A stretch of DNA of 64,000 nt from Streptomyces sp. NBC_00510 (GTDB taxonomy: Bacteria; Actinomycetota; Actinomycetes; Streptomycetales; Streptomycetaceae), in NCBI GenBank assembly GCA_036013505.1, contig CP107851.1, forward strand, positions 5,110,001 to 5,174,000, given 5' to 3'. The translations under genes and the position numbers were made by a program. Positions 1 to 64,000 of the stretch are shown piece by piece. The stretch's first letter is position 1. The number at the start of each line of letters is the position of its first letter. The notes below the pieces were generated by a model. That model had not been told where the DNA came from. It made no database searches and worked only from the letters and a program-made list of their open reading frames with translations.

Positions 1-1170
1 CTGGTGGGGCGCGTGCGGGGCGTTCTGCGGGTAGCCGTAGGCCGGGCCGGGGCCGGGCGGCGGGGTGTGCGCGGGACCACCCTGACCTGCGGTGCCCCAG
101 CGCTGCTGCGGCTGCGGCTGGGGCCGCGGGTAAGGAGCCGGGGCCGGGGCCTGGTACGGGGTCTGCACGTTCGGCGGCGGGGTGCGCAGGTCCCCCTGCA
201 CCGGCGGGAAGACCGCGGAGGAGACCTCCTCGCCGCGGCCGCGCGGGCGCGGCCCGCCGCCGATGATCAGCGGTGTGGTGCCGGCGCCGCGCGCCGGCGC
301 GGCGACCCGCTCGGCCTCGTCGCGCATGGTGTCGGCGGTGGGGAAGCGCTCGGCGGGGTTCTTCTTCAGGGCCCGCGCGACGAGCGCGTCGACGCCCGGC
401 TGCACCGCCCGGTTGAGCGCCGACGGGGCCGGCGGGAGCTCCTGGACGTGCTGGTAGGCGATGGACAGCGGGGAGTCGCCGTCGAAGGGCAGCCGTCCGG
501 TGAGCAGCTCGAAGAGCAGACAGCCCACCGAGTACAGGTCGGAGCGCTCGTCCACGCCGCGTCCCAGTGCCTGTTCCGGCGACAGGTACTGCGGGGTGCC
601 GACCACCATGCCGGTCTGCGTCATCGACGAGACGCCGGACTGCATCGCACGGGCGATGCCGAAGTCCATCACCTTCACCACGCCGCGCTTGGTGAGCATC
701 ACGTTGCCCGGCTTGATGTCGCGGTGGACCAGGCCCATGCTGTGGCTCTCGGAGAGCGCCGCGAGCACGTCCGCGGTGATCTTCAGGGCCTTCTCGGTGG
801 GCATGGCTCCGAACTGCGCGATGTCCTCGTCGAGCACGTCGCGCAGCGGCTTGCCCTCGACGTACTCCATGACGATGTACGGCACGAGCGCGCCGTCGAC
901 GGTGTCCTCGCCGGAGTCGAAGACCGAGACGATGTTGGTGTGGTTGAGCTTGGCGACGGCCTGCGCCTCGCGCCGGAACCGCTCGCGGAACGACTGTTCC
1001 CTGCCGAGGTCGGTGTGGAGCGTCTTGACGGCCACCGGCCGGTCCAGCACCGTGTCGTGTGCCAGGTGCACGGCTGCCATGCCGCCCTGTCCCAGCAGGT
1101 CGCGGAGGACGTAGCGACCGTTACCGACCGAACGCCCCGAATGAGTGCCCCGCGTGCCGTCCCCGCTCAT
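1..1170 (-). CDS. Ser/Thr protein kinase, PknB-like (C-terminus beyond window)
   Basis: Eukaryotic-type (Hanks) protein kinase. The start ATG is at 1170-1168 and the frame is still open at base 1, so about 390 residues are visible and the C-terminus is lost. Kinase motifs appear in order: glycine loop GQGGMAAVH (27-35), ATP-anchoring Lys49 in VAVK, catalytic loop HRDIKPGN, DFGIA, and GTPQYLSPEQ in the activation segment. After about residue 285 the protein turns into a Pro/Gln-rich linker (PYPRPQPQPQQ), typical of the juxtamembrane part of PknB-like enzymes; any membrane helix or sensor domain lies off the edge. It is divergent from a second kinase and shares its control region. Kinase activity is near certain from the motifs; targets are unknown. 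Confidence 0.93.
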   Translation of the reverse strand, partial: MSGDGTRGTHSGRSVGNGRYVLRDLLGQGGMAAVHLAHDTVLDRPVAVKTLHTDLGREQSFRERFRREAQAVAKLNHTNIVSVFDSGEDTVDGALVPYIVMEYVEGKPLRDVLDEDIAQFGAMPTEKALKITADVLAALSESHSMGLVHRDIKPGNVMLTKRGVVKVMDFGIARAMQSGVSSMTQTGMVVGTPQYLSPEQALGRGVDERSDLYSVGCLLFELLTGRLPFDGDSPLSIAYQHVQELPPAPSALNRAVQPGVDALVARALKKNPAERFPTADTMRDEAERVAAPARGAGTTPLIIGGGPRPRGRGEEVSSAVFPPVQGDLRTPPPNVQTPYQAPAPAPYPRPQPQPQQRWGTAGQGGPAHTPPPGPGPAYGYPQNAPHAPHQ

Positions 1171-1266
1171 CCGTACCCGTCCCCTTGACGATCCCCCTGG
1201 GCGCACCGCGCGTACGCACAAGACAGTTGCCCCGATCCTGACCGCCCAGTCTGCCGGACGGCCTGG

Positions 1267-1310
1267 ACAGGTCAAGTTCGTTGACCTGTTCGTCACCGGA
1301 TGCGTATGAA
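1267..1310. promoter_or_regulatory. Divergent promoter core: inverted repeat carrying two outward-facing -35 boxes
   Basis: A perfect 9-bp inverted repeat ACAGGTCAA-GTTCG-TTGACCTGT spans 1267-1289. Each arm contains TTGACC, one on each strand. On the plus strand TTGACC (1281-1286) is followed after 18 bp by TATGAA (1305-1310), a good housekeeping-type promoter for the right-hand kinase. The minus-strand TTGACC (1275-1270) has only a weaker CAGACT-like -10 near 1253-1248. The repeat could also bind a repressor; that is inference. Confidence 0.6.
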
Positions 1311-1415
1311 TCCCTTCATCGGGGGCACGGGTGCCACGGGAGCGCGTCCATCGTGGAACGCGGTAGCGTGGTGGGCCGGAGGACCCTGTACGGCGACGAT
1401 CGACGGCGAGGACTG

Positions 1416-2984
1416 ATGGCACAGACGACAGCCGCCGGGGGCCCTGACGAGCCCTCTGCCGACGGCCGGGGCGTGCCCGACTCGCCCGAGCTGTGGGGCG
1501 CCGCGGGCCTGGTGGGCGACGGCCGCTACCGGCTGACCGGGCGTCTCGGACGCGGCGGCATGGCCGAGGTCTTCGCGGCGGAGGACGTGCGCCTGGGGCG
1601 GACGGTGGCCGTGAAGCTGCTCCGCTCCGACCTCGCCGAGGACCCGGTCTCCAAGGCCCGCTTCACGCGCGAGGCGCAGTCGGTCGCCGGGCTCAACCAC
1701 CATGCGGTGGTGGCGGTGTACGACTCGGGCGAGGACGTCACGCCGGGCGGCACCGTGCCCTACATCGTGATGGAACTCGTGGAGGGCCGCACGATCCGCG
1801 ACCTGCTGGTGGGTTCCGACGAGCCGCCGCCGGTCGACCAGGCGCTCATCATCGTCTCGGGCGTGCTGGAGGCGCTGGCCTACAGCCACGCGCACGGCAT
1901 CGTGCACCGGGACATCAAGCCGGCGAACGTGATCATCACCAATACCGGCGCGGTGAAGGTGATGGACTTCGGCATCGCGCGGGCGCTGCACGGCGCCTCG
2001 ACCACGATGACGCAGACCGGCATGGTCATGGGCACCCCGCAGTACCTGTCGCCGGAACAGGCGCTCGGCAAGACGGTCGACACCCGCTCCGACCTGTACG
2101 CCACGGGCTGCCTGCTCTACGAACTCCTCGCGCTGCGGCCGCCGTTCACCGGTGAGACCCCGCTGTCGGTGGTCTACCAGCACGTCCAGGACGAGCCGCG
2201 CCCGCCCTCCGAGCTCAGCGACCGGGTGCCGCCGGAGCTGGACGGGCTGGTGCTGCACGCGCTGGCCAAACAACCGGACGACCGCTTCCAGACCGCCGAG
2301 GAGATGCGCGGCGTCGTCCAGTACGCGCTGGCCATGCTGAGCGAGCGCGGCGGTCACACCGGCACCTGGAACACCGGTTACGTGCCCGTGGCGAACGCCG
2401 CCCCGACCGCGCCGATGGGCGTCCCCCCGCAGTACGGGCAGCAGCACCCGCACACCACCGCGGAGTTGCAGCCGCCCCTGCTGCTCGGCCCGCCCGGCGG
2501 TGACGGCGGCGGCCACGGCTACGACGACGGACGGCCCCCGCACGGTGGCGGACGGTGGGTGAAGCCCGTGCTGTTCGTGATCGCGGCGGTGCTCGCGGTC
2601 GCGCTCGGCATCTACTTCGCCGTTTCCAAGACCGGCGACAAGACGCCCCCGGCGGAGAAGGTGACGCCTACTCAGTCACAGCCGGAGAAGCCGACGTCGC
2701 AGCCGACCCAGGACGACTCGACGGGCGGTACGCAGGACAGCAGCGGCAGCGTCTCGGAGCAGCCCTCGTACACCCCGAGCCCCTCCTACACGCGGCCGAC
2801 CTCGCAGGCCCCCTCGCCCCCCGTGACGCCGACGCAGAAGCCGAGCACCCCGGCCACCTCCGCGCCGCCCACGCCGACGCCGACCGCGTCCGAGACCGGC
2901 GGCACCGAGGGGGCCTCGGGGGACGTGTCCGGCGGCACGGCCGGCACCGAGGGCGCCGCGGACGGCGGCGTCACGGGCGGCTGA
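1416..2984 (+). CDS. Membrane Ser/Thr protein kinase with Pro/Thr-rich extracellular tail
   Basis: Second Hanks-type kinase, 522 residues. Glycine loop GRGGMAEVF (45-53), Lys67 (VAVK), catalytic HRDIKPAN, DFGIA, and GTPQYLSPEQ are all present, so it should be active. The kinase domain ends near residue 300; a Gly/His-rich linker leads to one membrane helix at about 384-403 (VLFVIAAVLAVALGIYF) and then an outside tail very rich in Pro, Thr and Ser, with no PASTA repeats. ATG 1416 was chosen because it follows GGCGAGGA and starts the conserved MAQTT segment; the frame is open further upstream. Its pairing with the divergent kinase suggests a duplicated sensor pair. Sensed signal and targets are unknown. 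Confidence 0.93.
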   Translation: MAQTTAAGGPDEPSADGRGVPDSPELWGAAGLVGDGRYRLTGRLGRGGMAEVFAAEDVRLGRTVAVKLLRSDLAEDPVSKARFTREAQSVAGLNHHAVVAVYDSGEDVTPGGTVPYIVMELVEGRTIRDLLVGSDEPPPVDQALIIVSGVLEALAYSHAHGIVHRDIKPANVIITNTGAVKVMDFGIARALHGASTTMTQTGMVMGTPQYLSPEQALGKTVDTRSDLYATGCLLYELLALRPPFTGETPLSVVYQHVQDEPRPPSELSDRVPPELDGLVLHALAKQPDDRFQTAEEMRGVVQYALAMLSERGGHTGTWNTGYVPVANAAPTAPMGVPPQYGQQHPHTTAELQPPLLLGPPGGDGGGHGYDDGRPPHGGGRWVKPVLFVIAAVLAVALGIYFAVSKTGDKTPPAEKVTPTQSQPEKPTSQPTQDDSTGGTQDSSGSVSEQPSYTPSPSYTRPTSQAPSPPVTPTQKPSTPATSAPPTPTPTASETGGTEGASGDVSGGTAGTEGAADGGVTGG

Positions 2985-3003
2985 CCGGCCGCCGACCGCC
3001 GGG

Positions 3004-4032
3004 TCAGCCCGTGAAGGCCTCCAGCACGGCCTCGTACGCCGCGGTCCACCAGACGACCAGGGCGGACGAGGCCGGGAAGAGGGGGTCGGTCCTGCGGTCG
3101 TCGAGGACGTAGCGCCAGCGCAGCATCCAGAAGTCGTTGAGCCGTTCCCACCACACCCGGTGCACGGCCGCGGCCAGTTCGTCCCCGGGCACGCCCGCGG
3201 CGGCGCGGTAGGCACGGGCGTACGCGCGGATCTTGTCGAGGTCCAGGGCGCCGCCGGGCTGCACGAAGAAGATCACGGCGGCCCGGACCGCCTCCTCGGC
3301 ACGCGGCTGCACGCCGAGCCGGTCCCAGTCGACGATGGCGACGGGTTCGTCCTCGCGGTAGAGCAGGTTGAGCGGGTGGAAGTCGCCGTGCACCCAGCCG
3401 GACACCGGGCCGGCCGCGTCGGGCGGGCGGCGGTGGGCGTGACGTTCCAGCAGGGCACGGCGCTCCAGCAGTCGGTGCTCGGCCAGTTCGTCGAAGGTCT
3501 CGCGCGGTGCGCTGGCGCGCACCCGCCGCAGCAGCGCGGTGATCAGCGCGTAGGTCAGTTCGGGGTCGGCGCTGGCGTGCCGGCCCGGCTCGGGGGCGGG
3601 CTGCACCTGGGCCAGGGTGGTGTGGACGAGACCGAGCAGCGCGCCCAGGCGGCGGGAGTCGGCGGTGGTGAGTTCGCCGCCCTCGCGGTGCCGCCCCTCC
3701 ACCCACGGGTAGAGCGCGAAGCAGCGGCCGCCGACCACGGCGACGGTGCGGCCGTCGGCGTCGGGCACCGGAGAGGCGACGGGCAGGCCCACCTCGTCCA
3801 GCCGCTGGGTCGCCCGGTGCTGGCGGGCGATGACGGCGGAGTCGGCGGTGGCGCCGTCGACGTACAGCTTGAGGAAGTAGCGGCCGCTGGTGGTGGCCAG
3901 CCGGAATCCCCGGTTCAGTAAGCCCTGGGCAACGGGTTCGCAGGACAGCGGGGCGCCGGCGTCCGTGTATCGGCGCAGCAGGGTGTCCAGTGTCCCGGCG
4001 GAGGGCGGCGCCGTCGCCGAACTCCCGATCAC
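3004..4032 (-). CDS. Aminoglycoside-phosphotransferase-fold kinase (APH family)
   Basis: 342-residue member of the APH/choline-kinase superfamily, small-molecule phosphotransferases. It shows the Brenner motif HGDFHPLN (about residues 213-220) and the metal-binding Asp in VAIVDWDRLG shortly after, plus an N-terminal GRYFLKLYVDG strand carrying the ATP-contacting Lys. The start is GTG 4032, whose GTGA overlaps the stop of the upstream gene at 4029, indicating translational coupling. Nothing in the sequence fixes the substrate; housekeeping substrates such as homoserine-like or sugar alcohols are as likely as an antibiotic, so resistance should not be assumed. It converges on the kinase gene ending at 2984. 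Confidence 0.85.
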   Translation of the reverse strand: MIGSSATAPPSAGTLDTLLRRYTDAGAPLSCEPVAQGLLNRGFRLATTSGRYFLKLYVDGATADSAVIARQHRATQRLDEVGLPVASPVPDADGRTVAVVGGRCFALYPWVEGRHREGGELTTADSRRLGALLGLVHTTLAQVQPAPEPGRHASADPELTYALITALLRRVRASAPRETFDELAEHRLLERRALLERHAHRRPPDAAGPVSGWVHGDFHPLNLLYREDEPVAIVDWDRLGVQPRAEEAVRAAVIFFVQPGGALDLDKIRAYARAYRAAAGVPGDELAAAVHRVWWERLNDFWMLRWRYVLDDRRTDPLFPASSALVVWWTAAYEAVLEAFTG

Positions 4033-4397
4033 CAGGCAGATGCTAGATCATTCCGGTGGTGGACTCGCGGGTCGAGACGTACGTACACATGGCCCGGCTC
4101 CCGGCTTGTATCGTTTTGACGATCTGTGCCGAAGAGCGCCCGCTGCGCCGTCGAGGGATGGAAGGCGCGTGCCGTCCCGAGGAACTGCACCGCCCAGCCC
4201 GCTTCGACGTCGTCCGCCTGGTAGGCCACGACCGTGCCGTCCACGCCCCATGAGCGGTCGGTGCGGATCAGCACGGAGCCGTCGGCGACGACGTGCCGGG
4301 CCACGGCGATGTACGGCAGGGCCCCCCGCGTCAGCGCCAGCCGCCCGTACCGGACCTTTCCCAGCAGCGCCAGCGCAGCGCGCCCCTCGAGTTCCAT
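4029..4397 (-). CDS. Pyridoxamine 5'-phosphate oxidase-fold (split-barrel FMN/F420) protein
   Basis: 122-residue protein of the split beta-barrel flavin/F420-binding superfamily. The pattern at the N-terminus (EGRAALALLGKVRYGRLAL), the strand ending in IAVARHVVADGSVLIRTD and the later WAVQFLGTAR strand follow the usual layout of actinobacterial PPOX-like proteins. ATG 4397 is preceded by AAGGTGG at good spacing, so longer in-frame starts were rejected. It overlaps the APH-fold gene by four bases and lies 91 bp after the nitrilase-family gene, probably as one minus-strand unit. Cofactor and substrate cannot be told; related proteins include F420-dependent reductases and antibiotic-modifying enzymes. 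Confidence 0.78.
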   Translation of the reverse strand: MELEGRAALALLGKVRYGRLALTRGALPYIAVARHVVADGSVLIRTDRSWGVDGTVVAYQADDVEAGWAVQFLGTARAFHPSTAQRALFGTDRQNDTSREPGHVYVRLDPRVHHRNDLASAW

Positions 4398-4488
4398 GGG
4401 AACCACCTTGCCGGGCCGGCCCCCCGGAGGCGCAGAGCACTCCGCCCCCACCTCCGGGGCCGATGGTCCCTGATGGGGCCATACCGGC

Positions 4489-5289
4489 TCAACCGGCCGA
4501 ATCCGGCACCGGCAGGCCCAGCACGCGGTCGCGCAGCACCGGGAAGTCCGCCCGGGTCTTGGCCACCAGGCCGGGGTCGAGGTCGGCGGTGATGACCTCC
4601 TCGCCCGGTCCGGCCTCGGCGAGGACGGCGCCCCAGGGGTCGACGACGAGGCTGTGCCCGGCAAGCTCCACCCCGGCGTGGGTGCCCGCGGTGCCGCAGG
4701 CCACCACGTAGGCCTGCGACTCGATCGCGCGGGCCCGGGCCAGCAGGGTCCAGTGCTCGCGGCGCCGCGCGGGCCAGCCGGCCGGGAGGAGGACGACGGT
4801 GGCGCCCGCGTCGACGAGCAGCCGGAACTGCTCGGGGAAACGCAGGTCGTAGCAGGTGGCCAGGCCCACGGGGACGCCCTGGACGTCGGTGGTGACGACG
4901 CGGTCGCCGCCGTGCATGAGCACGGCCTCGCCCTGGTCGAAGCCGAAGCGGTGGATCTTGCGGTAGGTCTCGCGCAGTTCGCCGTCGGGGGAGAAGAGCA
5001 GCGAGGTGTTGTACAGCGCGCCGTCGGGGGCGCGCTCGACGATCGAGCCCGCGTGCAGCCACACCCCCGCGTCGAGCGCGGCGGCGCTCATCACCTGCGC
5101 GGTGGGGCCCTGGAGCGGCTCGGCCTCTGGCTGGAAAAGATCGGCGGCGAAGGCGCCGACCGGCCACAGTTCGGGCAGGACGACCAGGTCCGACCCGGCT
5201 TGTCCGCGGACGAGCGACGCGACCCGTTCACGCCGGGCGTCCACCGCTTCGCCGGGGTCGACGTCGATCTGGAGCAGGGAAACGCGCAC
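4489..5289 (-). CDS. Carbon-nitrogen hydrolase (nitrilase superfamily, omega-amidase-like)
   Basis: 266-residue amidase-type hydrolase. The Glu-Lys-Cys triad of the superfamily is clear: Glu40 in LPELW, Lys111 in YRKIHRFGF and Cys146 in TCYDLRFPE. The sequence context of the triad fits the Nit2/omega-amidase branch, which hydrolyses the amide of 2-oxo acid amides, but C-N hydrolases vary in substrate. GTG 5289 was preferred because GGGCGGTGG sits just upstream and the protein then begins directly with the VSLLQIDVD strand; ATG 5304 is an alternative. It leads the minus-strand group with the PPOX-like and APH-fold genes. Confidence 0.88.
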   Translation of the reverse strand: MRVSLLQIDVDPGEAVDARRERVASLVRGQAGSDLVVLPELWPVGAFAADLFQPEAEPLQGPTAQVMSAAALDAGVWLHAGSIVERAPDGALYNTSLLFSPDGELRETYRKIHRFGFDQGEAVLMHGGDRVVTTDVQGVPVGLATCYDLRFPEQFRLLVDAGATVVLLPAGWPARRREHWTLLARARAIESQAYVVACGTAGTHAGVELAGHSLVVDPWGAVLAEAGPGEEVITADLDPGLVAKTRADFPVLRDRVLGLPVPDSAG

Positions 5290-5420
5290 AGTACCACCGC
5301 CCATGAGTTCGGCATGTTCTTGCGGGCCTACGATCGTCACACGAAAGCACTCCCGTGGTGTCACTGCGCAGCGTAATTTAAGGCGCACACCACGACCGCG
5401 CCCGACCGTCGAGGGGTCCC

Positions 5421-6251
5421 GTGACCGGCACCGTCCACAGCCAGATCCAGCCGTACATCGACGCCTGGACCCACTCCATAGAATCCATAGCCGAGTTGGT
5501 CCGCCCCGTTCCGGCGGGCGCCTGGAACCGGCCGACCGAGTGCCCGTACTGGTCCGTGCGCGACATCGTGTCGCACGTGATCGGGTTCGAGTGCGAGCTG
5601 CTCGGCGATCCCCGGCCGATCCACACGCTCCCCAGCGACCTGCGTCACATGACCACGGAGCACGCCCGTTACGTGGAGGTGCCGGTCGACAAGCGGCGGC
5701 ACCACACCGCGCCCGAGGTCGTCGGCGAGCTCGACTACACGATCATCCGCCGGTCCCGGCAGCTGCGGAACGAGACCCGTGGCGCGCAGGACACCGTCCG
5801 CGGCCCCATGGGCAAGGAGATGACCCTCGAGGGGCTGCTGAAGTGGCGGGTCTTCGACGTGTGGGTGCACGAGCAGGACCTGCGCCGGGCGCTGGGCGAG
5901 CCCGGCAACCTCGACTCTCCGGGCGCTGTCGTCGCCCGGGACCACATCCTCTCCGAGCTGCCCAAGGTGGTCGCCGAGCGCGCGGGCGCCCCGGCGGGTT
6001 CCGCCGTGGTGTTCGACGTCCACGGCGAGCTGGAGTTCATGCGGACGGTCCGGGTCGACACCGAGGGCCAGGGCACGATCGACGGCAGCGTCTCGCTCGG
6101 CCCCGCGGTCACGCTGACCCTGGACTGGGAGACCTTCGTCCGGCTGACCTGCGGCCGTACCCGCCCGCACGCGGTGGAGGACCGGCTGAAGACCGAGGGC
6201 GACCAGGCGCTGGCGGACGCGATCCTGGCGAACATCGCCGTCACGCAGTGA
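5421..6251 (+). CDS. Maleylpyruvate isomerase/DinB-fold, mycothiol-dependent protein
   Basis: 276-residue protein of the mycothiol-dependent maleylpyruvate isomerase family. The N-terminal four-helix DinB-like bundle shows WSVRDIVSHVIGFE, with His/Glu as likely metal ligands, and the later VHEQDLRRALG helix supplies a further His/Glu pair; a C-terminal alpha/beta domain (about 170-276) follows. Mycothiol is the actinobacterial low-molecular-weight thiol, so the family fits the organism. The start is GTG 5421, preceded by GAGGGG. Neighbours do not indicate a catabolic pathway, so it may act on another thiol adduct rather than maleylpyruvate. Confidence 0.82.
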   Translation: MTGTVHSQIQPYIDAWTHSIESIAELVRPVPAGAWNRPTECPYWSVRDIVSHVIGFECELLGDPRPIHTLPSDLRHMTTEHARYVEVPVDKRRHHTAPEVVGELDYTIIRRSRQLRNETRGAQDTVRGPMGKEMTLEGLLKWRVFDVWVHEQDLRRALGEPGNLDSPGAVVARDHILSELPKVVAERAGAPAGSAVVFDVHGELEFMRTVRVDTEGQGTIDGSVSLGPAVTLTLDWETFVRLTCGRTRPHAVEDRLKTEGDQALADAILANIAVTQ

Positions 6252-6266
6252 CGCCGGGGGGAGCGT

Positions 6267-7571
6267 TCATGTCCCCGCGGGGACGTGGACGCTCTCGACG
6301 CGGCTGACGGCGATGCGCTGCCGCTCCAGCCGCGCCGCCCGGCCGCGCAGCCGCAGGATCTGGACCAGGCCCAGCGCCTGCAGGACGAAGACGCTGCTCC
6401 ACGCCACCCGGTAGTCGTCGCCGCTGGCGTCCAGCAGAACGCCGATGGCCAGCAGGGCGGCCATCGAGGCGGTGAAGCCGCCGATGTTGACGATGCCGGA
6501 GGCCGTGCCGAAGCGCTCGGGCGGGTTCGCCGGGCGCGCGAAGTCGAAGCCGATCATCGACGCCGGGCCGCAGGTGCCCAGCACGACGCAGAGCAGTACG
6601 AGCAGCCACAGCGGGGCGTGGTCCGCGGGCCAGACCAGGACCACCGCCCACATCACCGCGGTCGCCCCGACGACGCCCAGGGTGAGCGGCATCCGGGCAC
6701 CGTGGTGGCGGCCGATGATCTGCCCGAAGAGCATCCCGAAGACCATGTTGGCGATCACGACGACCGTCAGCAGGGTGCCGGCCGTCTCGCGGGACAGTCC
6801 CTGGGCCTCGACGAGGTACGGCAGGCCCCACAGCAGCAGGAAGACCATCCCGGAGAACTGGGTGGTGAAGTGCGTCCACATCCCCAGCCTGGTGCCGGGC
6901 TCCCGCCAGGCGGCGGCGATCTGCCGCTTCACGTAACCGCGTCCGGGGTGCTCCGCGGGCGCCGGCTCGAAGCCCTCGGGGTGGTCCTTCATGAAGGCCA
7001 GCACCAGGACGAGGACGAGCGCGCCGCCCAGCGCCGTGCCGACGAAGGTGGGGGTCCAGCCCGCGGAGTGCAGCAGCCGCGCGAGCAGCACGGTGCTCAG
7101 CAGGTTGCCCGCCACACCGAACAGCGCGGCACCCTGCGCGATCATCGGCCCGCGGCGGGCCGGGAACCAGCGCGAGCCGAGCCGCAGCACGCTCACGAAG
7201 GTCATGGCGTCGCCGCAGCCCAGCACCGCGCGGGCGGCCAGCGCCGTGCCGTAGGTGTGGGAGAGGGCGAAGCCGAGCTGGCCCAAGGTGAACAGGACGA
7301 CGCCGATGCTCAGCACCCTCTTGGTGCCGAGGCGGTCGACCATCAGGCCCACGGGTATCTGCATGCCCGCGTAGACCAGCACCTGCAGGATGGAGAAGGT
7401 GGACAGCGCCGAGGCGCCGATGTGGAAGCGCTCCGCGGCGTCGATCCCGGCGACGCCGAGGCTGGTGCGGTGCACGACCGCGACCGTGTAGACGAGGGTG
7501 CCGATGCTCCAGACCGCGACCGCCCTGGTGCCGCCGGGCGGTTCGCCGGTCGGGGTGGCGCTCGTTGCCAT
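6267..7571 (-). CDS. MFS transporter
   Basis: 434-residue major facilitator with about twelve hydrophobic segments. The loop between helices 2 and 3 carries PVGLMVDRLGTKRVL, the MFS signature (G-x3-D-R-x-G-x-R/K), and the second half repeats the pattern less clearly. The family resembles nitrate/nitrite or glucarate-type importers of the actinobacteria, but the substrate is open. The start ATG 7571 overlaps the TGA of the upstream GntR regulator (TGATG), so the two are translated together and the regulator probably controls this transporter; GTG 7574 would be an alternative. Confidence 0.9.
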   Translation of the reverse strand: MATSATPTGEPPGGTRAVAVWSIGTLVYTVAVVHRTSLGVAGIDAAERFHIGASALSTFSILQVLVYAGMQIPVGLMVDRLGTKRVLSIGVVLFTLGQLGFALSHTYGTALAARAVLGCGDAMTFVSVLRLGSRWFPARRGPMIAQGAALFGVAGNLLSTVLLARLLHSAGWTPTFVGTALGGALVLVLVLAFMKDHPEGFEPAPAEHPGRGYVKRQIAAAWREPGTRLGMWTHFTTQFSGMVFLLLWGLPYLVEAQGLSRETAGTLLTVVVIANMVFGMLFGQIIGRHHGARMPLTLGVVGATAVMWAVVLVWPADHAPLWLLVLLCVVLGTCGPASMIGFDFARPANPPERFGTASGIVNIGGFTASMAALLAIGVLLDASGDDYRVAWSSVFVLQALGLVQILRLRGRAARLERQRIAVSRVESVHVPAGT

Positions 7572-8251
7572 CACTCCCCCCTGGCCAGGTGGTTCACCCA
7601 GCTGACGTGCCGTTCGACCAGCGTGGCCGCCAGGGCGGCGTCCCCCGCGCGCAACGCGTGGAGGATCTCGGTGTGTTCGGCGACGTTCTTGGCGATCCGG
7701 CCCGGCTCCGCGTGCATCGTCGCCACCCCCATGCGCAGCTGACGGTCCCTCAACTGGTCGTACAGATGCGCCAGGATGCGGTTGCCCGCGGCGCGCACGA
7801 TCTCGGCGTGGAAGCAGCGGTCGGCCGCCGCGAAGGCGGCCAGGTCGCCCGTCGCGGCGTGGCCGCGCTGCTCGTCCAGCAGCTCCTCCAGGCGGGCCAG
7901 CAGCCGCTGCGGGGCGGGCACCACCTTCATCACCGCGTGGCGCTCCACGAGCAGCCGGGTCTCCACGACGTCCGCGATCTCCTGCGCGGAGACCGGCAGC
8001 ACCAGGGCGCCCTTCTTCGGGTAGAGCTTCAGCAGGCCCTCGGCCTCCAGGCGCAGCAGTGCCTCGCGGACCGGGGTGCGCGAGACGCCCACGGCCTCGG
8101 CCAGCTCGCCCTCGCTCAGGAGGGTGCCGCCCTCGTAGCGGCGGTCGAGGACGGCCTGTTTGACGTGCGTGTAGACCCGCTCGGCGGCGGGCGGCTGCTT
8201 GGCGGCCGGCTCGGCGGTGGTGCCGGCGGTCGCGACGGGGCTCCGGGTCAT
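7571..8251 (-). CDS. GntR/FadR-family (FCD) transcriptional regulator
   Basis: 226-residue repressor-type regulator. N-terminal winged helix: SEGELAEAVGVSRTPVREALLRLEAEGLL is the GntR recognition helix segment (about 45-75). The C-terminal all-helical FCD domain contains the metal/ligand pattern D...H (RCFHAEIVRAAGN) and the closing HTEILHALRAGD helix. It forms an overlapping pair with the MFS transporter gene. ATG 8251 was chosen: it lies 9 bases after a TATGAT -10 hexamer with no ribosome site between, which fits leaderless translation; an in-frame GTG at 8284 would add 11 unlikely residues. A palindrome covering the start suggests self-repression. Confidence 0.88.
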   Translation of the reverse strand: MTRSPVATAGTTAEPAAKQPPAAERVYTHVKQAVLDRRYEGGTLLSEGELAEAVGVSRTPVREALLRLEAEGLLKLYPKKGALVLPVSAQEIADVVETRLLVERHAVMKVVPAPQRLLARLEELLDEQRGHAATGDLAAFAAADRCFHAEIVRAAGNRILAHLYDQLRDRQLRMGVATMHAEPGRIAKNVAEHTEILHALRAGDAALAATLVERHVSWVNHLARGE

Positions 8252-8266
8252 GATGCGCACATCATA
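8250..8266 (-). promoter_or_regulatory. Operator palindrome and -10 box at the gntR start
   Basis: The sequence ATGATG-CGCA-CATCAT (8250-8265) is a perfect 6-bp inverted repeat. Read on the minus strand it contains the -10 hexamer TATGAT (8266-8261) and the start codon itself. A neighbouring shorter repeat ATAC-N5-GTAT lies at 8268-8280. Occupancy would block RNA polymerase directly. The GntR protein encoded here is the natural candidate; binding is inferred. Confidence 0.5.
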
Positions 8267-8345
8267 GATACAAGACGTATGCACCAGCAGTCCGCGTCCG
8301 GCATACGGACTGGTACGTGGGTCACCGGGGCCGGGGTTCGGACCG

Positions 8346-9050
8346 TCAGGATCCGGACGGACCCGGGCGCGCCCCCGCTCCCGTGTCCGGGCCCGACGAG
8401 CCGCCGCTGCGCAGCCGGGCGACGTAGGCGGCGGCCTGGGTGCGCCGCTGCATCCCGAGCTTGGCGAGCAGGGAGGAGACGTAGTTCTTGACCGTCTTCT
8501 CGGCGAGGTGCAGCCGGTCGCCGATCTGCCGGTTGGTGAGGCCCTCGCCGATGAGGTCGAGGATCCGCTTCTCCTGGTCGGTCAGGTCTGCGAGGCGGCC
8601 CTCCTGGCGTTCCCCGCCGCCGCGCAGGCGCTCCAGGACGCGCGCGGTGGCGACCGGGTCCAGCAGTGACCGGCCGGCGGCGACGTCGCGCACGGCGCCG
8701 ACCAGGTCGGTGGCGCGGATGTCCTTCAGCACGTAGCCCGACGCGCCCGCCATGATCGCGTCGAAGAGCGCCTCGTCGTCCGCGTAGGAGGTGAGCATCA
8801 GGCACGCGACGCCGGGCTGCGAGGAGCGGATCTCCCGGCACACCTCGACGCCGCTGCCGTCCGGCAGCCGGACGTCCAGCACCGCGACGTCGGGACGCAC
8901 GGCCGGGATCCGGGCCAGCGCCTCGGCGGCCGTGCCGGCCTCGCCGACGACCTCGATCCCGTCCTCGGCGGCGAGGAGCTCGTGCACCCCGCGCCGGACG
9001 ACTTCGTGGTCGTCCAGTAGGAAAACCGTGATTACCGACTTTTCGGTCAC
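8346..9050 (-). CDS. NarL/FixJ-family response regulator (orphan)
   Basis: 234-residue two-component regulator. Receiver domain: acidic pair Asp13-Asp14, phospho-acceptor Asp59 in [11 protein letters not shown], and the conserved Lys in YVLKDI near 109. LuxR-type helix-turn-helix: [20 protein letters not shown] and the recognition helix [17 protein letters not shown] (about 150-205), close to DevR/DosR-type regulators. No histidine kinase gene is adjacent. GTG 9050 gives the typical short N-terminus ([13 protein letters not shown]); a GTG at 9068 is an alternative. It is divergent from bkdABC, which makes the branched-chain dehydrogenase operon a possible target, though this is only positional. 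Confidence 0.9.
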
Positions 9051-9360
9051 AACTTCAGCGTTGCACACGCGACCCGCGCCGACCTCTTACGAAGAATCGA
9101 TCCTCGGGATACCGTGCCGTTGTCCCGGTGGCCTGCGAGAACGCCCATTTACTAGGAAATCCAAACAAAACCGCAGGTAGAACACCCTTCGCGCGAAAGC
9201 GGGAGGTGTGGGTAACGTTCACTTCGCAGGGCTGCCTGCCGGGTCGACCAACACTCCCGGCTCGGCCGTGCCGCACACACCCCGTGCGCCGCGACGAGTC
9301 GGGCAGGAGCCGCACTGGCCGCCGGCGGATCCCGGGGGCCGGACAGACGGAGGAGCAAGC
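9051..9360. other. Divergent control region between response regulator and bkdA
   Basis: 310 bp without a convincing gene. It holds an unusually AT-rich patch (about 9148-9178, CATTTACTAGGAAATCC and ACAAAACC), a 10-bp palindrome TTCGCGCGAA at 9188-9197, and the strong GGAGGAG ribosome site (9350-9356) of bkdA. I see no clean -35/-10 pair. Confidence 0.5.
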
Positions 9361-10512
9361 GTGAGCGTGAAAAGCACTGCCGCGAAGCCCCGTACGCCCC
9401 GTACGGGCACGCGCGGTGGAGCGAAGCGCCGTGAGGGCGAGCCGGAGCTGGTGCAGCTCCTGACCCCCGAGGGCGAGCGCGTCCAGCACAGTGAGTACTC
9501 CATCGACCTGAGCCCCGAAGAGCTGCGCGGTCTGTACCGGGACATGGTCCTGACCCGCCGGTTCGACGCGGAGGCCACCTCCCTGCAGCGGCAGGGCGAG
9601 CTGGGTCTGTGGGCGTCGCTGCTGGGCCAGGAGGCCGCACAGATCGGCTCCGGGCGGGCCACCAGGCCGGACGACTACGTCTTCCCCACCTACCGCGAGC
9701 ACGGCGTCGCCTGGTGCCGCGGGGTGGACCCGGTCAACCTGCTCGGCATGTTCCGCGGGGTGAACCACGGCGGCTGGGACCCGAACGAGAACAACTTCCA
9801 CCTGTACACGATCGTGATCGGCTCCCAGACGCTGCACGCGACCGGCTACGCGATGGGCATCAGCAAGGACGGCGCGGACTCCGCCGTCATCGCCTACTTC
9901 GGCGACGGTGCCTCCAGCCAGGGCGACGTCGCGGAGGCCTTCACCTTCGCCGCCGTCTACAACGCCCCCGTGGTCTTCTTCTGCCAGAACAACCAGTGGG
10001 CGATCTCCGAGCCCACCGAGAAGCAGAGCCGCGTCCCGATCTACCAGCGCGCCGCCGGCTTCGGCTTCCCCGGCGTGCGGGTCGACGGCAACGACGTCCT
10101 CGCGGTCCTCGCGGTCACCCGTGCCGCCCTGGAGCACGCCCGTTCCGGCCAGGGCCCGATGCTCGTCGAGGCCTTCACCTACCGCATGGGCGCCCACACC
10201 ACGTCCGACGACCCCACCCGCTACCGCCTCGACGAGGAGCGCGAGCAGTGGGAGCACAAGGACCCGATCCTGCGGCTGCGCAGCTACCTGGAGAAGGACG
10301 GCATCGCCGACGAGGCCTTCTTCGCCGGTGTCGAGGAGGAGAGCGAGGCGCTCGGCAAGCGGGTCCGCGAGGCCGTGCGCGCCATGCCCGACCCCGACCC
10401 CATGTCGATCTTCGAGAACATCTACGCCGACGGGCACGCCCTCGTCGACGAGGAGCGCGCCCAGTTCGCCGCGTACCAGGCGTCCTTCGCCGACAGCCCG
10501 GAGGGTCACTGA
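9361..10512 (+). CDS. bkdA: Branched-chain 2-oxoacid dehydrogenase E1 alpha subunit
   Basis: 383-residue thiamine-diphosphate subunit of the branched-chain alpha-keto acid dehydrogenase complex, which makes isobutyryl-, isovaleryl- and 2-methylbutyryl-CoA, the starter units for branched fatty acids and several polyketides. The ThDP/Mg motif is GDGASSQGDVAEAF...QNN, with the E1-alpha phosphorylation-loop-like RMGAHTTSDDPTRY near the C-terminus. GTG 9361 follows GGAGGAG at ideal spacing. The first 50 residues are basic and low in complexity, as in other Streptomyces E1 alpha chains. It is followed after 2 bases by bkdB and then bkdC, clearly one operon. A pyruvate-type role is less likely given the separate alpha/beta organisation. 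Confidence 0.95.
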   Translation: MSVKSTAAKPRTPRTGTRGGAKRREGEPELVQLLTPEGERVQHSEYSIDLSPEELRGLYRDMVLTRRFDAEATSLQRQGELGLWASLLGQEAAQIGSGRATRPDDYVFPTYREHGVAWCRGVDPVNLLGMFRGVNHGGWDPNENNFHLYTIVIGSQTLHATGYAMGISKDGADSAVIAYFGDGASSQGDVAEAFTFAAVYNAPVVFFCQNNQWAISEPTEKQSRVPIYQRAAGFGFPGVRVDGNDVLAVLAVTRAALEHARSGQGPMLVEAFTYRMGAHTTSDDPTRYRLDEEREQWEHKDPILRLRSYLEKDGIADEAFFAGVEEESEALGKRVREAVRAMPDPDPMSIFENIYADGHALVDEERAQFAAYQASFADSPEGH

Positions 10513-10514
10513 CC

Positions 10515-11489
10515 ATGGCAACGATGACCATCGCCAAGGCCCTCAACGAGGCACTGCGCAAGTCCCTGGAGACCGACCCCAAGGTCGTCCTCATGGGTGA
10601 GGACATCGGCAAGCTCGGCGGTGTCTTCCGGATCACCGACGGCCTGCACAAGGACTTCGGCGAGCAGCGGGTGATCGACACCCCGCTCGCGGAGTCCGGC
10701 ATCGTCGGCACCGCGATCGGCCTGGCCCTGCGGGGCTACCGCCCCGTCGTGGAGATCCAGTTCGACGGCTTCGTCTTCCCCGCGTACGACCAGATCGTCA
10801 CCCAGCTCGCCAAGATGCACGCGCGCGCCCTGGGCAAGATCAAGCTCCCGGTCGTCATCCGCATCCCCTACGGCGGCGGCATCGGCGCCGTCGAGCACCA
10901 CAGCGAGTCGCCCGAGGCGTACTTCGCGCACACCGCCGGACTCAAGGTCGTCTCCCCGTCGACCCCGCAGGACGCCTACTGGATGCTGCAGCAGGCGATC
11001 GACTCCGACGACCCGGTGATCTTCCTGGAGCCCAAGCGCCGTTACTGGGACAAGGGCGAGGTCGACACCGACGGCATCCCCGCGCCGCTCCACAAGGCCC
11101 GTACCGCCCGGGAGGGCACCGACCTCACCCTGGCCGCTTACGGCCCCATGGTGAAGGTCTGCCTGGAGGCGGCCGCCGCGGCCGCCGAGGAGGGCCGTAG
11201 CCTGGAGGTCGTGGACCTGCGGTCGCTGTCCCCGCTCGACTTCGACGCCGTCCAGGCGTCCGTGGAGAAGACCCGCCGCCTGGTCGTCGTGCACGAGGCG
11301 CCGGTGCAGCTCGGCATGGGCGCGGAGATCGCGGCCCGCATCACCGAGCGGTGCTTCTACCACCTGGAGGCCCCGGTGCTGAGGGTCGGCGGCTTCCACG
11401 CCCCGTACCCGCCGGCCCGGGTGGAGGAGGAGTACCTGCCCGGCCTGGACCGGGTGCTGGACGCCGTCGACCGATCGCTGGCGTTCTGA
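10515..11489 (+). CDS. bkdB: Branched-chain 2-oxoacid dehydrogenase E1 beta subunit
   Basis: 324-residue E1 beta chain that pairs with the product of the preceding gene to decarboxylate branched 2-oxo acids. Recognisable E1-beta segments include VVLMGEDIG, the RVIDTPLAESGIVGTAIG region that contacts thiamine diphosphate, EIQFDGFVFPAYDQI, and the C-terminal transketolase-like half ending ARVEEEYLPGLDRVLDAV. Length is normal for the family. ATG 10515 starts two bases after the bkdA stop, so translation is probably coupled. Confidence 0.96.
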   Translation: MATMTIAKALNEALRKSLETDPKVVLMGEDIGKLGGVFRITDGLHKDFGEQRVIDTPLAESGIVGTAIGLALRGYRPVVEIQFDGFVFPAYDQIVTQLAKMHARALGKIKLPVVIRIPYGGGIGAVEHHSESPEAYFAHTAGLKVVSPSTPQDAYWMLQQAIDSDDPVIFLEPKRRYWDKGEVDTDGIPAPLHKARTAREGTDLTLAAYGPMVKVCLEAAAAAAEEGRSLEVVDLRSLSPLDFDAVQASVEKTRRLVVVHEAPVQLGMGAEIAARITERCFYHLEAPVLRVGGFHAPYPPARVEEEYLPGLDRVLDAVDRSLAF

Positions 11490-11499
11490 GGAGAGGGTT

Positions 11500-12948
11500 G
11501 TGACGACAGTGGCAGCACCGCAGCGCTTCCGTGAGTTCAAGATGCCGGACGTCGGCGAGGGACTCACCGAGGCCGAGATCCTCAAGTGGTACGTCAAGCC
11601 CGGCGACACCGTCACCGACGGCCAGGTGGTCTGCGAGGTGGAGACCGCCAAGGCCGCGGTCGAGCTTCCGATCCCGTTCGACGGGGTGGTGCACGAGCTG
11701 CGCTTCCCCGAGGGCGAGACCGTCGACGTCGGCACCGTGATCATCGCCGTCGACACCGGCGAGGGCGAGGGCGGCGAACCGGCCGCCGGGGCCGCACCGG
11801 AGCCGGCCGCCGCGCCGGCCCCCGCCGCGGAGCCGGCGCAGAAGCGCCAGCCCGTGCTGGTCGGCTACGGCGTCGCCGCCTCGTCGACCAAGCGCCGGGC
11901 GCGCAAGCAGCCCGCCGTTCCGGCGCAGACCGGGGCGCAGCAGGCCGTCCAGGGTGAGCTGAACGGCCATGCCCCGGCGCCGGCCGCCGCCACCCCGGCC
12001 CCGGCGGCTCACGCCGGGTTCGCCCCCGCCGAGGTCCGCCCGCTGGCCAAGCCGCCGGTGCGCAAGCTCGCCAAGGACCTGGGCGTGGACCTGGCCGCGG
12101 TCACCCCGACCGGGCCGCAGGGCACGATCACCCGCGAGGACGTCCAGAAGGCGGCGGCCCCCGCCGCCGCGCCGGTCGCCCCCGCGCAGGTCACCGCCGC
12201 CCCGGCGGCGGTACCGGCTCCCGCCGCCCTGGCCCCCGCCGCGGGCGCGCTGGAGACCCGCGTCCCGATCAAGGGCGTCCGGAAGGCGACGGCCGCGGCC
12301 ATGGTCGCCAGTGCCTTCACCGCGCCGCACGTGACCGAGTTCGTCACCTTCGACATCACCCGGACCATGCGGCTCGTGCAGGAGCTCAAGACCGACCCGG
12401 CCTTCGCCGGGCTCAAGGTCAGCCCGCTCCTGCTGGTCGCCAAGGCCCTGCTGGTCGCGATCCGCCGCAACCCGGAGGTCAACGCCGCCTGGGACGAGGC
12501 CAACCAGGAGATCGTCCACAAGGGCTACGTCAACCTGGGCATCGCCGCCGCCACCCCGCGCGGGCTGATCGTCCCCAACATCAAGGACGCCCAGGGCAAG
12601 ACCCTGCCCGAACTGGCGTCCGCCCTCGGCGACCTGGTCGCCACGGCCCGTGAGGGCAAGACCTCGCCGGCCGACATGCAGGGCGGCACGGTCACCATCA
12701 CCAACGTCGGCGTCTTCGGCATCGACACCGGCACGCCCATCCTCAACCCCGGGGAGTCCGCGATCCTCGCCTTCGGCGCGGTCAAGGAGCTGCCCTGGGT
12801 CCACAAGGGCAAGGTCAAGCCCCGCCAGGTCACCACGCTCGCGCTCTCCTTCGACCACCGCCTGGTCGACGGCGAGCTCGGCTCCAAGGTCCTCGCCGAC
12901 GTCGCGGCGGTCCTGGAGTACCCCAAGCGCCTGATCACCTGGGCCTGA
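11500..12948 (+). CDS. bkdC: Branched-chain 2-oxoacid dehydrogenase E2 (dihydrolipoyl acyltransferase)
   Basis: 482-residue E2 core of the Bkd complex. Domains in order: one lipoyl domain (about 12-85) with lipoylated Lys51 in ETAKAAV; an Ala/Pro-rich swinging linker; an E3/E1-binding domain (VRKLAKDLGVDLAAVTPTG, near 180-215); a second Ala/Pro linker; and the catalytic chloramphenicol-acetyltransferase-like domain (about 250-482) with the active-site FDHRLVDG near the end. GTG 11500 is preceded by GAGGAGAGG. No E3 gene is nearby; the complex would use the shared dihydrolipoamide dehydrogenase. Followed by a strong hairpin terminator. Confidence 0.96.
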   Translation: MTTVAAPQRFREFKMPDVGEGLTEAEILKWYVKPGDTVTDGQVVCEVETAKAAVELPIPFDGVVHELRFPEGETVDVGTVIIAVDTGEGEGGEPAAGAAPEPAAAPAPAAEPAQKRQPVLVGYGVAASSTKRRARKQPAVPAQTGAQQAVQGELNGHAPAPAAATPAPAAHAGFAPAEVRPLAKPPVRKLAKDLGVDLAAVTPTGPQGTITREDVQKAAAPAAAPVAPAQVTAAPAAVPAPAALAPAAGALETRVPIKGVRKATAAAMVASAFTAPHVTEFVTFDITRTMRLVQELKTDPAFAGLKVSPLLLVAKALLVAIRRNPEVNAAWDEANQEIVHKGYVNLGIAAATPRGLIVPNIKDAQGKTLPELASALGDLVATAREGKTSPADMQGGTVTITNVGVFGIDTGTPILNPGESAILAFGAVKELPWVHKGKVKPRQVTTLALSFDHRLVDGELGSKVLADVAAVLEYPKRLITWA

Positions 12949-12969
12949 TCCGCCCCCAGGCACGGCAAC

Positions 12970-13007
12970 GGGAAGGGCCCGGACATTTGTGCGTCCGGGC
13001 CCTTCCC
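12970..13007. terminator. Hairpin terminator after bkdC
   Basis: Perfect 15-bp stem GGGAAGGGCCCGGAC / GTCCGGGCCCTTCCC with an 8-base loop, 22 bases after the bkdC stop. There is no U-tract, as is common in streptomycetes. Confidence 0.85.
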
Positions 13008-13054
13008 GCGCGTGTCGCCCCCACCCCGGCGGCGATCTGTGACGTCATACGGCC

Positions 13055-13249
13055 ATGGCGGTATCCATCTCCGTGGTCCTGCTCCTGATCGTGATCACGC
13101 TCATCCTGCTCCGGGCGAAGTCGCTGAAGGTCTCCCACGCGATCCTCTGCGTCCTCCTCGGCTTCTGCCTCGCCGGCTCCAGCCTCGCCCCCACCATCCA
13201 CTCCGGCCTCGTCGCCACCACGGACGTCGTGAGCGACCTGCGCCCCTGA
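13055..13249 (+). CDS. Small two-helix membrane protein
   Basis: 64 residues with two hydrophobic helices: SISVVLLLIVITLILL (about 4-19) and SHAILCVLLGFCLAGSSLA (about 27-45), separated by RAKSLK. The layout and the closing APTIHSGL segment recall a family of tiny membrane proteins found in many Streptomyces, some in integrative elements, but no function is known to me. It stands alone between two hairpin terminators, so it should have its own promoter. Confidence 0.65.
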   Translation: MAVSISVVLLLIVITLILLRAKSLKVSHAILCVLLGFCLAGSSLAPTIHSGLVATTDVVSDLRP

Positions 13250-13304
13250 GCCCCGCACCGGCGGACCTCCCGGCGGACTCCGCCGTCCGGAGCGGGCGTC
13301 ACGG

Positions 13305-13340
13305 GGAAGGGCCCGGGCAAGCGGCTGCCCGGGCCCTTCC
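13305..13340. terminator. Bidirectional hairpin terminator
   Basis: Perfect 15-bp stem GGAAGGGCCCGGGCA / TGCCCGGGCCCTTCC with a 6-base loop, placed between two converging genes (ends at 13249 and 13365). The stem core GGAAGGGCCCGG is the same as in the terminator at 12970-13007. Confidence 0.85.
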
Positions 13341-13364
13341 TTCCGCCGTCGAAACCCGCCCCTG

Positions 13365-14744
13365 CTACTGGGGGAACGCGGCGAACAGCGGGATCACCCG
13401 GGCGGAGTCCGCGGTGATGCCCTTGGTGCCGGCGGGCAGCAGCACGCTCGACGGGCTGTAGCTGTTCCCCGAGGCCAGGAGGTCGGCGTCGCCGTCCCGG
13501 TCGATGTCGCGCAGACGGACGACCTGGCCGAACGCCGAGTACTCCGTGGCATCGCCGGGGACGCCCGCGGTCCGCAGGCTGAACCACTGGGAGCCGGTGC
13601 CCGTCAGACCCTTCTTGCCGCCGCGCAGGATGTGCACGCCGCCCGCGCCCTTGGCGGTGCCGATCTCCTCCCCCGGCACACCGACCGCGAGGTCCGGGTA
13701 GCCGTCGCGGTTCGTGTCACCCGCGGAGAGCGCGAAGCCGAACCAGTCGCCGCCGGTGGCGCCGGTGGCGACACCGGCGGTGGCCTGGGTGAGGCGGTAG
13801 CCGGTGGTGGGGCCGCCGGAGCCGCCGCGCAGCACGAAGACGGCCCCGGCGTTCTTGCTGTACGGCTGGTCGCCGACCGCGAGGTCGCCGTAGCCGTTCT
13901 TGTCGAAGTCCGCGATGACGCCCGAGGGGCTGTAGTTCGGGGACGAGGTGTTGTACGTGGTGAACTTGCCCGCCTTGACGGTGGAACCGCCGCGCAGGAA
14001 CCAGGCGACCGAGGTGGCCTTGTCGTTCCGGTAGCCCTGGCCGAGGACGTACAGGTCGGTGGCGGCGTCCTTGGTGACCTTCCCGGCGACGAGCCCGGCA
14101 GGTTCGAGCGTGTTGTCCGCGGTCGGGGCCGGGGCGTGGCGGGTGACCTTGCCCGTGGTGCCGGACTTGGCGAAGCCGCCCCGGTAGACGTACACGGCCT
14201 CGATGTCCGTGACGGCCAGATCGATCTTGCCGTCGCCGTTGAAGTCGCCGGTGGCGAGCGAGGCGCCGAACCCGAAGTGGGCGTGGGGGGACTTGAGCGG
14301 GATGCGGGTCGCGGTGGAGGACAGCCCCGACTTGGAGCCCCACACGATGGTGACCGCGCCCGCGGCGGCTCGGCTGCCCACCTTCTCGGAGCCGTCGCCG
14401 ACCGCGAGGTCGGCGTACCCGTCGCGGTTGAAGTCGGCGGCCGCGAGGGATTCGCCGAACATGTCGACGTAGCCTCCGCTGTCGCCCGCCGTCCCGGGGA
14501 TGCCGGCGCTGTTCTGGGTGAAGGTCTTGACCTTGGTTCCGGGACCGCCTGCGGTCCCGTACGTGACGGTGACCGAACCGCCGCCGCCGGCGGCGTAGTC
14601 GCGGTAGCCGTCGCCGTTGAAGTCGTCGGCGTACTTGGCGGGTGCGGCGGCCGCGGTCCCCGCCGAGATGGTGAGCAGCCCTCCGGTCAGTGCGACGGCC
14701 GCGGCCATCGCGGCGACCAGGCGGAGGTTCTTGCGCGTGGGCAT
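13365..14744 (-). CDS. Secreted FG-GAP/VCBS repeat protein
   Basis: 459-residue exported protein predicted to fold as an integrin-alpha-like beta-propeller. A signal peptide is clear: basic MPTRKNLR, a hydrophobic stretch, and a cut near AGTAAAAPA (about 29-34). Repeats contain the calcium-binding FG-GAP signature, e.g. DFNGDGYRDYA, DFNRDGYADLAVGD, DFNGDGKIDLAV, DFDKNGYGDLAVGD, DTNRDGYPDLAVG and DIDRDGDADLLAS, six to seven units across the mature chain. ATG 14744 follows AGGAG at 6 bases; the open frame running further upstream is only an accident of GC-rich sequence. Likely role is extracellular binding to carbohydrate or cell surfaces; the ligand is unknown. Confidence 0.88.
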   Translation of the reverse strand: MPTRKNLRLVAAMAAAVALTGGLLTISAGTAAAAPAKYADDFNGDGYRDYAAGGGGSVTVTYGTAGGPGTKVKTFTQNSAGIPGTAGDSGGYVDMFGESLAAADFNRDGYADLAVGDGSEKVGSRAAAGAVTIVWGSKSGLSSTATRIPLKSPHAHFGFGASLATGDFNGDGKIDLAVTDIEAVYVYRGGFAKSGTTGKVTRHAPAPTADNTLEPAGLVAGKVTKDAATDLYVLGQGYRNDKATSVAWFLRGGSTVKAGKFTTYNTSSPNYSPSGVIADFDKNGYGDLAVGDQPYSKNAGAVFVLRGGSGGPTTGYRLTQATAGVATGATGGDWFGFALSAGDTNRDGYPDLAVGVPGEEIGTAKGAGGVHILRGGKKGLTGTGSQWFSLRTAGVPGDATEYSAFGQVVRLRDIDRDGDADLLASGNSYSPSSVLLPAGTKGITADSARVIPLFAAFPQ

Positions 14745-14848
14745 GCGAGCTCCTGCTGCGTGCGGGGGCCTTTCGGCGGCCCGCGCCGGTCTGGATCGTC
14801 CGTCCGGACGGGGGAGCACGACGCGGCGGAGCGCTGCGGTACCCCTGG

Positions 14849-14864
14849 TCGTGCCGTGGCACGA
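14849..14864. promoter_or_regulatory. Palindrome in the divergent FG-GAP/thioredoxin-NHL intergenic region
   Basis: TCGTGCC-GT-GGCACGA is a perfect 7-bp inverted repeat in the 217-bp gap between two divergent genes. A second 12-bp palindrome CCGTCCGGACGG lies at 14800-14811. Either could be an operator; no regulator gene is adjacent. Confidence 0.35.
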
Positions 14865-14961
14865 GGGACGGTCGGTACAGGAGAGACAGTCCACGACGGG
14901 AAAGGGTTGTACCGGGCCCACGGCTGTGATCGCCCCTCGCGCGGGGTGGCACCCTTGCAGC

Positions 14962-16779
14962 ATGAACGATTCCGCCTCCGCGTCCTCCCCCAAGCTCCGC
15001 CGTGCCCGTGTCCGTGCCCCCGAGCTGGTCGGGAAGGGCGGGTGGCTCAACACCGGCGGCAAGCAGCTGGACCTTTCCGACCTGCGGGGATCGATCGTGA
15101 TCCTCGATTTCTGGACCTTCTGCTGCATCAACTGCCTGCACGTCCTCGACGAGCTGCGCGAGCTGGAGGAGAAGCACCGCGACACCGTGGTGATCGTCGG
15201 CGTCCACTCGCCGAAGTTCGTGCACGAGGCGGAGCACCAGTCGGTCGTGGACGCCGTGGAGCGGTACGGGGTGCACCACCCGGTGCTGGACGATCCGGAG
15301 CTGGCCACCTGGAAGCAGTACGCCGTACGGGCGTGGCCGACGCTGACCGTGATCGACCCGGAGGGGTACGTCGTGGCCCAGCACTCCGGGGAGGGGCACG
15401 CCCACGCGCTGGAGGCGCTGGTCACCGAGCTGGAGGCGGAGCACGCGGCGAAGGGGACGCTGCGCCGCGGGGACGGGCCGTACGTGCCGCCGGAGCCGGT
15501 GGCGACGGACCTGCGGTTCCCGGGGAAGGCACTGCGGCTGCCGTCGGGGAACCTCCTGGTGTCGGACTCGACCCGGCACCAGCTGGTGGAGATGGAGCCG
15601 GACGGGGAGACCGTCGTGCGGCGGATCGGCGGGCCGGGGGACTTGAGCGAGCCGCAGGGGCTGGCGCTGCTGCCGGACGGCACCGTGGTCGTCGCGGACA
15701 CCGTGAACCACCGGCTGCGGACGTTCGACCCGGCGGGCGGGGCCCTGGAGACGGTGGCCGGCACCGGCAGGCAGTGGTGGCAGGGGTCGGCGACCTCGGG
15801 CCCGGCGCTGGGGACAGACCTGTCGTCGCCGTGGGACGTGGCCTGGTGGGACGGCAAGGTGTGGATCGCCATGGCGGGCGTCCACCAGTTGTGGACGTAC
15901 GACCCGGCGGACGGGACGGTCGCCGTGGCGGCCGGGACGACCAATGAGGGGTTGGTCGACGGGCCGGCGGAGCAGGCGTGGTTCGCGCAGCCGTCGGGAC
16001 TGGCGGCGGCGGGCGAACGGCTGTGGGTCGCGGACTCCGAGACGAGCGCGCTGCGCTGGGTGGAGCGGGCCGCTGACGGCGCGGGGTACGTGGTGCGCAC
16101 CGCCGTCGGCACGGGGCTGTTCGACTTCGGTCACCGTGACGGTGCCGCGGAGCAGGCGCTGCTGCAGCATCCGCTGGGGGTGACCGCGCTGCCGGATGGG
16201 TCGGTCGCGGTCAGCGACACGTACAACCACGCGCTGCGCCGCTTCGATCCGGCGACCGGTGAGGTCGGCACGCTCGCGACGGACCTGCGGGAGCCGTCGG
16301 GCGCGGTGGTGGACGGCGCGGAGATCGTGGTGGTGGAGTCCGCCCGCCACCGGCTGACGCGGCTGCGCCTGCCGGAGGAGGCGGCGCGGGTCGAGGGCGC
16401 CGCGCACCGTACGCAGCGGCCCGCGACGGACGTGGCACCGGGGCCGCTGCGGCTGGACGTGGTGTTCTCCGCCCCGGTCGGCCAGAAGCTCGACGAGCGC
16501 TACGGCCCCTCGACGCGGCTGCTGGTCAGCGCGACGCCGCCGGAGCTGCTGCTGGAGGGGGCCGGCAAGGGCACGGACCTCTTCCGCGACGTCGTCCTGA
16601 ACGGGGACGTCGGCGAGGGGGTGCTCCACGTGTCGGCGATGGCCGCGTCGTGCGACGACGACCCGGACAACGAGTTCCCGGCCTGCCATGTGCACCAGCA
16701 GGACTGGGGTGTCCCCGTCCGGCTGACGGCCGAGGGGGACACCCGGCTCGCCCTGGTGCTCGCGGGGATGGACGCCTGA
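14962..16779 (+). CDS. Thioredoxin-like protein fused to NHL-repeat propeller (NHLRC2-like)
   Basis: 605 residues. The N-terminal thioredoxin fold (about 20-165) has a redox motif C55-I-N-C58 within WTFCCINCLHVLDEL, followed by the cis-Pro-type segment VRAWPTLTVIDPEG. From about 185 to 480 there are repeated NHL blades (e.g. LPDGTVVVADTVNHRLRTFD, LPDGSVAVSDTYNHALRRFD), and a C-terminal beta-sandwich-like domain of about 110 residues. The same three-part order is found in the animal protein NHLRC2. No signal peptide is visible, so it should be cytoplasmic. ATG 14962 is the first start that matches the domain; the frame is open upstream. Confidence 0.88.
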   Translation: MNDSASASSPKLRRARVRAPELVGKGGWLNTGGKQLDLSDLRGSIVILDFWTFCCINCLHVLDELRELEEKHRDTVVIVGVHSPKFVHEAEHQSVVDAVERYGVHHPVLDDPELATWKQYAVRAWPTLTVIDPEGYVVAQHSGEGHAHALEALVTELEAEHAAKGTLRRGDGPYVPPEPVATDLRFPGKALRLPSGNLLVSDSTRHQLVEMEPDGETVVRRIGGPGDLSEPQGLALLPDGTVVVADTVNHRLRTFDPAGGALETVAGTGRQWWQGSATSGPALGTDLSSPWDVAWWDGKVWIAMAGVHQLWTYDPADGTVAVAAGTTNEGLVDGPAEQAWFAQPSGLAAAGERLWVADSETSALRWVERAADGAGYVVRTAVGTGLFDFGHRDGAAEQALLQHPLGVTALPDGSVAVSDTYNHALRRFDPATGEVGTLATDLREPSGAVVDGAEIVVVESARHRLTRLRLPEEAARVEGAAHRTQRPATDVAPGPLRLDVVFSAPVGQKLDERYGPSTRLLVSATPPELLLEGAGKGTDLFRDVVLNGDVGEGVLHVSAMAASCDDDPDNEFPACHVHQQDWGVPVRLTAEGDTRLALVLAGMDA

Positions 16780-16783
16780 CGTC

Positions 16784-16808
16784 CCCGCACGTCCGTCACA
16801 CGTGCGGG
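16784..16808. terminator. Convergent hairpin overlapping the 3' end of the next gene
   Basis: CCCGCACGT / ACGTGCGGG, a 9-bp stem with 7-base loop, directly after the stop at 16779. Its right arm lies inside the last codons of the minus-strand gene ending at 16796. Confidence 0.55.
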
Positions 16809-17017
16809 TAGTTGCGGGCGCGTTCGTCCATCACCGGCATGGGCTCCACGACCCGGCGCTTCTTGAAGATGCTGACGTAAGCGGCCAGACCGATGACGCC
16901 GACCGCCATCATGATCAGTCCGACCAGGTCCAGGTTGACCCCGGCCATGTGCCAGTCGGTCGCGAAGGTGAGGATGGCCCCCACCGCGATCAGACCGATG
17001 CAACCGCCGATGCCCAT
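16796..17017 (-). CDS. Small membrane protein, DUF6458-like
   Basis: 73 residues with two membrane helices, GIGGCIGLIAVGAILTFA (about 2-19) and LVGLIMMAVGVIGLAAYVSIF (about 31-51), then a basic KKRR stretch and a soluble C-terminus. This layout matches a widespread actinobacterial family of unknown function often listed as DUF6458. It is a single gene converging on the thioredoxin-NHL gene. No role can be proposed. Confidence 0.7.
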   Translation of the reverse strand: MGIGGCIGLIAVGAILTFATDWHMAGVNLDLVGLIMMAVGVIGLAAYVSIFKKRRVVEPMPVMDERARNYPHV

Positions 17018-17096
17018 GATGTCCGCCTCCGAACTGGGTTGGCACTACGGACTCGTAGAACCCGTGTACCCCGGGGCGGACATCTCATGACCGGTC

Positions 17097-17143
17097 CCCC
17101 GCCGGTGAAGTCGGCTCCCCGGGAGCCGACTTCACCGGCGGGG
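17097..17143. terminator. Very long hairpin terminator after the M18 aminopeptidase gene
   Basis: A 23-bp perfect inverted repeat (arms 17097-17119 and 17121-17143, core GTGAAGTCGGCTCCC / GGGAGCCGACTTCAC) with a one-base centre, starting only 8 bases beyond the aminopeptidase stop at 17151. Confidence 0.85.
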
Positions 17144-17150
17144 CCGCGGA

Positions 17151-18440
17151 TCAGCCTTCCAGGAACGCCTTCAGGGCGCTGGCCAGCAGGTACGGGTCGT
17201 CGGCACCGCACAGTTCGCGCGCGGAGTGCATCGAGAGGATCGGCACGCCGACGTCCACGGTCGTGATGCCGTGCCGGGCGGCGGTGATGGGGCCGATGGT
17301 GGTGCCGCAGGGCATGGCGTTGTTGGAGACGAAGGCCTGCCAGGGCACGCCGGCCCGTTCGCAGGCGGCGGCGAAGATGCCGCGGCCGGTGCCGTCGGTG
17401 GCGTAGCGCTGGCTGACGTTGACCTTGAGGATCGGGCCGCCGTTGGGCATCGGGCGGTGCGTCGGGTCGTGCTTCTCCGCGTAGTTGGGGTGGACGGCGT
17501 GCCCGGTGTCGGAGGAGGCGCACACGGTGCCGGCGAAGGCGCGGGCGCGGTCCTCGTAGCTGCCGCCGCGGGCGAAGACGGAGCGCTCCAGGACGTTGCC
17601 GAGCAGCGGGCCGACGGCGCCGGTGTCGGACTCGCTGCCCGTCTCCTCGTGGTCGAAGGCGGCCAGCACGGGGATGTACGGCAGGTCGGCCCCGGCGACG
17701 GCGGCCAGGGCGGCGGTGCCGGCGTGCACGGAGAGCAGGTTGTCGAGCCGGCCCGCGACCAGGAATTCCCGGTCGCGGCCGAGGTAGGCGGGCGGCTGGA
17801 CGTCGTGGGTCATCAGGTCCCAGCCGACGACGTCGGCGGCGGCCACGCCGCTCTCCTCCGCGAGGAACGCGATCAGGGCGCCCTCGTCGACCTCGCCGAG
17901 GCCCCAGATGGGCTGCATGTGGCGCTGCTTGTCGAGTTTGAGACCCTCGGTGTTGACGGCGCGGTCGAGGTGGACGGCGAGCTGCGGCACCCGCAGCAGC
18001 GGCCGGTCGACGTGGACCAGCGTCGTCGTGCCGTCGCGCAGCACCAGCCGGCCGGACAGGCCCAGGTCGCGGTCGAGCCAGGTGTTGAGGAGGGCGCCGC
18101 CGTAGATCTCGACGGCGATCTGGCGCCACCCGAAGGAGCCCGAGTCGGGACGGGGCTTGACGCGCAGGTTGGTGGAGTCGGTGTGGGCGCCGACCACCCG
18201 GAAGGGGGTGGCGGGCCCGGCGCCCTCGGGCACGTACCAGGCGATGATCGCGCCACCCCGCAGCACGTACTTGCCGCCCGCCCCGGCGCCCCACGCCTCG
18301 GTCTCGGCCACCTGCTGGAATCCGGCCTTCTCCAGGCGCTCGGCGGCGCTCGCGACCGCGTGGTACTGCGACGGGCTGGCGGTGAGGAAGGCTGCGAGGT
18401 CGTCGGTGTGGCCGCGGCCGAAGTGGGGCTGAGGGTTCAT
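17151..18440 (-). CDS. M18 family aminopeptidase
   Basis: 429-residue zinc aminopeptidase of the M18 (aspartyl aminopeptidase) family, cytoplasmic, removing N-terminal residues from peptides. Metal and catalytic motifs: GAHTDS (first His ligand), GRLDN (bridging Asp), FDHEETGSES (catalytic Glu plus zinc Glu), SSDTGHAVHPNY, and the C-terminal MHSARE His ligand. Length and order match the family fully. ATG 18440 begins the conserved start. Monocistronic: hairpin terminators lie on both sides. Confidence 0.93.
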   Translation of the reverse strand: MNPQPHFGRGHTDDLAAFLTASPSQYHAVASAAERLEKAGFQQVAETEAWGAGAGGKYVLRGGAIIAWYVPEGAGPATPFRVVGAHTDSTNLRVKPRPDSGSFGWRQIAVEIYGGALLNTWLDRDLGLSGRLVLRDGTTTLVHVDRPLLRVPQLAVHLDRAVNTEGLKLDKQRHMQPIWGLGEVDEGALIAFLAEESGVAAADVVGWDLMTHDVQPPAYLGRDREFLVAGRLDNLLSVHAGTAALAAVAGADLPYIPVLAAFDHEETGSESDTGAVGPLLGNVLERSVFARGGSYEDRARAFAGTVCASSDTGHAVHPNYAEKHDPTHRPMPNGGPILKVNVSQRYATDGTGRGIFAAACERAGVPWQAFVSNNAMPCGTTIGPITAARHGITTVDVGVPILSMHSARELCGADDPYLLASALKAFLEG

Positions 18441-18460
18441 GCTTCAAGCATAAGGACGCG

Positions 18461-18496
18461 CGACGGCCCGCTCCTCGGGGGAGGAGCGGGCCGTCG
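18461..18496. terminator. Hairpin terminator downstream of the acyl-CoA dehydrogenase gene
   Basis: Perfect 16-bp stem CGACGGCCCGCTCCTC / GAGGAGCGGGCCGTCG with a GGGG loop, 40 bases past the stop at 18536 and just upstream of the aminopeptidase start, so it separates the two minus-strand genes. Confidence 0.85.
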
Positions 18497-18535
18497 TCGC
18501 CGTATCGGTCCCGGCCGGAACCGGTCAGGACCGGG

Positions 18536-20365
18536 TCAGAACGCCTCTTCGGGCAGGTCCATGACGTCGAGGGTGACGCCGTCGGCGACGGACCGCGCGA
18601 CGGAGACCTGCGGCAGGACCTCGGCGGCGAAGTGCTTCGCGGCGGCGATCTTGCCGGTGTAGAAGGCGGTGTCCTTGGCGGAGGCGCCGGCGGCCAGCTT
18701 CCCGGCGGCGACGGCGGCGCCCTTGAGCAGCAGGTAGCCGACGACGACGTCACCGGAGGCGAGCAGCAGGCGGGTGGTGTTCAGGCCCACCTTGTAGATG
18801 GACTTCACGTCCTGCTCGGTGGCGGCGAGGTCGGTGAGCATCTTGCCGACGATGGCCTCCAGGTCCACGGCGGCCTTGGCGAGCTGCTCGCGGGCGGCGG
18901 CCAGCTCGTCGCCGCCGGTGGCCTCGGCGAGGAACTTCTTGATCTCCTCGGAGAGGGTGGTCAGCGCGGCGCCCTGGTTGCGGACGATCTTCCGGAAGAA
19001 GTAGTCCTGGCCCTGGATCGCCGTGGTGCCCTCGTAGAGGGTGTCGATCTTGGCGTCGCGGATGTACTGCTCGATCGGGTACTCCTGCAGGAAGCCGGAG
19101 CCGCCGAAGATCTGCAGGGACTGGGCGAGCTGCTCGTAGCCCTTCTCGGAGCCGTAGCCCTTGACGATCGGCAGGAGCAGGTCGTTGAGCGCCTCGAGGG
19201 CCTTGGCCTCCTCGCCGGCCGCCTCGGCGACGGCGAGCGCGTCCTGGACGGAGGCGGTGTGGAGGACCAGGGCGCGCATGCCCTCGGCGTAGGCCTTCTG
19301 CGTCAGCAGGGAGCGGCGCACGTCGGGGTGGTGGGTGATGGTGACCTTGGGCGCGCTCTTGTCCATGAACTGCGCGAGGTCCGGACCCTGCACGCGCTCC
19401 TTGGCGTACTCCAGCGCGTTGAGGTAGCCGGTGGAGAGGGTGGAGATCGCCTTCGTGCCGACCATCATGCGGGCGAACTCGATGATGCGGAACATCTGGC
19501 GGATGCCGTCGTGCTTGTCGCCGATGAGCCAGCCCTTGGCGGGGTGCTGGTCGCCGAAGGTCATCTCGCAGGTGTTGGAGGCCTTCAGGCCCATCTTGTG
19601 CTCGACGTTCGTGGCGTAGACGCCGTTGCGCTCGCCCAGCTCGCCGGTCTCGAAGTCGAAGAGGTACTTCGGGACGAGGAAGAGGGACAGGCCCTTGGTG
19701 CCGGGACCGGCGCCCTCGGGGCGGGCGAGGACGTAGTGGAGGATGTTCTCCTCCATGTCGTGCTCGCCGGAGGTGATGAAGCGCTTCACGCCCTCGATGT
19801 GCCAGGAGCCGTCCCCCTGCTCGACGGCCTTCGTACGGCCGGCGCCCACGTCCGAGCCGGCGTCCGGCTCGGTGAGGACCATCGTGGAGCCCCAGGTCTT
19901 CTCGACCGCGATCCCGGCGATCTTCTTCTGGACCTCGTTGCCCTCCTCGAAGAGGATGCGGGCGAAGGCCGGGCCGGAGGAGTACATCCATATCGCCGGG
20001 TTGGAGCCGAGGATCAGCTCCGCGTACGACCAGATCAGGGATGGCGGGGCGGTGGTGCCGCCGATGCCCTCGGGCAGGCCCAGGCGCCAGTACTCGGAGT
20101 CCATGAAGGTCTTGTAGCTCTTCTTGAAGGAGTCCGGCACGGGGGCGGTGTTGGTCTCCGGGTCGAAGACCGGCGGGTTGCGGTCGGCGTCCGCGAAGGA
20201 GTCGGCGAGCTCGTTCTCCGCGAGGCGTGCGACCTCGGACAGGATGTCCTTGGCGGTCTCGACGTCCATCTCGGCGAACGGGCCGGTCCCGTACAGCTTG
20301 TCGCGTCCGAGGACCTCGAAGAGGTTGAACTCGATGTCGCGAAGGTTTGACTTGTAGTGGCCCAT
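18536..20365 (-). CDS. Acyl-CoA dehydrogenase, long (FadE5-like) type
   Basis: 609-residue flavoenzyme introducing the 2,3-double bond in acyl-CoA in beta-oxidation. It is about 200 residues longer than ordinary family members (near 390), because of an N-terminal extension and a C-terminal helical extension (from about 480) typical of the mycobacterial FadE5-like group. Seen: FAD/substrate segment [23 protein letters not shown], and the catalytic Glu in [16 protein letters not shown]. The start ATG 20365 gives the conserved MGHYKSN N-terminus. Two palindromes in its 110-bp upstream region suggest control by a TetR-type fatty-acid repressor encoded elsewhere. Confidence 0.93.
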
Positions 20366-20430
20366 GGCGACGGCTCCGTCGGGGTCGGTCGGACGGCGGG
20401 AAGGGTTCGCAGTCCTCGCAGCTTTATCAC

Positions 20431-20463
20431 TTACCAGTCGGTAATGATGCTACCCGCGGGTAA
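20431..20463 (-). promoter_or_regulatory. Tandem TetR-type operators upstream of the acyl-CoA dehydrogenase gene
   Basis: Two palindromes with 19 bp between centres: TTACC-AGTC-GGTAA (20431-20444) and TACC-CGCG-GGTA (20451-20462). Both share the TACC...GGTA arms. They sit 66-98 bp before the start codon in the only AT-richer patch of the region. The arms resemble operators bound by TetR-family fatty-acid regulators; identity of the regulator is unknown. Confidence 0.5.
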
Positions 20464-20475
20464 TAAAAACAACCC

Positions 20476-21552
20476 CTATCCGGCCGGATGTGACGGAGGG
20501 CCTTCGACTTCTGGAGGAACGTCCGGCTCCTGGCGCCGGAGTTCGTCCAGGGCCCCGAAGGCGGCGGCCGCGATCGGCACCGCCAGCAGCATCCCGAGGA
20601 TGCCCGCCAGGCTCGCCCCCGCGGTGATCGCCAGCAGCACCAGCGCGGGGTGCATGTGCACCGTGCGGCTCTGCACGATCGGCTGCAGCACGTGCCCCTC
20701 CAGCACCTGCACCGCCAGTACCACCCCCAGGGCCCACACGCCGATCACCCACCCCCGGTCGGCGAGGGCGACGAGCACCGCCACCGCGCCGGAGATGAAC
20801 GCCCCCAGGTACGGGATGTAGGCGCCGATGAAGACCAGCGCGGCCAGGCCCGGCGCCCCCGGCACCCGCAGGATCAGCAGGCCGATGCCGATGAGCGTGG
20901 CGTCGATCAGCGCGATCACCGTCGTGCCCCGCATGAAGCCCTGGACCGCCGCGAAGGCGCGGTGGGCGATCCGCTCCAGCAGGGGACCGGTGCCGTGCGG
21001 GGCGGCCTCGCGCAGCAGGACGGGGAAGCGGGCGCCGTCGCGCAGGAAGAAGAAGGTCAGCAGCAGCGCCAGCACGGCGGTCGCGATGAGTTGTCCCACG
21101 ATGCTGATGCCGGACACCACCCCGGAGGCGGCGCGGGCGCCGTATTTGGTGGCGAAGGACTTGAGGCTGTCGATGGTGTCGTTCAGCGAGGTCCCCGACG
21201 CGCCCAGGCGGGGCAGCAGTTTCCGGGCCGCGTCCTTGAGCGAGGCCACGATCTCGTCCCCGGTCTCCACCAGGCTGTGGACGACCACGAACCCCGCGCC
21301 CGCGACGAAGAGCACCAGCGCCACGCAGGTCAGCGCCGCCGCCGCCGACCGCTGCACCTTGACGGCCCGCAGCCGCCGGTACAGCGGGCCCAGCAGGGCA
21401 CTGCCCAGCAGGGCCAGCAGGACGGGGGTGACGACCGCCGCGAAGGTGACGACCAGCCAGACGACGAGCGCGCCCACACCGGCCACCAGCAGCACGACGC
21501 CGCACCACGCGGCCGTCCGTCGCGCGGAGGCCGGCAGAAGGGGCGCGTCCAC
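20476..21552 (-). CDS. AI-2E family (PerM/UPF0118) membrane permease
   Basis: 358 residues with about eight membrane helices in the AI-2E/PerM pattern: paired helices near 15-50, one near 68-90, a long soluble helical segment (about 95-155), then helices from 160 to 325. The family hallmark region GAYIPYLGAFISGAVAV and the VLEGHVLQPIVQSRTVHMHPALVLLAI segment are both present. Family members export quorum signals or act as Na+/H+ antiporters; which applies is unknown. GTG 21552 is the start. The C-terminus is Pro-rich. Divergent from metG. Confidence 0.87.
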   Translation of the reverse strand: MDAPLLPASARRTAAWCGVVLLVAGVGALVVWLVVTFAAVVTPVLLALLGSALLGPLYRRLRAVKVQRSAAAALTCVALVLFVAGAGFVVVHSLVETGDEIVASLKDAARKLLPRLGASGTSLNDTIDSLKSFATKYGARAASGVVSGISIVGQLIATAVLALLLTFFFLRDGARFPVLLREAAPHGTGPLLERIAHRAFAAVQGFMRGTTVIALIDATLIGIGLLILRVPGAPGLAALVFIGAYIPYLGAFISGAVAVLVALADRGWVIGVWALGVVLAVQVLEGHVLQPIVQSRTVHMHPALVLLAITAGASLAGILGMLLAVPIAAAAFGALDELRRQEPDVPPEVEGPPSHPAG

Positions 21553-21688
21553 CCGGCCAGCCGATCACGGCCCCGGCCGTGTCCGCATGCCGGGAAGGGC
21601 GAACGGGTGGACCTTCCCGGTCGGATACGATATTGACGGTCCGTAGAGGAAATCCTCACCCACAGTAGCGACTTGGGAGCAGCCGGCA

Positions 21689-23416
21689 ATGGCTCGACAC
21701 CTCATCACCAGCGCCCTTCCGTACATCAACGGGATCAAGCACCTGGGCAACATGGTGGGGTCCATGCTCCCGGCCGACGTCTACTCCCGGTACCTGCGCC
21801 AGCGCGGCCACGAGGTGCTCTACATCTGCGCCACCGACGAGCACGGCACGCCGGCCGAGCTCGCCGCGCAGGAGGCCGGCCTGCCGGTCGACGCGTTCTG
21901 CGCGCAGCAGCACGACGCGCAGAAGGCGGTCTACGACGGCTTCGCGCTCTCCTTCGACTACTTCGGCCGCAGTTCCTCGCAGCAGAACCGCGAGATCACC
22001 CAGGCCATCGCGCGGGAGCTGAAGGAGAACGGCTTCATCGAGGAGCGCGCCATCCGCCAGGTCTACTCCCTGGACGACGAGCGCTTCCTGCCCGACCGCT
22101 ACATCGTCGGCACCTGCCCGCACTGCGGCTACGACAAGGCGCGCGGCGACCAGTGCGAGAACTGCACCCGTGTGCTGGACCCGACCGACCTGATCGAGCC
22201 GCGCTCCGCGATCAGCGGCAGCAGCCGGCTGGAGGTCCGCGAGACCAAGCACCTCTTCCTGCTGCAGTCCAAGCTCTCCCACGAGGTCGAGGCCTGGGTC
22301 GACGAGCACGGCAAGGACTGGCCGACGCTCGCCTCCTCCATCGCCCGCAAGTGGCTGACCGAGGGCCTGCAGGACCGCGCCATCACCCGCGACCTCGACT
22401 GGGGCGTGCCGGTGCCGGCCGACACCTGGCCGGACCTGGCGGCCGAGGGCAAGGTCTTCTACGTCTGGTTCGACGCGCCCATCGAGTACATCGGCGCCAC
22501 GAAGGAATGGTCGGACGCCGCGGGTGATGGCGAGACCCGCGACTGGCGCTCCTGGTGGTACGACGTCGACACCGACGTGCGCTACACCGAGTTCATGGCC
22601 AAGGACAACGTCCCCTTCCACACGGTGATGTTCCCGGCGACCCTGCTGGGCACCCGTGACAAGTGGAAGAAGGTCGACTACGTCAAGGCCTTCAACTGGC
22701 TGACCTACTACGGCGGCAAGTTCTCCACCTCGCAGCGGCGCGGCATCTTCACCGACGCCGCCCTGGAGATCCTGCCCGCCGACTACTGGCGCTACTTCCT
22801 GATCGCGAACGCGCCCGAGTCCGACGACACCTCCTTCACCTGGGAGCACTTCGCCGCCTCGGTCAACAAGGACCTCGCCGACACCCTCGGCAACTTCGTC
22901 AACCGGGTGCTGTCCTTCTCCCGCAAGCGCTTCGGCGACGAGGTGCCCGCGGGCAGGGAGGCCGGGGAGGCCGAGGAGCGCCTGGGCGGGCAGATCGCCG
23001 AGCTCCTCGCCGAGTACGAGCGGCACATGGAGGACCTGCAGTTCCGCAAGGCCGCGCAGGCGCTGCGCGCCCTGTGGAGCGCCGGAAACTCCTACCTGGA
23101 GGAGAAGGCCCCCTGGCTGGAGATCAAGACGGACGCCGACGGCGCCGCCCTGACCCTGCGCACCGCCATGAACCTGATCCACCTCTACGCGGTCGTCTCC
23201 GAGCCCTTCATCCCGGCCACGGCCGCCGCCATGCGCGGCGCCTTCGCCCTGACGGACGACACCGCGGTCTGGGTCACCCCCGAGGAGGCCCGCGCGCTGG
23301 CCGCCGTCCCGGCCGGGACGGCCTTCACCGTCCCGCCGGTGCTCTTCGCGAAGATCACCGAGGAGGACCTGGACGGCTACCGGGAGCGCTTCGGCGGGGA
23401 GCCGGAGGCGGTCTGA
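21689..23416 (+). CDS. metG: Methionyl-tRNA synthetase
   Basis: 575-residue class I synthetase charging tRNA-Met. The HIGH-type motif reads HLGN after ALPYINGIK, and the KMSKS-type loop reads KFSTS in [11 protein letters not shown] zinc knuckle [17 protein letters not shown] (about 147-163) marks the MetG1-like group, and the helical anticodon-binding domain follows from about residue 400. There is no C-terminal tRNA-binding appendage, as in other actinobacteria. ATG 21689 opens the conserved [13 protein letters not shown] -10-like TACGAT (21626-21631) lies about 60 bases upstream; no T-box element was recognised. Confidence 0.97.
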
Positions 23417-23961
23417 TGCCGACCACGGTCAGGGACAGGTCCCCGCTGGTGCTGATCCTGGCGGTGGGCCTGACCCTGGTGCTGGTGGTGGCCGGGGTGA
23501 TCCTCGCGGTCTCGCTGACCGGTTCGGGCGACCGCCGCTCCGGTGCCGCCCCGGACCGGGACGGGGCGTGCCGCGGCAGCAACGTCACTCTCGCGGAGGC
23601 CGCCGGGCGCTTCGGCCTGCGACTGCCCGACGACCCGCAGGACGTGCACTACCTCGCGCAGGGCGGCGGGCTGTCCGGCGAGCACGACCTCGAACTGAGC
23701 TTCCGCACCACCGCCGCAGGCCTGGAGCGGTTCCTGTCCGCCTCCGGCTTCGGCGCGCTCGGCCCCGACGTGCAGGCCCTGCGGGTCGGCGAGCCCCCCG
23801 CCGACCCCTGCCGCCGCGCCGCCGGTGGCCTCACGCACGCCCGCTACGCCGGCGACCACGTGCCCGCCGGCGCGGACCACGGCGCCTACAGCCGCGGTGT
23901 CGCCGTCGACGACAGCGACCCCGCCCACCCGGTGGTCGCCCTCGTCGCCCTGGACGGCTGA
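23416..23961 (+). CDS. Membrane-anchored hypothetical protein
   Basis: 181 residues. One N-terminal helix (LVLILAVGLTLVLVVAGVILAVSL, about 10-33) with few basic residues before it, then an outside domain holding three Cys (ACRGS, DPCRR) that I do not recognise. ATG 23416 overlaps the metG stop as TGATG, so it is co-translated with metG; this pairing is probably positional rather than functional. A very stable terminator follows. An anchored or cleaved exported protein are both possible. Confidence 0.7.
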   Translation: MPTTVRDRSPLVLILAVGLTLVLVVAGVILAVSLTGSGDRRSGAAPDRDGACRGSNVTLAEAAGRFGLRLPDDPQDVHYLAQGGGLSGEHDLELSFRTTAAGLERFLSASGFGALGPDVQALRVGEPPADPCRRAAGGLTHARYAGDHVPAGADHGAYSRGVAVDDSDPAHPVVALVALDG

Positions 23962-23973
23962 CGGACCCGGGCG

Positions 23974-24019
23974 GACGACGGAGGGCCCGGAACCGTGTGG
24001 TTCCGGGCCCTCCGTCGTC
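23974..24019. terminator. Bidirectional hairpin terminator
   Basis: Perfect 21-bp inverted repeat (23974-23994 and 23999-24019) with GTGT loop; core GGAGGGCCCGGAACC / GGTTCCGGGCCCTCC. It separates the converging metG-side unit and aspS. Confidence 0.9.
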
Positions 24020-24037
24020 ACGGCGTGGTCCGGGCCG

Positions 24038-25807
24038 TCAGGCCTTCTTCTCCGGCGGCAGCCGCAGCGCGAGGTGGAGCTCCTTCAGCCGCGCCTCGTC
24101 GACCGTGCTCGGAGCGCCCATCAGGAGGTCCTGGGCGTTCTGGTTGAGCGGGAAGGCGATGGTCTCGCGGATGTTGGGCTCGTCCGCGAGCAGCATGACC
24201 ATGCGGTCGACGCCCGGGGCGATGCCGCCGTGCGGCGGGGCGCCGAAGTGGAAGGCGCGGAGCATGCCGCCGAACTCGTGCTCGACGGTGTCGCGGTCGT
24301 AGCCGGCGATCTCGAAGGCCTTGTACATGATCGCGGGCTCGTGGTTCCGGATGGCGCCGGAGGACAGCTCGACACCGTTGCAGACGATGTCGTACTGCCA
24401 GGCGAGGATGTCCAGCGGGTCCTTGGTCTCCAGCGCCTCCAGGCCGCCCTGCGGCATGGAGAACGGGTTGTGGGAGAACTCGACCTGGCCGGTGTCCTCG
24501 TTCTTCTCGAACATCGGGAAGTCGACGATCCAGCAGAAGCGGAAGACGTCCTCCTCGAACTGGCCGGCCCGCTTCGCGGCCTCGACCCGGACGGCGCCCA
24601 TGATCTTGGAGACCTCGTCGAACTCGCCCGCGCCGAAGAAGACCGCGTGGCCGGGCTTGGCGTCGACGGCGGCGAGCAGCGCCTTGACGTCGTCCTCGGT
24701 GAGGAACTTGGCGATCGGGCCGGTGAGGGTGAGGTCGTCGCCGACCCGGACCCAGGCCAGGCCCTTGGCGCCCTGCTCGACGGCGTAGTCGCCGAGGTTG
24801 TCGAAGAACTTGCGCGGCTGCTCGGCGGTGTCCGGCACCGGCAGGGCGCGGACGTGCTTGCCGGCGAAGGCCTTGAAGCCGGAGTCGGCGAAGACCGACG
24901 AGACGTCGACCAGCTCCAGGCGGGCGCGCAGGTCGGGCTTGTCGTTGCCGTACTTGACCATCGACTCGCGGAACGGGATCCGCGGGAAGGGCGAGGTCAC
25001 GTGGCGGCCGCCGCCGAACTCCTCGAAGAGGTCGGTCATGACCTTCTCGATGACCCCGAAGACGTCCTCCTGCTCGACGAAGCTCATCTCGACGTCGAGC
25101 TGGTAGAACTCGCCGGGCGAGCGGTCGGCGCGGCTGTCCTCGTCGCGGAAGCAGGGCGCGATCTGGAAGTAGCGGTCGAAGCCCGCGATCATCAGCAGCT
25201 GCTTGAACTGCTGCGGGGCCTGCGGCAGCGCGTAGAACGTGCCGGGGTGCACGCGGGAGGGCACCAGGAAGTCGCGGGCCCCCTCGGGCGAGGTCGCCGA
25301 AAGGATGGGGGTGGCCAGCTCGTTGAAGCCCAGCGCCGTCATCTCGCGGCGCAGGAAGCTGATCACCTGGGTGCGCAGCATGATGTTGCGGTGCATGCGG
25401 GCGCGGCGCAGGTCGAGGAAGCGGTTGGTGAGCCGCATCTCCTCGTTCGCGTTGTCCTCCGGGAAGACCGGGAACGGCAGCTGGTCGGCGGCGCCGAGCA
25501 CCTCCAGCTCGGTGACCTCGACCTCGACCTCGCCTGTGGGCAGGTCGGGGTTGACGTTCTCCCCCGAACGGGCGACGACGCGTCCGTCGACGCGGAGCAC
25601 CGACTCCTTGGACTGGTGGCTCAGGGCCTCGTACGCGGGCGAGCCCGGACGGGCGACGAGCTGGACCACCCCGTAGTGGTCCCGGAGATCGACGAACAGG
25701 ATGCCGCCCAGATCCCGGCGATTGTGCAGCCAACCACTCAGGCGCACTTCCGCGTCTACGTCGGTGGCGCGCAGCTCACCGCAGGTGTGGGACCGGTACC
25801 GATGCAT
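24038..25807 (-). CDS. aspS: Aspartyl-tRNA synthetase
   Basis: 589-residue bacterial-type class II synthetase. N-terminal OB-fold anticodon domain ([22 protein letters not shown], 20-45), motif 2 with [19 protein letters not shown], the inserted GAD domain in the middle, and motif 3 [13 protein letters not shown] near the C-terminus. ATG 25807 opens the conserved MHRYRSH. The residue after the RRD triad is Leu, a position that in some bacteria separates strict AspRS (Leu) from relaxed AspRS that also charges tRNA-Asn (His). Divergent from the SpoIIE-type gene; a TAGACT -10 candidate lies near 25850. Confidence 0.97.
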
Positions 25808-25909
25808 CGTTCATCCAAGTCGTCTGATTTCGGGGATGAGGCCTCCCCAGTCTACGGGGGTACGCGCGCCCGACCCCATTCGTATGAAAGCCGCGGAAAA
25901 CCATAAACT

Positions 25910-28024
25910 ATGCGAATGCGCATCGAGGACGTGCTGGCCGCGCTGGGCACGGGCGTCTGGCGCTGGGACAGCGCCACCGACATGGTGGAGCTCGACGCCG
26001 TGAGCGCCGGGCTGATAGGGCTTCCGCCCCAGCCGCAGAAGGTCCATTCGGGGGTGACCCGGGCCCGTTACCACGCCTCCGACTACGTGGACATGGCGGC
26101 GGCGGTCGCCCTGGCGATAGCCGAGGGCACCGCGTCGGAGTCGCTGCTGCGCGTGGTCCGGGAGGACGGACGGGTCGTCCGCACGGTGGTGATGCGCACC
26201 TTCGGGCTCCCCTCCGCGGGCGGCCGGCCGGAGGAGGTCGTCGGCACGCTGCAGGAGGCCCCCGCGGTGCACGGTCTCCCCGGCGCGGGCACCGGCACCC
26301 GCCCCACCGCGGCGGCCCCCGCCGCCCCCGCGGACTGGCGGCGGTCCCGCGAGGCCTTCCTGCTGGACGCGGGCCGGGCGCTGGCGGAGGCGGACAGCAC
26401 CGAGGAGGTGCTCCGCGTGGCCGCCCACCTGTCCATGCCGGGGTTCTCCCCCGACCGCCTCGCCGTCTTCGGCGTCCAGGGCGACCGGCTCCGCGCCATC
26501 GGGTTCCACGGGCAGCGGCCGGGCGACGAGGTGCCCTTCCTGGACATGCCGCTCCGCACGGAGTACCCGGCGGCGGTCGTGGTGCGCACCGGCCGTGCGG
26601 TCTACCTGCCGAGCCCGCAGGCGTACGAGGAACGCTTCCCGGCCACGTGGCCGCTGGTGCGGGACTTCGGGCGGTCGTCCTGGGCGTATCTGCCGCTGGT
26701 CGCCGCGGGCCGCACGATCGGCGCGTGGATGGCCGCCTTCCGGGAACGCGTCGCCTTCACCCCGGACGAGCGGTCGGTGCTGACCACCGTCGCCCGGATG
26801 CTCGCCCAGGCACTGTCCCGGGCGCATCTGCACGAGTCCGAGCGGGAGCTCTCCGACGGGCTGCAGCGCGCGATGCTGCCCGGGCGGCGGCCGCACGTCG
26901 AGGGGATGGCGCTGACCGCCCGCTACGTGCCGACCGGCGGCGGACTGCAGGTGGGCGGCGACTGGTACGACGTGATCGACCTGCCGTCGGGGCGCACCGC
27001 CCTGGTCGTCGGCGACGTGCAGGGCCACGACGTCCGCGCGGCGGGAGTGATGGGGCAACTGCGCATCGCGCTGCGCGCGTACGCCGCCGAGGGGCACCGC
27101 CCGGACGCGGTGATGTCCCGGACCTCCCGCTTCCTGGCCGGGCTCACCCAGTGTTCCGCCGACGGGGAGGACGGGCGCTTCGCCACATGCCTCTACATGG
27201 AGGTCGATCCGGTCAGCGGCACCCTGGACGTCGTACGGGCGGGGCACCTGGACCCGGTCGTCCGGCTCGCGGACGGCACGACGATCATCCGGCGCACGGC
27301 CGGCGGCCTCCCCCTGGGGATCGCCCCCGACTCCGACTACCCGACCACGCGGCTCACCCTGGAGCCCGGCGAGACGATGCTGATCTGCACGGACGGGCTG
27401 GTCGAGACCGGCGGCCACGACCTGGGCACGGGGTGGCGGCGGCTGCGCTCGGTGCTGGAGGACGCGGTCGACGACGGGCTGGAGGCGCTCGCCGACACCC
27501 TGGTCGAGGCGGTGCACGGCCCGGCCTCGCACCATCTGACCGGCCCCTTCGCCGACCGCCGGGAGGACGACATCGCGGTGCTGCTGGTGCGCCGCGACCC
27601 CGTCGGGACGCTCCGCGACGTCCCGGTGCGGCGCAGTGTGCTCACCGTCGGCCAGACCGACCCCCGGCAGCTGCGGGCGGCCCGGGAGGAGGTCCGCGCG
27701 CTGCTGCACGACTGGACGTCCGGGGACCAGGTCGACGCGGCCGTGCTGCTGGTGTCGGAGCTGGTCACCAATGTGCTGCTGCACACGGACGACGACGCGG
27801 TGCTGGGCGCGCAGCTGCTCGGCGTGCCGGGTGTCCGGCGGCTGCGGGTCGACGTGACCGACCGCAGCGACGACATGCCGCACCGCCGCACCCCGGGCGA
27901 GATGGCCGCCTCCGGACGCGGGCTGCTGCTCCTGCAGGAGATGGCGGACGCCTGGGGCGTGGATCCGCTGGGCGACGGCAAGGCGATCTGGTTCGAACTC
28001 CATGAGGCTCCCGTGCCGGGCTAG
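25910..28024 (+). CDS. PAS-GAF-SpoIIE phosphatase-HATPase signalling protein
   Basis: 704 residues combining four domains: PAS-like (about 5-100), GAF (about 145-310), a PP2C-type SpoIIE phosphatase (about 325-555; VGGDWYDVIDLPSGRTALVVGDVQGHD supplies the metal Asp residues, and REDDIAVLLVR closes it), and an RsbW-type ATPase (about 565-700; LLVSELVTNVLLH N-box and ASGRGLLLLQEMA G2 box). Such proteins dephosphorylate STAS antagonists and may phosphorylate or hold them or a sigma factor, so both arms of a partner switch are in one chain. ATG 25910 or 25916 can start it; neither has a good ribosome site. Confidence 0.9.
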   Translation: MRMRIEDVLAALGTGVWRWDSATDMVELDAVSAGLIGLPPQPQKVHSGVTRARYHASDYVDMAAAVALAIAEGTASESLLRVVREDGRVVRTVVMRTFGLPSAGGRPEEVVGTLQEAPAVHGLPGAGTGTRPTAAAPAAPADWRRSREAFLLDAGRALAEADSTEEVLRVAAHLSMPGFSPDRLAVFGVQGDRLRAIGFHGQRPGDEVPFLDMPLRTEYPAAVVVRTGRAVYLPSPQAYEERFPATWPLVRDFGRSSWAYLPLVAAGRTIGAWMAAFRERVAFTPDERSVLTTVARMLAQALSRAHLHESERELSDGLQRAMLPGRRPHVEGMALTARYVPTGGGLQVGGDWYDVIDLPSGRTALVVGDVQGHDVRAAGVMGQLRIALRAYAAEGHRPDAVMSRTSRFLAGLTQCSADGEDGRFATCLYMEVDPVSGTLDVVRAGHLDPVVRLADGTTIIRRTAGGLPLGIAPDSDYPTTRLTLEPGETMLICTDGLVETGGHDLGTGWRRLRSVLEDAVDDGLEALADTLVEAVHGPASHHLTGPFADRREDDIAVLLVRRDPVGTLRDVPVRRSVLTVGQTDPRQLRAAREEVRALLHDWTSGDQVDAAVLLVSELVTNVLLHTDDDAVLGAQLLGVPGVRRLRVDVTDRSDDMPHRRTPGEMAASGRGLLLLQEMADAWGVDPLGDGKAIWFELHEAPVPG

Positions 28025-28045
28025 CGGCCCGATACGCTGTGTGCC

Positions 28046-28489
28046 GTGTACGGCTACGACCAGAACGGGATGGCAGGGGCGGCGCCGCCGATGGGCGGGG
28101 CGCCGATGGGTGCGGGCTACCCCGAGCCGTCACCGCCCTCGCTGGCGGACGCGGTGCGCGCGTTCACGACGGGCTCGATGTCGGCGGAGGACTTCCAGGC
28201 GGTCTTCGCCACGTCCAAGGTCTACTGCCCGCGCGGCGACAACCCCGGTTTCCTGGCGCTGCACGACACGCAGCAGCCGGTGATCCCCATGTTCTCCTCG
28301 CTGAAGCAGCTGCGCCGCTACGCCGGCAAGGAGTCCAAGTACTTCGTGATCACGGGTGCCGAGGTGCTGGACCTGCTGCCGACCGGCTACGGCTTCGTGC
28401 TGGACATGGAGGGCGAGCACCGGATGGTGTTCGACGCGAAGGCGGTCGAGCAGATGGTGGAGTTCACCATGCGGCGGATGTACGGCTGA
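28046..28489 (+). CDS. SseB-like protein
   Basis: 147 residues: a Gly/Met/Pro-rich N-terminus (about 1-30) and an SseB N-terminal-type domain (VYCPRGDNPGFLALHDTQQPVIPMFSS...). Proteins with this domain are of unknown function; some are near secretion genes. GTG 28046 is 7 bases after TACGCT, with no Shine-Dalgarno, suggesting a leaderless transcript or translation carried over from the upstream gene, whose stop is 21 bases away. Confidence 0.75.
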   Translation: MYGYDQNGMAGAAPPMGGAPMGAGYPEPSPPSLADAVRAFTTGSMSAEDFQAVFATSKVYCPRGDNPGFLALHDTQQPVIPMFSSLKQLRRYAGKESKYFVITGAEVLDLLPTGYGFVLDMEGEHRMVFDAKAVEQMVEFTMRRMYG

Positions 28490-28542
28490 TCCGGCCCTCA
28501 CCCCACGGAAACCGGACAAAGGCCGGGGAACGGTTGCGGGAA

Positions 28543-28573
28543 GTTCAGCGTTCAACTATGTTGAACGTTGAAC
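28543..28573 (+). promoter_or_regulatory. Multiple GTTCAAC/GTTGAAC half sites before pirin
   Basis: CGTTCAAC-TAT-GTTGAACG (28549-28567) is a perfect 8-bp inverted repeat. It is flanked by GTTCAGC (28543-28549) and a second GTTGAAC (28567-28573), so four half sites lie in 31 bp, immediately before the GGAGGA of the pirin gene. The arrangement resembles MarR-family operators, which is inference; no marR gene is adjacent. Confidence 0.55.
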
Positions 28574-28593
28574 AATCCGAGGAGGATCTGGCC

Positions 28594-29547
28594 ATGCCTG
28601 CAGTGACCGTCGAGAACCCGTTGACCCTGCCGCGCGTCCACGCCCCCGCCGACGCGGTACAGCGGCGGGCGCTGCAGGTGACCACCGCCCCGAGCGGCTT
28701 CGAGGGGGAGGGCTTCCCCGTCCGCCGCGCCTTCGCGGGCATCGACTACAAGAACCTCGACCCGTTCATCATGATGGACCAGATGGGTGAGGTGGAGTAC
28801 GCGCCCGGCGAGCCCAAGGGCACGCCCTGGCACCCGCACCGCGGCTTCGAGACCGTCACCTACATCATGGACGGCGCGTTCATCCACCAGGACTCCCACG
28901 GTGGCGGCGGCACCATCACCGACGGTGACACGCAGTGGATGACGGCCGGCAGCGGCCTGCTCCACATCGAGACGCCGCCGGAGGAGCTGGTCATGACCGG
29001 CGGCCTGTTCCACGGCCTGCAGCTGTGGGTCAACCTGCCCGCCAGGGACAAGATGATCGCGCCGAAGTACCAGGACATCCGCGGCGGCAACGTCAAGCTG
29101 CTGGCGTCCGAGGACGGCGGCGCGCTCATCCGGATCATCGCCGGCGACATCGACGGCCACCAGGGCCCGGGCGCCACGCACACCCCGATCACCATGCTGC
29201 ACGTCTCGGTGAACCCGGGCGCCCAGCTCACGCTGCCCTGGCGCGCGGACTTCAACGCCCTGGCGTACGGCCTGGCCGGCCGCGGCACCGCGGGCCCGGA
29301 GAACCGGCCCTTCCGCATGGGGCAGGCGGTGGTCTTCGGGCGCGGCGATTCCCTCACGATCCGCGCCGACGGGTCCCAGGAATCGCGCAGCCCCAACTTC
29401 GAGGTCGTCCTTCTGGGCGGGCTGCCGATTCGTGAGCCGATGATGCAGTACGGCCCGTTCGTGATGAACACCCACGCGGAACTCGCCCAGGCCTTCGACG
29501 ACTTCAAGGCCGGCAAGCTCGGCACCGTTCCCGCCGGTCAGGAGTGA
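28594..29547 (+). CDS. Pirin family protein
   Basis: 317-residue double cupin. The first cupin holds the metal ligands: HPHRGFETVTY supplies two His, and the later GLLHIETPPEE supplies His and Glu; the second cupin lacks them, as in other pirins. Bacterial pirins act as iron-dependent redox regulators of central metabolism or as quercetinases; a Streptomyces pirin has been reported to modulate acyl-CoA dehydrogenase activity. ATG 28594 was chosen for its GAGGAGGA site; an ATG at 28558 would fall inside the operator repeat. Followed by a strong terminator. Confidence 0.9.
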   Translation: MPAVTVENPLTLPRVHAPADAVQRRALQVTTAPSGFEGEGFPVRRAFAGIDYKNLDPFIMMDQMGEVEYAPGEPKGTPWHPHRGFETVTYIMDGAFIHQDSHGGGGTITDGDTQWMTAGSGLLHIETPPEELVMTGGLFHGLQLWVNLPARDKMIAPKYQDIRGGNVKLLASEDGGALIRIIAGDIDGHQGPGATHTPITMLHVSVNPGAQLTLPWRADFNALAYGLAGRGTAGPENRPFRMGQAVVFGRGDSLTIRADGSQESRSPNFEVVLLGGLPIREPMMQYGPFVMNTHAELAQAFDDFKAGKLGTVPAGQE

Positions 29548-29578
29548 CGGCGACGGCTCCGGTGCCTCCGGCATTAAA

Positions 29579-29615
29579 CGGCCCCGTCCGGGAATCCGAT
29601 TCCCGGGCGGGGCCG
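29579..29615. terminator. Hairpin terminator after pirin
   Basis: 17-bp stem (29579-29595 with 29599-29615, one G-T pair) preceded by TTAAA, 32 bases past the pirin stop; core GGCCCCGTCCGGGAAT / ATTCCCGGGCGGGGCC. Confidence 0.85.
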
Positions 29616-29689
29616 TCGCATACGGTGGGAGCAATTCCGGCGGGCGGTTCGTTGGCTCTTCATTGGCCGCTGCATTCACCCTGAGTGAC

Positions 29690-29741
29690 TGCACGTGCAC
29701 CTGCACGTGCAGATGCACGTGACACCGTCTCTGGCTATCAT
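29690..29741 (+). promoter_or_regulatory. Three phased TGCACGTGCA palindromes and -10 box of the DUF397 gene
   Basis: TGCACGTGCA occurs at 29690-29699 and 29702-29711, and a third diverged copy TGCACGTGAC at 29714-29723, exactly 12 bp apart each. A -10-like TATCAT lies at 29736-29741, so the third copy covers the -35 position. The same palindrome reappears before the ATPase gene (30593-30604). Strong candidate binding site of the local XRE regulator. Confidence 0.6.
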
Positions 29742-29778
29742 CTCCCCTGTCCTGCACGGCACTTACCTGGAGAGAAGC

Positions 29779-30018
29779 ATGCGCCACACGTACAACGGCA
29801 TGGCAGCGTCCGATCTCCACGGACTGGTGTGGCAGAAGAGCCGGGACAGCAATGCGAACGGTCAGTGCGTGGAGCTGGCCGCGCTTCCGGACGGGGACGT
29901 GGCCGTGCGCAATTCACGTTTTCCGGACGGACCGGCGCTGATATATACGAAGGAAGAGATTGAATCCCTCATCGTGGGGATGAAGAACGGGGAGTTCGAT
30001 CACTTCGTGGCGAACTGA
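29779..30018 (+). CDS. DUF397 domain protein
   Basis: 79-residue DUF397 protein. The domain fills the chain: VWQKSRDSNANGQCVELA, then VAVRNSRFPDGPALIYTKEE and a final helix. In streptomycetes these small proteins are typically encoded beside XRE/DUF5753 regulators (e.g. around whiJ and the Scr1/Scr2 pair) and are thought to bind or modulate them. ATG 29779 follows GGAGAG. An XRE regulator with DUF5753 lies 700 bp away, with the RsbW-like ATPase gene between. It is transcribed from the palindrome-bearing promoter just upstream. Confidence 0.9.
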   Translation: MRHTYNGMAASDLHGLVWQKSRDSNANGQCVELAALPDGDVAVRNSRFPDGPALIYTKEEIESLIVGMKNGEFDHFVAN

Positions 30019-30040
30019 CCACGGTCGTCCCCGGTACGGC

Positions 30041-30526
30041 TCAATGTGACGGGCCGTCGTTCTGTCCGGGCATACGGAAGAGCGCCCAGACGACTTTCCC
30101 CATGCCGGTGAGGGGATGCCAGCCCCAGGTCTCGCTGAAGGACTCCACCAGATGCAGCCCGCGCCCGGACTCGGCGACGAAGTCCGGGGCCTTGGCGACG
30201 GGCCCGTGACTGCTGGGGTCGCGCACCGCGCACACTACGCGCGTTGACCATCTGACCAGGCTGAGCCGGACGCACCCGTGGGCCGCGTCCTCGGGGACCG
30301 CGTAGCGCAGGGCGTTGGTCACCAGTTCCGAGGCGACCAGTTCGATGCCGTCCTGGAGTTCTTCCAAGTGCCAGGCGTGCAGGGTCGTCCGCGCAAATCT
30401 TCGTGCGTCGCCGACCGCCTCGTAACGCGGCGGCAGCGGGCAGGAGGTGGCACTCGACGACGAAAGGCGCTCCGGAACCAGCCCGTCCCATAAGGGCTGC
30501 ACCCCGGCCGAGCTCTCAGTCCACAT
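30041..30526 (-). CDS. RsbW-like ATP-binding protein (anti-sigma factor type)
   Basis: 161-residue single-domain GHKL ATPase. N box: ELVASELVTNALRYA; G1 box: VRDPSSHGP; G2 box: ESGRGLHLVESFSETWG. Actinobacterial proteins of this size are anti-sigma factors or regulators in XRE/DUF397 loci. ATG 30526 follows GGGTGG; the longer frame upstream would run through the regulatory palindrome. It converges on the DUF397 gene and is divergent from the XRE gene. A TTGCAT (30585-30580) and GACGAT pair 18 bp apart could be its promoter, with the palindrome 30593-30604 just upstream. Confidence 0.85.
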   Translation of the reverse strand: MWTESSAGVQPLWDGLVPERLSSSSATSCPLPPRYEAVGDARRFARTTLHAWHLEELQDGIELVASELVTNALRYAVPEDAAHGCVRLSLVRWSTRVVCAVRDPSSHGPVAKAPDFVAESGRGLHLVESFSETWGWHPLTGMGKVVWALFRMPGQNDGPSH

Positions 30527-30592
30527 GCGCACCACCCGGTATCGGCACGTACGTAATCGTCCCGTACGGCCTGCGGCCGATGCAAGGGGCGG

Positions 30593-30604
30593 ATGCACGT
30601 GCAT
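30593..30604. promoter_or_regulatory. ATGCACGTGCAT palindrome between ATPase and XRE genes
   Basis: A 12-bp perfect palindrome containing TGCACGTGCA, the unit repeated before the DUF397 gene. A further half-like element TGCATGGCACG follows at 30607-30617. It lies 8 bp upstream of the candidate ATPase -35, the same relative position as at the DUF397 promoter. Confidence 0.55.
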
Positions 30605-30632
30605 TTGCATGGCACGAGGCAGATGGGTCGGG

Positions 30633-30659
30633 AGTGACGATCGAGAGTGACCGATCGAG
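30633..30659. repeat. Tandem direct repeat AGTGAC(C)GATCGAG upstream of the XRE gene
   Basis: AGTGACGATCGAG (30633-30645) is followed at once by AGTGACCGATCGAG (30646-30659), about 60-90 bp before the XRE start. The core CGATCGAG recurs as a full palindrome at 31662-31677 in front of the STAS gene, so a shared regulator is plausible. Confidence 0.5.
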
Positions 30660-30719
30660 TACTGAACGCAGCGCGAAGGTGGCAGACTGCTGGATGCCAC
30701 GGGGAGAAGGTAGGCGCAA

Positions 30720-31589
30720 ATGACCACAGTGCAGTCAGGAAGCGGATCGATGGTGCGCCGCATCCTCCTGGGCTCGCAGCTGCGCAGGCTGCGCGAAGCG
30801 CAGGGCATCACCCGTGAGGCCGCGGGCTATTCGATCCGCGCGTCCGAGTCGAAGATCAGCCGCATGGAGCTCGGGCGCGTGAGCTTCAAGGAGCGCGACG
30901 TGGCCGACCTGCTCACCCTCTACGGCATCACGGACGACGGTGAGCGCACGGCCCTGCTCGGCCTGGTGCGCGAGGCGAACGTCGCCGGCTGGTGGCACGG
31001 CTTCGGCGACGTCCTGCCCGCGTGGTTCCAGACGTACGTCGGCCTGGAGGAGTCCGCCTCGGTCATCCGCTCCTTCGAGACGCAGTTCGTGCACGGCCTG
31101 CTCCAGGCCGACGACTACAGCCGCGCCGTCATCGAGCTGGGCCACCCGGACGCCCCCGCCGACGAGGTGGAGCGCCGGCTGGACCTGCGGCACAAGCGGC
31201 AGAAGCTGCTGACCTCGGAGCTCGCCCCGGAGATCGTCGCGGTGATGGACGAGTCCGTGGTGCTCCGCAGGTTCGGCGGGCGGGAGGTGATGCGGGCCCA
31301 GCTCGTGCACCTCATCGAGGCCTCGCAGCAGCCGAACGTGACGGTGCAGCTGCTGCCACTGGAGTTCACGGGGTACTCCGCGGGCGCCAGCGGGACCTTC
31401 ACCCAGCTGACCTTCCCGGAGTCCGACGTCCCGGACGTCGTGTACGTGGAGCAGCTCACCGGGGCGATGTACATCGACAAGCGCGAGGAGGTCGACCAGT
31501 ACCGCGTCGTCATGGCGAAGCTCCGCGCCGACAGCCTCTCCCCGGACGCCACCCGGGACCGGCTGAACGCCGTCCTCCGCGCCGTCTGA
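30720..31589 (+). CDS. XRE-family regulator with DUF5753 domain
   Basis: 289-residue transcription factor. N-terminal XRE helix-turn-helix: LGSQLRRLREAQGITREAAGYSIRASESKISRMELGRVSF (about 18-58). The rest is DUF5753 (about 95-285), with WFQTYVGLEESASVIRSFETQFVHGLLQ and the closing VVYVEQLTGAMYIDK. This combination, as in WhiJ-like proteins of S. coelicolor, works with DUF397 partners and often with an RsbW-like ATPase; all three are present here. ATG 30720 follows GGGAGAAGG. It is the likely reader of the TGCACGTGCA palindromes, which is inference from context. Confidence 0.92.
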   Translation: MTTVQSGSGSMVRRILLGSQLRRLREAQGITREAAGYSIRASESKISRMELGRVSFKERDVADLLTLYGITDDGERTALLGLVREANVAGWWHGFGDVLPAWFQTYVGLEESASVIRSFETQFVHGLLQADDYSRAVIELGHPDAPADEVERRLDLRHKRQKLLTSELAPEIVAVMDESVVLRRFGGREVMRAQLVHLIEASQQPNVTVQLLPLEFTGYSAGASGTFTQLTFPESDVPDVVYVEQLTGAMYIDKREEVDQYRVVMAKLRADSLSPDATRDRLNAVLRAV

Positions 31590-31661
31590 GCGCACCCGGC
31601 GGCAACGCCGGGTACCGCTCTCCTCCCCTGTGAACAGGGGTTTTGCAGCTTTTCACAGGTC

Positions 31662-31677
31662 TCACTCGATCGAGTGA
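31662..31677. promoter_or_regulatory. 16-bp palindrome upstream of the STAS gene
   Basis: TCACTCGATCGAGTGA is perfectly symmetric, and stands 8 bp before a TTGACG (31686-31691). Its core CTCGATCG matches the direct repeats before the XRE gene. Confidence 0.5.
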
Positions 31678-31729
31678 AGTGGACCTTGACGCATCGGTCG
31701 GCTCATCGGCCCGGTGATCTTATGCTCCG

Positions 31730-32077
31730 GTGAGCCCGTACCTGCGTACCCACACGATCGACGGGTGCGTCGTGGTGGAACTCAGCGGGGAGATCGACAT
31801 CGTCGCGGCGATGGAGATCATTCCGCTGCTCGACGCGCTGACCCGCGCCCCGGGCCCCGGTCTCGTCGTCGACCTGGGCCCCGTCGACTTCATCGACTGT
31901 TCCGGACTCGCCGTCCTGTGCCGGCTGCGGAGCCGGGTCCACGGCCACGGCGGGCAATTGCAGTTCGTCTGCGCCCGCCCCCCGACCCTCAGGATCCTGC
32001 GCGCCACCGGGCTGATGAGGGCCTTCCGCCCGGTGCCGAGCGTGGAGGAGGCGCTCGCCCGGATCGGGCGGTCGTGA
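31730..32077 (+). CDS. STAS-domain anti-sigma factor antagonist
   Basis: 115-residue SpoIIAA/RsbV-type protein. The phosphorylatable Ser58 lies in VDFIDCSGLAVLCRL, and the strand-helix order TIDGCVVVELSGEID...GPGLVVDLGPVDFIDCSG is canonical. It would bind an RsbW-like ATPase when unphosphorylated and so free a sigma factor; the ATPase gene 1.2 kb away and the SpoIIE phosphatases nearby are natural partners. The start is GTG 31730 without ribosome site, six bases after TCTTAT, so leaderless translation is possible. Confidence 0.88.
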   Translation: MSPYLRTHTIDGCVVVELSGEIDIVAAMEIIPLLDALTRAPGPGLVVDLGPVDFIDCSGLAVLCRLRSRVHGHGGQLQFVCARPPTLRILRATGLMRAFRPVPSVEEALARIGRS

Positions 32078-32101
32078 CCGCCCGGTCCACACGGTCCCGG
32101 G

Positions 32102-32524
32102 TCAGTCCGAGCAGACGGCCGTGACGAACTCGGCGACCCGCTCCTGCGGCAGGTGGCGGGCCACGTCGGCCTCGCTGATCATGCCGATGAGACGGTGTGC
32201 GGGATGGTCGATCACCGGCAGCCGGCGCACCCGGTACTCCTCCATCAGTTCCAGCACCCGGTCGATCTGCTCGTCCCCCTCGATGATCTGCGGCCGGCCC
32301 ATGGCCAGCTCACCGCAGGAGACCTCGGACGGGTCGCGCCCCTCGGCGACGCACTTCAGCACGATGTCCCGGTCGGTGACGATGCCGACCAGCACGTCGT
32401 CGTCCCCGCAGATCGGCAGCGCGCCGATGTCCTGCTCACGCATGATCCGGGCCGCGTCGGCGAGGCTCTCCCGCTCCCCGACGCACATGGCGCCGGGATG
32501 CATGATGTCCAGTGCGGTGGTCAT
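32102..32524 (-). CDS. Tandem CBS domain protein
   Basis: 140 residues made of two CBS motifs: TALDIMHPGAMCVGERESLADAARIM (first), and PQIIEGDEQIDRVLELMEEYRVRRLPVID (second), with the linking VGIVTDRDIVLKCVAEG. CBS pairs bind adenine nucleotides and sense energy state; stand-alone ones may control other enzymes or transporters. ATG 32524 follows AAGGAGG. Divergent from a DUF1876 gene and convergent with the STAS gene. Confidence 0.9.
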   Translation of the reverse strand: MTTALDIMHPGAMCVGERESLADAARIMREQDIGALPICGDDDVLVGIVTDRDIVLKCVAEGRDPSEVSCGELAMGRPQIIEGDEQIDRVLELMEEYRVRRLPVIDHPAHRLIGMISEADVARHLPQERVAEFVTAVCSD

Positions 32525-32644
32525 GACGGCGCCTCCTTGTGGCAGGGACCGATTTCCTTTGGCTCCATCGTCACCCTGGTGGAGTAGTTCCGCGATAGGG
32601 AGCACGCTGGAAGGAGACACCGGGACCGCTGGAGGTGTTCCGTC

Positions 32645-32914
32645 ATGCAGACCCTCGTCGGATGGCACATCGAGATGGACTTCCGGGAGGACGGCGCGAG
32701 GACGAAGGCCGCCGCGCTGCTCCGCCTTCCGGACGGCACGGAGGTCAGGTCGCACGGCCACGCCAACCGGCATCCCTCCGACCCGGACCAGGAACGGGTC
32801 GGCGAGGAACTCGCGGCGGCCAGGGCGCTCAACGACCTCGCGCGTCAGCTCCTCGGCAAGGCCGCGCACGAGATCGAGGAGGTCACCCACGTGCCCGCGC
32901 ATCCCAGGATCTGA
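32645..32914 (+). CDS. DUF1876 domain protein
   Basis: 89-residue protein matching the actinobacterial DUF1876 pattern: GWHIEMDFREDGARTKAAALLRLPDGTEVRSHGHANRHP, then a helix ending NDLARQLLGKAAHEIE. The fold is thought to resemble double-stranded-RNA-binding domains, and no function is established. ATG 32645 follows GGAGGTG. Pairs of CBS and DUF1876 genes are common in streptomycetes, so the divergent arrangement may be meaningful. Confidence 0.82.
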   Translation: MQTLVGWHIEMDFREDGARTKAAALLRLPDGTEVRSHGHANRHPSDPDQERVGEELAAARALNDLARQLLGKAAHEIEEVTHVPAHPRI

Positions 32915-32927
32915 GCCCGCGGGGCCC

Positions 32928-34112
32928 TCACAGCCAGCCGCGCCGTTTGAAGACCAGGTAGAGGCTGACGCACACCACGCCCATGAGCAGGATCGCGAAG
33001 GGGTACCCGAGCAGCCAGTGCAGCTCGGGCATGTGGTCGAAGTTCATGCCGTAGATGGTGCCGACGAGCGTGGGCGCGAAGAGGATGGCGGCCCAGGCGG
33101 AGATCTTCTTGATCTCCTCGTTCTGCTCGAAGCCGGCCTCCGCCAGCGCCCGCATCTCGGCGTTCTGCTGCTGCGCGACCAGGGTCGCGTTGAGGGTGAG
33201 CAGGTCCCCGAGCGCCTGCCGGAAGCCGTCCACGCGCTCGATGGTGTGCGTGACGTGGTCGGCGACGTCGCGCAGGTAGCGCTGGAGTTCCTCGTCCGTC
33301 CCGTACTTCACGAAGCCCGCCTGCAGGCCGTCCAGCATCGGGATGAGCGGGCGGGTGGCGCGCTGGAACTCCAGCACCTCCTGGGAGAGCTCGTAGATCC
33401 GGCGGGAGACCTGGGGGTCGCCGCCGAAGACCTGGATCTCGCTCTCCTCCATGTCCTTCTCGACCCCCGCGACGACCGGTGCGTAGCCGTCGACGACCGT
33501 GTCGAGTATCGCGTAGAGCACCGCCTCCGCCCCGAGCGTCAGCAGCTCGGGGTTGCTCTCCATGCGGCGCCGTACGGCGGACAGGTCGGGAGCCGCACCG
33601 TGGCGGACGGTCAGGACGAAGCCGGGGCCCACGAAGATGTGCAGCTCGGCGAAGTCGACCTCCTCCGGGGCGTCCAGGTAGCGGGCGGCGCGGAGCACGA
33701 CGAAGAGGGTCTCCCCGTACCGCTCCAGCTTGGGGCGCTGGTGGGCCTGGATGGCGTCCTCCAGGGCCAGCGGGTGCAGGTCGAACTCCTTCGCCAGCGA
33801 GACCAGCTCGGCCTCGCTCGGCCGGTAGAGCCCGATCCAGGCCATCGCGCCGGGCTCGGCGCGCAGCTGCGTGTACGCCTCGGCGAGCGAGGAGGGCGTC
33901 GCGATGCGCCGGCCGTCCCGGTACAGGGCCGCGTCCATCACGCTGCTCACGGCGACGGCCGCGGGGCCCGCGATCCGCGGCTCCAGGGGGCCCTCCCCCT
34001 CGTCGGCCGGCGAGGGGGAGGGCTGGGCGGGACGGGCCGACCTGGCCGTCCTGGCCCTCTCCTTCGCCGAGTTCCTCAGTGCGCGCAGGGCACGCAGTCG
34101 ACGCCCGGACAC
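32928..34112 (-). CDS. corA: CorA-type magnesium/cobalt channel
   Basis: 394-residue CorA family ion channel. A long cytoplasmic part (about 60-320) with extended helices precedes two C-terminal membrane helices; the first ends in the signature YGMNFDHMPEL (about 342-352) and the second is FAILLMGVVCVSLYLVF, followed by KRRGW. The basic, Arg-rich N-terminus is common in actinobacteria. GTG 34112 was chosen because AGAGGGGG lies about nine bases upstream; GTG 34121 is an alternative. Substrate is most likely Mg2+. Confidence 0.92.
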   Translation of the reverse strand: MSGRRLRALRALRNSAKERARTARSARPAQPSPSPADEGEGPLEPRIAGPAAVAVSSVMDAALYRDGRRIATPSSLAEAYTQLRAEPGAMAWIGLYRPSEAELVSLAKEFDLHPLALEDAIQAHQRPKLERYGETLFVVLRAARYLDAPEEVDFAELHIFVGPGFVLTVRHGAAPDLSAVRRRMESNPELLTLGAEAVLYAILDTVVDGYAPVVAGVEKDMEESEIQVFGGDPQVSRRIYELSQEVLEFQRATRPLIPMLDGLQAGFVKYGTDEELQRYLRDVADHVTHTIERVDGFRQALGDLLTLNATLVAQQQNAEMRALAEAGFEQNEEIKKISAWAAILFAPTLVGTIYGMNFDHMPELHWLLGYPFAILLMGVVCVSLYLVFKRRGWL

Positions 34113-34210
34113 CGGCAGCACCCCCTCTTTCGGGCCTTCCGAGCAGGGTAGCCCGAGCCCGCCGGGGAAACGGCCGCACCGCGCACCCGGTACCCGGCGC
34201 CGCCGCGGGG

Positions 34211-34963
34211 TCAGGCGTCCCGGCCCCGGTCCTGATCCCCGCTGCCGCGCCCGTACGCGTCCAGGATCCGGCCGATCGTGCGCTCGAACCAGGCGTCCAT
34301 GTCGACCGCCGGGCCCGCGTTCGCCAGCGCCGCGGCCAGGCGCGGGTACGCGCCCCCGCCGACCCGGTCCGTCAGGTACGCCAGGCGCGCGGCCTGTTCC
34401 TCCAGCGGCGTCCACGGCAGGGCCCGGCTGCGCTCCTGGGTGGCCACCTCGTTGCCCACGTACGTCATGACGGTGCCGTGGACCATCGCGAGCAGCTCCA
34501 TCTTGGTGGCGTCGTCCTCGTCCAGGCCCTCCAGGGCGGCGAGGCAGTGCTCCAGGTAGCGCAGGCCGTTGGGGCTGAAGCCGTGGACGGAGGTGTACAG
34601 CCGCGGCACCCAGGGGTGGCGGCGCAGCAGGTCACGGCTGGCCCGGGCCAGGGCCATCAGGTCCGCGCGCCAGTCGCCGGAGGGTTCCTCGGGGAGTTCG
34701 TACTCGCCGGTGACGGCGTCGACCATCAACTCGTGCAGGTCCTCCTTGCGGGGCACGTAGTTGTAGAGCGACATCGTGCCCGCGCCGACCTCGGCCGCCA
34801 CGCGCCGCATCGACACCGCGTCGATGCCCTCGGCGTCGGCGATCCGCACCGCGGCCGCGGCGATCTCGGCGCGGCTGTGGGCGGGCCTCGGGCCCCTGGC
34901 CGCCCGTTCCGGGCGGGTCCAGATCACCTCGGGGGCGGCGGGTCGCCCGGTGCTGGCTGGCAT
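34211..34963 (-). CDS. TetR-family regulator (TetR_C-type)
   Basis: 250-residue regulator. Helix-turn-helix: IAAAAVRIADAEGIDAVSMRRVAAEVGAGTMSLYNYV (about 33-70), the MSLYNYV ending being typical for TetR_C class proteins that control exporters. The C-terminal ligand domain is helical, with WVPRLYTS and GTVMTYVGNEVATQE segments. It is divergent from an ABC exporter operon with two matching operator-like repeats in and after the 64-bp gap, so repression of both itself and the exporter is expected. ATG 34963 is the start. Confidence 0.92.
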   Translation of the reverse strand: MPASTGRPAAPEVIWTRPERAARGPRPAHSRAEIAAAAVRIADAEGIDAVSMRRVAAEVGAGTMSLYNYVPRKEDLHELMVDAVTGEYELPEEPSGDWRADLMALARASRDLLRRHPWVPRLYTSVHGFSPNGLRYLEHCLAALEGLDEDDATKMELLAMVHGTVMTYVGNEVATQERSRALPWTPLEEQAARLAYLTDRVGGGAYPRLAAALANAGPAVDMDAWFERTIGRILDAYGRGSGDQDRGRDA

Positions 34964-34993
34964 CGATCATCACCTCGTCCACCATGGTAGTTA

Positions 34994-35027
34994 CGTACGG
35001 CGTACGGAGTGGGGTATGGTGCCGTAC

Positions 35028-35049
<22 letters not shown>
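34994..35049. promoter_or_regulatory. Twin TetR operators over the exporter promoter
   Basis: TTACGTACGGCGTACGGAG (34991-35009) and CTACGTACGCTGTACTCAG (35035-35053) share TACGTACG-N2-GTAC, and each contains GTAC-N3-GTAC symmetry. Repeat distance is 44 bp, four helical turns. The first contains the -35 position of a promoter whose TATGGT -10 (35015-35020) lies 7 bases before the exporter ATG; the second lies inside the first codons. Binding by the adjacent TetR protein is inferred. Confidence 0.6.
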
Positions 35050-36013
<964 letters not shown>

Positions 36014-36017
<4 letters not shown>

Positions 36018-36835
36018 CCGCGCTCGCGCGACGAGGGGACGGCGGTGCCCTGGCCGACGGGCTGGCGATGCTCGGCCGCCATCTGCTGCGGGTGCGCCGG
36101 GCCCCCGGGCTGTTCGTCCTCACCCAGGCGATGCCGCTGATCCTGCTGCTCTTCTTCGGCTACGTCTTCGGCAGTGCGCTCACCCTCCCCGGGGACGCCG
36201 GGTACCGCTCCTACCTCCTGCCGGGACTGTTCACCGCCGTCGCCGCCGGCGGGCTGATGACCGGCATGATGCAGGCCGCGCAGGACGCGCAGCGGGGGGT
36301 CGCCGACCGCTTCCGCACCCTGCCGATGAGCCGGGCCGCGGTGCCGCTCGGCCAGGCGGCCGCCGATGCACTGGTCACCGCCGCCGGGCTGGTGCCGCTG
36401 GCCCTGGTGGGGTGGGCGGTGGGCTGGCGCGTCGAGACGGGCGCGGGTCAGGTGCTCGGCGCGTACGGCCTGCTGCTGCTCTTCCGCTTCGCCACCTGCT
36501 GGGCCGGGATCCATCTCGGGCTGCTGCTGCGCGACGAGGAGGCGGCGGCGCAGCTCGGCAGCGCCACCTTCGTGCTGCAACTGGTCTCCGGCGCCTACGT
36601 TCCCACCTCCGGTATGACGGGCTGGCTGCGCGCCGTCGCCGAGTGGAATCCGCTCAGCGCCGTGGCCGCCGCCTGCCGCGGGCTCTTCGGCGGACCGGCC
36701 GCCCGGATCGCCGACGCCCCGGGGGCGGCGTGGCCCATGGCCCATCCGCTCGCGGCGTCGGTGGGCTGGTCGCTGGCACTGCTCGCGGTCTTCGTCCCCC
36801 TGGCGATACGGCGGTACGCACGCGGGGGGCGCTGA
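36014..36835 (+). CDS. ABC-2 type exporter permease, DrrB-like
   Basis: 273-residue membrane partner of the preceding ATPase. Six hydrophobic segments: around 34-54 (FVLTQAMPLILLLFFGYVFG), 70-90, 115-140, 150-175, 185-205 and 245-262. The ABC-2 segment ADRFRTLPMSRAAVPLGQ between helices 2 and 3 is characteristic. The four-base ATGA overlap with the ATPase gene indicates coupled translation and a fixed subunit ratio. Confidence 0.92.
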
Positions 36836-36894
36836 CCGGGGCCGACGAGTAATCTGATTCGCGGGGGACACGGGGGCGTACTCCGGAGGTCTTG

Positions 36895-37074
36895 ATGGAC
36901 GTCCCGGTGCTCTTCGGCCGGTCTCTCCCCGCACCGCCCGTTCCCGCGGGGGCCGCCGCGCGCCCCGAGGACCCGTCCCCGCCGGGCGCGCTCCTGTGGC
37001 CGTCCACCCTCCCTTCCCGTTCCGGCCACGAGCCCGGATGGGCAGCGGACGGCACGCTCTCCTTCTTCCCGTGA
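36895..37074 (+). CDS. Possible small Pro-rich protein
   Basis: A 59-codon frame with ATG 36895, preceded by GGAGG at five bases and with about 90% G/C in third positions, so it looks translatable. The product (MDVPVLFGRSLPAPPVPAG...LSFFP) has no recognisable domain, signal peptide or helix. It lies in the 323-bp gap between the exporter permease and the large SpoIIE gene; the remainder of that gap shows no other feature. It may equally be a chance frame. Confidence 0.3.
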   Translation: MDVPVLFGRSLPAPPVPAGAAARPEDPSPPGALLWPSTLPSRSGHEPGWAADGTLSFFP

Positions 37075-37158
37075 CGCCGTGAGCGGCGTTCGCCGAGTGG
37101 GAAGAACAAGAACGGTGAGCGGAGCGTAACGTTGCGGGCGGATACGGAGTGGCTGGCC

Positions 37159-39699
37159 ATGGGGACTCCCGAGGAACGCGTGGACGCGGGCGTGGCGGAC
37201 GCCGTCACGTTGCTGCTCGACGCCGAGGGGCGGCTGCTGAGCTGGCCGCCCGCCGCCGAGCGGCTGCTCGGCCGGCGGGCCGCGGACGTCATCGACACCC
37301 CCGCGGTGGATCTGCTCGCCCCGGAGGACGCGGCGCGGCCGCCGGAGATCGCCGAGCGCTGCCGCACCGAGGGCGGCTGGACGGGTGTGCTGCGGCTCCG
37401 CCGTGACGACGGCATGAGGGTCACGCTGGGCGTACGGGTGGCCGGGCTCCCGGAGGGGATCGGCGGCACGTCCGTCCGCTGGATGGTCCTGGCGGCGGAG
37501 TCCCGCAGCACCGCCCGCTCCGTGGCGTCCGGGATGACCCCGGCGATGCTGGAACGGATCGTGGGCCAGACGCCGATCGGGCTGGCCGTGGTCGACACCG
37601 AACTGCGCTGCGTGTGGTCGAACGCGGCACTGGAGCGCTTCGGGGGCGGCCCCTCCCAGGAGCGGCTGGGGCGCCGGCTCGGGGAGATCCAGCCGGGCCT
37701 GAACGCCACGGTCCTGGAGGCGCAGATGCGGCAGGTCCTGGAGACGGGCGTGCCGGTGATCGACTACGAGCACGTCGGGCGGTTCCGCACCGATCCACGC
37801 CGTGAGAAGGCGCATTCGATGTCCTTCGTGCGGCTGGAGGACGAGCGTGGCGTCCCGGTAGGCGTCTGCTACTCCGTGGTCGACATCAGCGACCGCTGGC
37901 GGGCCCGGCAGCGGCTGTCGCTGCTGGACCGGGCCAGCGAGCACATCGGCCGCACCCTGGACGTGATGCACACCGCGCAGGACCTGGCGGACGTGGTCGT
38001 GCCCGACCTCGCCGACTACGTCGCCGTGGAGTTGCTGGAGTCGGTCATCAAGGGCGCGGAGCCGCAGCCCGGCCCGCTGGGGGACGCCGTCACCGTGCCG
38101 CTGCGCCGCGCCGGGATGCGGGCGGCGCGGCAGGGCGAGCCCGAGCCGGCGTTCGGCATCGGGGCGCTCTCCGCCTACCTGGAGGACACCCCGCCCATCC
38201 GGTGCCTGACCGACGGCACCTCCTGGCTCAGCTCCCGGCTGGACCCGCTGGAGCTGGAGTGGGCCGCAGGACCCGCCGGCGGCCGCGCGCTCCACTTCGG
38301 CGAACTCGGGCTCCACACGGCGATGGTGGTGCCGATCCGCGCCCGCGGGGTCACCCTCGGCGTGACCCTCTTCTTCCGGGTGCGCCGTGCCGACCCCTTC
38401 GACGGGGAGGACCTGCGCCTGGCCGAGGAGGTGGTGGCCAGGGCCGCGGTCTGCCTGGACAACGCGCGCCGCTACACCCGCGAGCGGGACGCCGCCCTCG
38501 TGCTGCAGCGCAGCCTGCTGCCGCACACCTTCCCGCCGCAGGAGGCGGTGGAGGTCGCCACCTACTACCGCCCGGCCGACGAGCTGTCGGGCGTGGGCGG
38601 CGACTGGTTCGACGTCATCCCGCTGTCCGGGGCCCGGGTCGCGCTCGTGGTGGGCGAGGTGGTGGGCCACGGCATCGAGGCGGCCGCGACGATGGGCCAG
38701 TTGCGCACGGCGGTACGGACCCTGGCCGACCTCGACCTGCCACCCGAGGAACTGCTGGCGCACCTGGACGACCTGGTCGTCCAGGTCTCCCGGGAGGCCG
38801 GGGAGTCCGCGACCGTCGGGGTGGGCGGCAGCGCGCTCGGGTCGAGCTGCCTGTACGTGACGTACGACCCGGTCAGCAGGCACTGCGTCATGGCCAGCGC
38901 CGGGCACCTTCCGCCGGCCGTGCTCCGGCCCGCCGGCGAGCGGTGCGGGGCCGAGGGCGGGGAGGCCGTCCGCTTCCTCCAGCTGCCCATCGGGCCCGCG
39001 TTGGGTCTGGGCGGACTGCCCTTCGAGGCAGCCGAGTTGACGATGGAGGAGGGCAGCGTCCTCGCGCTGTACACGGACGGCCTGGTCGCGCCGGCGGACG
39101 GCGCGGGCGACGTGCCGGACAGCGGGCGGAGCCGGCTGCGGGCCGCCATGGAGGCCGAGGACCTGCCGCTGGACGCGTTGTGCCGCAGCGTCGTCGACGA
39201 ACTGGCCCCCGCCCGCCCGCACGACGACGTGGCGCTGCTGCTGGCCAGGACCCGCTGTCTGGACATCGGCCGGGTCGCCTCCTGGGACCTGCCCACCGAC
39301 CCCGCGGTCGTGGGCCGGGCCCGCGAGCTGTCCACCCGGCAGCTGGAGGACTGGGGCCTGGGCGACCTCACCTTCACCACCGAACTGGTCGTCAGCGAGC
39401 TGGTCACCAACGCGATCCGGCACGGCTCCGGTCCGATCCGCCTGCGGCTGATCCTGGAGCGGGCGCTGACCTGCGAGGTCTCCGACGCCAGCAGCACCTC
39501 CCCGCACCTGCGGCACCCCCGCACCACCGACGAGGGCGGTCGCGGGCTGTTCCTGATCTCGCAGTTCGCCCAGCGGTGGGGCACCCGTTACACCGACGAC
39601 GGGAAGATCATCTGGGCCGAGCAGTTCCTCGACGGGCACGGCCCCGACGTCGGCATCGACATCGGCATCGACACGGTCACCGTGCGCGAACCGGCCTGA
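37159..39699 (+). CDS. PAS-PAS-GAF-SpoIIE phosphatase-HATPase signalling protein
   Basis: 846 residues, the largest regulator in the window. Order: PAS 1 (about 10-110), PAS 2 (about 130-250, QTPIGLAVVDTELRCVWSNAALERF), GAF (about 260-440), SpoIIE PP2C phosphatase (about 455-690; ELSGVGGDWFDVIPLSGARVALVVGEVVGHG and HDDVALLLAR), and RsbW-type ATPase (about 700-840; LVVSELVTNAIRHG, GGRGLFLISQFAQRWG). In the first metal motif the usual GDVxGHG reads GEVVGHG, so one metal Asp is Glu; activity may be altered. ATG 37159 follows a GGAG; an upstream TTG at 37132 is possible. The C-terminal IDIGIDTVT tail is an odd short repeat. Confidence 0.9.
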   Translation: MGTPEERVDAGVADAVTLLLDAEGRLLSWPPAAERLLGRRAADVIDTPAVDLLAPEDAARPPEIAERCRTEGGWTGVLRLRRDDGMRVTLGVRVAGLPEGIGGTSVRWMVLAAESRSTARSVASGMTPAMLERIVGQTPIGLAVVDTELRCVWSNAALERFGGGPSQERLGRRLGEIQPGLNATVLEAQMRQVLETGVPVIDYEHVGRFRTDPRREKAHSMSFVRLEDERGVPVGVCYSVVDISDRWRARQRLSLLDRASEHIGRTLDVMHTAQDLADVVVPDLADYVAVELLESVIKGAEPQPGPLGDAVTVPLRRAGMRAARQGEPEPAFGIGALSAYLEDTPPIRCLTDGTSWLSSRLDPLELEWAAGPAGGRALHFGELGLHTAMVVPIRARGVTLGVTLFFRVRRADPFDGEDLRLAEEVVARAAVCLDNARRYTRERDAALVLQRSLLPHTFPPQEAVEVATYYRPADELSGVGGDWFDVIPLSGARVALVVGEVVGHGIEAAATMGQLRTAVRTLADLDLPPEELLAHLDDLVVQVSREAGESATVGVGGSALGSSCLYVTYDPVSRHCVMASAGHLPPAVLRPAGERCGAEGGEAVRFLQLPIGPALGLGGLPFEAAELTMEEGSVLALYTDGLVAPADGAGDVPDSGRSRLRAAMEAEDLPLDALCRSVVDELAPARPHDDVALLLARTRCLDIGRVASWDLPTDPAVVGRARELSTRQLEDWGLGDLTFTTELVVSELVTNAIRHGSGPIRLRLILERALTCEVSDASSTSPHLRHPRTTDEGGRGLFLISQFAQRWGTRYTDDGKIIWAEQFLDGHGPDVGIDIGIDTVTVREPA

Positions 39700-39788
39700 C
39701 ACCGGACGCCCCCCCGCGCGCTCCTTCGTTCACCTGTACGCCTCGGCGAGGTCGCCGGGGCGTCGTGCTCCAGGTTGAGGGGTCGAGA

Positions 39789-39831
39789 TGGTCCAGACCT
39801 ATTGACCACCTGGTCCAGACCTTTCTACTCT
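39789..39831 (+). promoter_or_regulatory. Chitinase promoter with twin TGGTCCAGACCT elements
   Basis: Direct repeats TGGTCCAGACCT at 39789-39800 and 39811-39822 (22 bp apart) surround the -35 TTGACC (39802-39807); the -10 TACTCT (39826-39831) follows after 18 bp. This is the known arrangement of Streptomyces chitinase promoters. The elements also fit the DasR consensus (ACTGGTCTAGACCACT), so repression by DasR relieved by glucosamine-6-phosphate is expected. Confidence 0.85.
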
Positions 39832-39920
39832 GCCAGGGAACTGTGGTGGGCATGACATGGAGTCAACCGCCCACCAGGCGGCACTGGTTTCCCCGTCGGC
39901 CCCCACTCGAGGAGCACCCC

Positions 39921-41573
<1,653 letters not shown>

Positions 41574-41593
41574 TCCTCAGGAGCCGGGCCGTA

Positions 41594-41633
41594 CGGGCCG
41601 GAGGGGCGGAATCGTGACCGCTCCTCCGGCCCG
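41594..41633. terminator. Bidirectional hairpin terminator
   Basis: 16-bp stem (41594-41609 with 41618-41633; CGGGCCGGAGGGGCGG / CCGCTCCTCCGGCCCG, one G-T pair) between the converging chitinase and sigma-like CBM genes. Confidence 0.8.
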
Positions 41634-41659
41634 GTCGCGTCGGGGCGGGGCGGCGTGCG

Positions 41660-43129
41660 TCAGCCGGTGGCGCAGGACGCGCCGTCGAGGGTGAAGCCGG
41701 TGGGCGGGGCGGAGACGCCGGGCCGGGTGCCGACCAGCCCGAAGCTGACCGAACCGCCCGCCCGCACCGACCGGTTGTAGCCCTTGGCCCGGGCGGTGAC
41801 CGATCCATCGCGCTGGGCGAAGTCGGCGTCCCACATCTGCGTGACGCGCCGGCCGTCGGAGTACCTCCAGCCGACCCTCCAGTCGTCGAGGTCCTTGCGG
41901 GTCGTCAGGGTGACCGTGGCCTGGAAGCCGTCGTACCACTGCTCGTTCACCTCGTAGGTGATCGTGCAGGACGGCGCCGGTTTCACCGGGGCGTCGTGCG
42001 CGGGCGGCGCGGCGGAGGACGGTGCGCGATCGGCGGCGGGGATGGTGTGCTCGGCGGCGGAGGGCCCGATCTCCTCGGGGAACGGCGCGCTCTCGGCGGG
42101 CTCCGGTGCTCCGGAGGCGCCCGGCGACGGCAGCGGGGGGAAGCCGGAACCGTCCGGGGCGGTGCCGTCCTTGCCGCCCTGGGCCGTCGGAAGGGCCTGG
42201 GCGGACCGGGGGGCGGAGTCGTCGGTGGTGACCAGGGCCGTCAGGCAGATCACGGCGGCCAGCACCGCGACCGCCCCGGCCACGGCGGCCCTGCCCCCGG
42301 GGACGCGGGTCCTGGCCCGCGCGGCACGGGCGGCGCGCGCGGCCCGCCGCGACGGCGGGGCCGCGGCGGCGTCCCGGCCGGCGGTCCGGCGCCGGGCCTC
42401 CAGATAGGCGGGCCCCGCCCAGCCCAGCACCCCTTCGGCCAGTGCCTCGGGCAGTCCGCCGCCGAACGGGGTCAGGCACACGGCCGCCCGCGCGCACTCG
42501 GCGCACCCGCGCAGGTGCCGGCGCAGGTCCTCGGGTGCCGCCTCGACGGGCATCCGGGTGGCCGCGTCCAGCAGCCGGGCGTACCCCTGGCACTCGTCGG
42601 AGGGCGGTTCCTCCTGGTGGGCGCGGAGGCAGCGGTCGCGGAAGTCCTCGCGGGCCCGGTCGATCTCCCGCTCCACCGCGGTGACGTCGACGCCCAGCGC
42701 GTGTGCGGTCACGGCCGCGGGGCGGCATTCGACCTCGGTGGACCACAGCAGTGCCGCGTCCGGTTCCGTCATGGCGCGCAGTCCGCGCAGGGCCAGCGGT
42801 TCCGGGCGCGGTGCCCTGCCCCGGCGTGCGGCGCGTTCCGCGTTGAGCCAGATGCGGAACTCCGGCTGCAGGCTGTCGCCCTCGCCCCGGGCCTGCCAGG
42901 ACGCGGCGGTGTCCCGTACGGCGGTCAGCAGCAGCGGCAGGGGCGGCAGGCCCGGGCCGGGTGTGCCGTCCGCCGCGTCGGGTGTCAGGTCCAGGCCGCG
43001 GTCGAACGCGTCGGCGGCCAGCCGGCCGCCGTCCTCGGGGGAGAGCGAGCACAGCTGGGCGAAGCACAGCGCTTCCGCCCAGTACTCGGACAGCGGTACG
43101 GCCTCGGGGACCGGGGCTGGGGCAGTCAT
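41660..43129 (-). CDS. Membrane protein: sigma-like region, anti-sigma zinc finger, TM helix, extracellular CBM2
   Basis: 489 residues. N-terminal half is cytoplasmic: a degenerate sigma-70 region-4-like stretch (about 118-170, PDAALLWSTEVECRPAAV then GVDVTAVEREIDRAREDFR), followed by a textbook anti-sigma zinc motif C-x24-H-x3-C-x2-C (Cys near 180, HLRGCAEC near 205-212). After a basic Ala/Arg stretch a single membrane helix (about 280-300, AAVAGAVAVLAAVICLTALV) leads to a Pro/Ser/Ala-rich outside linker and a C-terminal CBM2-type cellulose-binding module (about 385-489, WYDGFQATVTL, WDADFAQRDGSV). This resembles the RsgI logic, anti-sigma inside and carbohydrate sensor outside. ATG 43129 is preferred over TTG 43144. 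Target sigma factor unknown. Confidence 0.82.
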   Translation of the reverse strand: MTAPAPVPEAVPLSEYWAEALCFAQLCSLSPEDGGRLAADAFDRGLDLTPDAADGTPGPGLPPLPLLLTAVRDTAASWQARGEGDSLQPEFRIWLNAERAARRGRAPRPEPLALRGLRAMTEPDAALLWSTEVECRPAAVTAHALGVDVTAVEREIDRAREDFRDRCLRAHQEEPPSDECQGYARLLDAATRMPVEAAPEDLRRHLRGCAECARAAVCLTPFGGGLPEALAEGVLGWAGPAYLEARRRTAGRDAAAAPPSRRAARAARAARARTRVPGGRAAVAGAVAVLAAVICLTALVTTDDSAPRSAQALPTAQGGKDGTAPDGSGFPPLPSPGASGAPEPAESAPFPEEIGPSAAEHTIPAADRAPSSAAPPAHDAPVKPAPSCTITYEVNEQWYDGFQATVTLTTRKDLDDWRVGWRYSDGRRVTQMWDADFAQRDGSVTARAKGYNRSVRAGGSVSFGLVGTRPGVSAPPTGFTLDGASCATG

Positions 43130-43300
43130 CGAGTGGTGAACCAACCCTTCGGCGTCGGGAAGGCGGTTGCGCCTGCGCCTGGTGGTGCGGGGAGCCTTTC
43201 ACGGTTTCCACACAAGTAGCAAGGCGCGACTTCGTTTGCCGAAGGGGTAGTTGGGGCGTGAGCGGTGATGTCCGCTTCTGCCCCCTCGTGAACGGCGGGA

Positions 43301-43831
43301 TCAGCCGTGGTGGACGAAGCGGGCGGCGACCGAGAGGGTCGCGGCGCCCTTGATCATGCCCATCCGGTTCCAGGTGAGGCCGAAGTCGGCCCGGTCGACG
43401 ACCGCATCGGCGGTGAGCACGACGGCGTCGGCGGAGGAGGACTCGACGCGCCCGGTGAGGGCGAGCGGGCGGGTGGTGCCGCGGACGGTCAGCTCGCCGT
43501 CGACGGAGAGGGCGCCGTCGGTGCCGGCGGTGACCCGGCGGGCGGTGTAGACGATCGCCGGGTGGGTCGCGACGTCGAGGAAGTCGGCGGAGTGCAGGTG
43601 GGTGTCGCGCTGCTTGTTGCCGGTGTCCAGGGAGGCGGCGTCCACGGTCAGGGTGCCCTGCCCGGTGCCGTCGGCCGCGAGTTCGCCCTCGCCGCCGACC
43701 TGGGTGAACGCGCCCTTCACGGTGGCCATGCCCCACATCGTCCGGTGCGTGAGCCGCACGGCCGAGCCCGCGGGGTCGAGGGCCCAGGAGCCCGTGTGCA
43801 GACCGGTGGGGGTGGTCGTCGAGTCGCTCAT
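43301..43831 (-). CDS. YceI family protein
   Basis: 176-residue lipocalin-like YceI barrel that binds isoprenoid-type lipids (polyprenyl chains) in the family. Typical segments: GSWALDPAGSAVRLTHRTMWGMATVKGAF, GEGELAADGTGQGTLTVDAASLDTGNKQRDTHLHSADFLDV, and VDRADFGLTWNRMG near the end. No signal peptide, so cytoplasmic here, as for other streptomycete YceI proteins. ATG 43831 follows AAGGGTG. Divergent from a marR gene whose product probably represses it. Confidence 0.9.
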   Translation of the reverse strand: MSDSTTTPTGLHTGSWALDPAGSAVRLTHRTMWGMATVKGAFTQVGGEGELAADGTGQGTLTVDAASLDTGNKQRDTHLHSADFLDVATHPAIVYTARRVTAGTDGALSVDGELTVRGTTRPLALTGRVESSSADAVVLTADAVVDRADFGLTWNRMGMIKGAATLSVAARFVHHG

Positions 43832-43847
43832 GGGGTGTCGCACCCTT

Positions 43848-43903
43848 CAATAGCTCGCCAGATATTAAGTAGCCAGTTAGACAATAGCTGGCGTTGGTAC
43901 CCT
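43848..43903. promoter_or_regulatory. yceI-marR divergent operator region
   Basis: CAATAGCT occurs twice, at 43848-43855 and 43882-43889, each followed by a Gly-Cys-rich tail (CGCCAG and GGCG). GCCAG (43872-43876) and CTGGC (43888-43892) form an inverted repeat around TTAGACAATAG. A TACCCT -10 at 43898-43903 stands 7 bases before the marR GTG. Binding by the local MarR protein is inferred. Confidence 0.45.
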
Positions 43904-43910
43904 GGGCAAT

Positions 43911-44417
43911 GTGACGGCGGAGATCCACGCGGAGACGGACGGCCGGTGCCCGGACACCGCCGACCTGCACCTGCTCGCGCGGTGGGACGCGCTGCAATCG
44001 GGCTTCCGGCGGCTCACGGACCAGTTGCTGGCGGACGTCGAGGCGCGGTCGGGGCTGGCCCCGTCCTCGTTCCAGGCGCTGTGGTTCCTGATGACGACGC
44101 CGGAGCGGTCGGCGCCGATGTACCGGCTCGCGGGGACGCTGGGCTTCACCACGGCGGGCACCACCAAGGTCGCCGACCGCCTCACGGAGGCGGGGCTCAT
44201 CGAACGCCGTCCCTGCCGGGAGGACCGGCGCGTCACCCTGGCGGTGCTGACCGAACGCGGCCTTCAGGTGGCGATGACGGCGGCGCTCACGCTGGCCGAC
44301 GCGCTGCGTGAGCGCGTGGTCGGGCCGCTGGGCGGTGCGGAGCGGTTCGACGCGCTCGCGGCGGCGGTCACCGCCGTCGACCCGGAGCCGCCGTCCCGGC
44401 CCCCGTGCGGGGGCTGA
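43911..44417 (+). CDS. MarR-family regulator
   Basis: 168-residue MarR protein. Winged helix: LAPSSFQALWFLMTTPERSAPMYRLAGTLGFTTAGTTKVADRLTEAGLIERRPCREDRRVTLAVLTERG (about 45-120), with the DxRxxxxxLT wing clearly visible. One Cys (Pro-Cys-Arg) lies in the wing and another near the C-terminus, so redox sensing is possible but unproven. The start GTG 43911 has no ribosome site and follows a -10 by 7 bases (leaderless type). Divergent from yceI, its likely target. Confidence 0.9.
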   Translation: MTAEIHAETDGRCPDTADLHLLARWDALQSGFRRLTDQLLADVEARSGLAPSSFQALWFLMTTPERSAPMYRLAGTLGFTTAGTTKVADRLTEAGLIERRPCREDRRVTLAVLTERGLQVAMTAALTLADALRERVVGPLGGAERFDALAAAVTAVDPEPPSRPPCGG

Positions 44418-44420
44418 GGC

Positions 44421-45169
<749 letters not shown>

Positions 45170-45182
<13 letters not shown>

Positions 45183-45931
45183 CCCATCAGACAGACCAGC
45201 AGCGCCGCGGCCGGGAGCGCGGCGGCGTACGACCACTGGGCGCGCGAGGCGGTGACCTCGTCGATCACCGGCATGCTGCCGGCGTAGCCCCGGCTGACCA
45301 TGGCCAGGTGGACGCGTTCGCCGCGCTCGTAGGCGCGGATGAACAAGGCGCCCGCGGACTTGGCGAGCACGCCCCAGTGGCGCGGGCCGCGCGCCTCGAA
45401 GCCGCGCGAGAGGCGGGCGACGCGCATCCGGCGCATCTCGTCGGTGATGACGTCCCCGTACCGGATCATGAACGAGGCGATCTGCACCAGCAGCGCCGGC
45501 AGCCGCAACCGCTGCAGGCCGAGGAGCAGTTCGCGCAGCTCGGTGGTGGACGCCAGCAGGACGGAGGCGGCGACGCCGAGAGTGCCCTTGGCGAGGATGT
45601 TCCAGGCCCCCCACAGGCCGTTCACGCTGAGGGAGAGGCCCAGCACCTCGGTGCGCGGGCCCTCGGCGACGAACGGCATGAGGAAGGCGAAGGCGACGAA
45701 GGGCACCTCGATCAGCAGCCGCCGCAGCAGGAATCCGGCCGGGACGCGCGCCACGGCGGCGACCGTGGCCAGCAGCACCGCGTACAGGCCGAAAGCCCAC
45801 ATCGCCGTGCGCGGGGTGGAGACCACCACCAGGACGAAGCAGAAGACCGCGGCGATCTTGCACTGCGGGGGCAGCGCGTGCACCGGCGAGTGGCCGTGCC
45901 GGTAGAGCCGGTGGGCGTGCCCCGCTCCCAC
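45170..45931 (-). CDS. cbiQ: ECF transporter transmembrane T-component
   Basis: 253 residues with five or six membrane helices and the two short Ala-Arg-Gly coupling motifs of EcfT proteins: MRVARLSRGFEARG near 150-163 and the later AMVSRGYAG. It couples the ATPase to the substrate-binding subunit in the membrane. Start GTG 45931 lies two bases after the upstream cbiN stop. N-terminal GHAHRLYRHGHSPVH is His-rich, which may help in metal handling. Confidence 0.92.
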
Positions 45932-45933
45932 GG

Positions 45934-46269
45934 CTAGGCCTTCTCCGCGCGCGGACGGCGGCGGACGACCCAGAAGACGCCGGTGCCGAGCGCGAGGGTG
46001 GCGCCGACGCCGATCACACCGGCGAGGCCGCCGGAGAGCCGGGCGTTGCCGACGTCCTCGGTCTGGTAGTCGGCGAGCGGGGAGTCCTTGGCCGCGTGGT
46101 CCTCGGCCTTCTTGTCGATGCCGTGGTCCGCGGCGACCTTCTCCAGGCCGTCCGGGCTGGCGGAGGCGTAGTAGCTCACGAATCCGGCGAGCAGCACGGC
46201 GGCGATCAGGCCGGCGATCCACAGCGGCCGTATGCCGCCGCGCTTGGGGGTGTTGGTCACGGCCGCCAT
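45934..46269 (-). CDS. cbiN: ECF transporter small subunit, CbiN/PDGLE type
   Basis: 111 residues with two membrane helices (IAGLIAAVLLAGFVSYYA about 18-35, and LAGVIGVGATLALGTGVFWVV about 82-102). The segment ASPDGLEKVAADHGI is the PDGLE motif of CbiN-like subunits, and the loop between helices faces outward. It stabilises CbiM and is needed for metal uptake in the family. Its start codon overlaps the cbiM stop (ATG 46269). Confidence 0.92.
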   Translation of the reverse strand: MAAVTNTPKRGGIRPLWIAGLIAAVLLAGFVSYYASASPDGLEKVAADHGIDKKAEDHAAKDSPLADYQTEDVGNARLSGGLAGVIGVGATLALGTGVFWVVRRRPRAEKA

Positions 46270-46949
46270 CAGACGGTCGCCTCCTTGAGCTCCAGCGGGC
46301 GGCGCAGGTCACGGGCGCCGTGGACGAGGTCGGGGCGGACGGCGATCACGGCGCCCACCGTCGCCGCGGTGATCACCGCCTCGCCGATGCCGATCAGGAC
46401 GTGCACGCCGACCATGGCGGTGAAGACCTTGCCGAGAGAGACGTCGGTCGTCCCGCCCAGCGCGTAGATCCCGGTGAAGGCGACCGCCGCCGCGGGGACG
46501 GAGAGCAGGGCCGCGACGAAGGCCGCGCCCGTCACCCCGCCACGTCCGTTCGGCAGCACCTTGACCAGCCCGCGGAAGACGGCGTAGGCGACGACCACGG
46601 TGACGATCGCCATGTCGGTGATGTTCACGCCGAGCGCGGTCAGGCCGCCGTCGGCGAAGAGCACGCCCTGGATCAGCAGGACGACGGACACGCACAGCAC
46701 CCCTGTGTAGGGGCCGACGAGTATCGCCGCCAGCGCGCCGCCGAGGAGGTGGCCGCTGGTGCCGGCGGCCACCGGGAAGTTGAGCATCTGGACGGCGAAG
46801 ATGAACGCCGAGACGAGTCCGGCCAGCGGCGCGGTGCGCTCGTCCAGTTCGCGCCGCGCACCGCGCAGGCTCACCGCTACGGCTGCGGCCGCGACGGCAC
46901 CGGTCGCCACCGACACCGGGGCGTCGATGAATCCGTCGGGTACATGCAT
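46269..46949 (-). CDS. cbiM: ECF transporter metal-binding S-component
   Basis: 226-residue CbiM/NikM-type substrate-binding membrane protein. The N-terminus MHVPDGFIDAP provides the metal site (amino group, His2 and a later His in the family), and the GTSGHLLGGALAAILVGPY segment supplies the conserved His-Leu-Leu-Gly. Six to seven helices. It heads the cbiMNQO operon. Whether Co2+ or Ni2+ is carried cannot be read from the protein; the Nur box upstream favours nickel. Confidence 0.93.
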   Translation of the reverse strand: MHVPDGFIDAPVSVATGAVAAAAVAVSLRGARRELDERTAPLAGLVSAFIFAVQMLNFPVAAGTSGHLLGGALAAILVGPYTGVLCVSVVLLIQGVLFADGGLTALGVNITDMAIVTVVVAYAVFRGLVKVLPNGRGGVTGAAFVAALLSVPAAAVAFTGIYALGGTTDVSLGKVFTAMVGVHVLIGIGEAVITAATVGAVIAVRPDLVHGARDLRRPLELKEATV

Positions 46950-47009
46950 GGGGGAGCTCCAGGTCGGGTCCGGCAGGCGGCCGGTCGGGTCGGCGAAGCA
47001 GGGCGCTCA

Positions 47010-47040
47010 ATCATAGGGTCTTATTGCGACCTGTTTGCAA
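47010..47040 (-). promoter_or_regulatory. Nur (nickel-uptake regulator) box over the cbiM promoter
   Basis: TTGCGA-CCTGT-TTGCAA (47024-47040) matches the Nur consensus TTGCAA-N5-TTGCAA with one mismatch and exact spacing. On the minus strand it covers the -35 position of a promoter with -10 TATGAT (47015-47010). Nickel-bound Nur would repress the transporter. Confidence 0.65.
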
Positions 47041-47070
47041 GAGCCTGTTCGCCGCTGGAGCGCACCCCGC

Positions 47071-47634
47071 TCAGCCCAGCGGGCGTCCCGCCCGCAGGTT
47101 CCAGCGTCCGGACCGCCCGCTGAATTCCGTCGCCGTCAGCGGGGGCACGTCGATCCGCCAGAAGGCGGCCTCGGGCGTACCCAGGACCCGTACCGCGCAC
47201 GCCCGGACGATCTCCGGCTCGACGACGGCGAGCACCCGCCCCGGCGTCGCGGCGAGCCCGTCGAGCCAGGCGCCGGCCCGGGCGCACAGCTCGCGCAGCG
47301 ACTCGGCATCGTGCGGCGCGGCGTCCGGGTCGGAGAGCCAGGCGGCGACGGCCTCCGGCTCCTCGGCGCTCACCTCGGCCAGGGTCCGTCCCCGCCAGCG
47401 GCCCAGCGCCCACCCCGCGGGGGCCGTCTCCTGCGCGGCGAGGCCGAGCGCCTCGGCCGTCGCGCGGCAGCGCACGGTGGGCGAGACGAGCACCGGCCCC
47501 GCGGAGGGCAGGGAACCGGCCAACGCGCGGGCGGCGGCGAGCGCGTGCTCGTCCGGCGGCACGTCGTCGTCGAAACGCGCCTCGCGCAGCGCCGCGTTCA
47601 CCACCGGTGAGATCAACATCACCCGGGTCGTCAT
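47071..47634 (-). CDS. Histidine phosphatase-fold protein lacking the RHG motif
   Basis: 187 residues with the overall plan of phosphoglycerate-mutase-like histidine phosphatases: LVSPTVRCRATAEALGL (substrate-Arg segment), RWRGRTLAEVSAEEPE, and a C-terminal strand VLAVVEPEIVRACAVRVLG. The catalytic RHG-E signature expected near residue 7 instead reads LISPVVN, and the second catalytic His near the C-terminus is replaced by Glu (VVEPEI). It is therefore probably not an active phosphatase. Its place beside cobalt genes recalls CobC-type (alpha-ribazole phosphatase) context. ATG 47634 follows GAGGAGGG. Confidence 0.75.
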   Translation of the reverse strand: MTTRVMLISPVVNAALREARFDDDVPPDEHALAAARALAGSLPSAGPVLVSPTVRCRATAEALGLAAQETAPAGWALGRWRGRTLAEVSAEEPEAVAAWLSDPDAAPHDAESLRELCARAGAWLDGLAATPGRVLAVVEPEIVRACAVRVLGTPEAAFWRIDVPPLTATEFSGRSGRWNLRAGRPLG

Positions 47635-47767
47635 GCACCCTCCTCGCCCTGCGGCGACCCCTCGGAATCGCCAACTGCCGCCTCATACCTGGCCGGTCGG
47701 TCGCACGGAAGCAGCTCCCGCGCGTGCCGGGGCGCACACACGCGCCCTTGGCCGGATCACCGGATCG

Positions 47768-47900
47768 CGGTACCGTCACGACGACATTCACGACGACACG
47801 GCGGAAGTCCGGTGCAAATCCGGCACGGTCGCGCCACTGTATGCCCAGCCCAGCGCCAGGCGAGTCAGACCCGCAGTCGTCCGACAGAGCTCCACCGACC
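47768..47900 (+). promoter_or_regulatory. Cobalamin riboswitch
   Basis: The B12-box region is clear: GGAAGTCCGGTGCAAATCC (47803-47821) followed by GGCACGGTCGCGCCACTGT (47822-47840), then GCGCCAGGCGAGTCAGACC near 47854-47872. Approximate ends are given. It precedes cbtB by about 30 bases and would shut off the cobalt importer genes when adenosylcobalamin is plentiful. Confidence 0.9.
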
Positions 47901-47931
47901 GGGACGCGAGTTCCCACCAGGAGGTCATGCC

Positions 47932-48153
47932 ATGGCGCAGTCCGCCGTTCCGCCGGCCGTCGCCCCTTCCGCCGTCCCCGTGACGCTGCCGATCCGGGCG
48001 ATCCTGCCCTGGGCGGTCTTCTTCGGCGTCCTGATGCTGGTCCTGCTCTACTTCGTGGGTGCCGAGCAGGGGGCCACGTCCCTCCTGTCCGGTGAGAACG
48101 TCCACGAGTGGGTGCACGACGGGCGTCACCTGCTCGGCTTCCCCTGCCACTGA
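47932..48153 (+). CDS. cbtB: Cobalt transporter subunit CbtB
   Basis: 73-residue membrane protein with one helix (ILPWAVFFGVLMLVLLYFVGA, about 25-45) and a His-rich C-terminus HEWVHDGRHLLGFPCH that is the predicted metal-binding motif of CbtB. It forms with CbtA a proposed cobalt uptake system in bacteria that use B12. ATG 47932 follows CAGGAGG; it lies behind the cobalamin riboswitch. Confidence 0.92.
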   Translation: MAQSAVPPAVAPSAVPVTLPIRAILPWAVFFGVLMLVLLYFVGAEQGATSLLSGENVHEWVHDGRHLLGFPCH

Positions 48154-48169
48154 CAGGGGCGCCGCACCG

Positions 48170-48967
48170 ATGAACCCCGCCACCCCCGCCACCCCCGTCA
48201 ACTCCGTCACCGTCAGACAGCTGCTGGTGCGGGGCATGCTGGCCGGCCTCGCCGCCGGCGTGCTCGCCCTGGTCGTCGCCTACCTGCTGGGCGAGTCCCG
48301 GGTCGACGCCGCCATCGCGTTCGAGGAGTCGCACGCCCACGAGCACGGCGGCGCCGAACCGGTCAGCCGTGCCCTGCAGTCCACCGCCGGCCTGGCCACC
48401 GGCATCCTCCTGTACGGCGTGGCGCTGGGCGGCATCGCCGCCCTCGCCTACTGCTTCGCCCTCGGGCGGATCGGCCGCTTCGGTGCCCGGCCGACGGCGC
48501 TGCTGCTGTCGGCCGCCGCGCTGGTCGCGGTGTACGTTGTGCCCTTCCTGAAGTACCCGGCCAACCCGCCGGCCGTCGGCGACCCCGACACCATCGGCAA
48601 GCGCACCACGCTGTACTTCCTGATGATGCTGCTCAGCGTGCTGCTCGCGATCGCCACCGTGATCCTCGGCAAGCGCCTCGCGCCGCGCCTGGGCAACTGG
48701 TACGCGACCGTGGCCGCCGGTGGGTTCTTCGTCCTGGCCGTGGGGCTCGCGTACGCCTTCCTGCCCGGGATCAACGAGGTGCCGGAGCACTTCCCGGCGG
48801 CGCTGCTGTGGCAGTTCCGCCTGGCGGCGCTGGCGATCCAGCTGACGCTGTGGACCTCCTTCGGGCTGGTCTTCGGCCATCTGGCCGGACGCCTGCTGGA
48901 ACCGGCCCCGGCGGCCGCCCCCACGGGGCGCGACACCGTGGGCGCGGGCACGGCGGCCTCCGTCTAG
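48170..48967 (+). CDS. cbtA: Cobalt transporter subunit CbtA
   Basis: 265 residues with about six membrane helices. The first helix RQLLVRGMLAGLAAGVLALVVAYLLGE and the following acidic/His segment EESHAHEHGG are typical of CbtA, as is PFLKYPANPPAVGDPDTIGKRTTLYF. ATG 48170 is 16 bases after the cbtB stop, so both are in one transcript under the riboswitch. A terminator follows. Confidence 0.92.
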   Translation: MNPATPATPVNSVTVRQLLVRGMLAGLAAGVLALVVAYLLGESRVDAAIAFEESHAHEHGGAEPVSRALQSTAGLATGILLYGVALGGIAALAYCFALGRIGRFGARPTALLLSAAALVAVYVVPFLKYPANPPAVGDPDTIGKRTTLYFLMMLLSVLLAIATVILGKRLAPRLGNWYATVAAGGFFVLAVGLAYAFLPGINEVPEHFPAALLWQFRLAALAIQLTLWTSFGLVFGHLAGRLLEPAPAAAPTGRDTVGAGTAASV

Positions 48968-48987
48968 GCCTCCGCCGCACCGACCGT

Positions 48988-49026
48988 GACCGCCCGTACG
49001 ACGCTCAGTGCGTCGTGCGGGCGGTC
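48988..49026. terminator. Bidirectional terminator overlapping the 3' end of the Tm-1-like gene
   Basis: 17-bp stem GACCGCCCGTACGACGC / GCGTCGTGCGGGCGGTC (one G-T pair) with 5-base loop, between cbtA (stop 48967) and the converging gene ending at 49005. Its right arm encodes the last residues of that gene. Confidence 0.75.
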
Positions 49027-50285
49027 GTGTGTGCGTCGGTCTCCGCGTCGGTCTGCGCGTCCGTCCGCGCGGAGATCAGCGCGTGCAGCCGCTCCGCCGC
49101 GGCACGGCCGAAGGCGGGGTCGTTGATGTGCGTGTCGTACTCGGCGAGTTCCACCCGGCTGCCGCGCAGCTCCTCGCGGAGGGTGCGGAACAGCACCCCG
49201 TCCACCGCACGGTCGTGGTACGGCCCGCCCGGCGCCCCGAGGGTGGACAGCCCGCGCAGCGGCAGCAGGAGCGCGGCCGGGCCGGTGGCCGCGCGCAGCT
49301 TCGCCGCGACCTGACGGCCGAGTTCGGCGCACTCGGCGGCGGAGGTGCGGATCACCGTCACCGACGGGTTGTGGACGTGGACGTGGCGGGCCCGGAAGCG
49401 GTCCGGCAGCGAGGCGAGCGGGCCGAACTTGACCATGTCCAGCGCGCCCGGGCTCACCACCTGCGGCAGCCCGGCGCGACCCGCGGTGCGCAGCCGGTCG
49501 GGCCCCGCGCCGAAGGCACCGCCCACCAGCTCGTCGGCGAGCTCGCTGAGCGTCAGGTCCAGCACCCCGCTGAACATGCCCTCACCGGCCAGTGCCTCCA
49601 GGGAGCGGCCGCCGGAGCCCACGGAGTGGAAGACCAGCACCTCGTAACCGAGTTCGGTGAGCCGCGCGCGGGCGGCGTCGACCCCCGGGGTCGTCACCCC
49701 CGCCATGCTCGCCGCCACCAGCGGCCGGTCCCCGGCGGGCGGGGCGGGTGTCCCGGCGAAGCCCCTGGCCATCCCGGCTATGGCGTCCGCCGCGTTGGCC
49801 AGGATCGGCGCCGACACCCGGTTGACGCCCGCGATGTCGACGACGCTGTACATCATGGCGATGTCCGTCGAGCCGACGTACGGGGAGACGTCGCCCGCGG
49901 CCATCGAGGAGACCATCAGCTTCGGCACGCCGAGCGGCAGCGCCCGCATCGCGCGGGTCGCGATCGAGGTGCCGCCGCTGCCGCCGATGGCCAGGACGCC
50001 GTGCAACCGTCCCTCGTCGTGCAGCCGGCGCACCACCCGCGCCGCCCCCTCGGCCATGACCGTCACCGCGGCGCCGCGGTCGCCCGCCCTGCGCAGCCGT
50101 TCGGCGTCCGCGCCCGCGGCGGACGCCACGACGCTGCGGGGGATGTCCGGGGTGACGAGGGGCTCACCGGCCACGCCCGCGTCGATCAGCACGACCTCCA
50201 CGGCGCCGCGCAGCAGGCGGTCCCGCAGCCAGCCGTACTCCGTGCCCTTGGTGTCCAGCGTTCCCAGCAGCGCAACGACCGGCAT
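49005..50285 (-). CDS. Tm-1-like ATP-binding (UPF0261) protein
   Basis: 426-residue member of the UPF0261/Tm-1 family, named after a plant virus-resistance protein; the bacterial role is unknown. Recognised by VALLGTLDTKGTEYGWLRDRL at the N-terminus, VLAIGGSGGTSIATRAMRALPLGVPKLMVSSMA (nucleotide-binding like), and the conserved middle VSPGALDMVKFGP. The second half is TIM-barrel-like and related to signal-transduction PEP-mutase-like folds in some annotations. The C-terminal tail is a short Asp-Ala-x-Thr repeat from a 12-bp tandem repeat. ATG 50285 starts the conserved motif. Confidence 0.85.
   Translation of the reverse strand: MPVVALLGTLDTKGTEYGWLRDRLLRGAVEVVLIDAGVAGEPLVTPDIPRSVVASAAGADAERLRRAGDRGAAVTVMAEGAARVVRRLHDEGRLHGVLAIGGSGGTSIATRAMRALPLGVPKLMVSSMAAGDVSPYVGSTDIAMMYSVVDIAGVNRVSAPILANAADAIAGMARGFAGTPAPPAGDRPLVAASMAGVTTPGVDAARARLTELGYEVLVFHSVGSGGRSLEALAGEGMFSGVLDLTLSELADELVGGAFGAGPDRLRTAGRAGLPQVVSPGALDMVKFGPLASLPDRFRARHVHVHNPSVTVIRTSAAECAELGRQVAAKLRAATGPAALLLPLRGLSTLGAPGGPYHDRAVDGVLFRTLREELRGSRVELAEYDTHINDPAFGRAAAERLHALISARTDAQTDAETDAHTTARTTH
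49033..49068. repeat. Three 12-bp tandem repeats in the 3' end of the Tm-1-like gene
   Basis: GCGTCGGTCTCC, GCGTCGGTCTGC and GCGTCCGTCCGC follow each other, coding the variable Asp-Ala-x-Thr tail. Likely slippage product with no fold. Confidence 0.7.
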
Positions 50286-50325
50286 GGGCAACAGTGTTGG
50301 GCCCGATCCGGGACGTGACAAGGCC

Positions 50326-52455
50326 TCATGGCGGGGGCACGGGGCGCAGCAGCAGGAGCGCGGTGTCGTCGGTGCGGTCGGTGGCGGGACCGTCGTAGTG
50401 CACGAGCACCTCGGCGAGTTCGTCCAGCGGGAGCCGGCCCCGGCAGGACAGGGCCACGGCCAGGGCGGCGATCGCCTCGTCCAGGTCGCCGCCGGGGGTC
50501 TCGATGAGCCCGTCGGTGTACAGCGCGAGCACCGCGCCGCGGGGCAGCGTCAGCGTGGTCGTGGGGTACTCGGCGTCCGGGTCGATGCCGAGCAGCAGCC
50601 CGGTCGGCAGGCTCAGGATGTCGGTGCGGCCGTCGGGGAAGCGCAGCAGGGCCGGCGGGTGGCCCGCGGAGGCCAGCTGCAGGGCGCCGTCGGTGAGCTG
50701 GAGGTGGGCGTAGAGGCAGCTGGTGAAGAGCCCGGTGTCGAGTTCGTCGAGCAGACGGTTGGTGCGGGACAGCACCTGGGCGGGGGAGGCGCCGGCGGTG
50801 GCGTGCGCGTGCACCGCGGTGCGCACCTGGCCCATCAGGGCGGCGGCGTTGACGTTGTGGCCCTGGACGTCGCCGATCACGGCGGCGGCGCAGGTGTCGT
50901 CCAGCCGGATCAGGTCGTAGAAGTCGCCGCCGACCTCCATGCCGCTGGTCGCCGGCAGGTAGCGGGCGGCGACCTCCAGCCCGGGCAGGGAGGGCAGGGT
51001 GTGCGGCAGCAGTCCCGACTGGAGGCTGTGCGCGAGGTGGTGCTTGGCGTCGTAGATCCGGGCCCGGTCCAGGGCCTGGGCGATCAGCCCGCTGAGCGAG
51101 GTCAGGGCGGCCCGTTCGTCGGCGGGGAAGGAACGCTCCCGGGCGAAGGCGAGGATGCAGCAGCCCACGGGACGGCCGGAGGCGATCAGCGGCAGGAACG
51201 CCCAGGCCGCCATGCCCGACTGCAGGTCCAGGTCCGGGTAGGTCCTTATGAGGTCCTCGCGTGAGCCGAAGAAGCTGGGGACTCCGCTGGTCAGGGCCCT
51301 GGTCGCCGGGAGGCGCGCGGTGAGCGCGGTGCCGTCCAGGGCCGCCATGACCTCGGGCCGGTAGCCGCGGTCGCCGATGACGCGCAACCGGCCGCCCTCC
51401 GCGACGCACAGCACGAAGGCGTCGGCTCCGATGGCGGCCGGGAAGAGGTCGGCGACCAGGCGGACGACGTCGTCCACGCCGACGGCCTCGGTGAGGGCCG
51501 TCGCGAGGTGCATGAGGTGGTAGATCGCCCCGATCCGGATCGGCACCGCGGCCTCGTCGTAGGGCGCGGCCCACGGGGCGGGACCCGCACCCGCGTCGGT
51601 GGGGGAGATCCGCACGCTGACCCCGGTCGCGTCCGGATAGAGCTGGACGAGCAGCCAGTGGTCGGGCGGTCGCAGGGCGGTGAACGAGACCGGCTGTCCG
51701 CTGAGCACGGCGGCGCGGTAGCGGTCCTCGTGGGCGGGATCGCGCAGCCAGCGCAGGCTCTCCCAGGGGAAGGTGCCCACGAGCCGCTCGACGGGCACGC
51801 CGACCAGCTCGGCAGCGCGGGGGGTGACGTAGGTGAGCCGACCGTCGAAGTCGAGCGCACAGGCGCCCTCGGGCAGCCGCCGGGCCCAGTCCGCCGCGGC
51901 CAGTGCCTGGTCCGGGTCCACCGGGACCACCCGCGCGGTCCGCAGCACGCGCGGCTCGGGCCCCGGCAGGATCGGCTCCCCGCCGGCGCCGGCCCGTGCG
52001 AGCTGGCCGGAGAGGCGCTCGCGGGCGTGCTCCAGCAGCGCGCGCTCCGCGGGCGGCGCCTCGGCGGGGCGCGGCCGGGACCAGATCAGCACCAGCGTGC
52101 CGAGCACGGCCTCGCCGTCGGTGAGCGGGGCGGCCACCATGGACAGGTCGTACGGCATGACCAGGGCCGTGCGCGGATAGCGGTCGGCCAGTTCCTCCCG
52201 GGAGCCGATCCGGATCGTCCGGCCCTCCCGTACGGCGTCGGCCACCGGGGTCGAGCGCTCCAGGGGCAGCCGCGACCAGGGCATCGACAGCTCCCGGGGT
52301 GCCCCGGTGATGACCTCCATGCCCAGCGCGCGGCCCTCGGGCATCATCAGGAAGACCGCACCGACATGGGCGCCCGTCTCACGCACCACTTCGGCGAGCA
52401 CCTGGTCCAGCAGCTCCCGCGCGGGGGCAGTCACCACCATGTGTGGCTCCACCAT
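50326..52455 (-). CDS. GAF-PAS-GAF-SpoIIE phosphatase
   Basis: 709 residues: GAF 1 (about 15-165), PAS (about 190-290, ACALDFDGRLTYVTPRAAELVGV), GAF 2 (about 305-470) and a C-terminal SpoIIE PP2C phosphatase (about 485-708; MEVGGDFYDLIRLDDTCAAAVIGDVQGHN with both metal Asp residues, and DRTDDTALLLLRP at the end). Unlike the two other SpoIIE proteins in the window, it has no ATPase module, so it should act only as a phosphatase on a STAS antagonist. ATG 52455 follows AGGTGG. Signals sensed by the GAF/PAS part are unknown. Confidence 0.9.
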   Translation of the reverse strand: MVEPHMVVTAPARELLDQVLAEVVRETGAHVGAVFLMMPEGRALGMEVITGAPRELSMPWSRLPLERSTPVADAVREGRTIRIGSREELADRYPRTALVMPYDLSMVAAPLTDGEAVLGTLVLIWSRPRPAEAPPAERALLEHARERLSGQLARAGAGGEPILPGPEPRVLRTARVVPVDPDQALAAADWARRLPEGACALDFDGRLTYVTPRAAELVGVPVERLVGTFPWESLRWLRDPAHEDRYRAAVLSGQPVSFTALRPPDHWLLVQLYPDATGVSVRISPTDAGAGPAPWAAPYDEAAVPIRIGAIYHLMHLATALTEAVGVDDVVRLVADLFPAAIGADAFVLCVAEGGRLRVIGDRGYRPEVMAALDGTALTARLPATRALTSGVPSFFGSREDLIRTYPDLDLQSGMAAWAFLPLIASGRPVGCCILAFARERSFPADERAALTSLSGLIAQALDRARIYDAKHHLAHSLQSGLLPHTLPSLPGLEVAARYLPATSGMEVGGDFYDLIRLDDTCAAAVIGDVQGHNVNAAALMGQVRTAVHAHATAGASPAQVLSRTNRLLDELDTGLFTSCLYAHLQLTDGALQLASAGHPPALLRFPDGRTDILSLPTGLLLGIDPDAEYPTTTLTLPRGAVLALYTDGLIETPGGDLDEAIAALAVALSCRGRLPLDELAEVLVHYDGPATDRTDDTALLLLRPVPPP

Positions 52456-53151
52456 CGGGCCGACACCACCTATAAGGGGACGATACGCCCCTCCCCGCCC
52501 CGCCTCCTCTTGCCGGAAGCGGCGCCCTGGCGACGGGCGCGTACGCCCGCGCCCCCGGCTGCCGCCGGGCGACGGGGCCCCGACCGGTGGGCCGGGGGGA
52601 TGGGTGCCGTTGGTGCGCGGAGGTGCTGCGCCGCGGCGGGGCGACAGACGGTCGCCCGAGGCCGCCGGGGTTGCCCGGGCCATGGGCCGCGCCGGGCGGG
52701 TGTCGTCGACGTGGCGGCCCAGGTGGGGCGGGACCGTCAGGCACGGCGGGCGCGTACGCCCGCGTCCCCGGCTGCCGCCGCGCGGCGCACGACGGGGCGG
52801 GTGACGGTGCGCGGCAGCGAAGCGGTCACGGGTGCACCTCGCCGACCGTGACCGTGGGCGGGACGACGGCGGGTCCGCGGCCGAGCCGTGTGGCCCCCCG
52901 GCCCGGCGCCTCGACGGCGCGCTCCGGCCGGCTTTGCCGGGGTGACGCGTGCGACAAGGCGGGTGGGCCCGACACCGGGCCGCCCCACGGCGACGTCGTC
53001 TGCCCGGGCGCCGGGGGCCCGGCCGGCCGCGGGAGGACGGGCGCGGCGGGGCGGCTGCGCCGCGGTGGGGCGACAGACGGCCTCCCGGCGGCCGCCGGGG
53101 CCGCGTCGGGCGGGGGCGTGCGGGATCGGGTGGTTGCCCCCGCGGAGCGGG
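52456..53151. repeat. Gene-free stretch with diverged direct repeats
   Basis: 696 bp with no believable gene. It contains two repeat families. GGGCGCGTACGCCCGCG...CCGGCTGCCGCCG occurs at 52534-52566 and 52748-52780. GCTGCGCCGCGG-YGGGGCGACAGACGG followed by GGCCGCCGGGG occurs at 52625-52670 and 53054-53100. The copies are in the same direction and about 85-90% alike. GACAGACGG-type units look like the dispersed intergenic repeats of some streptomycetes; no transposase or terminal repeat is visible. Confidence 0.6.
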
Positions 53152-53913
53152 TCAGCGGGCCGGGGCGGCCCGGGTGGCGGCGATCGCGCCGCCGGCCTGG
53201 TCGGCGAGGGTGACGGCGACCAGACGGGCCTGGCGGGAGGGGACGGTGCCGGGGGTGGGGAGCAGCATGAAGCGGCCGTGGAAGTGGCCGTTGTGGAAGA
53301 CGCGGAGCTCGACCTCCTGGTCCGGCAGTCCCAGCGCGTCCGCGTCCCAGGGGCGGCGGCCCCGCACCACGGTGCCGTCCTGCTCGAGCCGCGGCGGGTG
53401 CCCGACGAGGGTGCCGTACTCGAAACGGCAGCCGCGCAGGTGGAGCAGGCTGACCAGCTGGTCGCGGACGTGCTCGACCACGACGTGCGGGGAGACCGCG
53501 GACTGGGCCAGCCGTGCCGTCTCGTGGATGCGCGCGAGGTGGTCGGCGTCGGTGATCGCGATCACCGCGAGCCGCCTGGTGCGGGCGGCGAGCTGGGAGA
53601 CGGCCAGGCCCACGGCGAGCAGCAGGACCGCCGTCGCCACGTCGCCCGGCCCGCTGATGGTGAACCGCTCGTAGGGCGGGGCGAAGAAGAAGTCGAACCA
53701 GGCCGCCGCGGACAGCGCCGCGAGCGCCCCGGCGCGGCGGCTGCCGAGGACGGCGACCGCCACGACCGCGACCACCAGCACCAGGGCCACGAGCGTGTTG
53801 GACACCTGGGTGCGGAAGGGCACGAGCACCAGGCACACCAGCGGCGGCAGGAGGAGCGCGGCGGGCAGGGCGAGCCGCGTCGGGTGGGGGAACGGGAAGG
53901 AAGAGCGCGTCAT
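53152..53913 (-). CDS. DUF4118 (KdpD-like) membrane sensor without kinase domain
   Basis: 253 residues: four close-packed helices (about 14-105, LALPAALLLPPLVCLVLVPF, LVALVLVVAVVAVAVL, the conserved GALAALSAAAWFDFFFAPPYERFTI, and DVATAVLLLAVGLAVSQLA), then a soluble GAF-like part (about 115-250). The DFFFAPPY segment is the hallmark of the DUF4118 membrane domain of KdpD. The histidine kinase domain of KdpD is absent, so it may be a partner or orphan sensor. ATG 53913 was preferred over 53919 because GGAGG then lies eight bases upstream. A universal-stress-protein gene precedes it, again as in KdpD, which carries a UspA domain. Confidence 0.78.
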   Translation of the reverse strand: MTRSSFPFPHPTRLALPAALLLPPLVCLVLVPFRTQVSNTLVALVLVVAVVAVAVLGSRRAGALAALSAAAWFDFFFAPPYERFTISGPGDVATAVLLLAVGLAVSQLAARTRRLAVIAITDADHLARIHETARLAQSAVSPHVVVEHVRDQLVSLLHLRGCRFEYGTLVGHPPRLEQDGTVVRGRRPWDADALGLPDQEVELRVFHNGHFHGRFMLLPTPGTVPSRQARLVAVTLADQAGGAIAATRAAPAR

Positions 53914-53954
53914 GGTCATCGCCTCCGTCGAAGGGGCCTGCCGGGCCCCCGGGG

Positions 53955-54491
53955 TCACCGCAGTGGCGTGGCGGCGTGCAGGGGAAGCCGCCAGGCGTTG
54001 CGGCGGTGCACGTCGTCGAGGACCTCGTGGAGCGGGGAGCGGGGTACGGCGAGCACCGGGCAGGCCGCGTGGACCAGGCAGTGCCGGGCCACCGAGGGGC
54101 TCAGCAGGCGGCGCAGCCGGCCGCGGCGTCCGGCGCCGACGACCAGCAGGTCGTCCGGGCGGTCCGCGACGTGGGTCAGCGCCCATCCCGCGGGCCCGCG
54201 GACGAGGAGCGCGCGCAGGGGGAGGTCCGCCGGGAGGCCGCCGAAGGCGGACTCGACGGCGCCGACCAGCTGCTGCCGGGCCCGGTCCTGCCACTCCCGC
54301 AGCAGCGGCGGGCAGGGGGAGCGCCGGTAGGCGAACTCCCCGCCCGGCGGTTCCCAGGCGAGCACGGTGACCAGCACCGCGCCCGTGCGGCGTGCCTCGG
54401 CGGCGGCCCGGTGCAGCGCCGTGAGGCTGCCGAGGGAGCCGCTCACCCCGACCACCACGCGGTGGTTTCCGGCGTCATCCATGCCGTCCAT
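53955..54491 (-). CDS. Universal stress protein family
   Basis: 178-residue UspA-fold protein: strand 1 HRVVVGVSGSLGSLTALHRAAAEA, and the nucleotide-binding-type signature DLLVVGAGRRGRLRRLLSPSVARHCLVHAACPVLAVP, close to the GxxGxR...GSVA pattern of ATP-binding Usps. A single domain, with an extra C-terminal tail of about 25 residues. ATG 54491 or 54482 may start it. It is 41 bases upstream of the DUF4118 gene on the same strand, so the two probably form an operon, like a split KdpD input module. Confidence 0.85.
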   Translation of the reverse strand: MDGMDDAGNHRVVVGVSGSLGSLTALHRAAAEARRTGAVLVTVLAWEPPGGEFAYRRSPCPPLLREWQDRARQQLVGAVESAFGGLPADLPLRALLVRGPAGWALTHVADRPDDLLVVGAGRRGRLRRLLSPSVARHCLVHAACPVLAVPRSPLHEVLDDVHRRNAWRLPLHAATPLR

Positions 54492-54595
54492 GGAAGACCC
54501 GGGCGGGGTGCCGCGGGGGCTTCTTGTCGTCCTCTTGTCGCCGGGCGGCGCACCCCTGACGCCGCCCTGACCCGCCGGTCCCGACCCGCCGGGGT

Positions 54596-55681
54596 TCAGG
54601 CCGGATAGGCGTGCGCCTGGGCCGCCTTGACGGTGGCCCACACCTCGGCGCCGGGGTGCAGCCCGAGTTCGGCGGTGGCCACCGTGGTGAGGTCGGCGGC
54701 GAGCGGGAGTTCGCCCTGGACGTCGACGCGGATCTGGTCGCCGTGCGACTCCAGGCCCGCGACCCGGCCGTGCCACAGGTTCCGGGCGCTGGAGCCGGTG
54801 GGGCGGTCCCGGTGGAGGGTGACGGCGCCGGGCGGGAAGGCCACGAAGGCCGGGCCGGAGAGTTCCTCGGTGGTGGTGATGGCCGGTCCGCCGTCGATCC
54901 GTACGGTGTGCCCCTCGGCCCGGCCCCGGTAGAGGTTGAGGCCGACGAGGTGCGCGATGTAGTCGGTGCGCGGGCGGCGGGCGATCTCGGCGGGGGTGCC
55001 CTCCTGGACGGAGCCGCCGTGCTCGATGACCACCAGCCGGTCGGCCAGCACCATGGCGTCCAGCGGGTCGTGCGTGACCAGGACGGCCACCGCCTCGAAG
55101 TCGGCCAGGTGGCGGCGGAGCTGGGATCGGACGTCCAGGCGGGTGCGGGCGTCGAGCGCGGCCAGCGGCTCGTCCAGGAGCAGCAGGCGTGGCCGGGTGG
55201 CCAGCGCCCGGGCGAGGGCCACGCGCTGCGCCTGGCCGCCGGAGAGCCGGCGGGGCCGGGCGGCGGCGTGCTCGGCCAGGCCCATCCGCTCCAGCCACGC
55301 GGCGGCCTCGGCGCGGGCCCGCGCCTTGGGCACGCCGTGGCAGCGCGGGCCGAAGGCGACGTTGTCCAGCGCGGACAGGTGCGGGAAGAGCAGGTAGTCC
55401 TGGAAGACCACACCGACCGGGCGGGTCTCGGGGGGCGTGCCGTCCAGGGCGGCGCCGTCCAGCCGCAGGTGGCCGGCGGTGAGCGGGGTCAGCCCGGCCA
55501 GGGCCCGCAGCGCGGTGGTCTTGCCCGCGCCGTTGGGCCCGAGCAGGGCGAGCACCTCGCCGGGGGCGGCGGTGAGCGTCACGTCGAGGCGGAAGGCGCC
55601 GCGGTCGACGACCAGCCGGGCGTCCAGGCCCTCGGGGGCCGGGCTGCCGGAGGTCGCGGGTGCTTTGTCCAGGGAGGTCAT
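54596..55681 (-). CDS. modC: Molybdate ABC transporter ATPase
   Basis: 361-residue ATPase of the molybdate importer. Walker A GPNGAGKTTALRAL, signature RLSGGQAQRVALA, Walker B LLLLDEPLAALDARTR, H-loop VTHDPLDAM; the C-terminal part (about 245-361) contains TOBE-like segments (LWHGRVAGLESHGDQIRVDV), as in ModC. ATG 55681 overlaps the modB stop as ATGA. Last gene of the modE-like/modABC unit. Confidence 0.94.
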   Translation of the reverse strand: MTSLDKAPATSGSPAPEGLDARLVVDRGAFRLDVTLTAAPGEVLALLGPNGAGKTTALRALAGLTPLTAGHLRLDGAALDGTPPETRPVGVVFQDYLLFPHLSALDNVAFGPRCHGVPKARARAEAAAWLERMGLAEHAAARPRRLSGGQAQRVALARALATRPRLLLLDEPLAALDARTRLDVRSQLRRHLADFEAVAVLVTHDPLDAMVLADRLVVIEHGGSVQEGTPAEIARRPRTDYIAHLVGLNLYRGRAEGHTVRIDGGPAITTTEELSGPAFVAFPPGAVTLHRDRPTGSSARNLWHGRVAGLESHGDQIRVDVQGELPLAADLTTVATAELGLHPGAEVWATVKAAQAHAYPA

Positions 55682-56532
55682 GGCGTGGTCATCCAGCGGT
55701 CGCGCAGCCCGGCCAGGACGGCGATCGAGACGGCGAGCAGCACCAGGCTGAGCGCGATGGCGGCGGCCGGGTCGCTCTGCAGGGCGAGGTAGACGGCGAG
55801 CGGCATCGTCTGCGTACGGCCGGGGAAGTTGCCCGCGAAGGTGATGGTGGCGCCGAACTCGCCGAGCGCCCTTGCCCAGGCCAGCACGGCCCCGGCGGCG
55901 ATGCCCGGGGCGATCAGCGGCAGCGTCACCCGGCGGAAGGCGGTGAAGCGGGAGGCGCCGAGCGTGGTGGCGGCCTCCTCGTAGCGCGGGTCGGCGGCCC
56001 GCAGGGTGCCCTCGACGCTGATGACCAGGAACGGCATCGCGACGAAGGCCTCCGCGACGACGACGCCCGCCGTGGTGAAGGGCAGCGTCACCCCGAACCA
56101 CTGGTCCAGCCACCGCCCGGCGATGCCGTTGCGGCCCAGCGCCAGCAGCAGCGCGACACCGCCGACGACGGGCGGCAGCACCAGGGGCAGCGTCACCAGG
56201 GCGCGCACCAGCCGGCGCCCGGGGAACTCGGTACGGGCCAGCAGCCAGGCCAGGGGCACGCCCAGCACGAGGGTCACCGCGGTGGCGAGGGTGGCGCAGA
56301 TCAGGGAGAGCCGCAGCGCCTGCCACACCCCGGGACTGGTGAGCTGCGCGGGCAGTTCGCTCCACGGGGTGCGGACCAGCAGTCCGGCGAGCGGCAGCAC
56401 CAGGAAGACGAGACCGAGCAGAGCCGGCAGCAGCAGCGGCAGGGGCACCGGGGAACGGTGACCCTGCCGGCGGCCGGCGCGGCGCGGCCGGGACTCCAGG
56501 AGTTCGGGCGCGCCGCCGTTGTGGTCGGTCAA
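55678..56532 (-). CDS. modB: Molybdate ABC transporter permease
   Basis: 284 residues; five to six helices starting near residue 32, with the ABC permease EAA motif EEAATTLGASRFTAFRRVTLPLIAPGI in the cytoplasmic loop and RALGEFGATITFAGN typical of ModB. Start chosen as TTG 56532, which overlaps the modA stop (TTGA) and gives the common Streptomyces extension of about 30 polar residues; internal GTG codons near residue 28 are alternatives. Confidence 0.92.
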   Translation of the reverse strand: MTDHNGGAPELLESRPRRAGRRQGHRSPVPLPLLLPALLGLVFLVLPLAGLLVRTPWSELPAQLTSPGVWQALRLSLICATLATAVTLVLGVPLAWLLARTEFPGRRLVRALVTLPLVLPPVVGGVALLLALGRNGIAGRWLDQWFGVTLPFTTAGVVVAEAFVAMPFLVISVEGTLRAADPRYEEAATTLGASRFTAFRRVTLPLIAPGIAAGAVLAWARALGEFGATITFAGNFPGRTQTMPLAVYLALQSDPAAAIALSLVLLAVSIAVLAGLRDRWMTTP

Positions 56533-57359
56533 GGGTTGAGGAACCCTGCCTCGCTCAGCACCTTCGCGCCCTGTTCGGACCGGACGAAGGCGATGAAGGC
56601 CTCGGCGGCCCCGGCGTTGGGCGCGTCCTTGAGCAGGACGATCGGGTAGTCGTTGACGGCACCGGCGGACTCGGGGAACTCCACGCCCTCCACCTTGCCG
56701 GCGGCGGCCTTCACATCGGTCTTGTAGACCACGGAGGCGTCGACCTCCTTCAACTCCACCTTCGTCAGGGCGCTCTTGACGTCCTGCTCGTAGGAGACCG
56801 GGGTGAGCTTCAGGCCGGCGCCGTCCAGCGCCTTCTGCGCCGCGGCGCCGCAGGGCACCTCCTTGGCGCACAGGGCGACCTTCATCCCGGACTTGGTGAG
56901 GTCCTTGAGGGACGCGACGTCCTTGGGGTTGCCCGGGACGACCGCGATCTCCAGCTGGTTGCGCACGAAGGTCGCGGGCTCGCCGGCCGCGTCGTTGGCG
57001 TCGGTGACGATCTGCATGGTCTTGGGGGAGGCGGCGGCGAAGACGTCGGCGGGGGCACCGGAGGTGATGCTGGCGGCGAGCGCGTCGCTGCCGCCGAAGT
57101 TGAAGGAGACCTTGGTGCCGGGGTGGGCCGCCTCGAACTCCTTGCCCAGTTCGGTGAAGCTCTCCTTGAGGGAGGCGGCGGCGAAGACGGTGACCGTGCC
57201 CTTCAGGTCGCCCGCGGAGGACGTGCCCGCCGAGGGCGAGGACGACGCGGAGGCGCCGGCGGAGTCGTCCGAGGAGGAACAGGCGCTCAGGGCCAGCAGC
57301 ACCGCGGTGCCTCCGACGGCCAGCTGAAGGGTCCGGCGGTGCGTGGGACGGGTCATCAC
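56529..57359 (-). CDS. modA: Molybdate-binding lipoprotein
   Basis: 276-residue substrate-binding protein for molybdate (and tungstate). Lipobox LLALSAC with lipidated Cys27, then a Ser/Ala linker and a class II binding fold: GTVTVFAAASLKESFTELGKEFEAAHP, SFNFGGSDALAASITSGAPADVFAAAS, and VSYEQDVKSALTKVELKEVDASVVYKTD, all standard ModA segments that hold the oxyanion. GTG 57359 follows GGAGGAG; the in-frame ATG three bases on is possible. Confidence 0.95.
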   Translation of the reverse strand: MMTRPTHRRTLQLAVGGTAVLLALSACSSSDDSAGASASSSPSAGTSSAGDLKGTVTVFAAASLKESFTELGKEFEAAHPGTKVSFNFGGSDALAASITSGAPADVFAAASPKTMQIVTDANDAAGEPATFVRNQLEIAVVPGNPKDVASLKDLTKSGMKVALCAKEVPCGAAAQKALDGAGLKLTPVSYEQDVKSALTKVELKEVDASVVYKTDVKAAAGKVEGVEFPESAGAVNDYPIVLLKDAPNAGAAEAFIAFVRSEQGAKVLSEAGFLNP

Positions 57360-57379
57360 AGGGCTGCTCCTCCGAGTCT

Positions 57380-57766
57380 CTAGGGTCTCTCGACGACCAC
57401 GTTGGTCGACTTGATGACGGCGACCGCCGGGACGCCGGGCTCGAGCTTCAGCTCCTCGGCCGACTCCCGGCTGATCATGGACACCACGCGGAACGGGCCG
57501 GCCTGGATCTCCACCTGCGCGGAGACGTCGCCGAGGATCACCTCGGTGACGATGCCCGCGAAGCGGTTGCGGGCCGAGGAGCCGGTGTGCTCGCGTTCGG
57601 TGCGGTTGAACTCCCGGGCGAAGGCGGCCAGATCGGGACCCTCGATGATGCGCCGGCCCTGCTCGTCGCGCTCCGCCCGCAGCCGCCCGCCGTCGACCCA
57701 GCGCCTGAGGGTGTCGGCGCTCACGCCCATGACTGCGGCCGCCTCGCCGATCCGGTAGGTGTGCAT
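57380..57766 (-). CDS. MerR-type HTH plus TOBE (molybdopterin/molybdate-binding) regulator
   Basis: 128 residues: an excisionase/MerR-like winged helix (TYRIGEAAAVMGVSADTLRRWVDGGRLRAERDEQG, about 3-38) followed by one TOBE/Mop domain (about 60-128; NRFAGIVTEVILGDVSAQVEIQAG and SAEELKLEPGVPAVAVIKSTNVVVE). It is a ModE substitute: binding of molybdate to the Mop domain would change DNA binding. It heads the transcript running into modABC (gap to modA 20 bases). ATG 57766 follows the -10 TATGAT by six bases, with no ribosome site, so the mRNA is probably leaderless. Confidence 0.88.
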   Translation of the reverse strand: MHTYRIGEAAAVMGVSADTLRRWVDGGRLRAERDEQGRRIIEGPDLAAFAREFNRTEREHTGSSARNRFAGIVTEVILGDVSAQVEIQAGPFRVVSMISRESAEELKLEPGVPAVAVIKSTNVVVERP

Positions 57767-57772
57767 GACTCG

Positions 57773-57778
57773 ATCATA
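57773..57778 (-). promoter_or_regulatory. -10 box of the mod operon (leaderless start)
   Basis: TATGAT on the minus strand ends six bases before ATG 57766, placing the expected transcript start at the start codon. No classical E. coli-type ModE box was found around it. Confidence 0.5.
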
Positions 57779-57905
57779 GTGACGCAGATGCGAGCGGGAA
57801 GCCCCTTGTCGGATTGCATCAGCCGGATCACAGCGCATGGAGGGTCGCATGTGCGTTTCCACGACCGCCCTGCGTGGGTACGGTGATCGGGGGAGGTGGA
57901 AGCCC

Positions 57906-58403
57906 GTGACCGTGTCCGTTCCCGCGCCGCCGCCGGGGCTCGCCGGCTTCAGCCTGAGCGGCGACCTGGCCCGCCCCGCGCCGCTCACGGTGCCCGACCT
58001 GCGCGCCTGGCCCCAGCACACGGCCCGGGTGAGCTTCGAGTGCCAGACCAGCGGTGTGCAGCACCACCGTTTCGAGGGCCCGTTGCTCCACGAGGTGCTG
58101 TGCTCGGCCGGTCCCGGCTTCGACCCCGGCCGCCGCAAGGACCGGTTGCGGTTCCTCATCGCCGTGACCGGGGCGGACGGTCACCACGCGCTGCTGTCCT
58201 GGGCCGAGATCGACCCGGACTTCGGGCACGCCCCCGTGCTGCTGGCCACCCGCATCGACGGCACCCCGCTGGACGCGTGCGGCCCGCAACTGGTGCTTCC
58301 CCAGGACCGCTGCGGGGCCCGGCACATCAGCGGCATCACCGCCATCCGGGTGGACGGGGGCTACGGCGGCGGCCCGGCGGCGGGGAGCGACCCGGGCGTC
58401 TGA
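57906..58403 (+). CDS. Small molybdopterin-dependent oxidoreductase (sulfite-oxidase-fold) protein
   Basis: 165 residues corresponding to the Moco-binding fold of sulfite oxidase. The Cys in VSFECQTSG is the expected Mo ligand. Further family segments: LSGDLARPAPLTVPDLRAWP, FEGPLLHEVL, and LVLPQDRCGARHISGITAIRVDG. It lacks the C-terminal dimerisation domain and any signal peptide, so it is much shorter than full enzymes and cytoplasmic. GTG 57906 follows GGGAGGTGG. Divergent from the molybdate operon, which fits a molybdenum role; reaction unknown. Confidence 0.82.
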   Translation: MTVSVPAPPPGLAGFSLSGDLARPAPLTVPDLRAWPQHTARVSFECQTSGVQHHRFEGPLLHEVLCSAGPGFDPGRRKDRLRFLIAVTGADGHHALLSWAEIDPDFGHAPVLLATRIDGTPLDACGPQLVLPQDRCGARHISGITAIRVDGGYGGGPAAGSDPGV

Positions 58404-58424
58404 GCGGGCACTACGATCGGCGGA

Positions 58425-58829
58425 ATGCGATCCTCCCCCGCCGGCCTGGTCCGTGAGTTCCACACCGCCTTCGGCCTCGACGTCCGCCCCCGGCCGACCG
58501 AGATCACGCCCGAGCACGCGGCGCACCGTCAGGACCTGCTCGCCGAGGAGGTGGCCGAGGTCGCCGAGGCCTCCGGGACCGGGCCCCTGGACCACCTCGC
58601 GCACGAACTGGCCGACGTGGTCTACATCGCGTACGGCACCGCGCTGGTGCACGGCATCGACCTGGACGAGGTCATCGCGGAGATCCACCGCGCCAACATG
58701 AGCAAGCTGGGCCCCGACGGCCGGCCCACCCTGCGGGCCGACGGCAAGGTCCTCAAGGGCGAGCACTACCAGGCCCCCGACGTCGCGGCGGTGCTGCGCG
58801 CCCAGGGCTGGACGCCCGCCGGGGAGTAA
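58425..58829 (+). CDS. MazG-like nucleotide pyrophosphohydrolase
   Basis: 134-residue all-alpha NTP-PPase fold. The metal-binding pattern is ExxE...ExxD: LLAEEVAEVAEA and HLAHELADVVYIAYGTALVHGIDLDEVIAEIHRANMSKLG, ending with the KVLKGEHYQAPDV segment of the phosphoribosyl-ATP pyrophosphohydrolase-like group. It would remove pyrophosphate from unusual nucleotides. ATG 58425 lies 21 bases after the Moco-domain gene, 7 bases behind TACGAT. Confidence 0.85.
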   Translation: MRSSPAGLVREFHTAFGLDVRPRPTEITPEHAAHRQDLLAEEVAEVAEASGTGPLDHLAHELADVVYIAYGTALVHGIDLDEVIAEIHRANMSKLGPDGRPTLRADGKVLKGEHYQAPDVAAVLRAQGWTPAGE

Positions 58830-58860
58830 CGCGACGGCGCGGCGTGTGCGACCGTGAGCC

Positions 58861-59796
58861 ATGCTGCTTCGCCAACTGGAGTACCTGGTGGCCCTCGCCA
58901 GGGAACGGCACTTCGCGCGCGCCGCCGACGCCTGCTTCGTCTCGCAGCCCTCGCTGTCGGCCGGCATCCGCAAGCTGGAACGCGAGCTGGACGTGCCGAT
59001 CGTGCGGCGGGGCCGGCGCTTCGAGGGGCTGACCCCGGAGGGCGAACGGGTGCTGCTGTGGGCGCACCGCATCCTGGCGGAACGGGACGCGCTGCGGCAG
59101 GAACTCTCCGAGATGCGCGGCGGGCTGGCCGGCACGCTGCGGCTCGGCGCGATACCCACGGCGCTGACCGCCGCGTCCCTGCTGACGACGCCGTTCTGCG
59201 AGCGGCACCCGGGGGTGCGGGTCAGCCTGGAGTCGCTGTCCTCACGGGAGATCAGCGACCGGCTCGCGGAGTTCGAGCTCGACGCGGCGATGACGTACCT
59301 GGACGACGACGCCCTGCGCCATGTGCGCCGCTTCCCGCTCTACGAGGAGCGCTACCTGCTGCTCACCCCCGCGGACGCGCCGCCGGCCGGGCTGCCGGTG
59401 GCGCGTTGGGCGCAGGCGGCCGCGCTGCCGCTGTGCCTGCTGTCGTCGCGGATGCGCAACCGCCGGATCATGGACGAGTGCTTCGCCGCGGACGGGGTCA
59501 CCGCGTCGCCGGCCGTCGAGACCGACTCGGTCGCCGGGCTGTACGCGCACCTGACGGGCTCGGGCGGGCGCTGGTCGAGCGTCATCTCGCACGCCTGGCT
59601 GCACATGTTCGGGGTGCCCGCGGGGATGCGCGTGGTGCCGCTGGAGGGGCCGGCGCACGGTCCCCGGGTGGGGCTGGTGATCGCGGACCGCCGGCCCGAA
59701 CCGGTGCTGGCCAGGGCCCTGCTGGCGGTCGCCCGGCAGGCGCGGGTGCGGGACGCGCTGGACGCGCTGGTGGAGGCGCACCTGGGCGGCTCATAG
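58861..59796 (+). CDS. LysR-family regulator
   Basis: 311-residue LysR-type regulator. Helix-turn-helix: LLRQLEYLVALARERHFARAADACFVSQPSLSAGIRKLERELDVPIVRR (about 2-50); periplasmic-binding-like effector domain from about 90, with LRLGAIPTALTAASLLTTPF. It is followed by NAD-formate dehydrogenase in the same direction rather than divergently; an inverted repeat straddles its stop codon and lies 100 bp before that gene, so it probably activates it. Confidence 0.92.
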   Translation: MLLRQLEYLVALARERHFARAADACFVSQPSLSAGIRKLERELDVPIVRRGRRFEGLTPEGERVLLWAHRILAERDALRQELSEMRGGLAGTLRLGAIPTALTAASLLTTPFCERHPGVRVSLESLSSREISDRLAEFELDAAMTYLDDDALRHVRRFPLYEERYLLLTPADAPPAGLPVARWAQAAALPLCLLSSRMRNRRIMDECFAADGVTASPAVETDSVAGLYAHLTGSGGRWSSVISHAWLHMFGVPAGMRVVPLEGPAHGPRVGLVIADRRPEPVLARALLAVARQARVRDALDALVEAHLGGS

Positions 59797-59819
59797 CGCC
59801 GCGCTATCACGCCATAGCG
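59793..59819 (+). promoter_or_regulatory. ATAGCG repeats between lysR and formate dehydrogenase
   Basis: ATAGCG-CCG-CGCTAT (59793-59807) is a perfect inverted repeat that includes the lysR stop codon; a third ATAGCG follows at 59814-59819. The ATA-N9-TAT form fits LysR boxes (T-N11-A). Confidence 0.6.
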
Positions 59820-59905
59820 ACGTTCGCTTTGACCCCCCGGCGGCCGGGCCGCGACCGTGAAGTGACCTTCCGCAGCGTCCACTTCACGGATGAGGAGCCG
59901 CAGTC

Positions 59906-61066
59906 ATGGCAAAGGTGCTGTGCGTCCTGTACGACGACCCGGCCGACGGTTACCCGACCACGTACGCCCGCGACGACCTGCCGCGCATCGACCACTACCC
60001 CGGCGGCCAGACCACCCCCACGCCGCAGGCGACCGACTTCACCCCCGGCGCGCTGCTGGGCAGCGTCTCCGGCGAACTCGGCCTACGCCGCTTCCTGGAG
60101 GAGCGCGGCCACACCCTGGTCGTCACCTCCGACAAGGACGGTGACGGGTCGGTCTTCGACCGCGAGCTGGCCGACGCCGACGTGGTCATCTCCCAGCCCT
60201 TCTGGCCGGCCTACCTGACGCCCGAGCGCATCGCCGCGGCCGGGAACCTGAAGCTGGCCGTCACGGCGGGCATCGGCTCGGACCACGTCGACCTGGACGC
60301 GGCCGTCGCGCGCGGCATCACCGTCGCCGAGGTCACCTACTGCAACAGCATCAGCGTCGCCGAGCACGTGGTGATGATGACGCTGTCGCTGGTGCGCAAC
60401 TACCTGCCCTCGCACCGGGTCGTCCTGGACGGAGGGTGGAACATCGCCGACTGCGTGGCCCGCTCCTACGACCTGGAGGGCATGCACGTCGGCACCGTCG
60501 CCGCCGGCCGGATCGGGCTGGCGGTGCTGCGCCGGCTGGCGCCCTTCGACGTGAAGCTGCACTACACCGACCGGCACCGGCTGCCGGAGGCCGTGGAGCA
60601 GGAGCTCGGGCTGACCTGGCACGAGAGCGCCGCCGACATGGTGCCGCACTGTGACGTCGTGACCGTCAACGCCCCGCTCCACCCCGAGACCGAGGGCCTC
60701 TTCGACGACAAGCTGATCGACACCATGAAGCGCGGCGCCTACCTCATCAACACCGCACGGGCGCTGATCGTCGACCAGGACGCCGTCGACCGGGCCCTGC
60801 GGGACGGACGGCTGGCGGGCTACGCGGGTGACGTCTGGTACCCGCAGCCGGCGCCCGCCGACCACCCCTGGCGCACCATGCCGCACCACGGGATGACCCC
60901 GCACATCTCCGGTTCCTCGCTGTCGGCGCAGGCCCGGTACGCGGCGGGCACCCGCGAGATCCTGGAGTGCTGGCTGGACGGCAGGCCGATCCGGGACGAG
61001 TACCTGATCGTCGCGGGCGGAGCGCTGGCGGGTACGGGGGCGCACTCGTACTCCATCAGCGGCTGA
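59906..61066 (+). CDS. fdh: NAD-dependent formate dehydrogenase
   Basis: 386-residue molybdenum-free formate dehydrogenase of the D-2-hydroxyacid dehydrogenase superfamily, oxidising formate to CO2 with NAD+. Diagnostic segments: QPFWPAYLTPERIAAAGNLKLAVTAGIGSDHVDL, TYCNSISVAEHVVMM, the NAD motif GTVAAGRIG (about 196-204), NTARALIVDQDAV with the catalytic Arg, and MTPHISGSSLSAQARYA with the catalytic His. Full length. ATG 59906 follows GGAG. Under likely control of the preceding LysR protein. Terminator follows. Confidence 0.95.
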   Translation: MAKVLCVLYDDPADGYPTTYARDDLPRIDHYPGGQTTPTPQATDFTPGALLGSVSGELGLRRFLEERGHTLVVTSDKDGDGSVFDRELADADVVISQPFWPAYLTPERIAAAGNLKLAVTAGIGSDHVDLDAAVARGITVAEVTYCNSISVAEHVVMMTLSLVRNYLPSHRVVLDGGWNIADCVARSYDLEGMHVGTVAAGRIGLAVLRRLAPFDVKLHYTDRHRLPEAVEQELGLTWHESAADMVPHCDVVTVNAPLHPETEGLFDDKLIDTMKRGAYLINTARALIVDQDAVDRALRDGRLAGYAGDVWYPQPAPADHPWRTMPHHGMTPHISGSSLSAQARYAAGTREILECWLDGRPIRDEYLIVAGGALAGTGAHSYSISG

Positions 61067-61072
61067 CCGGCC

Positions 61073-61113
61073 CCGGGCCGCCGACCCGCAGGGCGCGCGG
61101 GTCGGCGGCCCGG
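61073..61113. terminator. Hairpin terminator after formate dehydrogenase
   Basis: Perfect 17-bp stem (61073-61089 with 61097-61113; core GGGCCGCCGACCCGC / GCGGGTCGGCGGCCC), 7-base loop, 7 bases after the stop. Confidence 0.85.
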
Positions 61114-61184
61114 TCGGCGCGAGGCGCCGCCCCCGCCCACCCCGGCCTTCCCGCCCCGGGCCGGCGGGAGGGAGAATCGACCCC

Positions 61185-61583
61185 ATGACGGAGCGCAAGC
61201 CACCGGGCGTCCCCTTCGAGTCCTGGGTCGACAAGCAGATCCGGGAGGCGGCGGAGCGCGGCGCCTTCGACAACTTGCCCGGCGCGGGCAAGCCGCTGGC
61301 CGGTCTGGACCGGCCCTACGACGAGCTGTGGTGGATCAGGGAGAAGATGGCCCGCGAGGGGCTGTCCCACCTCCCGGCCAGCCTCAGGCTGCGCAAGGAG
61401 GTGGAGGACGCGATGGACGCCGCCTCCCGTGCCCCCTCCGAACCCGAGGTGCGCCGCATCGTCGAGGAGGTCAACGACAAGATCCGCACGGGCCTGCGCA
61501 CCCCCATGGACGGCCCGCCGCTCAACCTCGTCCCGTACGAGGTGGAGGACGTCGTCGCACGGTGGCGCGCGGAGCGCGGCTGA
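61185..61583 (+). CDS. DUF1992 (DnaJ-homologue C28 conserved domain) protein
   Basis: 132-residue DUF1992 protein: SWVDKQIREAAERGAFDNLPGAGKPLAGL and the LRLRKEVEDAMDAA segment are the family hallmarks. In animals the domain occurs in DNAJC28; bacterial function unknown. ATG 61185 is the clear start, and the chain length is normal. Confidence 0.87.
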   Translation: MTERKPPGVPFESWVDKQIREAAERGAFDNLPGAGKPLAGLDRPYDELWWIREKMAREGLSHLPASLRLRKEVEDAMDAASRAPSEPEVRRIVEEVNDKIRTGLRTPMDGPPLNLVPYEVEDVVARWRAERG

Positions 61584-61727
61584 GGGCGCACCTCAGACGC
61601 CCGCCCGCCGGTGGCCCAGGGCGCGGACAACTCGCGGCGGCCCGCATCCGGTTCGCCCGGGCGGCCGGTGGGCCGGCGCCGGCGCCCCCCGGTTGCGGGG
61701 CCCGGCGGGCTGAAAAATAGTCGGACT

Positions 61728-62669
61728 GTGAAAGGGCGGCCACGGGTCAGGATCCCGGAGGGGCTCCGTGCGCGGTTCGCGGACCTGCCGGGGCGGGCGC
61801 GCGCCCTGCGGGTCGACGCGGAGCGGCGGTTCCCCATCATCACCCGGCTCGTCGCCCGGCTGCTGAGCGTCAACGTGCTGGACGCCGCCACCCGGCTGGC
61901 CGCCCAGGCCTTCCTGACCGCCGTGCCGCTGCTGTTCGTCATCGCGTCCCTCGCGCCGGAGGGCGTGCGCAAGGAACTCCTCGACTCGCTGGTGCGGGTG
62001 CTGGGGCTCTCCGGTCCCGCCCGTGACCAGCTGCGCTCGGTCTACGAGTCCGATCCCGGGAACCTGCGGGGGACGGTGGGCGTGGTGGGCACCCTGATGG
62101 CCCTGCTGTCGGCGACGGCCTGCAGCCGGGCGATGCAGCGGGTGTGCGAACGCGCCTGGCACCTGCCGAAGTCGGCGGCGCGGATCGCGGCCTGGCGCTG
62201 GTTCGCCTGGGTGTGCGCGGCACTGCTCTACCTGGCGGTCCAGGGGCCGCTGCGGGAGGGCTTCGGCGCCGGCCGCTGGCTCGGCGTCCCGCTGTCCCTG
62301 GCGAGCGCGGTGGGCATCTGGTGGTGGACCCAGCACCTGCTGCTGGGCGGCCGGATCGGATGGTGGCCGCTGCTGCCGGGTGCGCTGCTCACTGCGGTGG
62401 TCCTGGAGACGGCCGTCTTCGCCGCGCCGCTGTACGTGCCGACGGCGCTCAACCGCAGCCTGCAGACGTACGGCTCGCTGGGCTCGGTGTTCACCCTGCT
62501 GTCCGGGCTGATCGCGTTGTGCGTCGTGGCGACGGTGTGCCTCACCGTGGGCGCGGTGTTCCACGGCGACCAGCCCGGGGGCGGGGCCGCGCCTGCCGCG
62601 CCCGGCCCGCCGCCTGGGGAGGGCCGGGCGGGCGGCGGTCAGGCGGCCGGTGAGCGCTCCGGCCGGTAG
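61728..62669 (+). CDS. YihY/BrkB-type membrane protein
   Basis: 313 residues with about six helices from residue 55 on (LDAATRLAAQAFLTAVPLLFVIAS, GTVGVVGTLMALLSATACSRAMQRV, WRWFAWVCAALLYLAVQG and more), matching the YihY/UPF0761 family, once mis-assigned as ribonuclease BN. Function unknown, possibly a lipid or solute permease. GTG 61728 has no ribosome site. The last 31 bases overlap the 3' end of the converging gene ending at 62639; the C-terminal 35 residues are Gly/Ala/Pro-rich. Confidence 0.82.
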   Translation: MKGRPRVRIPEGLRARFADLPGRARALRVDAERRFPIITRLVARLLSVNVLDAATRLAAQAFLTAVPLLFVIASLAPEGVRKELLDSLVRVLGLSGPARDQLRSVYESDPGNLRGTVGVVGTLMALLSATACSRAMQRVCERAWHLPKSAARIAAWRWFAWVCAALLYLAVQGPLREGFGAGRWLGVPLSLASAVGIWWWTQHLLLGGRIGWWPLLPGALLTAVVLETAVFAAPLYVPTALNRSLQTYGSLGSVFTLLSGLIALCVVATVCLTVGAVFHGDQPGGGAAPAAPGPPPGEGRAGGGQAAGERSGR

Positions 62670-63067
62670 TGGGCGAGCGCCCAGATGATGAAGATGTCGA
62701 GCGCGATCAGGATGACCGACCAGAACGGCAGGTAGGGCAGGTACAGGAAGTTCACGATGATGCCCAGGCCCGCCAGGACGACACCCAGGATGCGTGACCA
62801 GAGCGCGGCGCCGCTGAGCAGCCCCGTTCCGGTGACCACCAGGAGCACTCCGAGGACCAGGTGGATCCATCCCCACCCGGTCAGGCTGAACTTGTAGACG
62901 TAAGTGCCGACGCGCGCGTACACGTTGTCGGCGGCGATCCCCGAGATGCCCTGGAAGATCGCCAGGACACCGTCGACCAGCAACAGGACGCCGGCGAAGG
63001 TGACGCCGCCGCTGACCCAACCGTTGCGGTGGTTGCCGGTCCTGGGTGTCGTGCCGGTGGCTGCCAT
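62639..63067 (-). CDS. Four-helix membrane protein (DUF7144-like)
   Basis: 142 residues with four helices: GVTFAGVLLLVDGVLAIFQGISGIA (about 21-45), WIHLVLGVLLVVTGTGLLSG (about 68-88), ILGVVLAGLGIIVNFLYLPY (about 95-115) and WSVILIALDIFIIWALAHY (about 118-136). The pattern matches a streptomycete family of unknown function listed as DUF7144. ATG 63067 follows GAGGAGG. Overlaps the converging YihY gene. Confidence 0.8.
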   Translation of the reverse strand: MAATGTTPRTGNHRNGWVSGGVTFAGVLLLVDGVLAIFQGISGIAADNVYARVGTYVYKFSLTGWGWIHLVLGVLLVVTGTGLLSGAALWSRILGVVLAGLGIIVNFLYLPYLPFWSVILIALDIFIIWALAHYRPERSPAA

Positions 63068-63093
63068 GGCTGCCTCCTCGCGGTGATGGTGCT

Positions 63094-63579
63094 TCAGTGC
63101 CGCAGCGCCCGCTCCACCTGGGCCTTGACCGTGCCCGTCAGGTCGCGGTTGCTGCGTACCGTGGCCTCGCCGGACTTCTGCGGGGCCACGTCGGCGACGT
63201 TGACCACGGCGGCGTCGAGGAGGTTCCCGCTGGCGTCGCGGAAGGTCACCTCGACGGTGTACGTGGCCTGCTTGTCGCCGCTGTTGGTGGCCGTGACCTT
63301 GGTGGTGGCCTTGCCGCCCTCGACGGTCACGGGGTCGAGCTTGACGTCGTCCTTCGCGTTGACACCGTTCTTGATCTTCGCCAGCTGGGACTGCGCGGCG
63401 GCGGTCGCCGAGGCGACGGCCTCCGCGCCCTCGGACACCAGCGAGGACGCGGCGGACGCGGCCTTCGACGCCTTCTCGGCGGGGGTGCTGTCGTTGTCCG
63501 AGCAGGCGCTCGCGGTGAGCACGACGGCGGACAGTGCGACCGCCGCGCACACCGCGCGGCCCCGGTACGGCCTCGTCAT
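63094..63579 (-). CDS. Putative lipoprotein
   Basis: 161 residues. Signal peptide with lipobox TASAC, lipidated Cys26, followed by an Ala/Ser-rich helical stretch (about 35-70) and a beta-sandwich-like domain (KLDPVTVEGGKATTKVTATNSGDKQATYTVEVTFRDASGNLLDAAVVNVADVAPQ...), reminiscent of FxLYD-type outer-surface domains. It lies 26 bases upstream of the DUF7144-like gene, so the two are probably co-transcribed. Function unknown. Confidence 0.8.
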   Translation of the reverse strand: MTRPYRGRAVCAAVALSAVVLTASACSDNDSTPAEKASKAASAASSLVSEGAEAVASATAAAQSQLAKIKNGVNAKDDVKLDPVTVEGGKATTKVTATNSGDKQATYTVEVTFRDASGNLLDAAVVNVADVAPQKSGEATVRSNRDLTGTVKAQVERALRH

Positions 63580-63675
63580 TCCCTACCTCCACAGACTCAT
63601 GCGCCTCAAATGGCACATCACTCACCATACGTATTAAATTGCCGTGTCGCGTGGTGAAGGAGAGGCGGCGGTGGC

Positions 63676-64000
63676 ATGGCGGATGCAGCGCCCCAGGGGC
63701 GTGACGATCTCGCCGAACTGCGCGCCCGGCTGTCGGCGCTGGAGGCGCGGGAGGCACGGGAGACCGTTCCCGCAGGAGCCGGACCGCAGGCCCCGCCGCC
63801 GCACCGACGACGCCCCGTGCGGGCCTTCTTCTCCGCCCTGTTCATCGTCGTGGCCTGTGTCTTCGTGCCGCTGAGCGCGCTGGCCGTCTGGGTCGACTCC
63901 GAGATCGGGGACACCGACCGCTACGTCGCCACCGTGGCGCCCCTGGCGAGCGACCCCGCCGTCCAGAACGCCGCCGCCAACCGCATCACGTCCGTGGTGA
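63676..64000 (+). CDS. Membrane protein, N-terminal part only (cut by window edge)
   Basis: The first 108 residues of a longer protein. A short coiled-coil-like helix (LAELRARLSALEAREARE, about 11-28), a Pro-rich stretch, one membrane helix (FFSALFIVVACVFVPLSALAVWV, about 51-73), and the start of an outside domain (SEIGDTDRYVATVAPLASDPAVQNAAANRI) seen in a family of streptomycete integral membrane proteins with no known role. ATG 63676 follows GGAGAGG at about ten bases. Confidence 0.75.
   Translation, partial: MADAAPQGRDDLAELRARLSALEAREARETVPAGAGPQAPPPHRRRPVRAFFSALFIVVACVFVPLSALAVWVDSEIGDTDRYVATVAPLASDPAVQNAAANRITSVV

What the first reader, a model, noticed from the sequence alone, without database searches (positions are those of the whole stretch)
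41660..43129. RsgI-like membrane sensor: degenerate sigma region plus zinc anti-sigma finger inside, CBM2 outside
Carbohydrate-sensing anti-sigma proteins with outside binding modules are described for clostridial cellulosome control (RsgI/SigI). Here a Cx24Hx3Cx2C finger and a sigma region-4-like segment are fused to a membrane helix and a cellulose/chitin-binding CBM2, next to a CBM2 chitinase. It could sense polymer contact and release or sequester a sigma factor or a cleaved fragment. I know of no described actinobacterial system of this form.
Basis: partly seen in the sequence, partly recalled or inferred. Interest (0 to 1): 0.7.

Follow-up and report, generated by a model that had tools for sequence, protein, structure and literature searches.

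The report
Sugar-sensing membrane sigma/anti-sigma fusion protein
A soil actinobacterium carries a membrane protein that holds a divergent gene-switching sigma part and its zinc-finger inhibitor inside the cell and a cellulose/chitin-type binding module outside; it is a new branch of a sparsely studied known group (ECF52-like), and its genes share a promoter-like signal that makes the idea easy to test.

Summary
Window 41660-43129 (-) encodes 489 aa: a sigma2-sigma4-like region, a ZAS zinc finger (C180-x24-H205-x3-C209-x2-C212), one membrane helix (about 282-300, N-in), a Pro-rich linker and a CBM2 outside. It is not an RsgI. It is homologous to actinobacterial sigma/anti-sigma fusions of the ECF52 kind (SCO4117 of Streptomyces coelicolor; a SCO4117-like gene lies elsewhere in this genome), so 'no described actinobacterial system' is wrong. 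What is new: the protein lies in a well-supported divergent half of that family (30 of 61 rows) in which all zinc ligands persist but an Asp of sigma2, invariant in the 20 intact relatives, is lost. Outside domains there are ricin-type, ricin+CBM2, or CBM2. Its genes share a bipartite upstream element, CTTGYY-N14-YGTGVRAR, with fixed spacing: 26 of 30 divergent genes, 0 of 32 other members. A strict form occurs 19 times in 12 chosen genomes, 17 of them upstream of these genes; a form looser at one base is not specific. I read this as a self-contained, probably autoregulated surface-polysaccharide sensor. Whether the divergent sigma part still works with RNA polymerase, or is a sigma mimic, is open. 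The chitinase neighbour was seen only in the nearest relative.

The parts
41660..43129 (-). CDS of the sigma-like/ZAS/TM/CBM2 fusion protein, 489 aa plus stop
42830..43114 (-). sigma2-like region, residues about 6-100, divergent
   Evidence: AlphaFold model: best VIA-align matches are ECF sigma2 regions (SigH 6koo_F Z 8.1, 72 residues); profile of the divergent rows matches M. tuberculosis SigE over profile positions 9-163 (E 0.0034); no Pfam Sigma70_r2
42605..42802 (-). sigma4-like region, residues about 110-175
   Evidence: Pfam Sigma70_r4_2 sub-threshold here, above cut-off in relative L077; hhalign to intact relatives
42380..42604 (-). ZAS zinc anti-sigma region, C180-H205-C209-C212, residues about 176-250
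   Evidence: ligands invariant in 61/61; profile matches ChrR at E 0.045
42230..42286 (-). membrane helix, residues about 282-300, N-in/C-out
   Evidence: hydropathy and charge
41969..42229 (-). Pro-rich extracytoplasmic linker, residues 301-387
   Evidence: Pro fraction 0.21 over 90 residues after the helix
41663..41968 (-). CBM2 domain, residues 388-489, with W398, W433, Y451 aligned to the aromatic triad of the Cex CBM2
   Evidence: Pfam CBM_2; alignment to 1exg, E 3.1e-17; positions checked; that the triad binds cellulose is recalled
43196..43223 (-). promoter-like element CTTGCT-N14-CGTGAAAG, beginning 94 nt upstream of the start codon
39852..41573 (+). neighbouring GH18 chitinase with CBM2 (start codon uncertain), context only
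39789..39822 (+). two perfect TGGTCCAGACCT direct repeats upstream of the chitinase, context only

Best explanation
A one-protein surface-polysaccharide sensor of the ECF52 kind. Inside, a divergent sigma2-sigma4 part is held by a zinc-finger anti-sigma (ZAS) part in the same chain; a single membrane helix and a Pro-rich stalk present a CBM2 outside. Contact with cellulose or chitin is proposed to start proteolysis (or a change of shape) that frees the sigma part, which then drives its own promoter, CTTGYY-N14-YGTGVRAR, and perhaps a few further genes. Shown here: the parts, the topology by sequence, homology to ECF52-like fusions, the conserved zinc ligands, and the shared upstream element. 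Inferred: ligand, proteolysis, sigma activity and autoregulation.
For: Order of parts equals that of SCO4117/ECF52. hhalign of the divergent half against intact relatives E 7e-44. The profile of the divergent half matches SigE from sigma2 through sigma4 (E 0.0034) and ChrR's ZAS (E 0.045). Of the AlphaFold model's VIA-align rows the first 18 are sigma factors or the sigma-like PhyR, and row 19 is a chain of a Thermus RNA polymerase complex, presumably its sigma. Zinc ligands 61/61. Window against its nearest orthologue: omega 0.17 for ZAS, 0.34 for sigma4. Upstream element at >=13 of 14 positions in 26 of 30 divergent genes, 0 of 32 other members (also with 1200 nt searched), 2 of 600 shuffles; with other gaps from 10 to 18 at most 2 of 30. 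Strict pattern: 19 matches in 12 genomes chosen because they carry divergent genes, 17 of them upstream of such genes, 5 for the reversed control. Positive autoregulation is described as common in ECF sigma factors (PMC5826349).
Against: An Asp of sigma region 2.2 present in 20 of 20 intact relatives is absent from 30 of 30 divergent rows, as are two further invariant sigma2 residues. Pfam finds Sigma70_r2 above cut-off in 20 of 20 intact rows and not at all (E<=0.1) in 30 of 30 divergent rows. In the window lineage sigma2 (omega 0.86) and CBM2 (1.11) change fast (one pair, few changes). The looser element pattern matches 60 of 61 genomes and exceeds its reversed control in only 8 of 61. Of 28 divergent genes known in the 12 genomes, the strict pattern finds 17 and misses the window's own. 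Protease action and sigma activity were not testable. I did not identify any carbohydrate gene with the element; the two strict matches outside the family were not examined.
Confidence: 0.5

Rival explanations
1. Pseudo-sigma: the sigma part has lost RNA polymerase binding and serves as a sigma mimic or co-inhibitor. The released fragment, or its ZAS, would bind another sigma or anti-sigma (for example the SCO4117-like protein), and the shared element would be read by another factor.
For: Loss of the sigma2.2 Asp in 30/30 with full keeping of the zinc ligands; no Pfam sigma2 in 30/30; PhyR, a sigma-like protein listed as an anti-anti-sigma factor, is among the best fold matches; an intact lectin-sigma gene and one with weak or no sigma2 match stand head to head in two genomes (L094, L096).
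Against: An element with -35/-10-like spacing found almost only at these genes points to a dedicated, self-read promoter. The intact members do not carry it (0/32 other members), which argues against the SCO4117-like sigma reading it. sigma2 is under purifying selection in six other divergent pairs (omega 0.20-0.43; in the ricin pairs that stretch includes N-terminal extensions). All fold scores are middling.
Confidence: 0.32
2. A plain RsgI-type anti-sigma for a separate sigma factor: only the ZAS matters and the sigma-like part is a remnant.
For: Same logic of CBM outside and anti-sigma inside as RsgI (PMC4711584); ZAS is the best-kept part in the window/nearest-orthologue pair.
Against: No sigma gene among the immediate neighbours and no RsgI domain in Pfam at E<=1; sigma4 and the fold of sigma2 are kept.
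Confidence: 0.1
3. A surface adhesin whose inner part is decaying and no longer regulates.
For: sigma2 and CBM2 change fast in the window lineage; one relative (L040) has lost membrane helix and CBM, though it keeps the inner part.
Against: Zinc ligands 61/61, selection on ZAS and sigma4, and the conserved upstream element.
Confidence: 0.06

Closest known systems
ECF52 sigma factors (SCO4117, Streptomyces coelicolor)
   Same: sigma part, zinc finger, membrane helix, Pro-rich stretch and carbohydrate-binding domain in one chain; Actinobacteria (PMC5826349, abstract and passages). A SCO4117-like gene with NPCBM and intact Sigma70_r2 is in this genome (L004).
   Different: CBM2 instead of NPCBM; divergent sigma2; a shared upstream element that the intact members lack.
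ECF53 and ECF48 groups
   Same: Described as sigma factors fused C-terminally to membrane anti-sigma parts; for ECF52 and ECF53, some with predicted carbohydrate-binding or glycosyl hydrolase domains (passages of PMC8999054 and PMC10766802).
SigI/RsgI of Clostridium thermocellum
   Same: Paralogous membrane proteins with different outside carbohydrate-binding modules controlling sigma activity, and autoregulated sigma promoters (passages of PMC4711584 and PMC12203970).
   Different: RsgI and SigI are separate proteins; no RsgI-type domain is found here; RsgI has a periplasmic domain, autocleaving in most, where this protein has a Pro-rich linker.
PhyR (sigma-like anti-anti-sigma factor)
   Same: A sigma-like part that may act without being a sigma; similar fold in the model.
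   Different: PhyR carries a receiver domain (recalled), no membrane part, no ZAS (recalled); the match is of fold only and of middling score.

Membership tests
ECF52-like sigma/anti-sigma fusion | Recognisable ECF sigma2 domain (Pfam Sigma70_r2) | tested here: not met
   Absent at E<=1 in the window protein and at E<=0.1 in 30 of 30 divergent rows, though homology to sigma2 is shown by profiles and supported by fold
ECF52-like sigma/anti-sigma fusion | sigma4 region | tested here: met
   By homology: hhalign; relative L077 passes the Pfam cut-off; sub-threshold in the window protein itself
ECF52-like sigma/anti-sigma fusion | ZAS zinc finger next to sigma4 | tested here: met
   C180/H205/C209/C212 invariant 61/61; no Pfam zf-HC2 hit in the window protein
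ECF52-like sigma/anti-sigma fusion | Membrane helix and Pro-rich extension | tested here: met
ECF52-like sigma/anti-sigma fusion | C-terminal carbohydrate-binding domain | tested here: met
   CBM_2 E 7.7e-26; aligned to 1exg
ECF52-like sigma/anti-sigma fusion | Assignment by the published ECF group models | not testable with these tools
   Models not held; the two ECF classification papers tried were not held
RsgI | RsgI-type N-terminal anti-sigma-I domain | tested here: not met
   No such Pfam family at E<=1
RsgI | Partner sigI gene next to it | tested here: not met
   Immediate neighbours are a GH18 chitinase, YceI and MarR genes; genes further away were not scanned for sigma domains
RsgI | Autocleaving periplasmic domain | tested here: inconclusive
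   The linker is Pro-rich and matches no Pfam domain; autocleavage itself was not testable
RsgI | C-terminal carbohydrate-binding module outside | tested here: met

The most novel reading that the evidence does not exclude
A lineage of single-protein, lectin- or CBM-topped sigma factors whose altered sigma part reads a promoter class of its own, CTTGYY-N14-YGTGVRAR, which in the genomes searched stands (in its strict form) almost only in front of the lineage's own genes: several parallel self-feeding sensor circuits per cell, each looking at a different surface sugar.
Probability: 0.38. Interest if true: 0.72.

Novelty: new variant of a known kind. Interest (0 to 1): 0.52.

Why it matters
How Streptomyces and its kin sense insoluble polymers such as cellulose and chitin before they have soluble sugars is, to my knowledge, poorly known. 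This family offers a direct cell-surface route, with different binding modules in different paralogues, like the clostridial SigI/RsgI set but in one protein. The shared upstream element gives a ready reporter: one plasmid test says whether the divergent sigma part is active and what switches it on. It also puts a sigma lineage that has lost an otherwise invariant sigma2 residue under test, either as a new promoter specificity or as a sigma turned into a mimic.

Tried and rejected
RsgI membership was rejected (no RsgI domain, no sigI among the immediate neighbours). A functional link to the chitinase was not supported: of four loci compared, the chitinase is next door only in L038 (97% identical); L039 and L041 show only CBM2-to-CBM2 matches and L040 none (L039 ends with its contig just upstream of the gene). 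The other CBM2-clade loci listed (L072-L077) show no obvious chitinase, but that ORF list was filtered by base composition, showed only first residues and had no family search. The chitinase has two perfect TGGTCCAGACCT repeats and no such match, even with two mismatches, lies near the sigma-CBM gene (in the whole window 17 matches against a mean of 10.4, reached by 4 of 100 shuffles).

The first whole-genome pattern for the element, TTGTGN{5,9}GTGAAA, gave 4 own-genome matches, 1 of them this gene, and 1 reversed-control match. TTGTGN{6,9}CGTGAAA gave 11 matches in 7 genomes, 6 of them at CBM2-clade genes, control 2. CTTGTTN{13,17}TGTGCRA gave 13 matches in 6 genomes, 11 at family genes, control 3; none in the window's own genome. 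The looser CTTGYY-N14-YGTGVRAR matched 60 of 61 genomes and exceeded its reversed control in 8 of 61, so only the stricter form ending in AA is specific; that form misses the window's own site by one base. The pattern was read off the sites it then finds, so its presence at these genes is circular; its rarity elsewhere is not. Of the 30 divergent genes, L039 and L051 lack it (10 of 14), L040 and L050 are weak (12 of 14); at 12 of 14 the shuffles give 49 of 600, so 12 is weak evidence. In pairwise tests the window's upstream 32-mer exceeded all 30 shuffles for five relatives (L072-L076) but not for L077, L041, L040, L039, L050.

AlphaFold models are of modest confidence (mean pLDDT 62.5 and 66). 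Foldseek gave no match at E<=0.001; VIA-align Z 8.1 at best, which for helical proteins is middling, and helical terpene synthases also appear in the lists. dN/dS was by Nei-Gojobori in a GC-rich genome with few synonymous changes: only the ranking of domains is worth something.

Full report
What is there. The ORF at 41660-43129 on the minus strand encodes 489 residues. Pfam sees only CBM_2 (residues 388-486, E 7.7e-26) with confidence; Sigma70_r4_2 is sub-threshold (E 0.17). A single hydrophobic helix (about 282-300) follows an Arg-rich stretch, so the N-terminal part should be inside and the CBM2 outside; the 90 residues after it are 21% proline. The CBM2 aligns with the Cex module (1exg, E 3.1e-17), and W398, W433, Y451 stand where that module has Trp (that these Trp bind cellulose is recalled).

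The inner part is sigma2-sigma4-ZAS. In the window's own genome (10.15 Mb, one contig) three paralogues match the inner part: two with a ricin-type lectin (L002, L003) and one with NPCBM and an intact ECF sigma (L004). L004 has a TetR-like gene beside it (read by eye from its ORF list), as SCO4117 has atrA in S. coelicolor (PMC5826349); I take it as the SCO4117-like gene. Relatives came from 35 genomes of the genus, one scan of genome contigs (5 loci: three Actinacidiphila species, Streptomyces tagetis and a Streptacidiphilus) and 61 genomes of the family. I took a selection of the matches, and 61 rows were aligned and put on a maximum-likelihood tree (quick search, SH-aLRT only, midpoint root). 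One branch (99) separates 30 rows from 31. The 30 hold all 11 CBM2 rows, one ricin+CBM2 row (L051), one truncated row (L040) and 17 of the 30 ricin rows; the other side holds 13 ricin, 9 NPCBM, 5 soluble and 4 rows without a recognised outside domain (domains by Pfam for all rows). The label changes 6 times on the tree, the least possible, against 28.6 in shuffles. L051, with both domains, branches next to the CBM2 rows (support 92), as expected if CBM2 was added to a lectin form and the lectin then lost; its branch is long.

Are the 30 still sigma factors? Their profile aligns with that of 15 intact relatives over 243 columns (hhalign E 7e-44). Alone, it finds M. tuberculosis SigE across sigma2 and sigma4 (E 0.0034), then the anti-sigma ChrR over the ZAS (E 0.045); a profile of only six rows had SigE first at a mere 0.29. 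The intact profile finds SigE at 8.8e-10 and, over the ZAS, 3hug_B at 8e-5 (recalled to be the anti-sigma RslA). In the VIA-align comparison of the second, the first 18 rows are sigma factors or PhyR and row 19 is presumably a sigma chain (best Z 8.1, SigH, 72 residues); Foldseek itself gave nothing at E<=0.001. Column by column (20 rows that I call intact, 9 intermediate, 30 divergent, and 2 counted apart), the four zinc ligands are invariant in 61 of 61. The Asp at L004 position 93 (region 2.2; that it contacts the RNA polymerase clamp is recalled) is present in 20 of 20 intact and 0 of 30 divergent rows; R86 and Y119 of L004 likewise 20 of 20 against 0 of 30. Others are only partly lost: E97 is kept in 10 of 30, R117 in 19 of 30. 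Pfam Sigma70_r2 passes its cut-off in 20 of 20 intact rows and appears in 0 of 30 divergent rows; Sigma70_r4_2 passes its cut-off in 1 of 30 divergent rows, L077.

Selection. Between the window gene and its nearest orthologue (82% identical) omega is 0.86 for sigma2, 0.34 for sigma4, 0.17 for ZAS and 1.11 for CBM2. In six other divergent pairs (L074/L076, L072/L073, L072/L075, L002/L044, L078/L079, L086/L089) sigma2 lies at 0.20-0.43, in the two intact pairs at 0.32 and 0.46; in the ricin and intact pairs the stretch includes N-terminal extensions. The inner part is therefore kept, least so at sigma2 in the window lineage.

A shared upstream element. Aligning upstream regions of CBM2-clade genes at unrelated loci showed a conserved block. 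It resolves into CTTGYY-N14-YGTGVRAR. Scanning 400 nt before the inner domain, 26 of 30 divergent genes match at 13 or more of 14 positions (28 at 12 or more), against 0 of 32 other members and 2 of 600 shuffles (49 of 600 at 12 or more); with any other gap from 10 to 18 at most 2 of 30 reach 13. With 1200 nt searched the other members still give 0 of 32. The strict form ending in AA occurs 19 times in 12 genomes, all chosen because they carry divergent genes; by the coordinates, 17 of the 19 lie upstream of and in line with divergent-clade genes (exceptions G010:C113:46730 and G029:C1:727463, not examined); the reversed control gives 5. It finds 17 of the 28 divergent genes that I count in those genomes. 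The window's own site (43196-43223, CTTGCT ACTTGTGTGGAAAC CGTGAAAG) ends in AG and is found only by the looser form, which has chance matches in 60 of 61 genomes and exceeds its reversed control in 8. Fixed spacing without a palindrome looks like a promoter more than an operator; which sigma reads it is not known. That it stands at the divergent genes and not at the SCO4117-like ones, and in its strict form almost nowhere else, is easiest to explain if the divergent proteins read it themselves.

Known systems. ECF52 is described as sigma, zinc finger, membrane region, Pro-rich stretch and carbohydrate-binding domain, limited to Actinobacteria; proteolytic release has been proposed and a truncated form studied (PMC5826349, abstract and passages). 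ECF48/52/53 are reviewed as fusions with membrane anti-sigma parts (PMC8999054, passages), and carbohydrate-binding or hydrolase domains in ECF52/53 are called computational predictions without experiment (PMC10766802, passages). The primary classification papers were not held. In the entries listed (top rows only, save, which list all) I saw no paper titled or abstracted on a CBM2 form, a sigma2-divergent lineage, or this promoter element; the library holds only openly licensed papers, and apart from five papers read in passages I saw listings only.

Distribution. In 79 genomes drawn across the class, 25 have a match to the divergent profile at 1e-5; all listed matches below 1e-90 lie in genomes of the window's own family. 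The wider sigma-ZAS kind thus reaches across the class, the divergent lineage is narrow in this sample.

Verdict. A real, conserved membrane sensor by sequence; a new variant of the ECF52 kind. Mechanism: contact-controlled release of an autoregulating divergent sigma is my first choice at about one half, a sigma mimic second at about one third. The checking changed counts, not these odds.

Noticed in passing
L094 3266-4816 (-) and 4822-6798 (+); L096 3254-5008 (-) and 4902-6911 (+): In two genomes an intact lectin-topped sigma-ZAS gene (Pfam Sigma70_r2 39.4 and 37.2 bits) stands head to head with one whose sigma2 match is sub-threshold (L094, 18.5 bits) or absent (L096): a possible sigma/pseudo-sigma pair. 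First-start ORF ends overlap or nearly touch, so true starts are uncertain.
   Followed up: partly
L013-L017: Five genomes of the same genus carry sigma-ZAS proteins of 305-378 aa that end after the ZAS, with intact Sigma70_r2 and no binding domain: a soluble form of the family.
   Followed up: partly
L040 12352-13113 (-), tRNA-Arg 12093-12166 (-): A CBM2-clade relative has lost membrane helix and CBM; a tRNA-Arg gene and, by eye, an integrase-like reading frame follow its 3' end, suggesting an integrated element.
   Followed up: partly
L051 5749-7929 (+): Streptacidiphilus member with both ricin-type lectin and CBM2 outside, branching next to the CBM2 clade: an apparent intermediate in the swap of sensing domain.
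   Followed up: partly
window 39789-39822: Two perfect TGGTCCAGACCT direct repeats before the chitinase, the form recalled for Streptomyces chitinase promoters.
   Followed up: partly
window 44421-46949 (-): ORFs that by eye look like a cobalt/nickel-type transporter set (ATPase, membrane, small and CbiM-like proteins); not scanned.
   Followed up: no
window 43301-44417: YceI and MarR genes upstream of the sensor; neither gave a tblastn match in the nearest relative's locus L038, where the sensor lies next to the cbiO-like gene, so they are an insertion here or a loss there.
   Followed up: no
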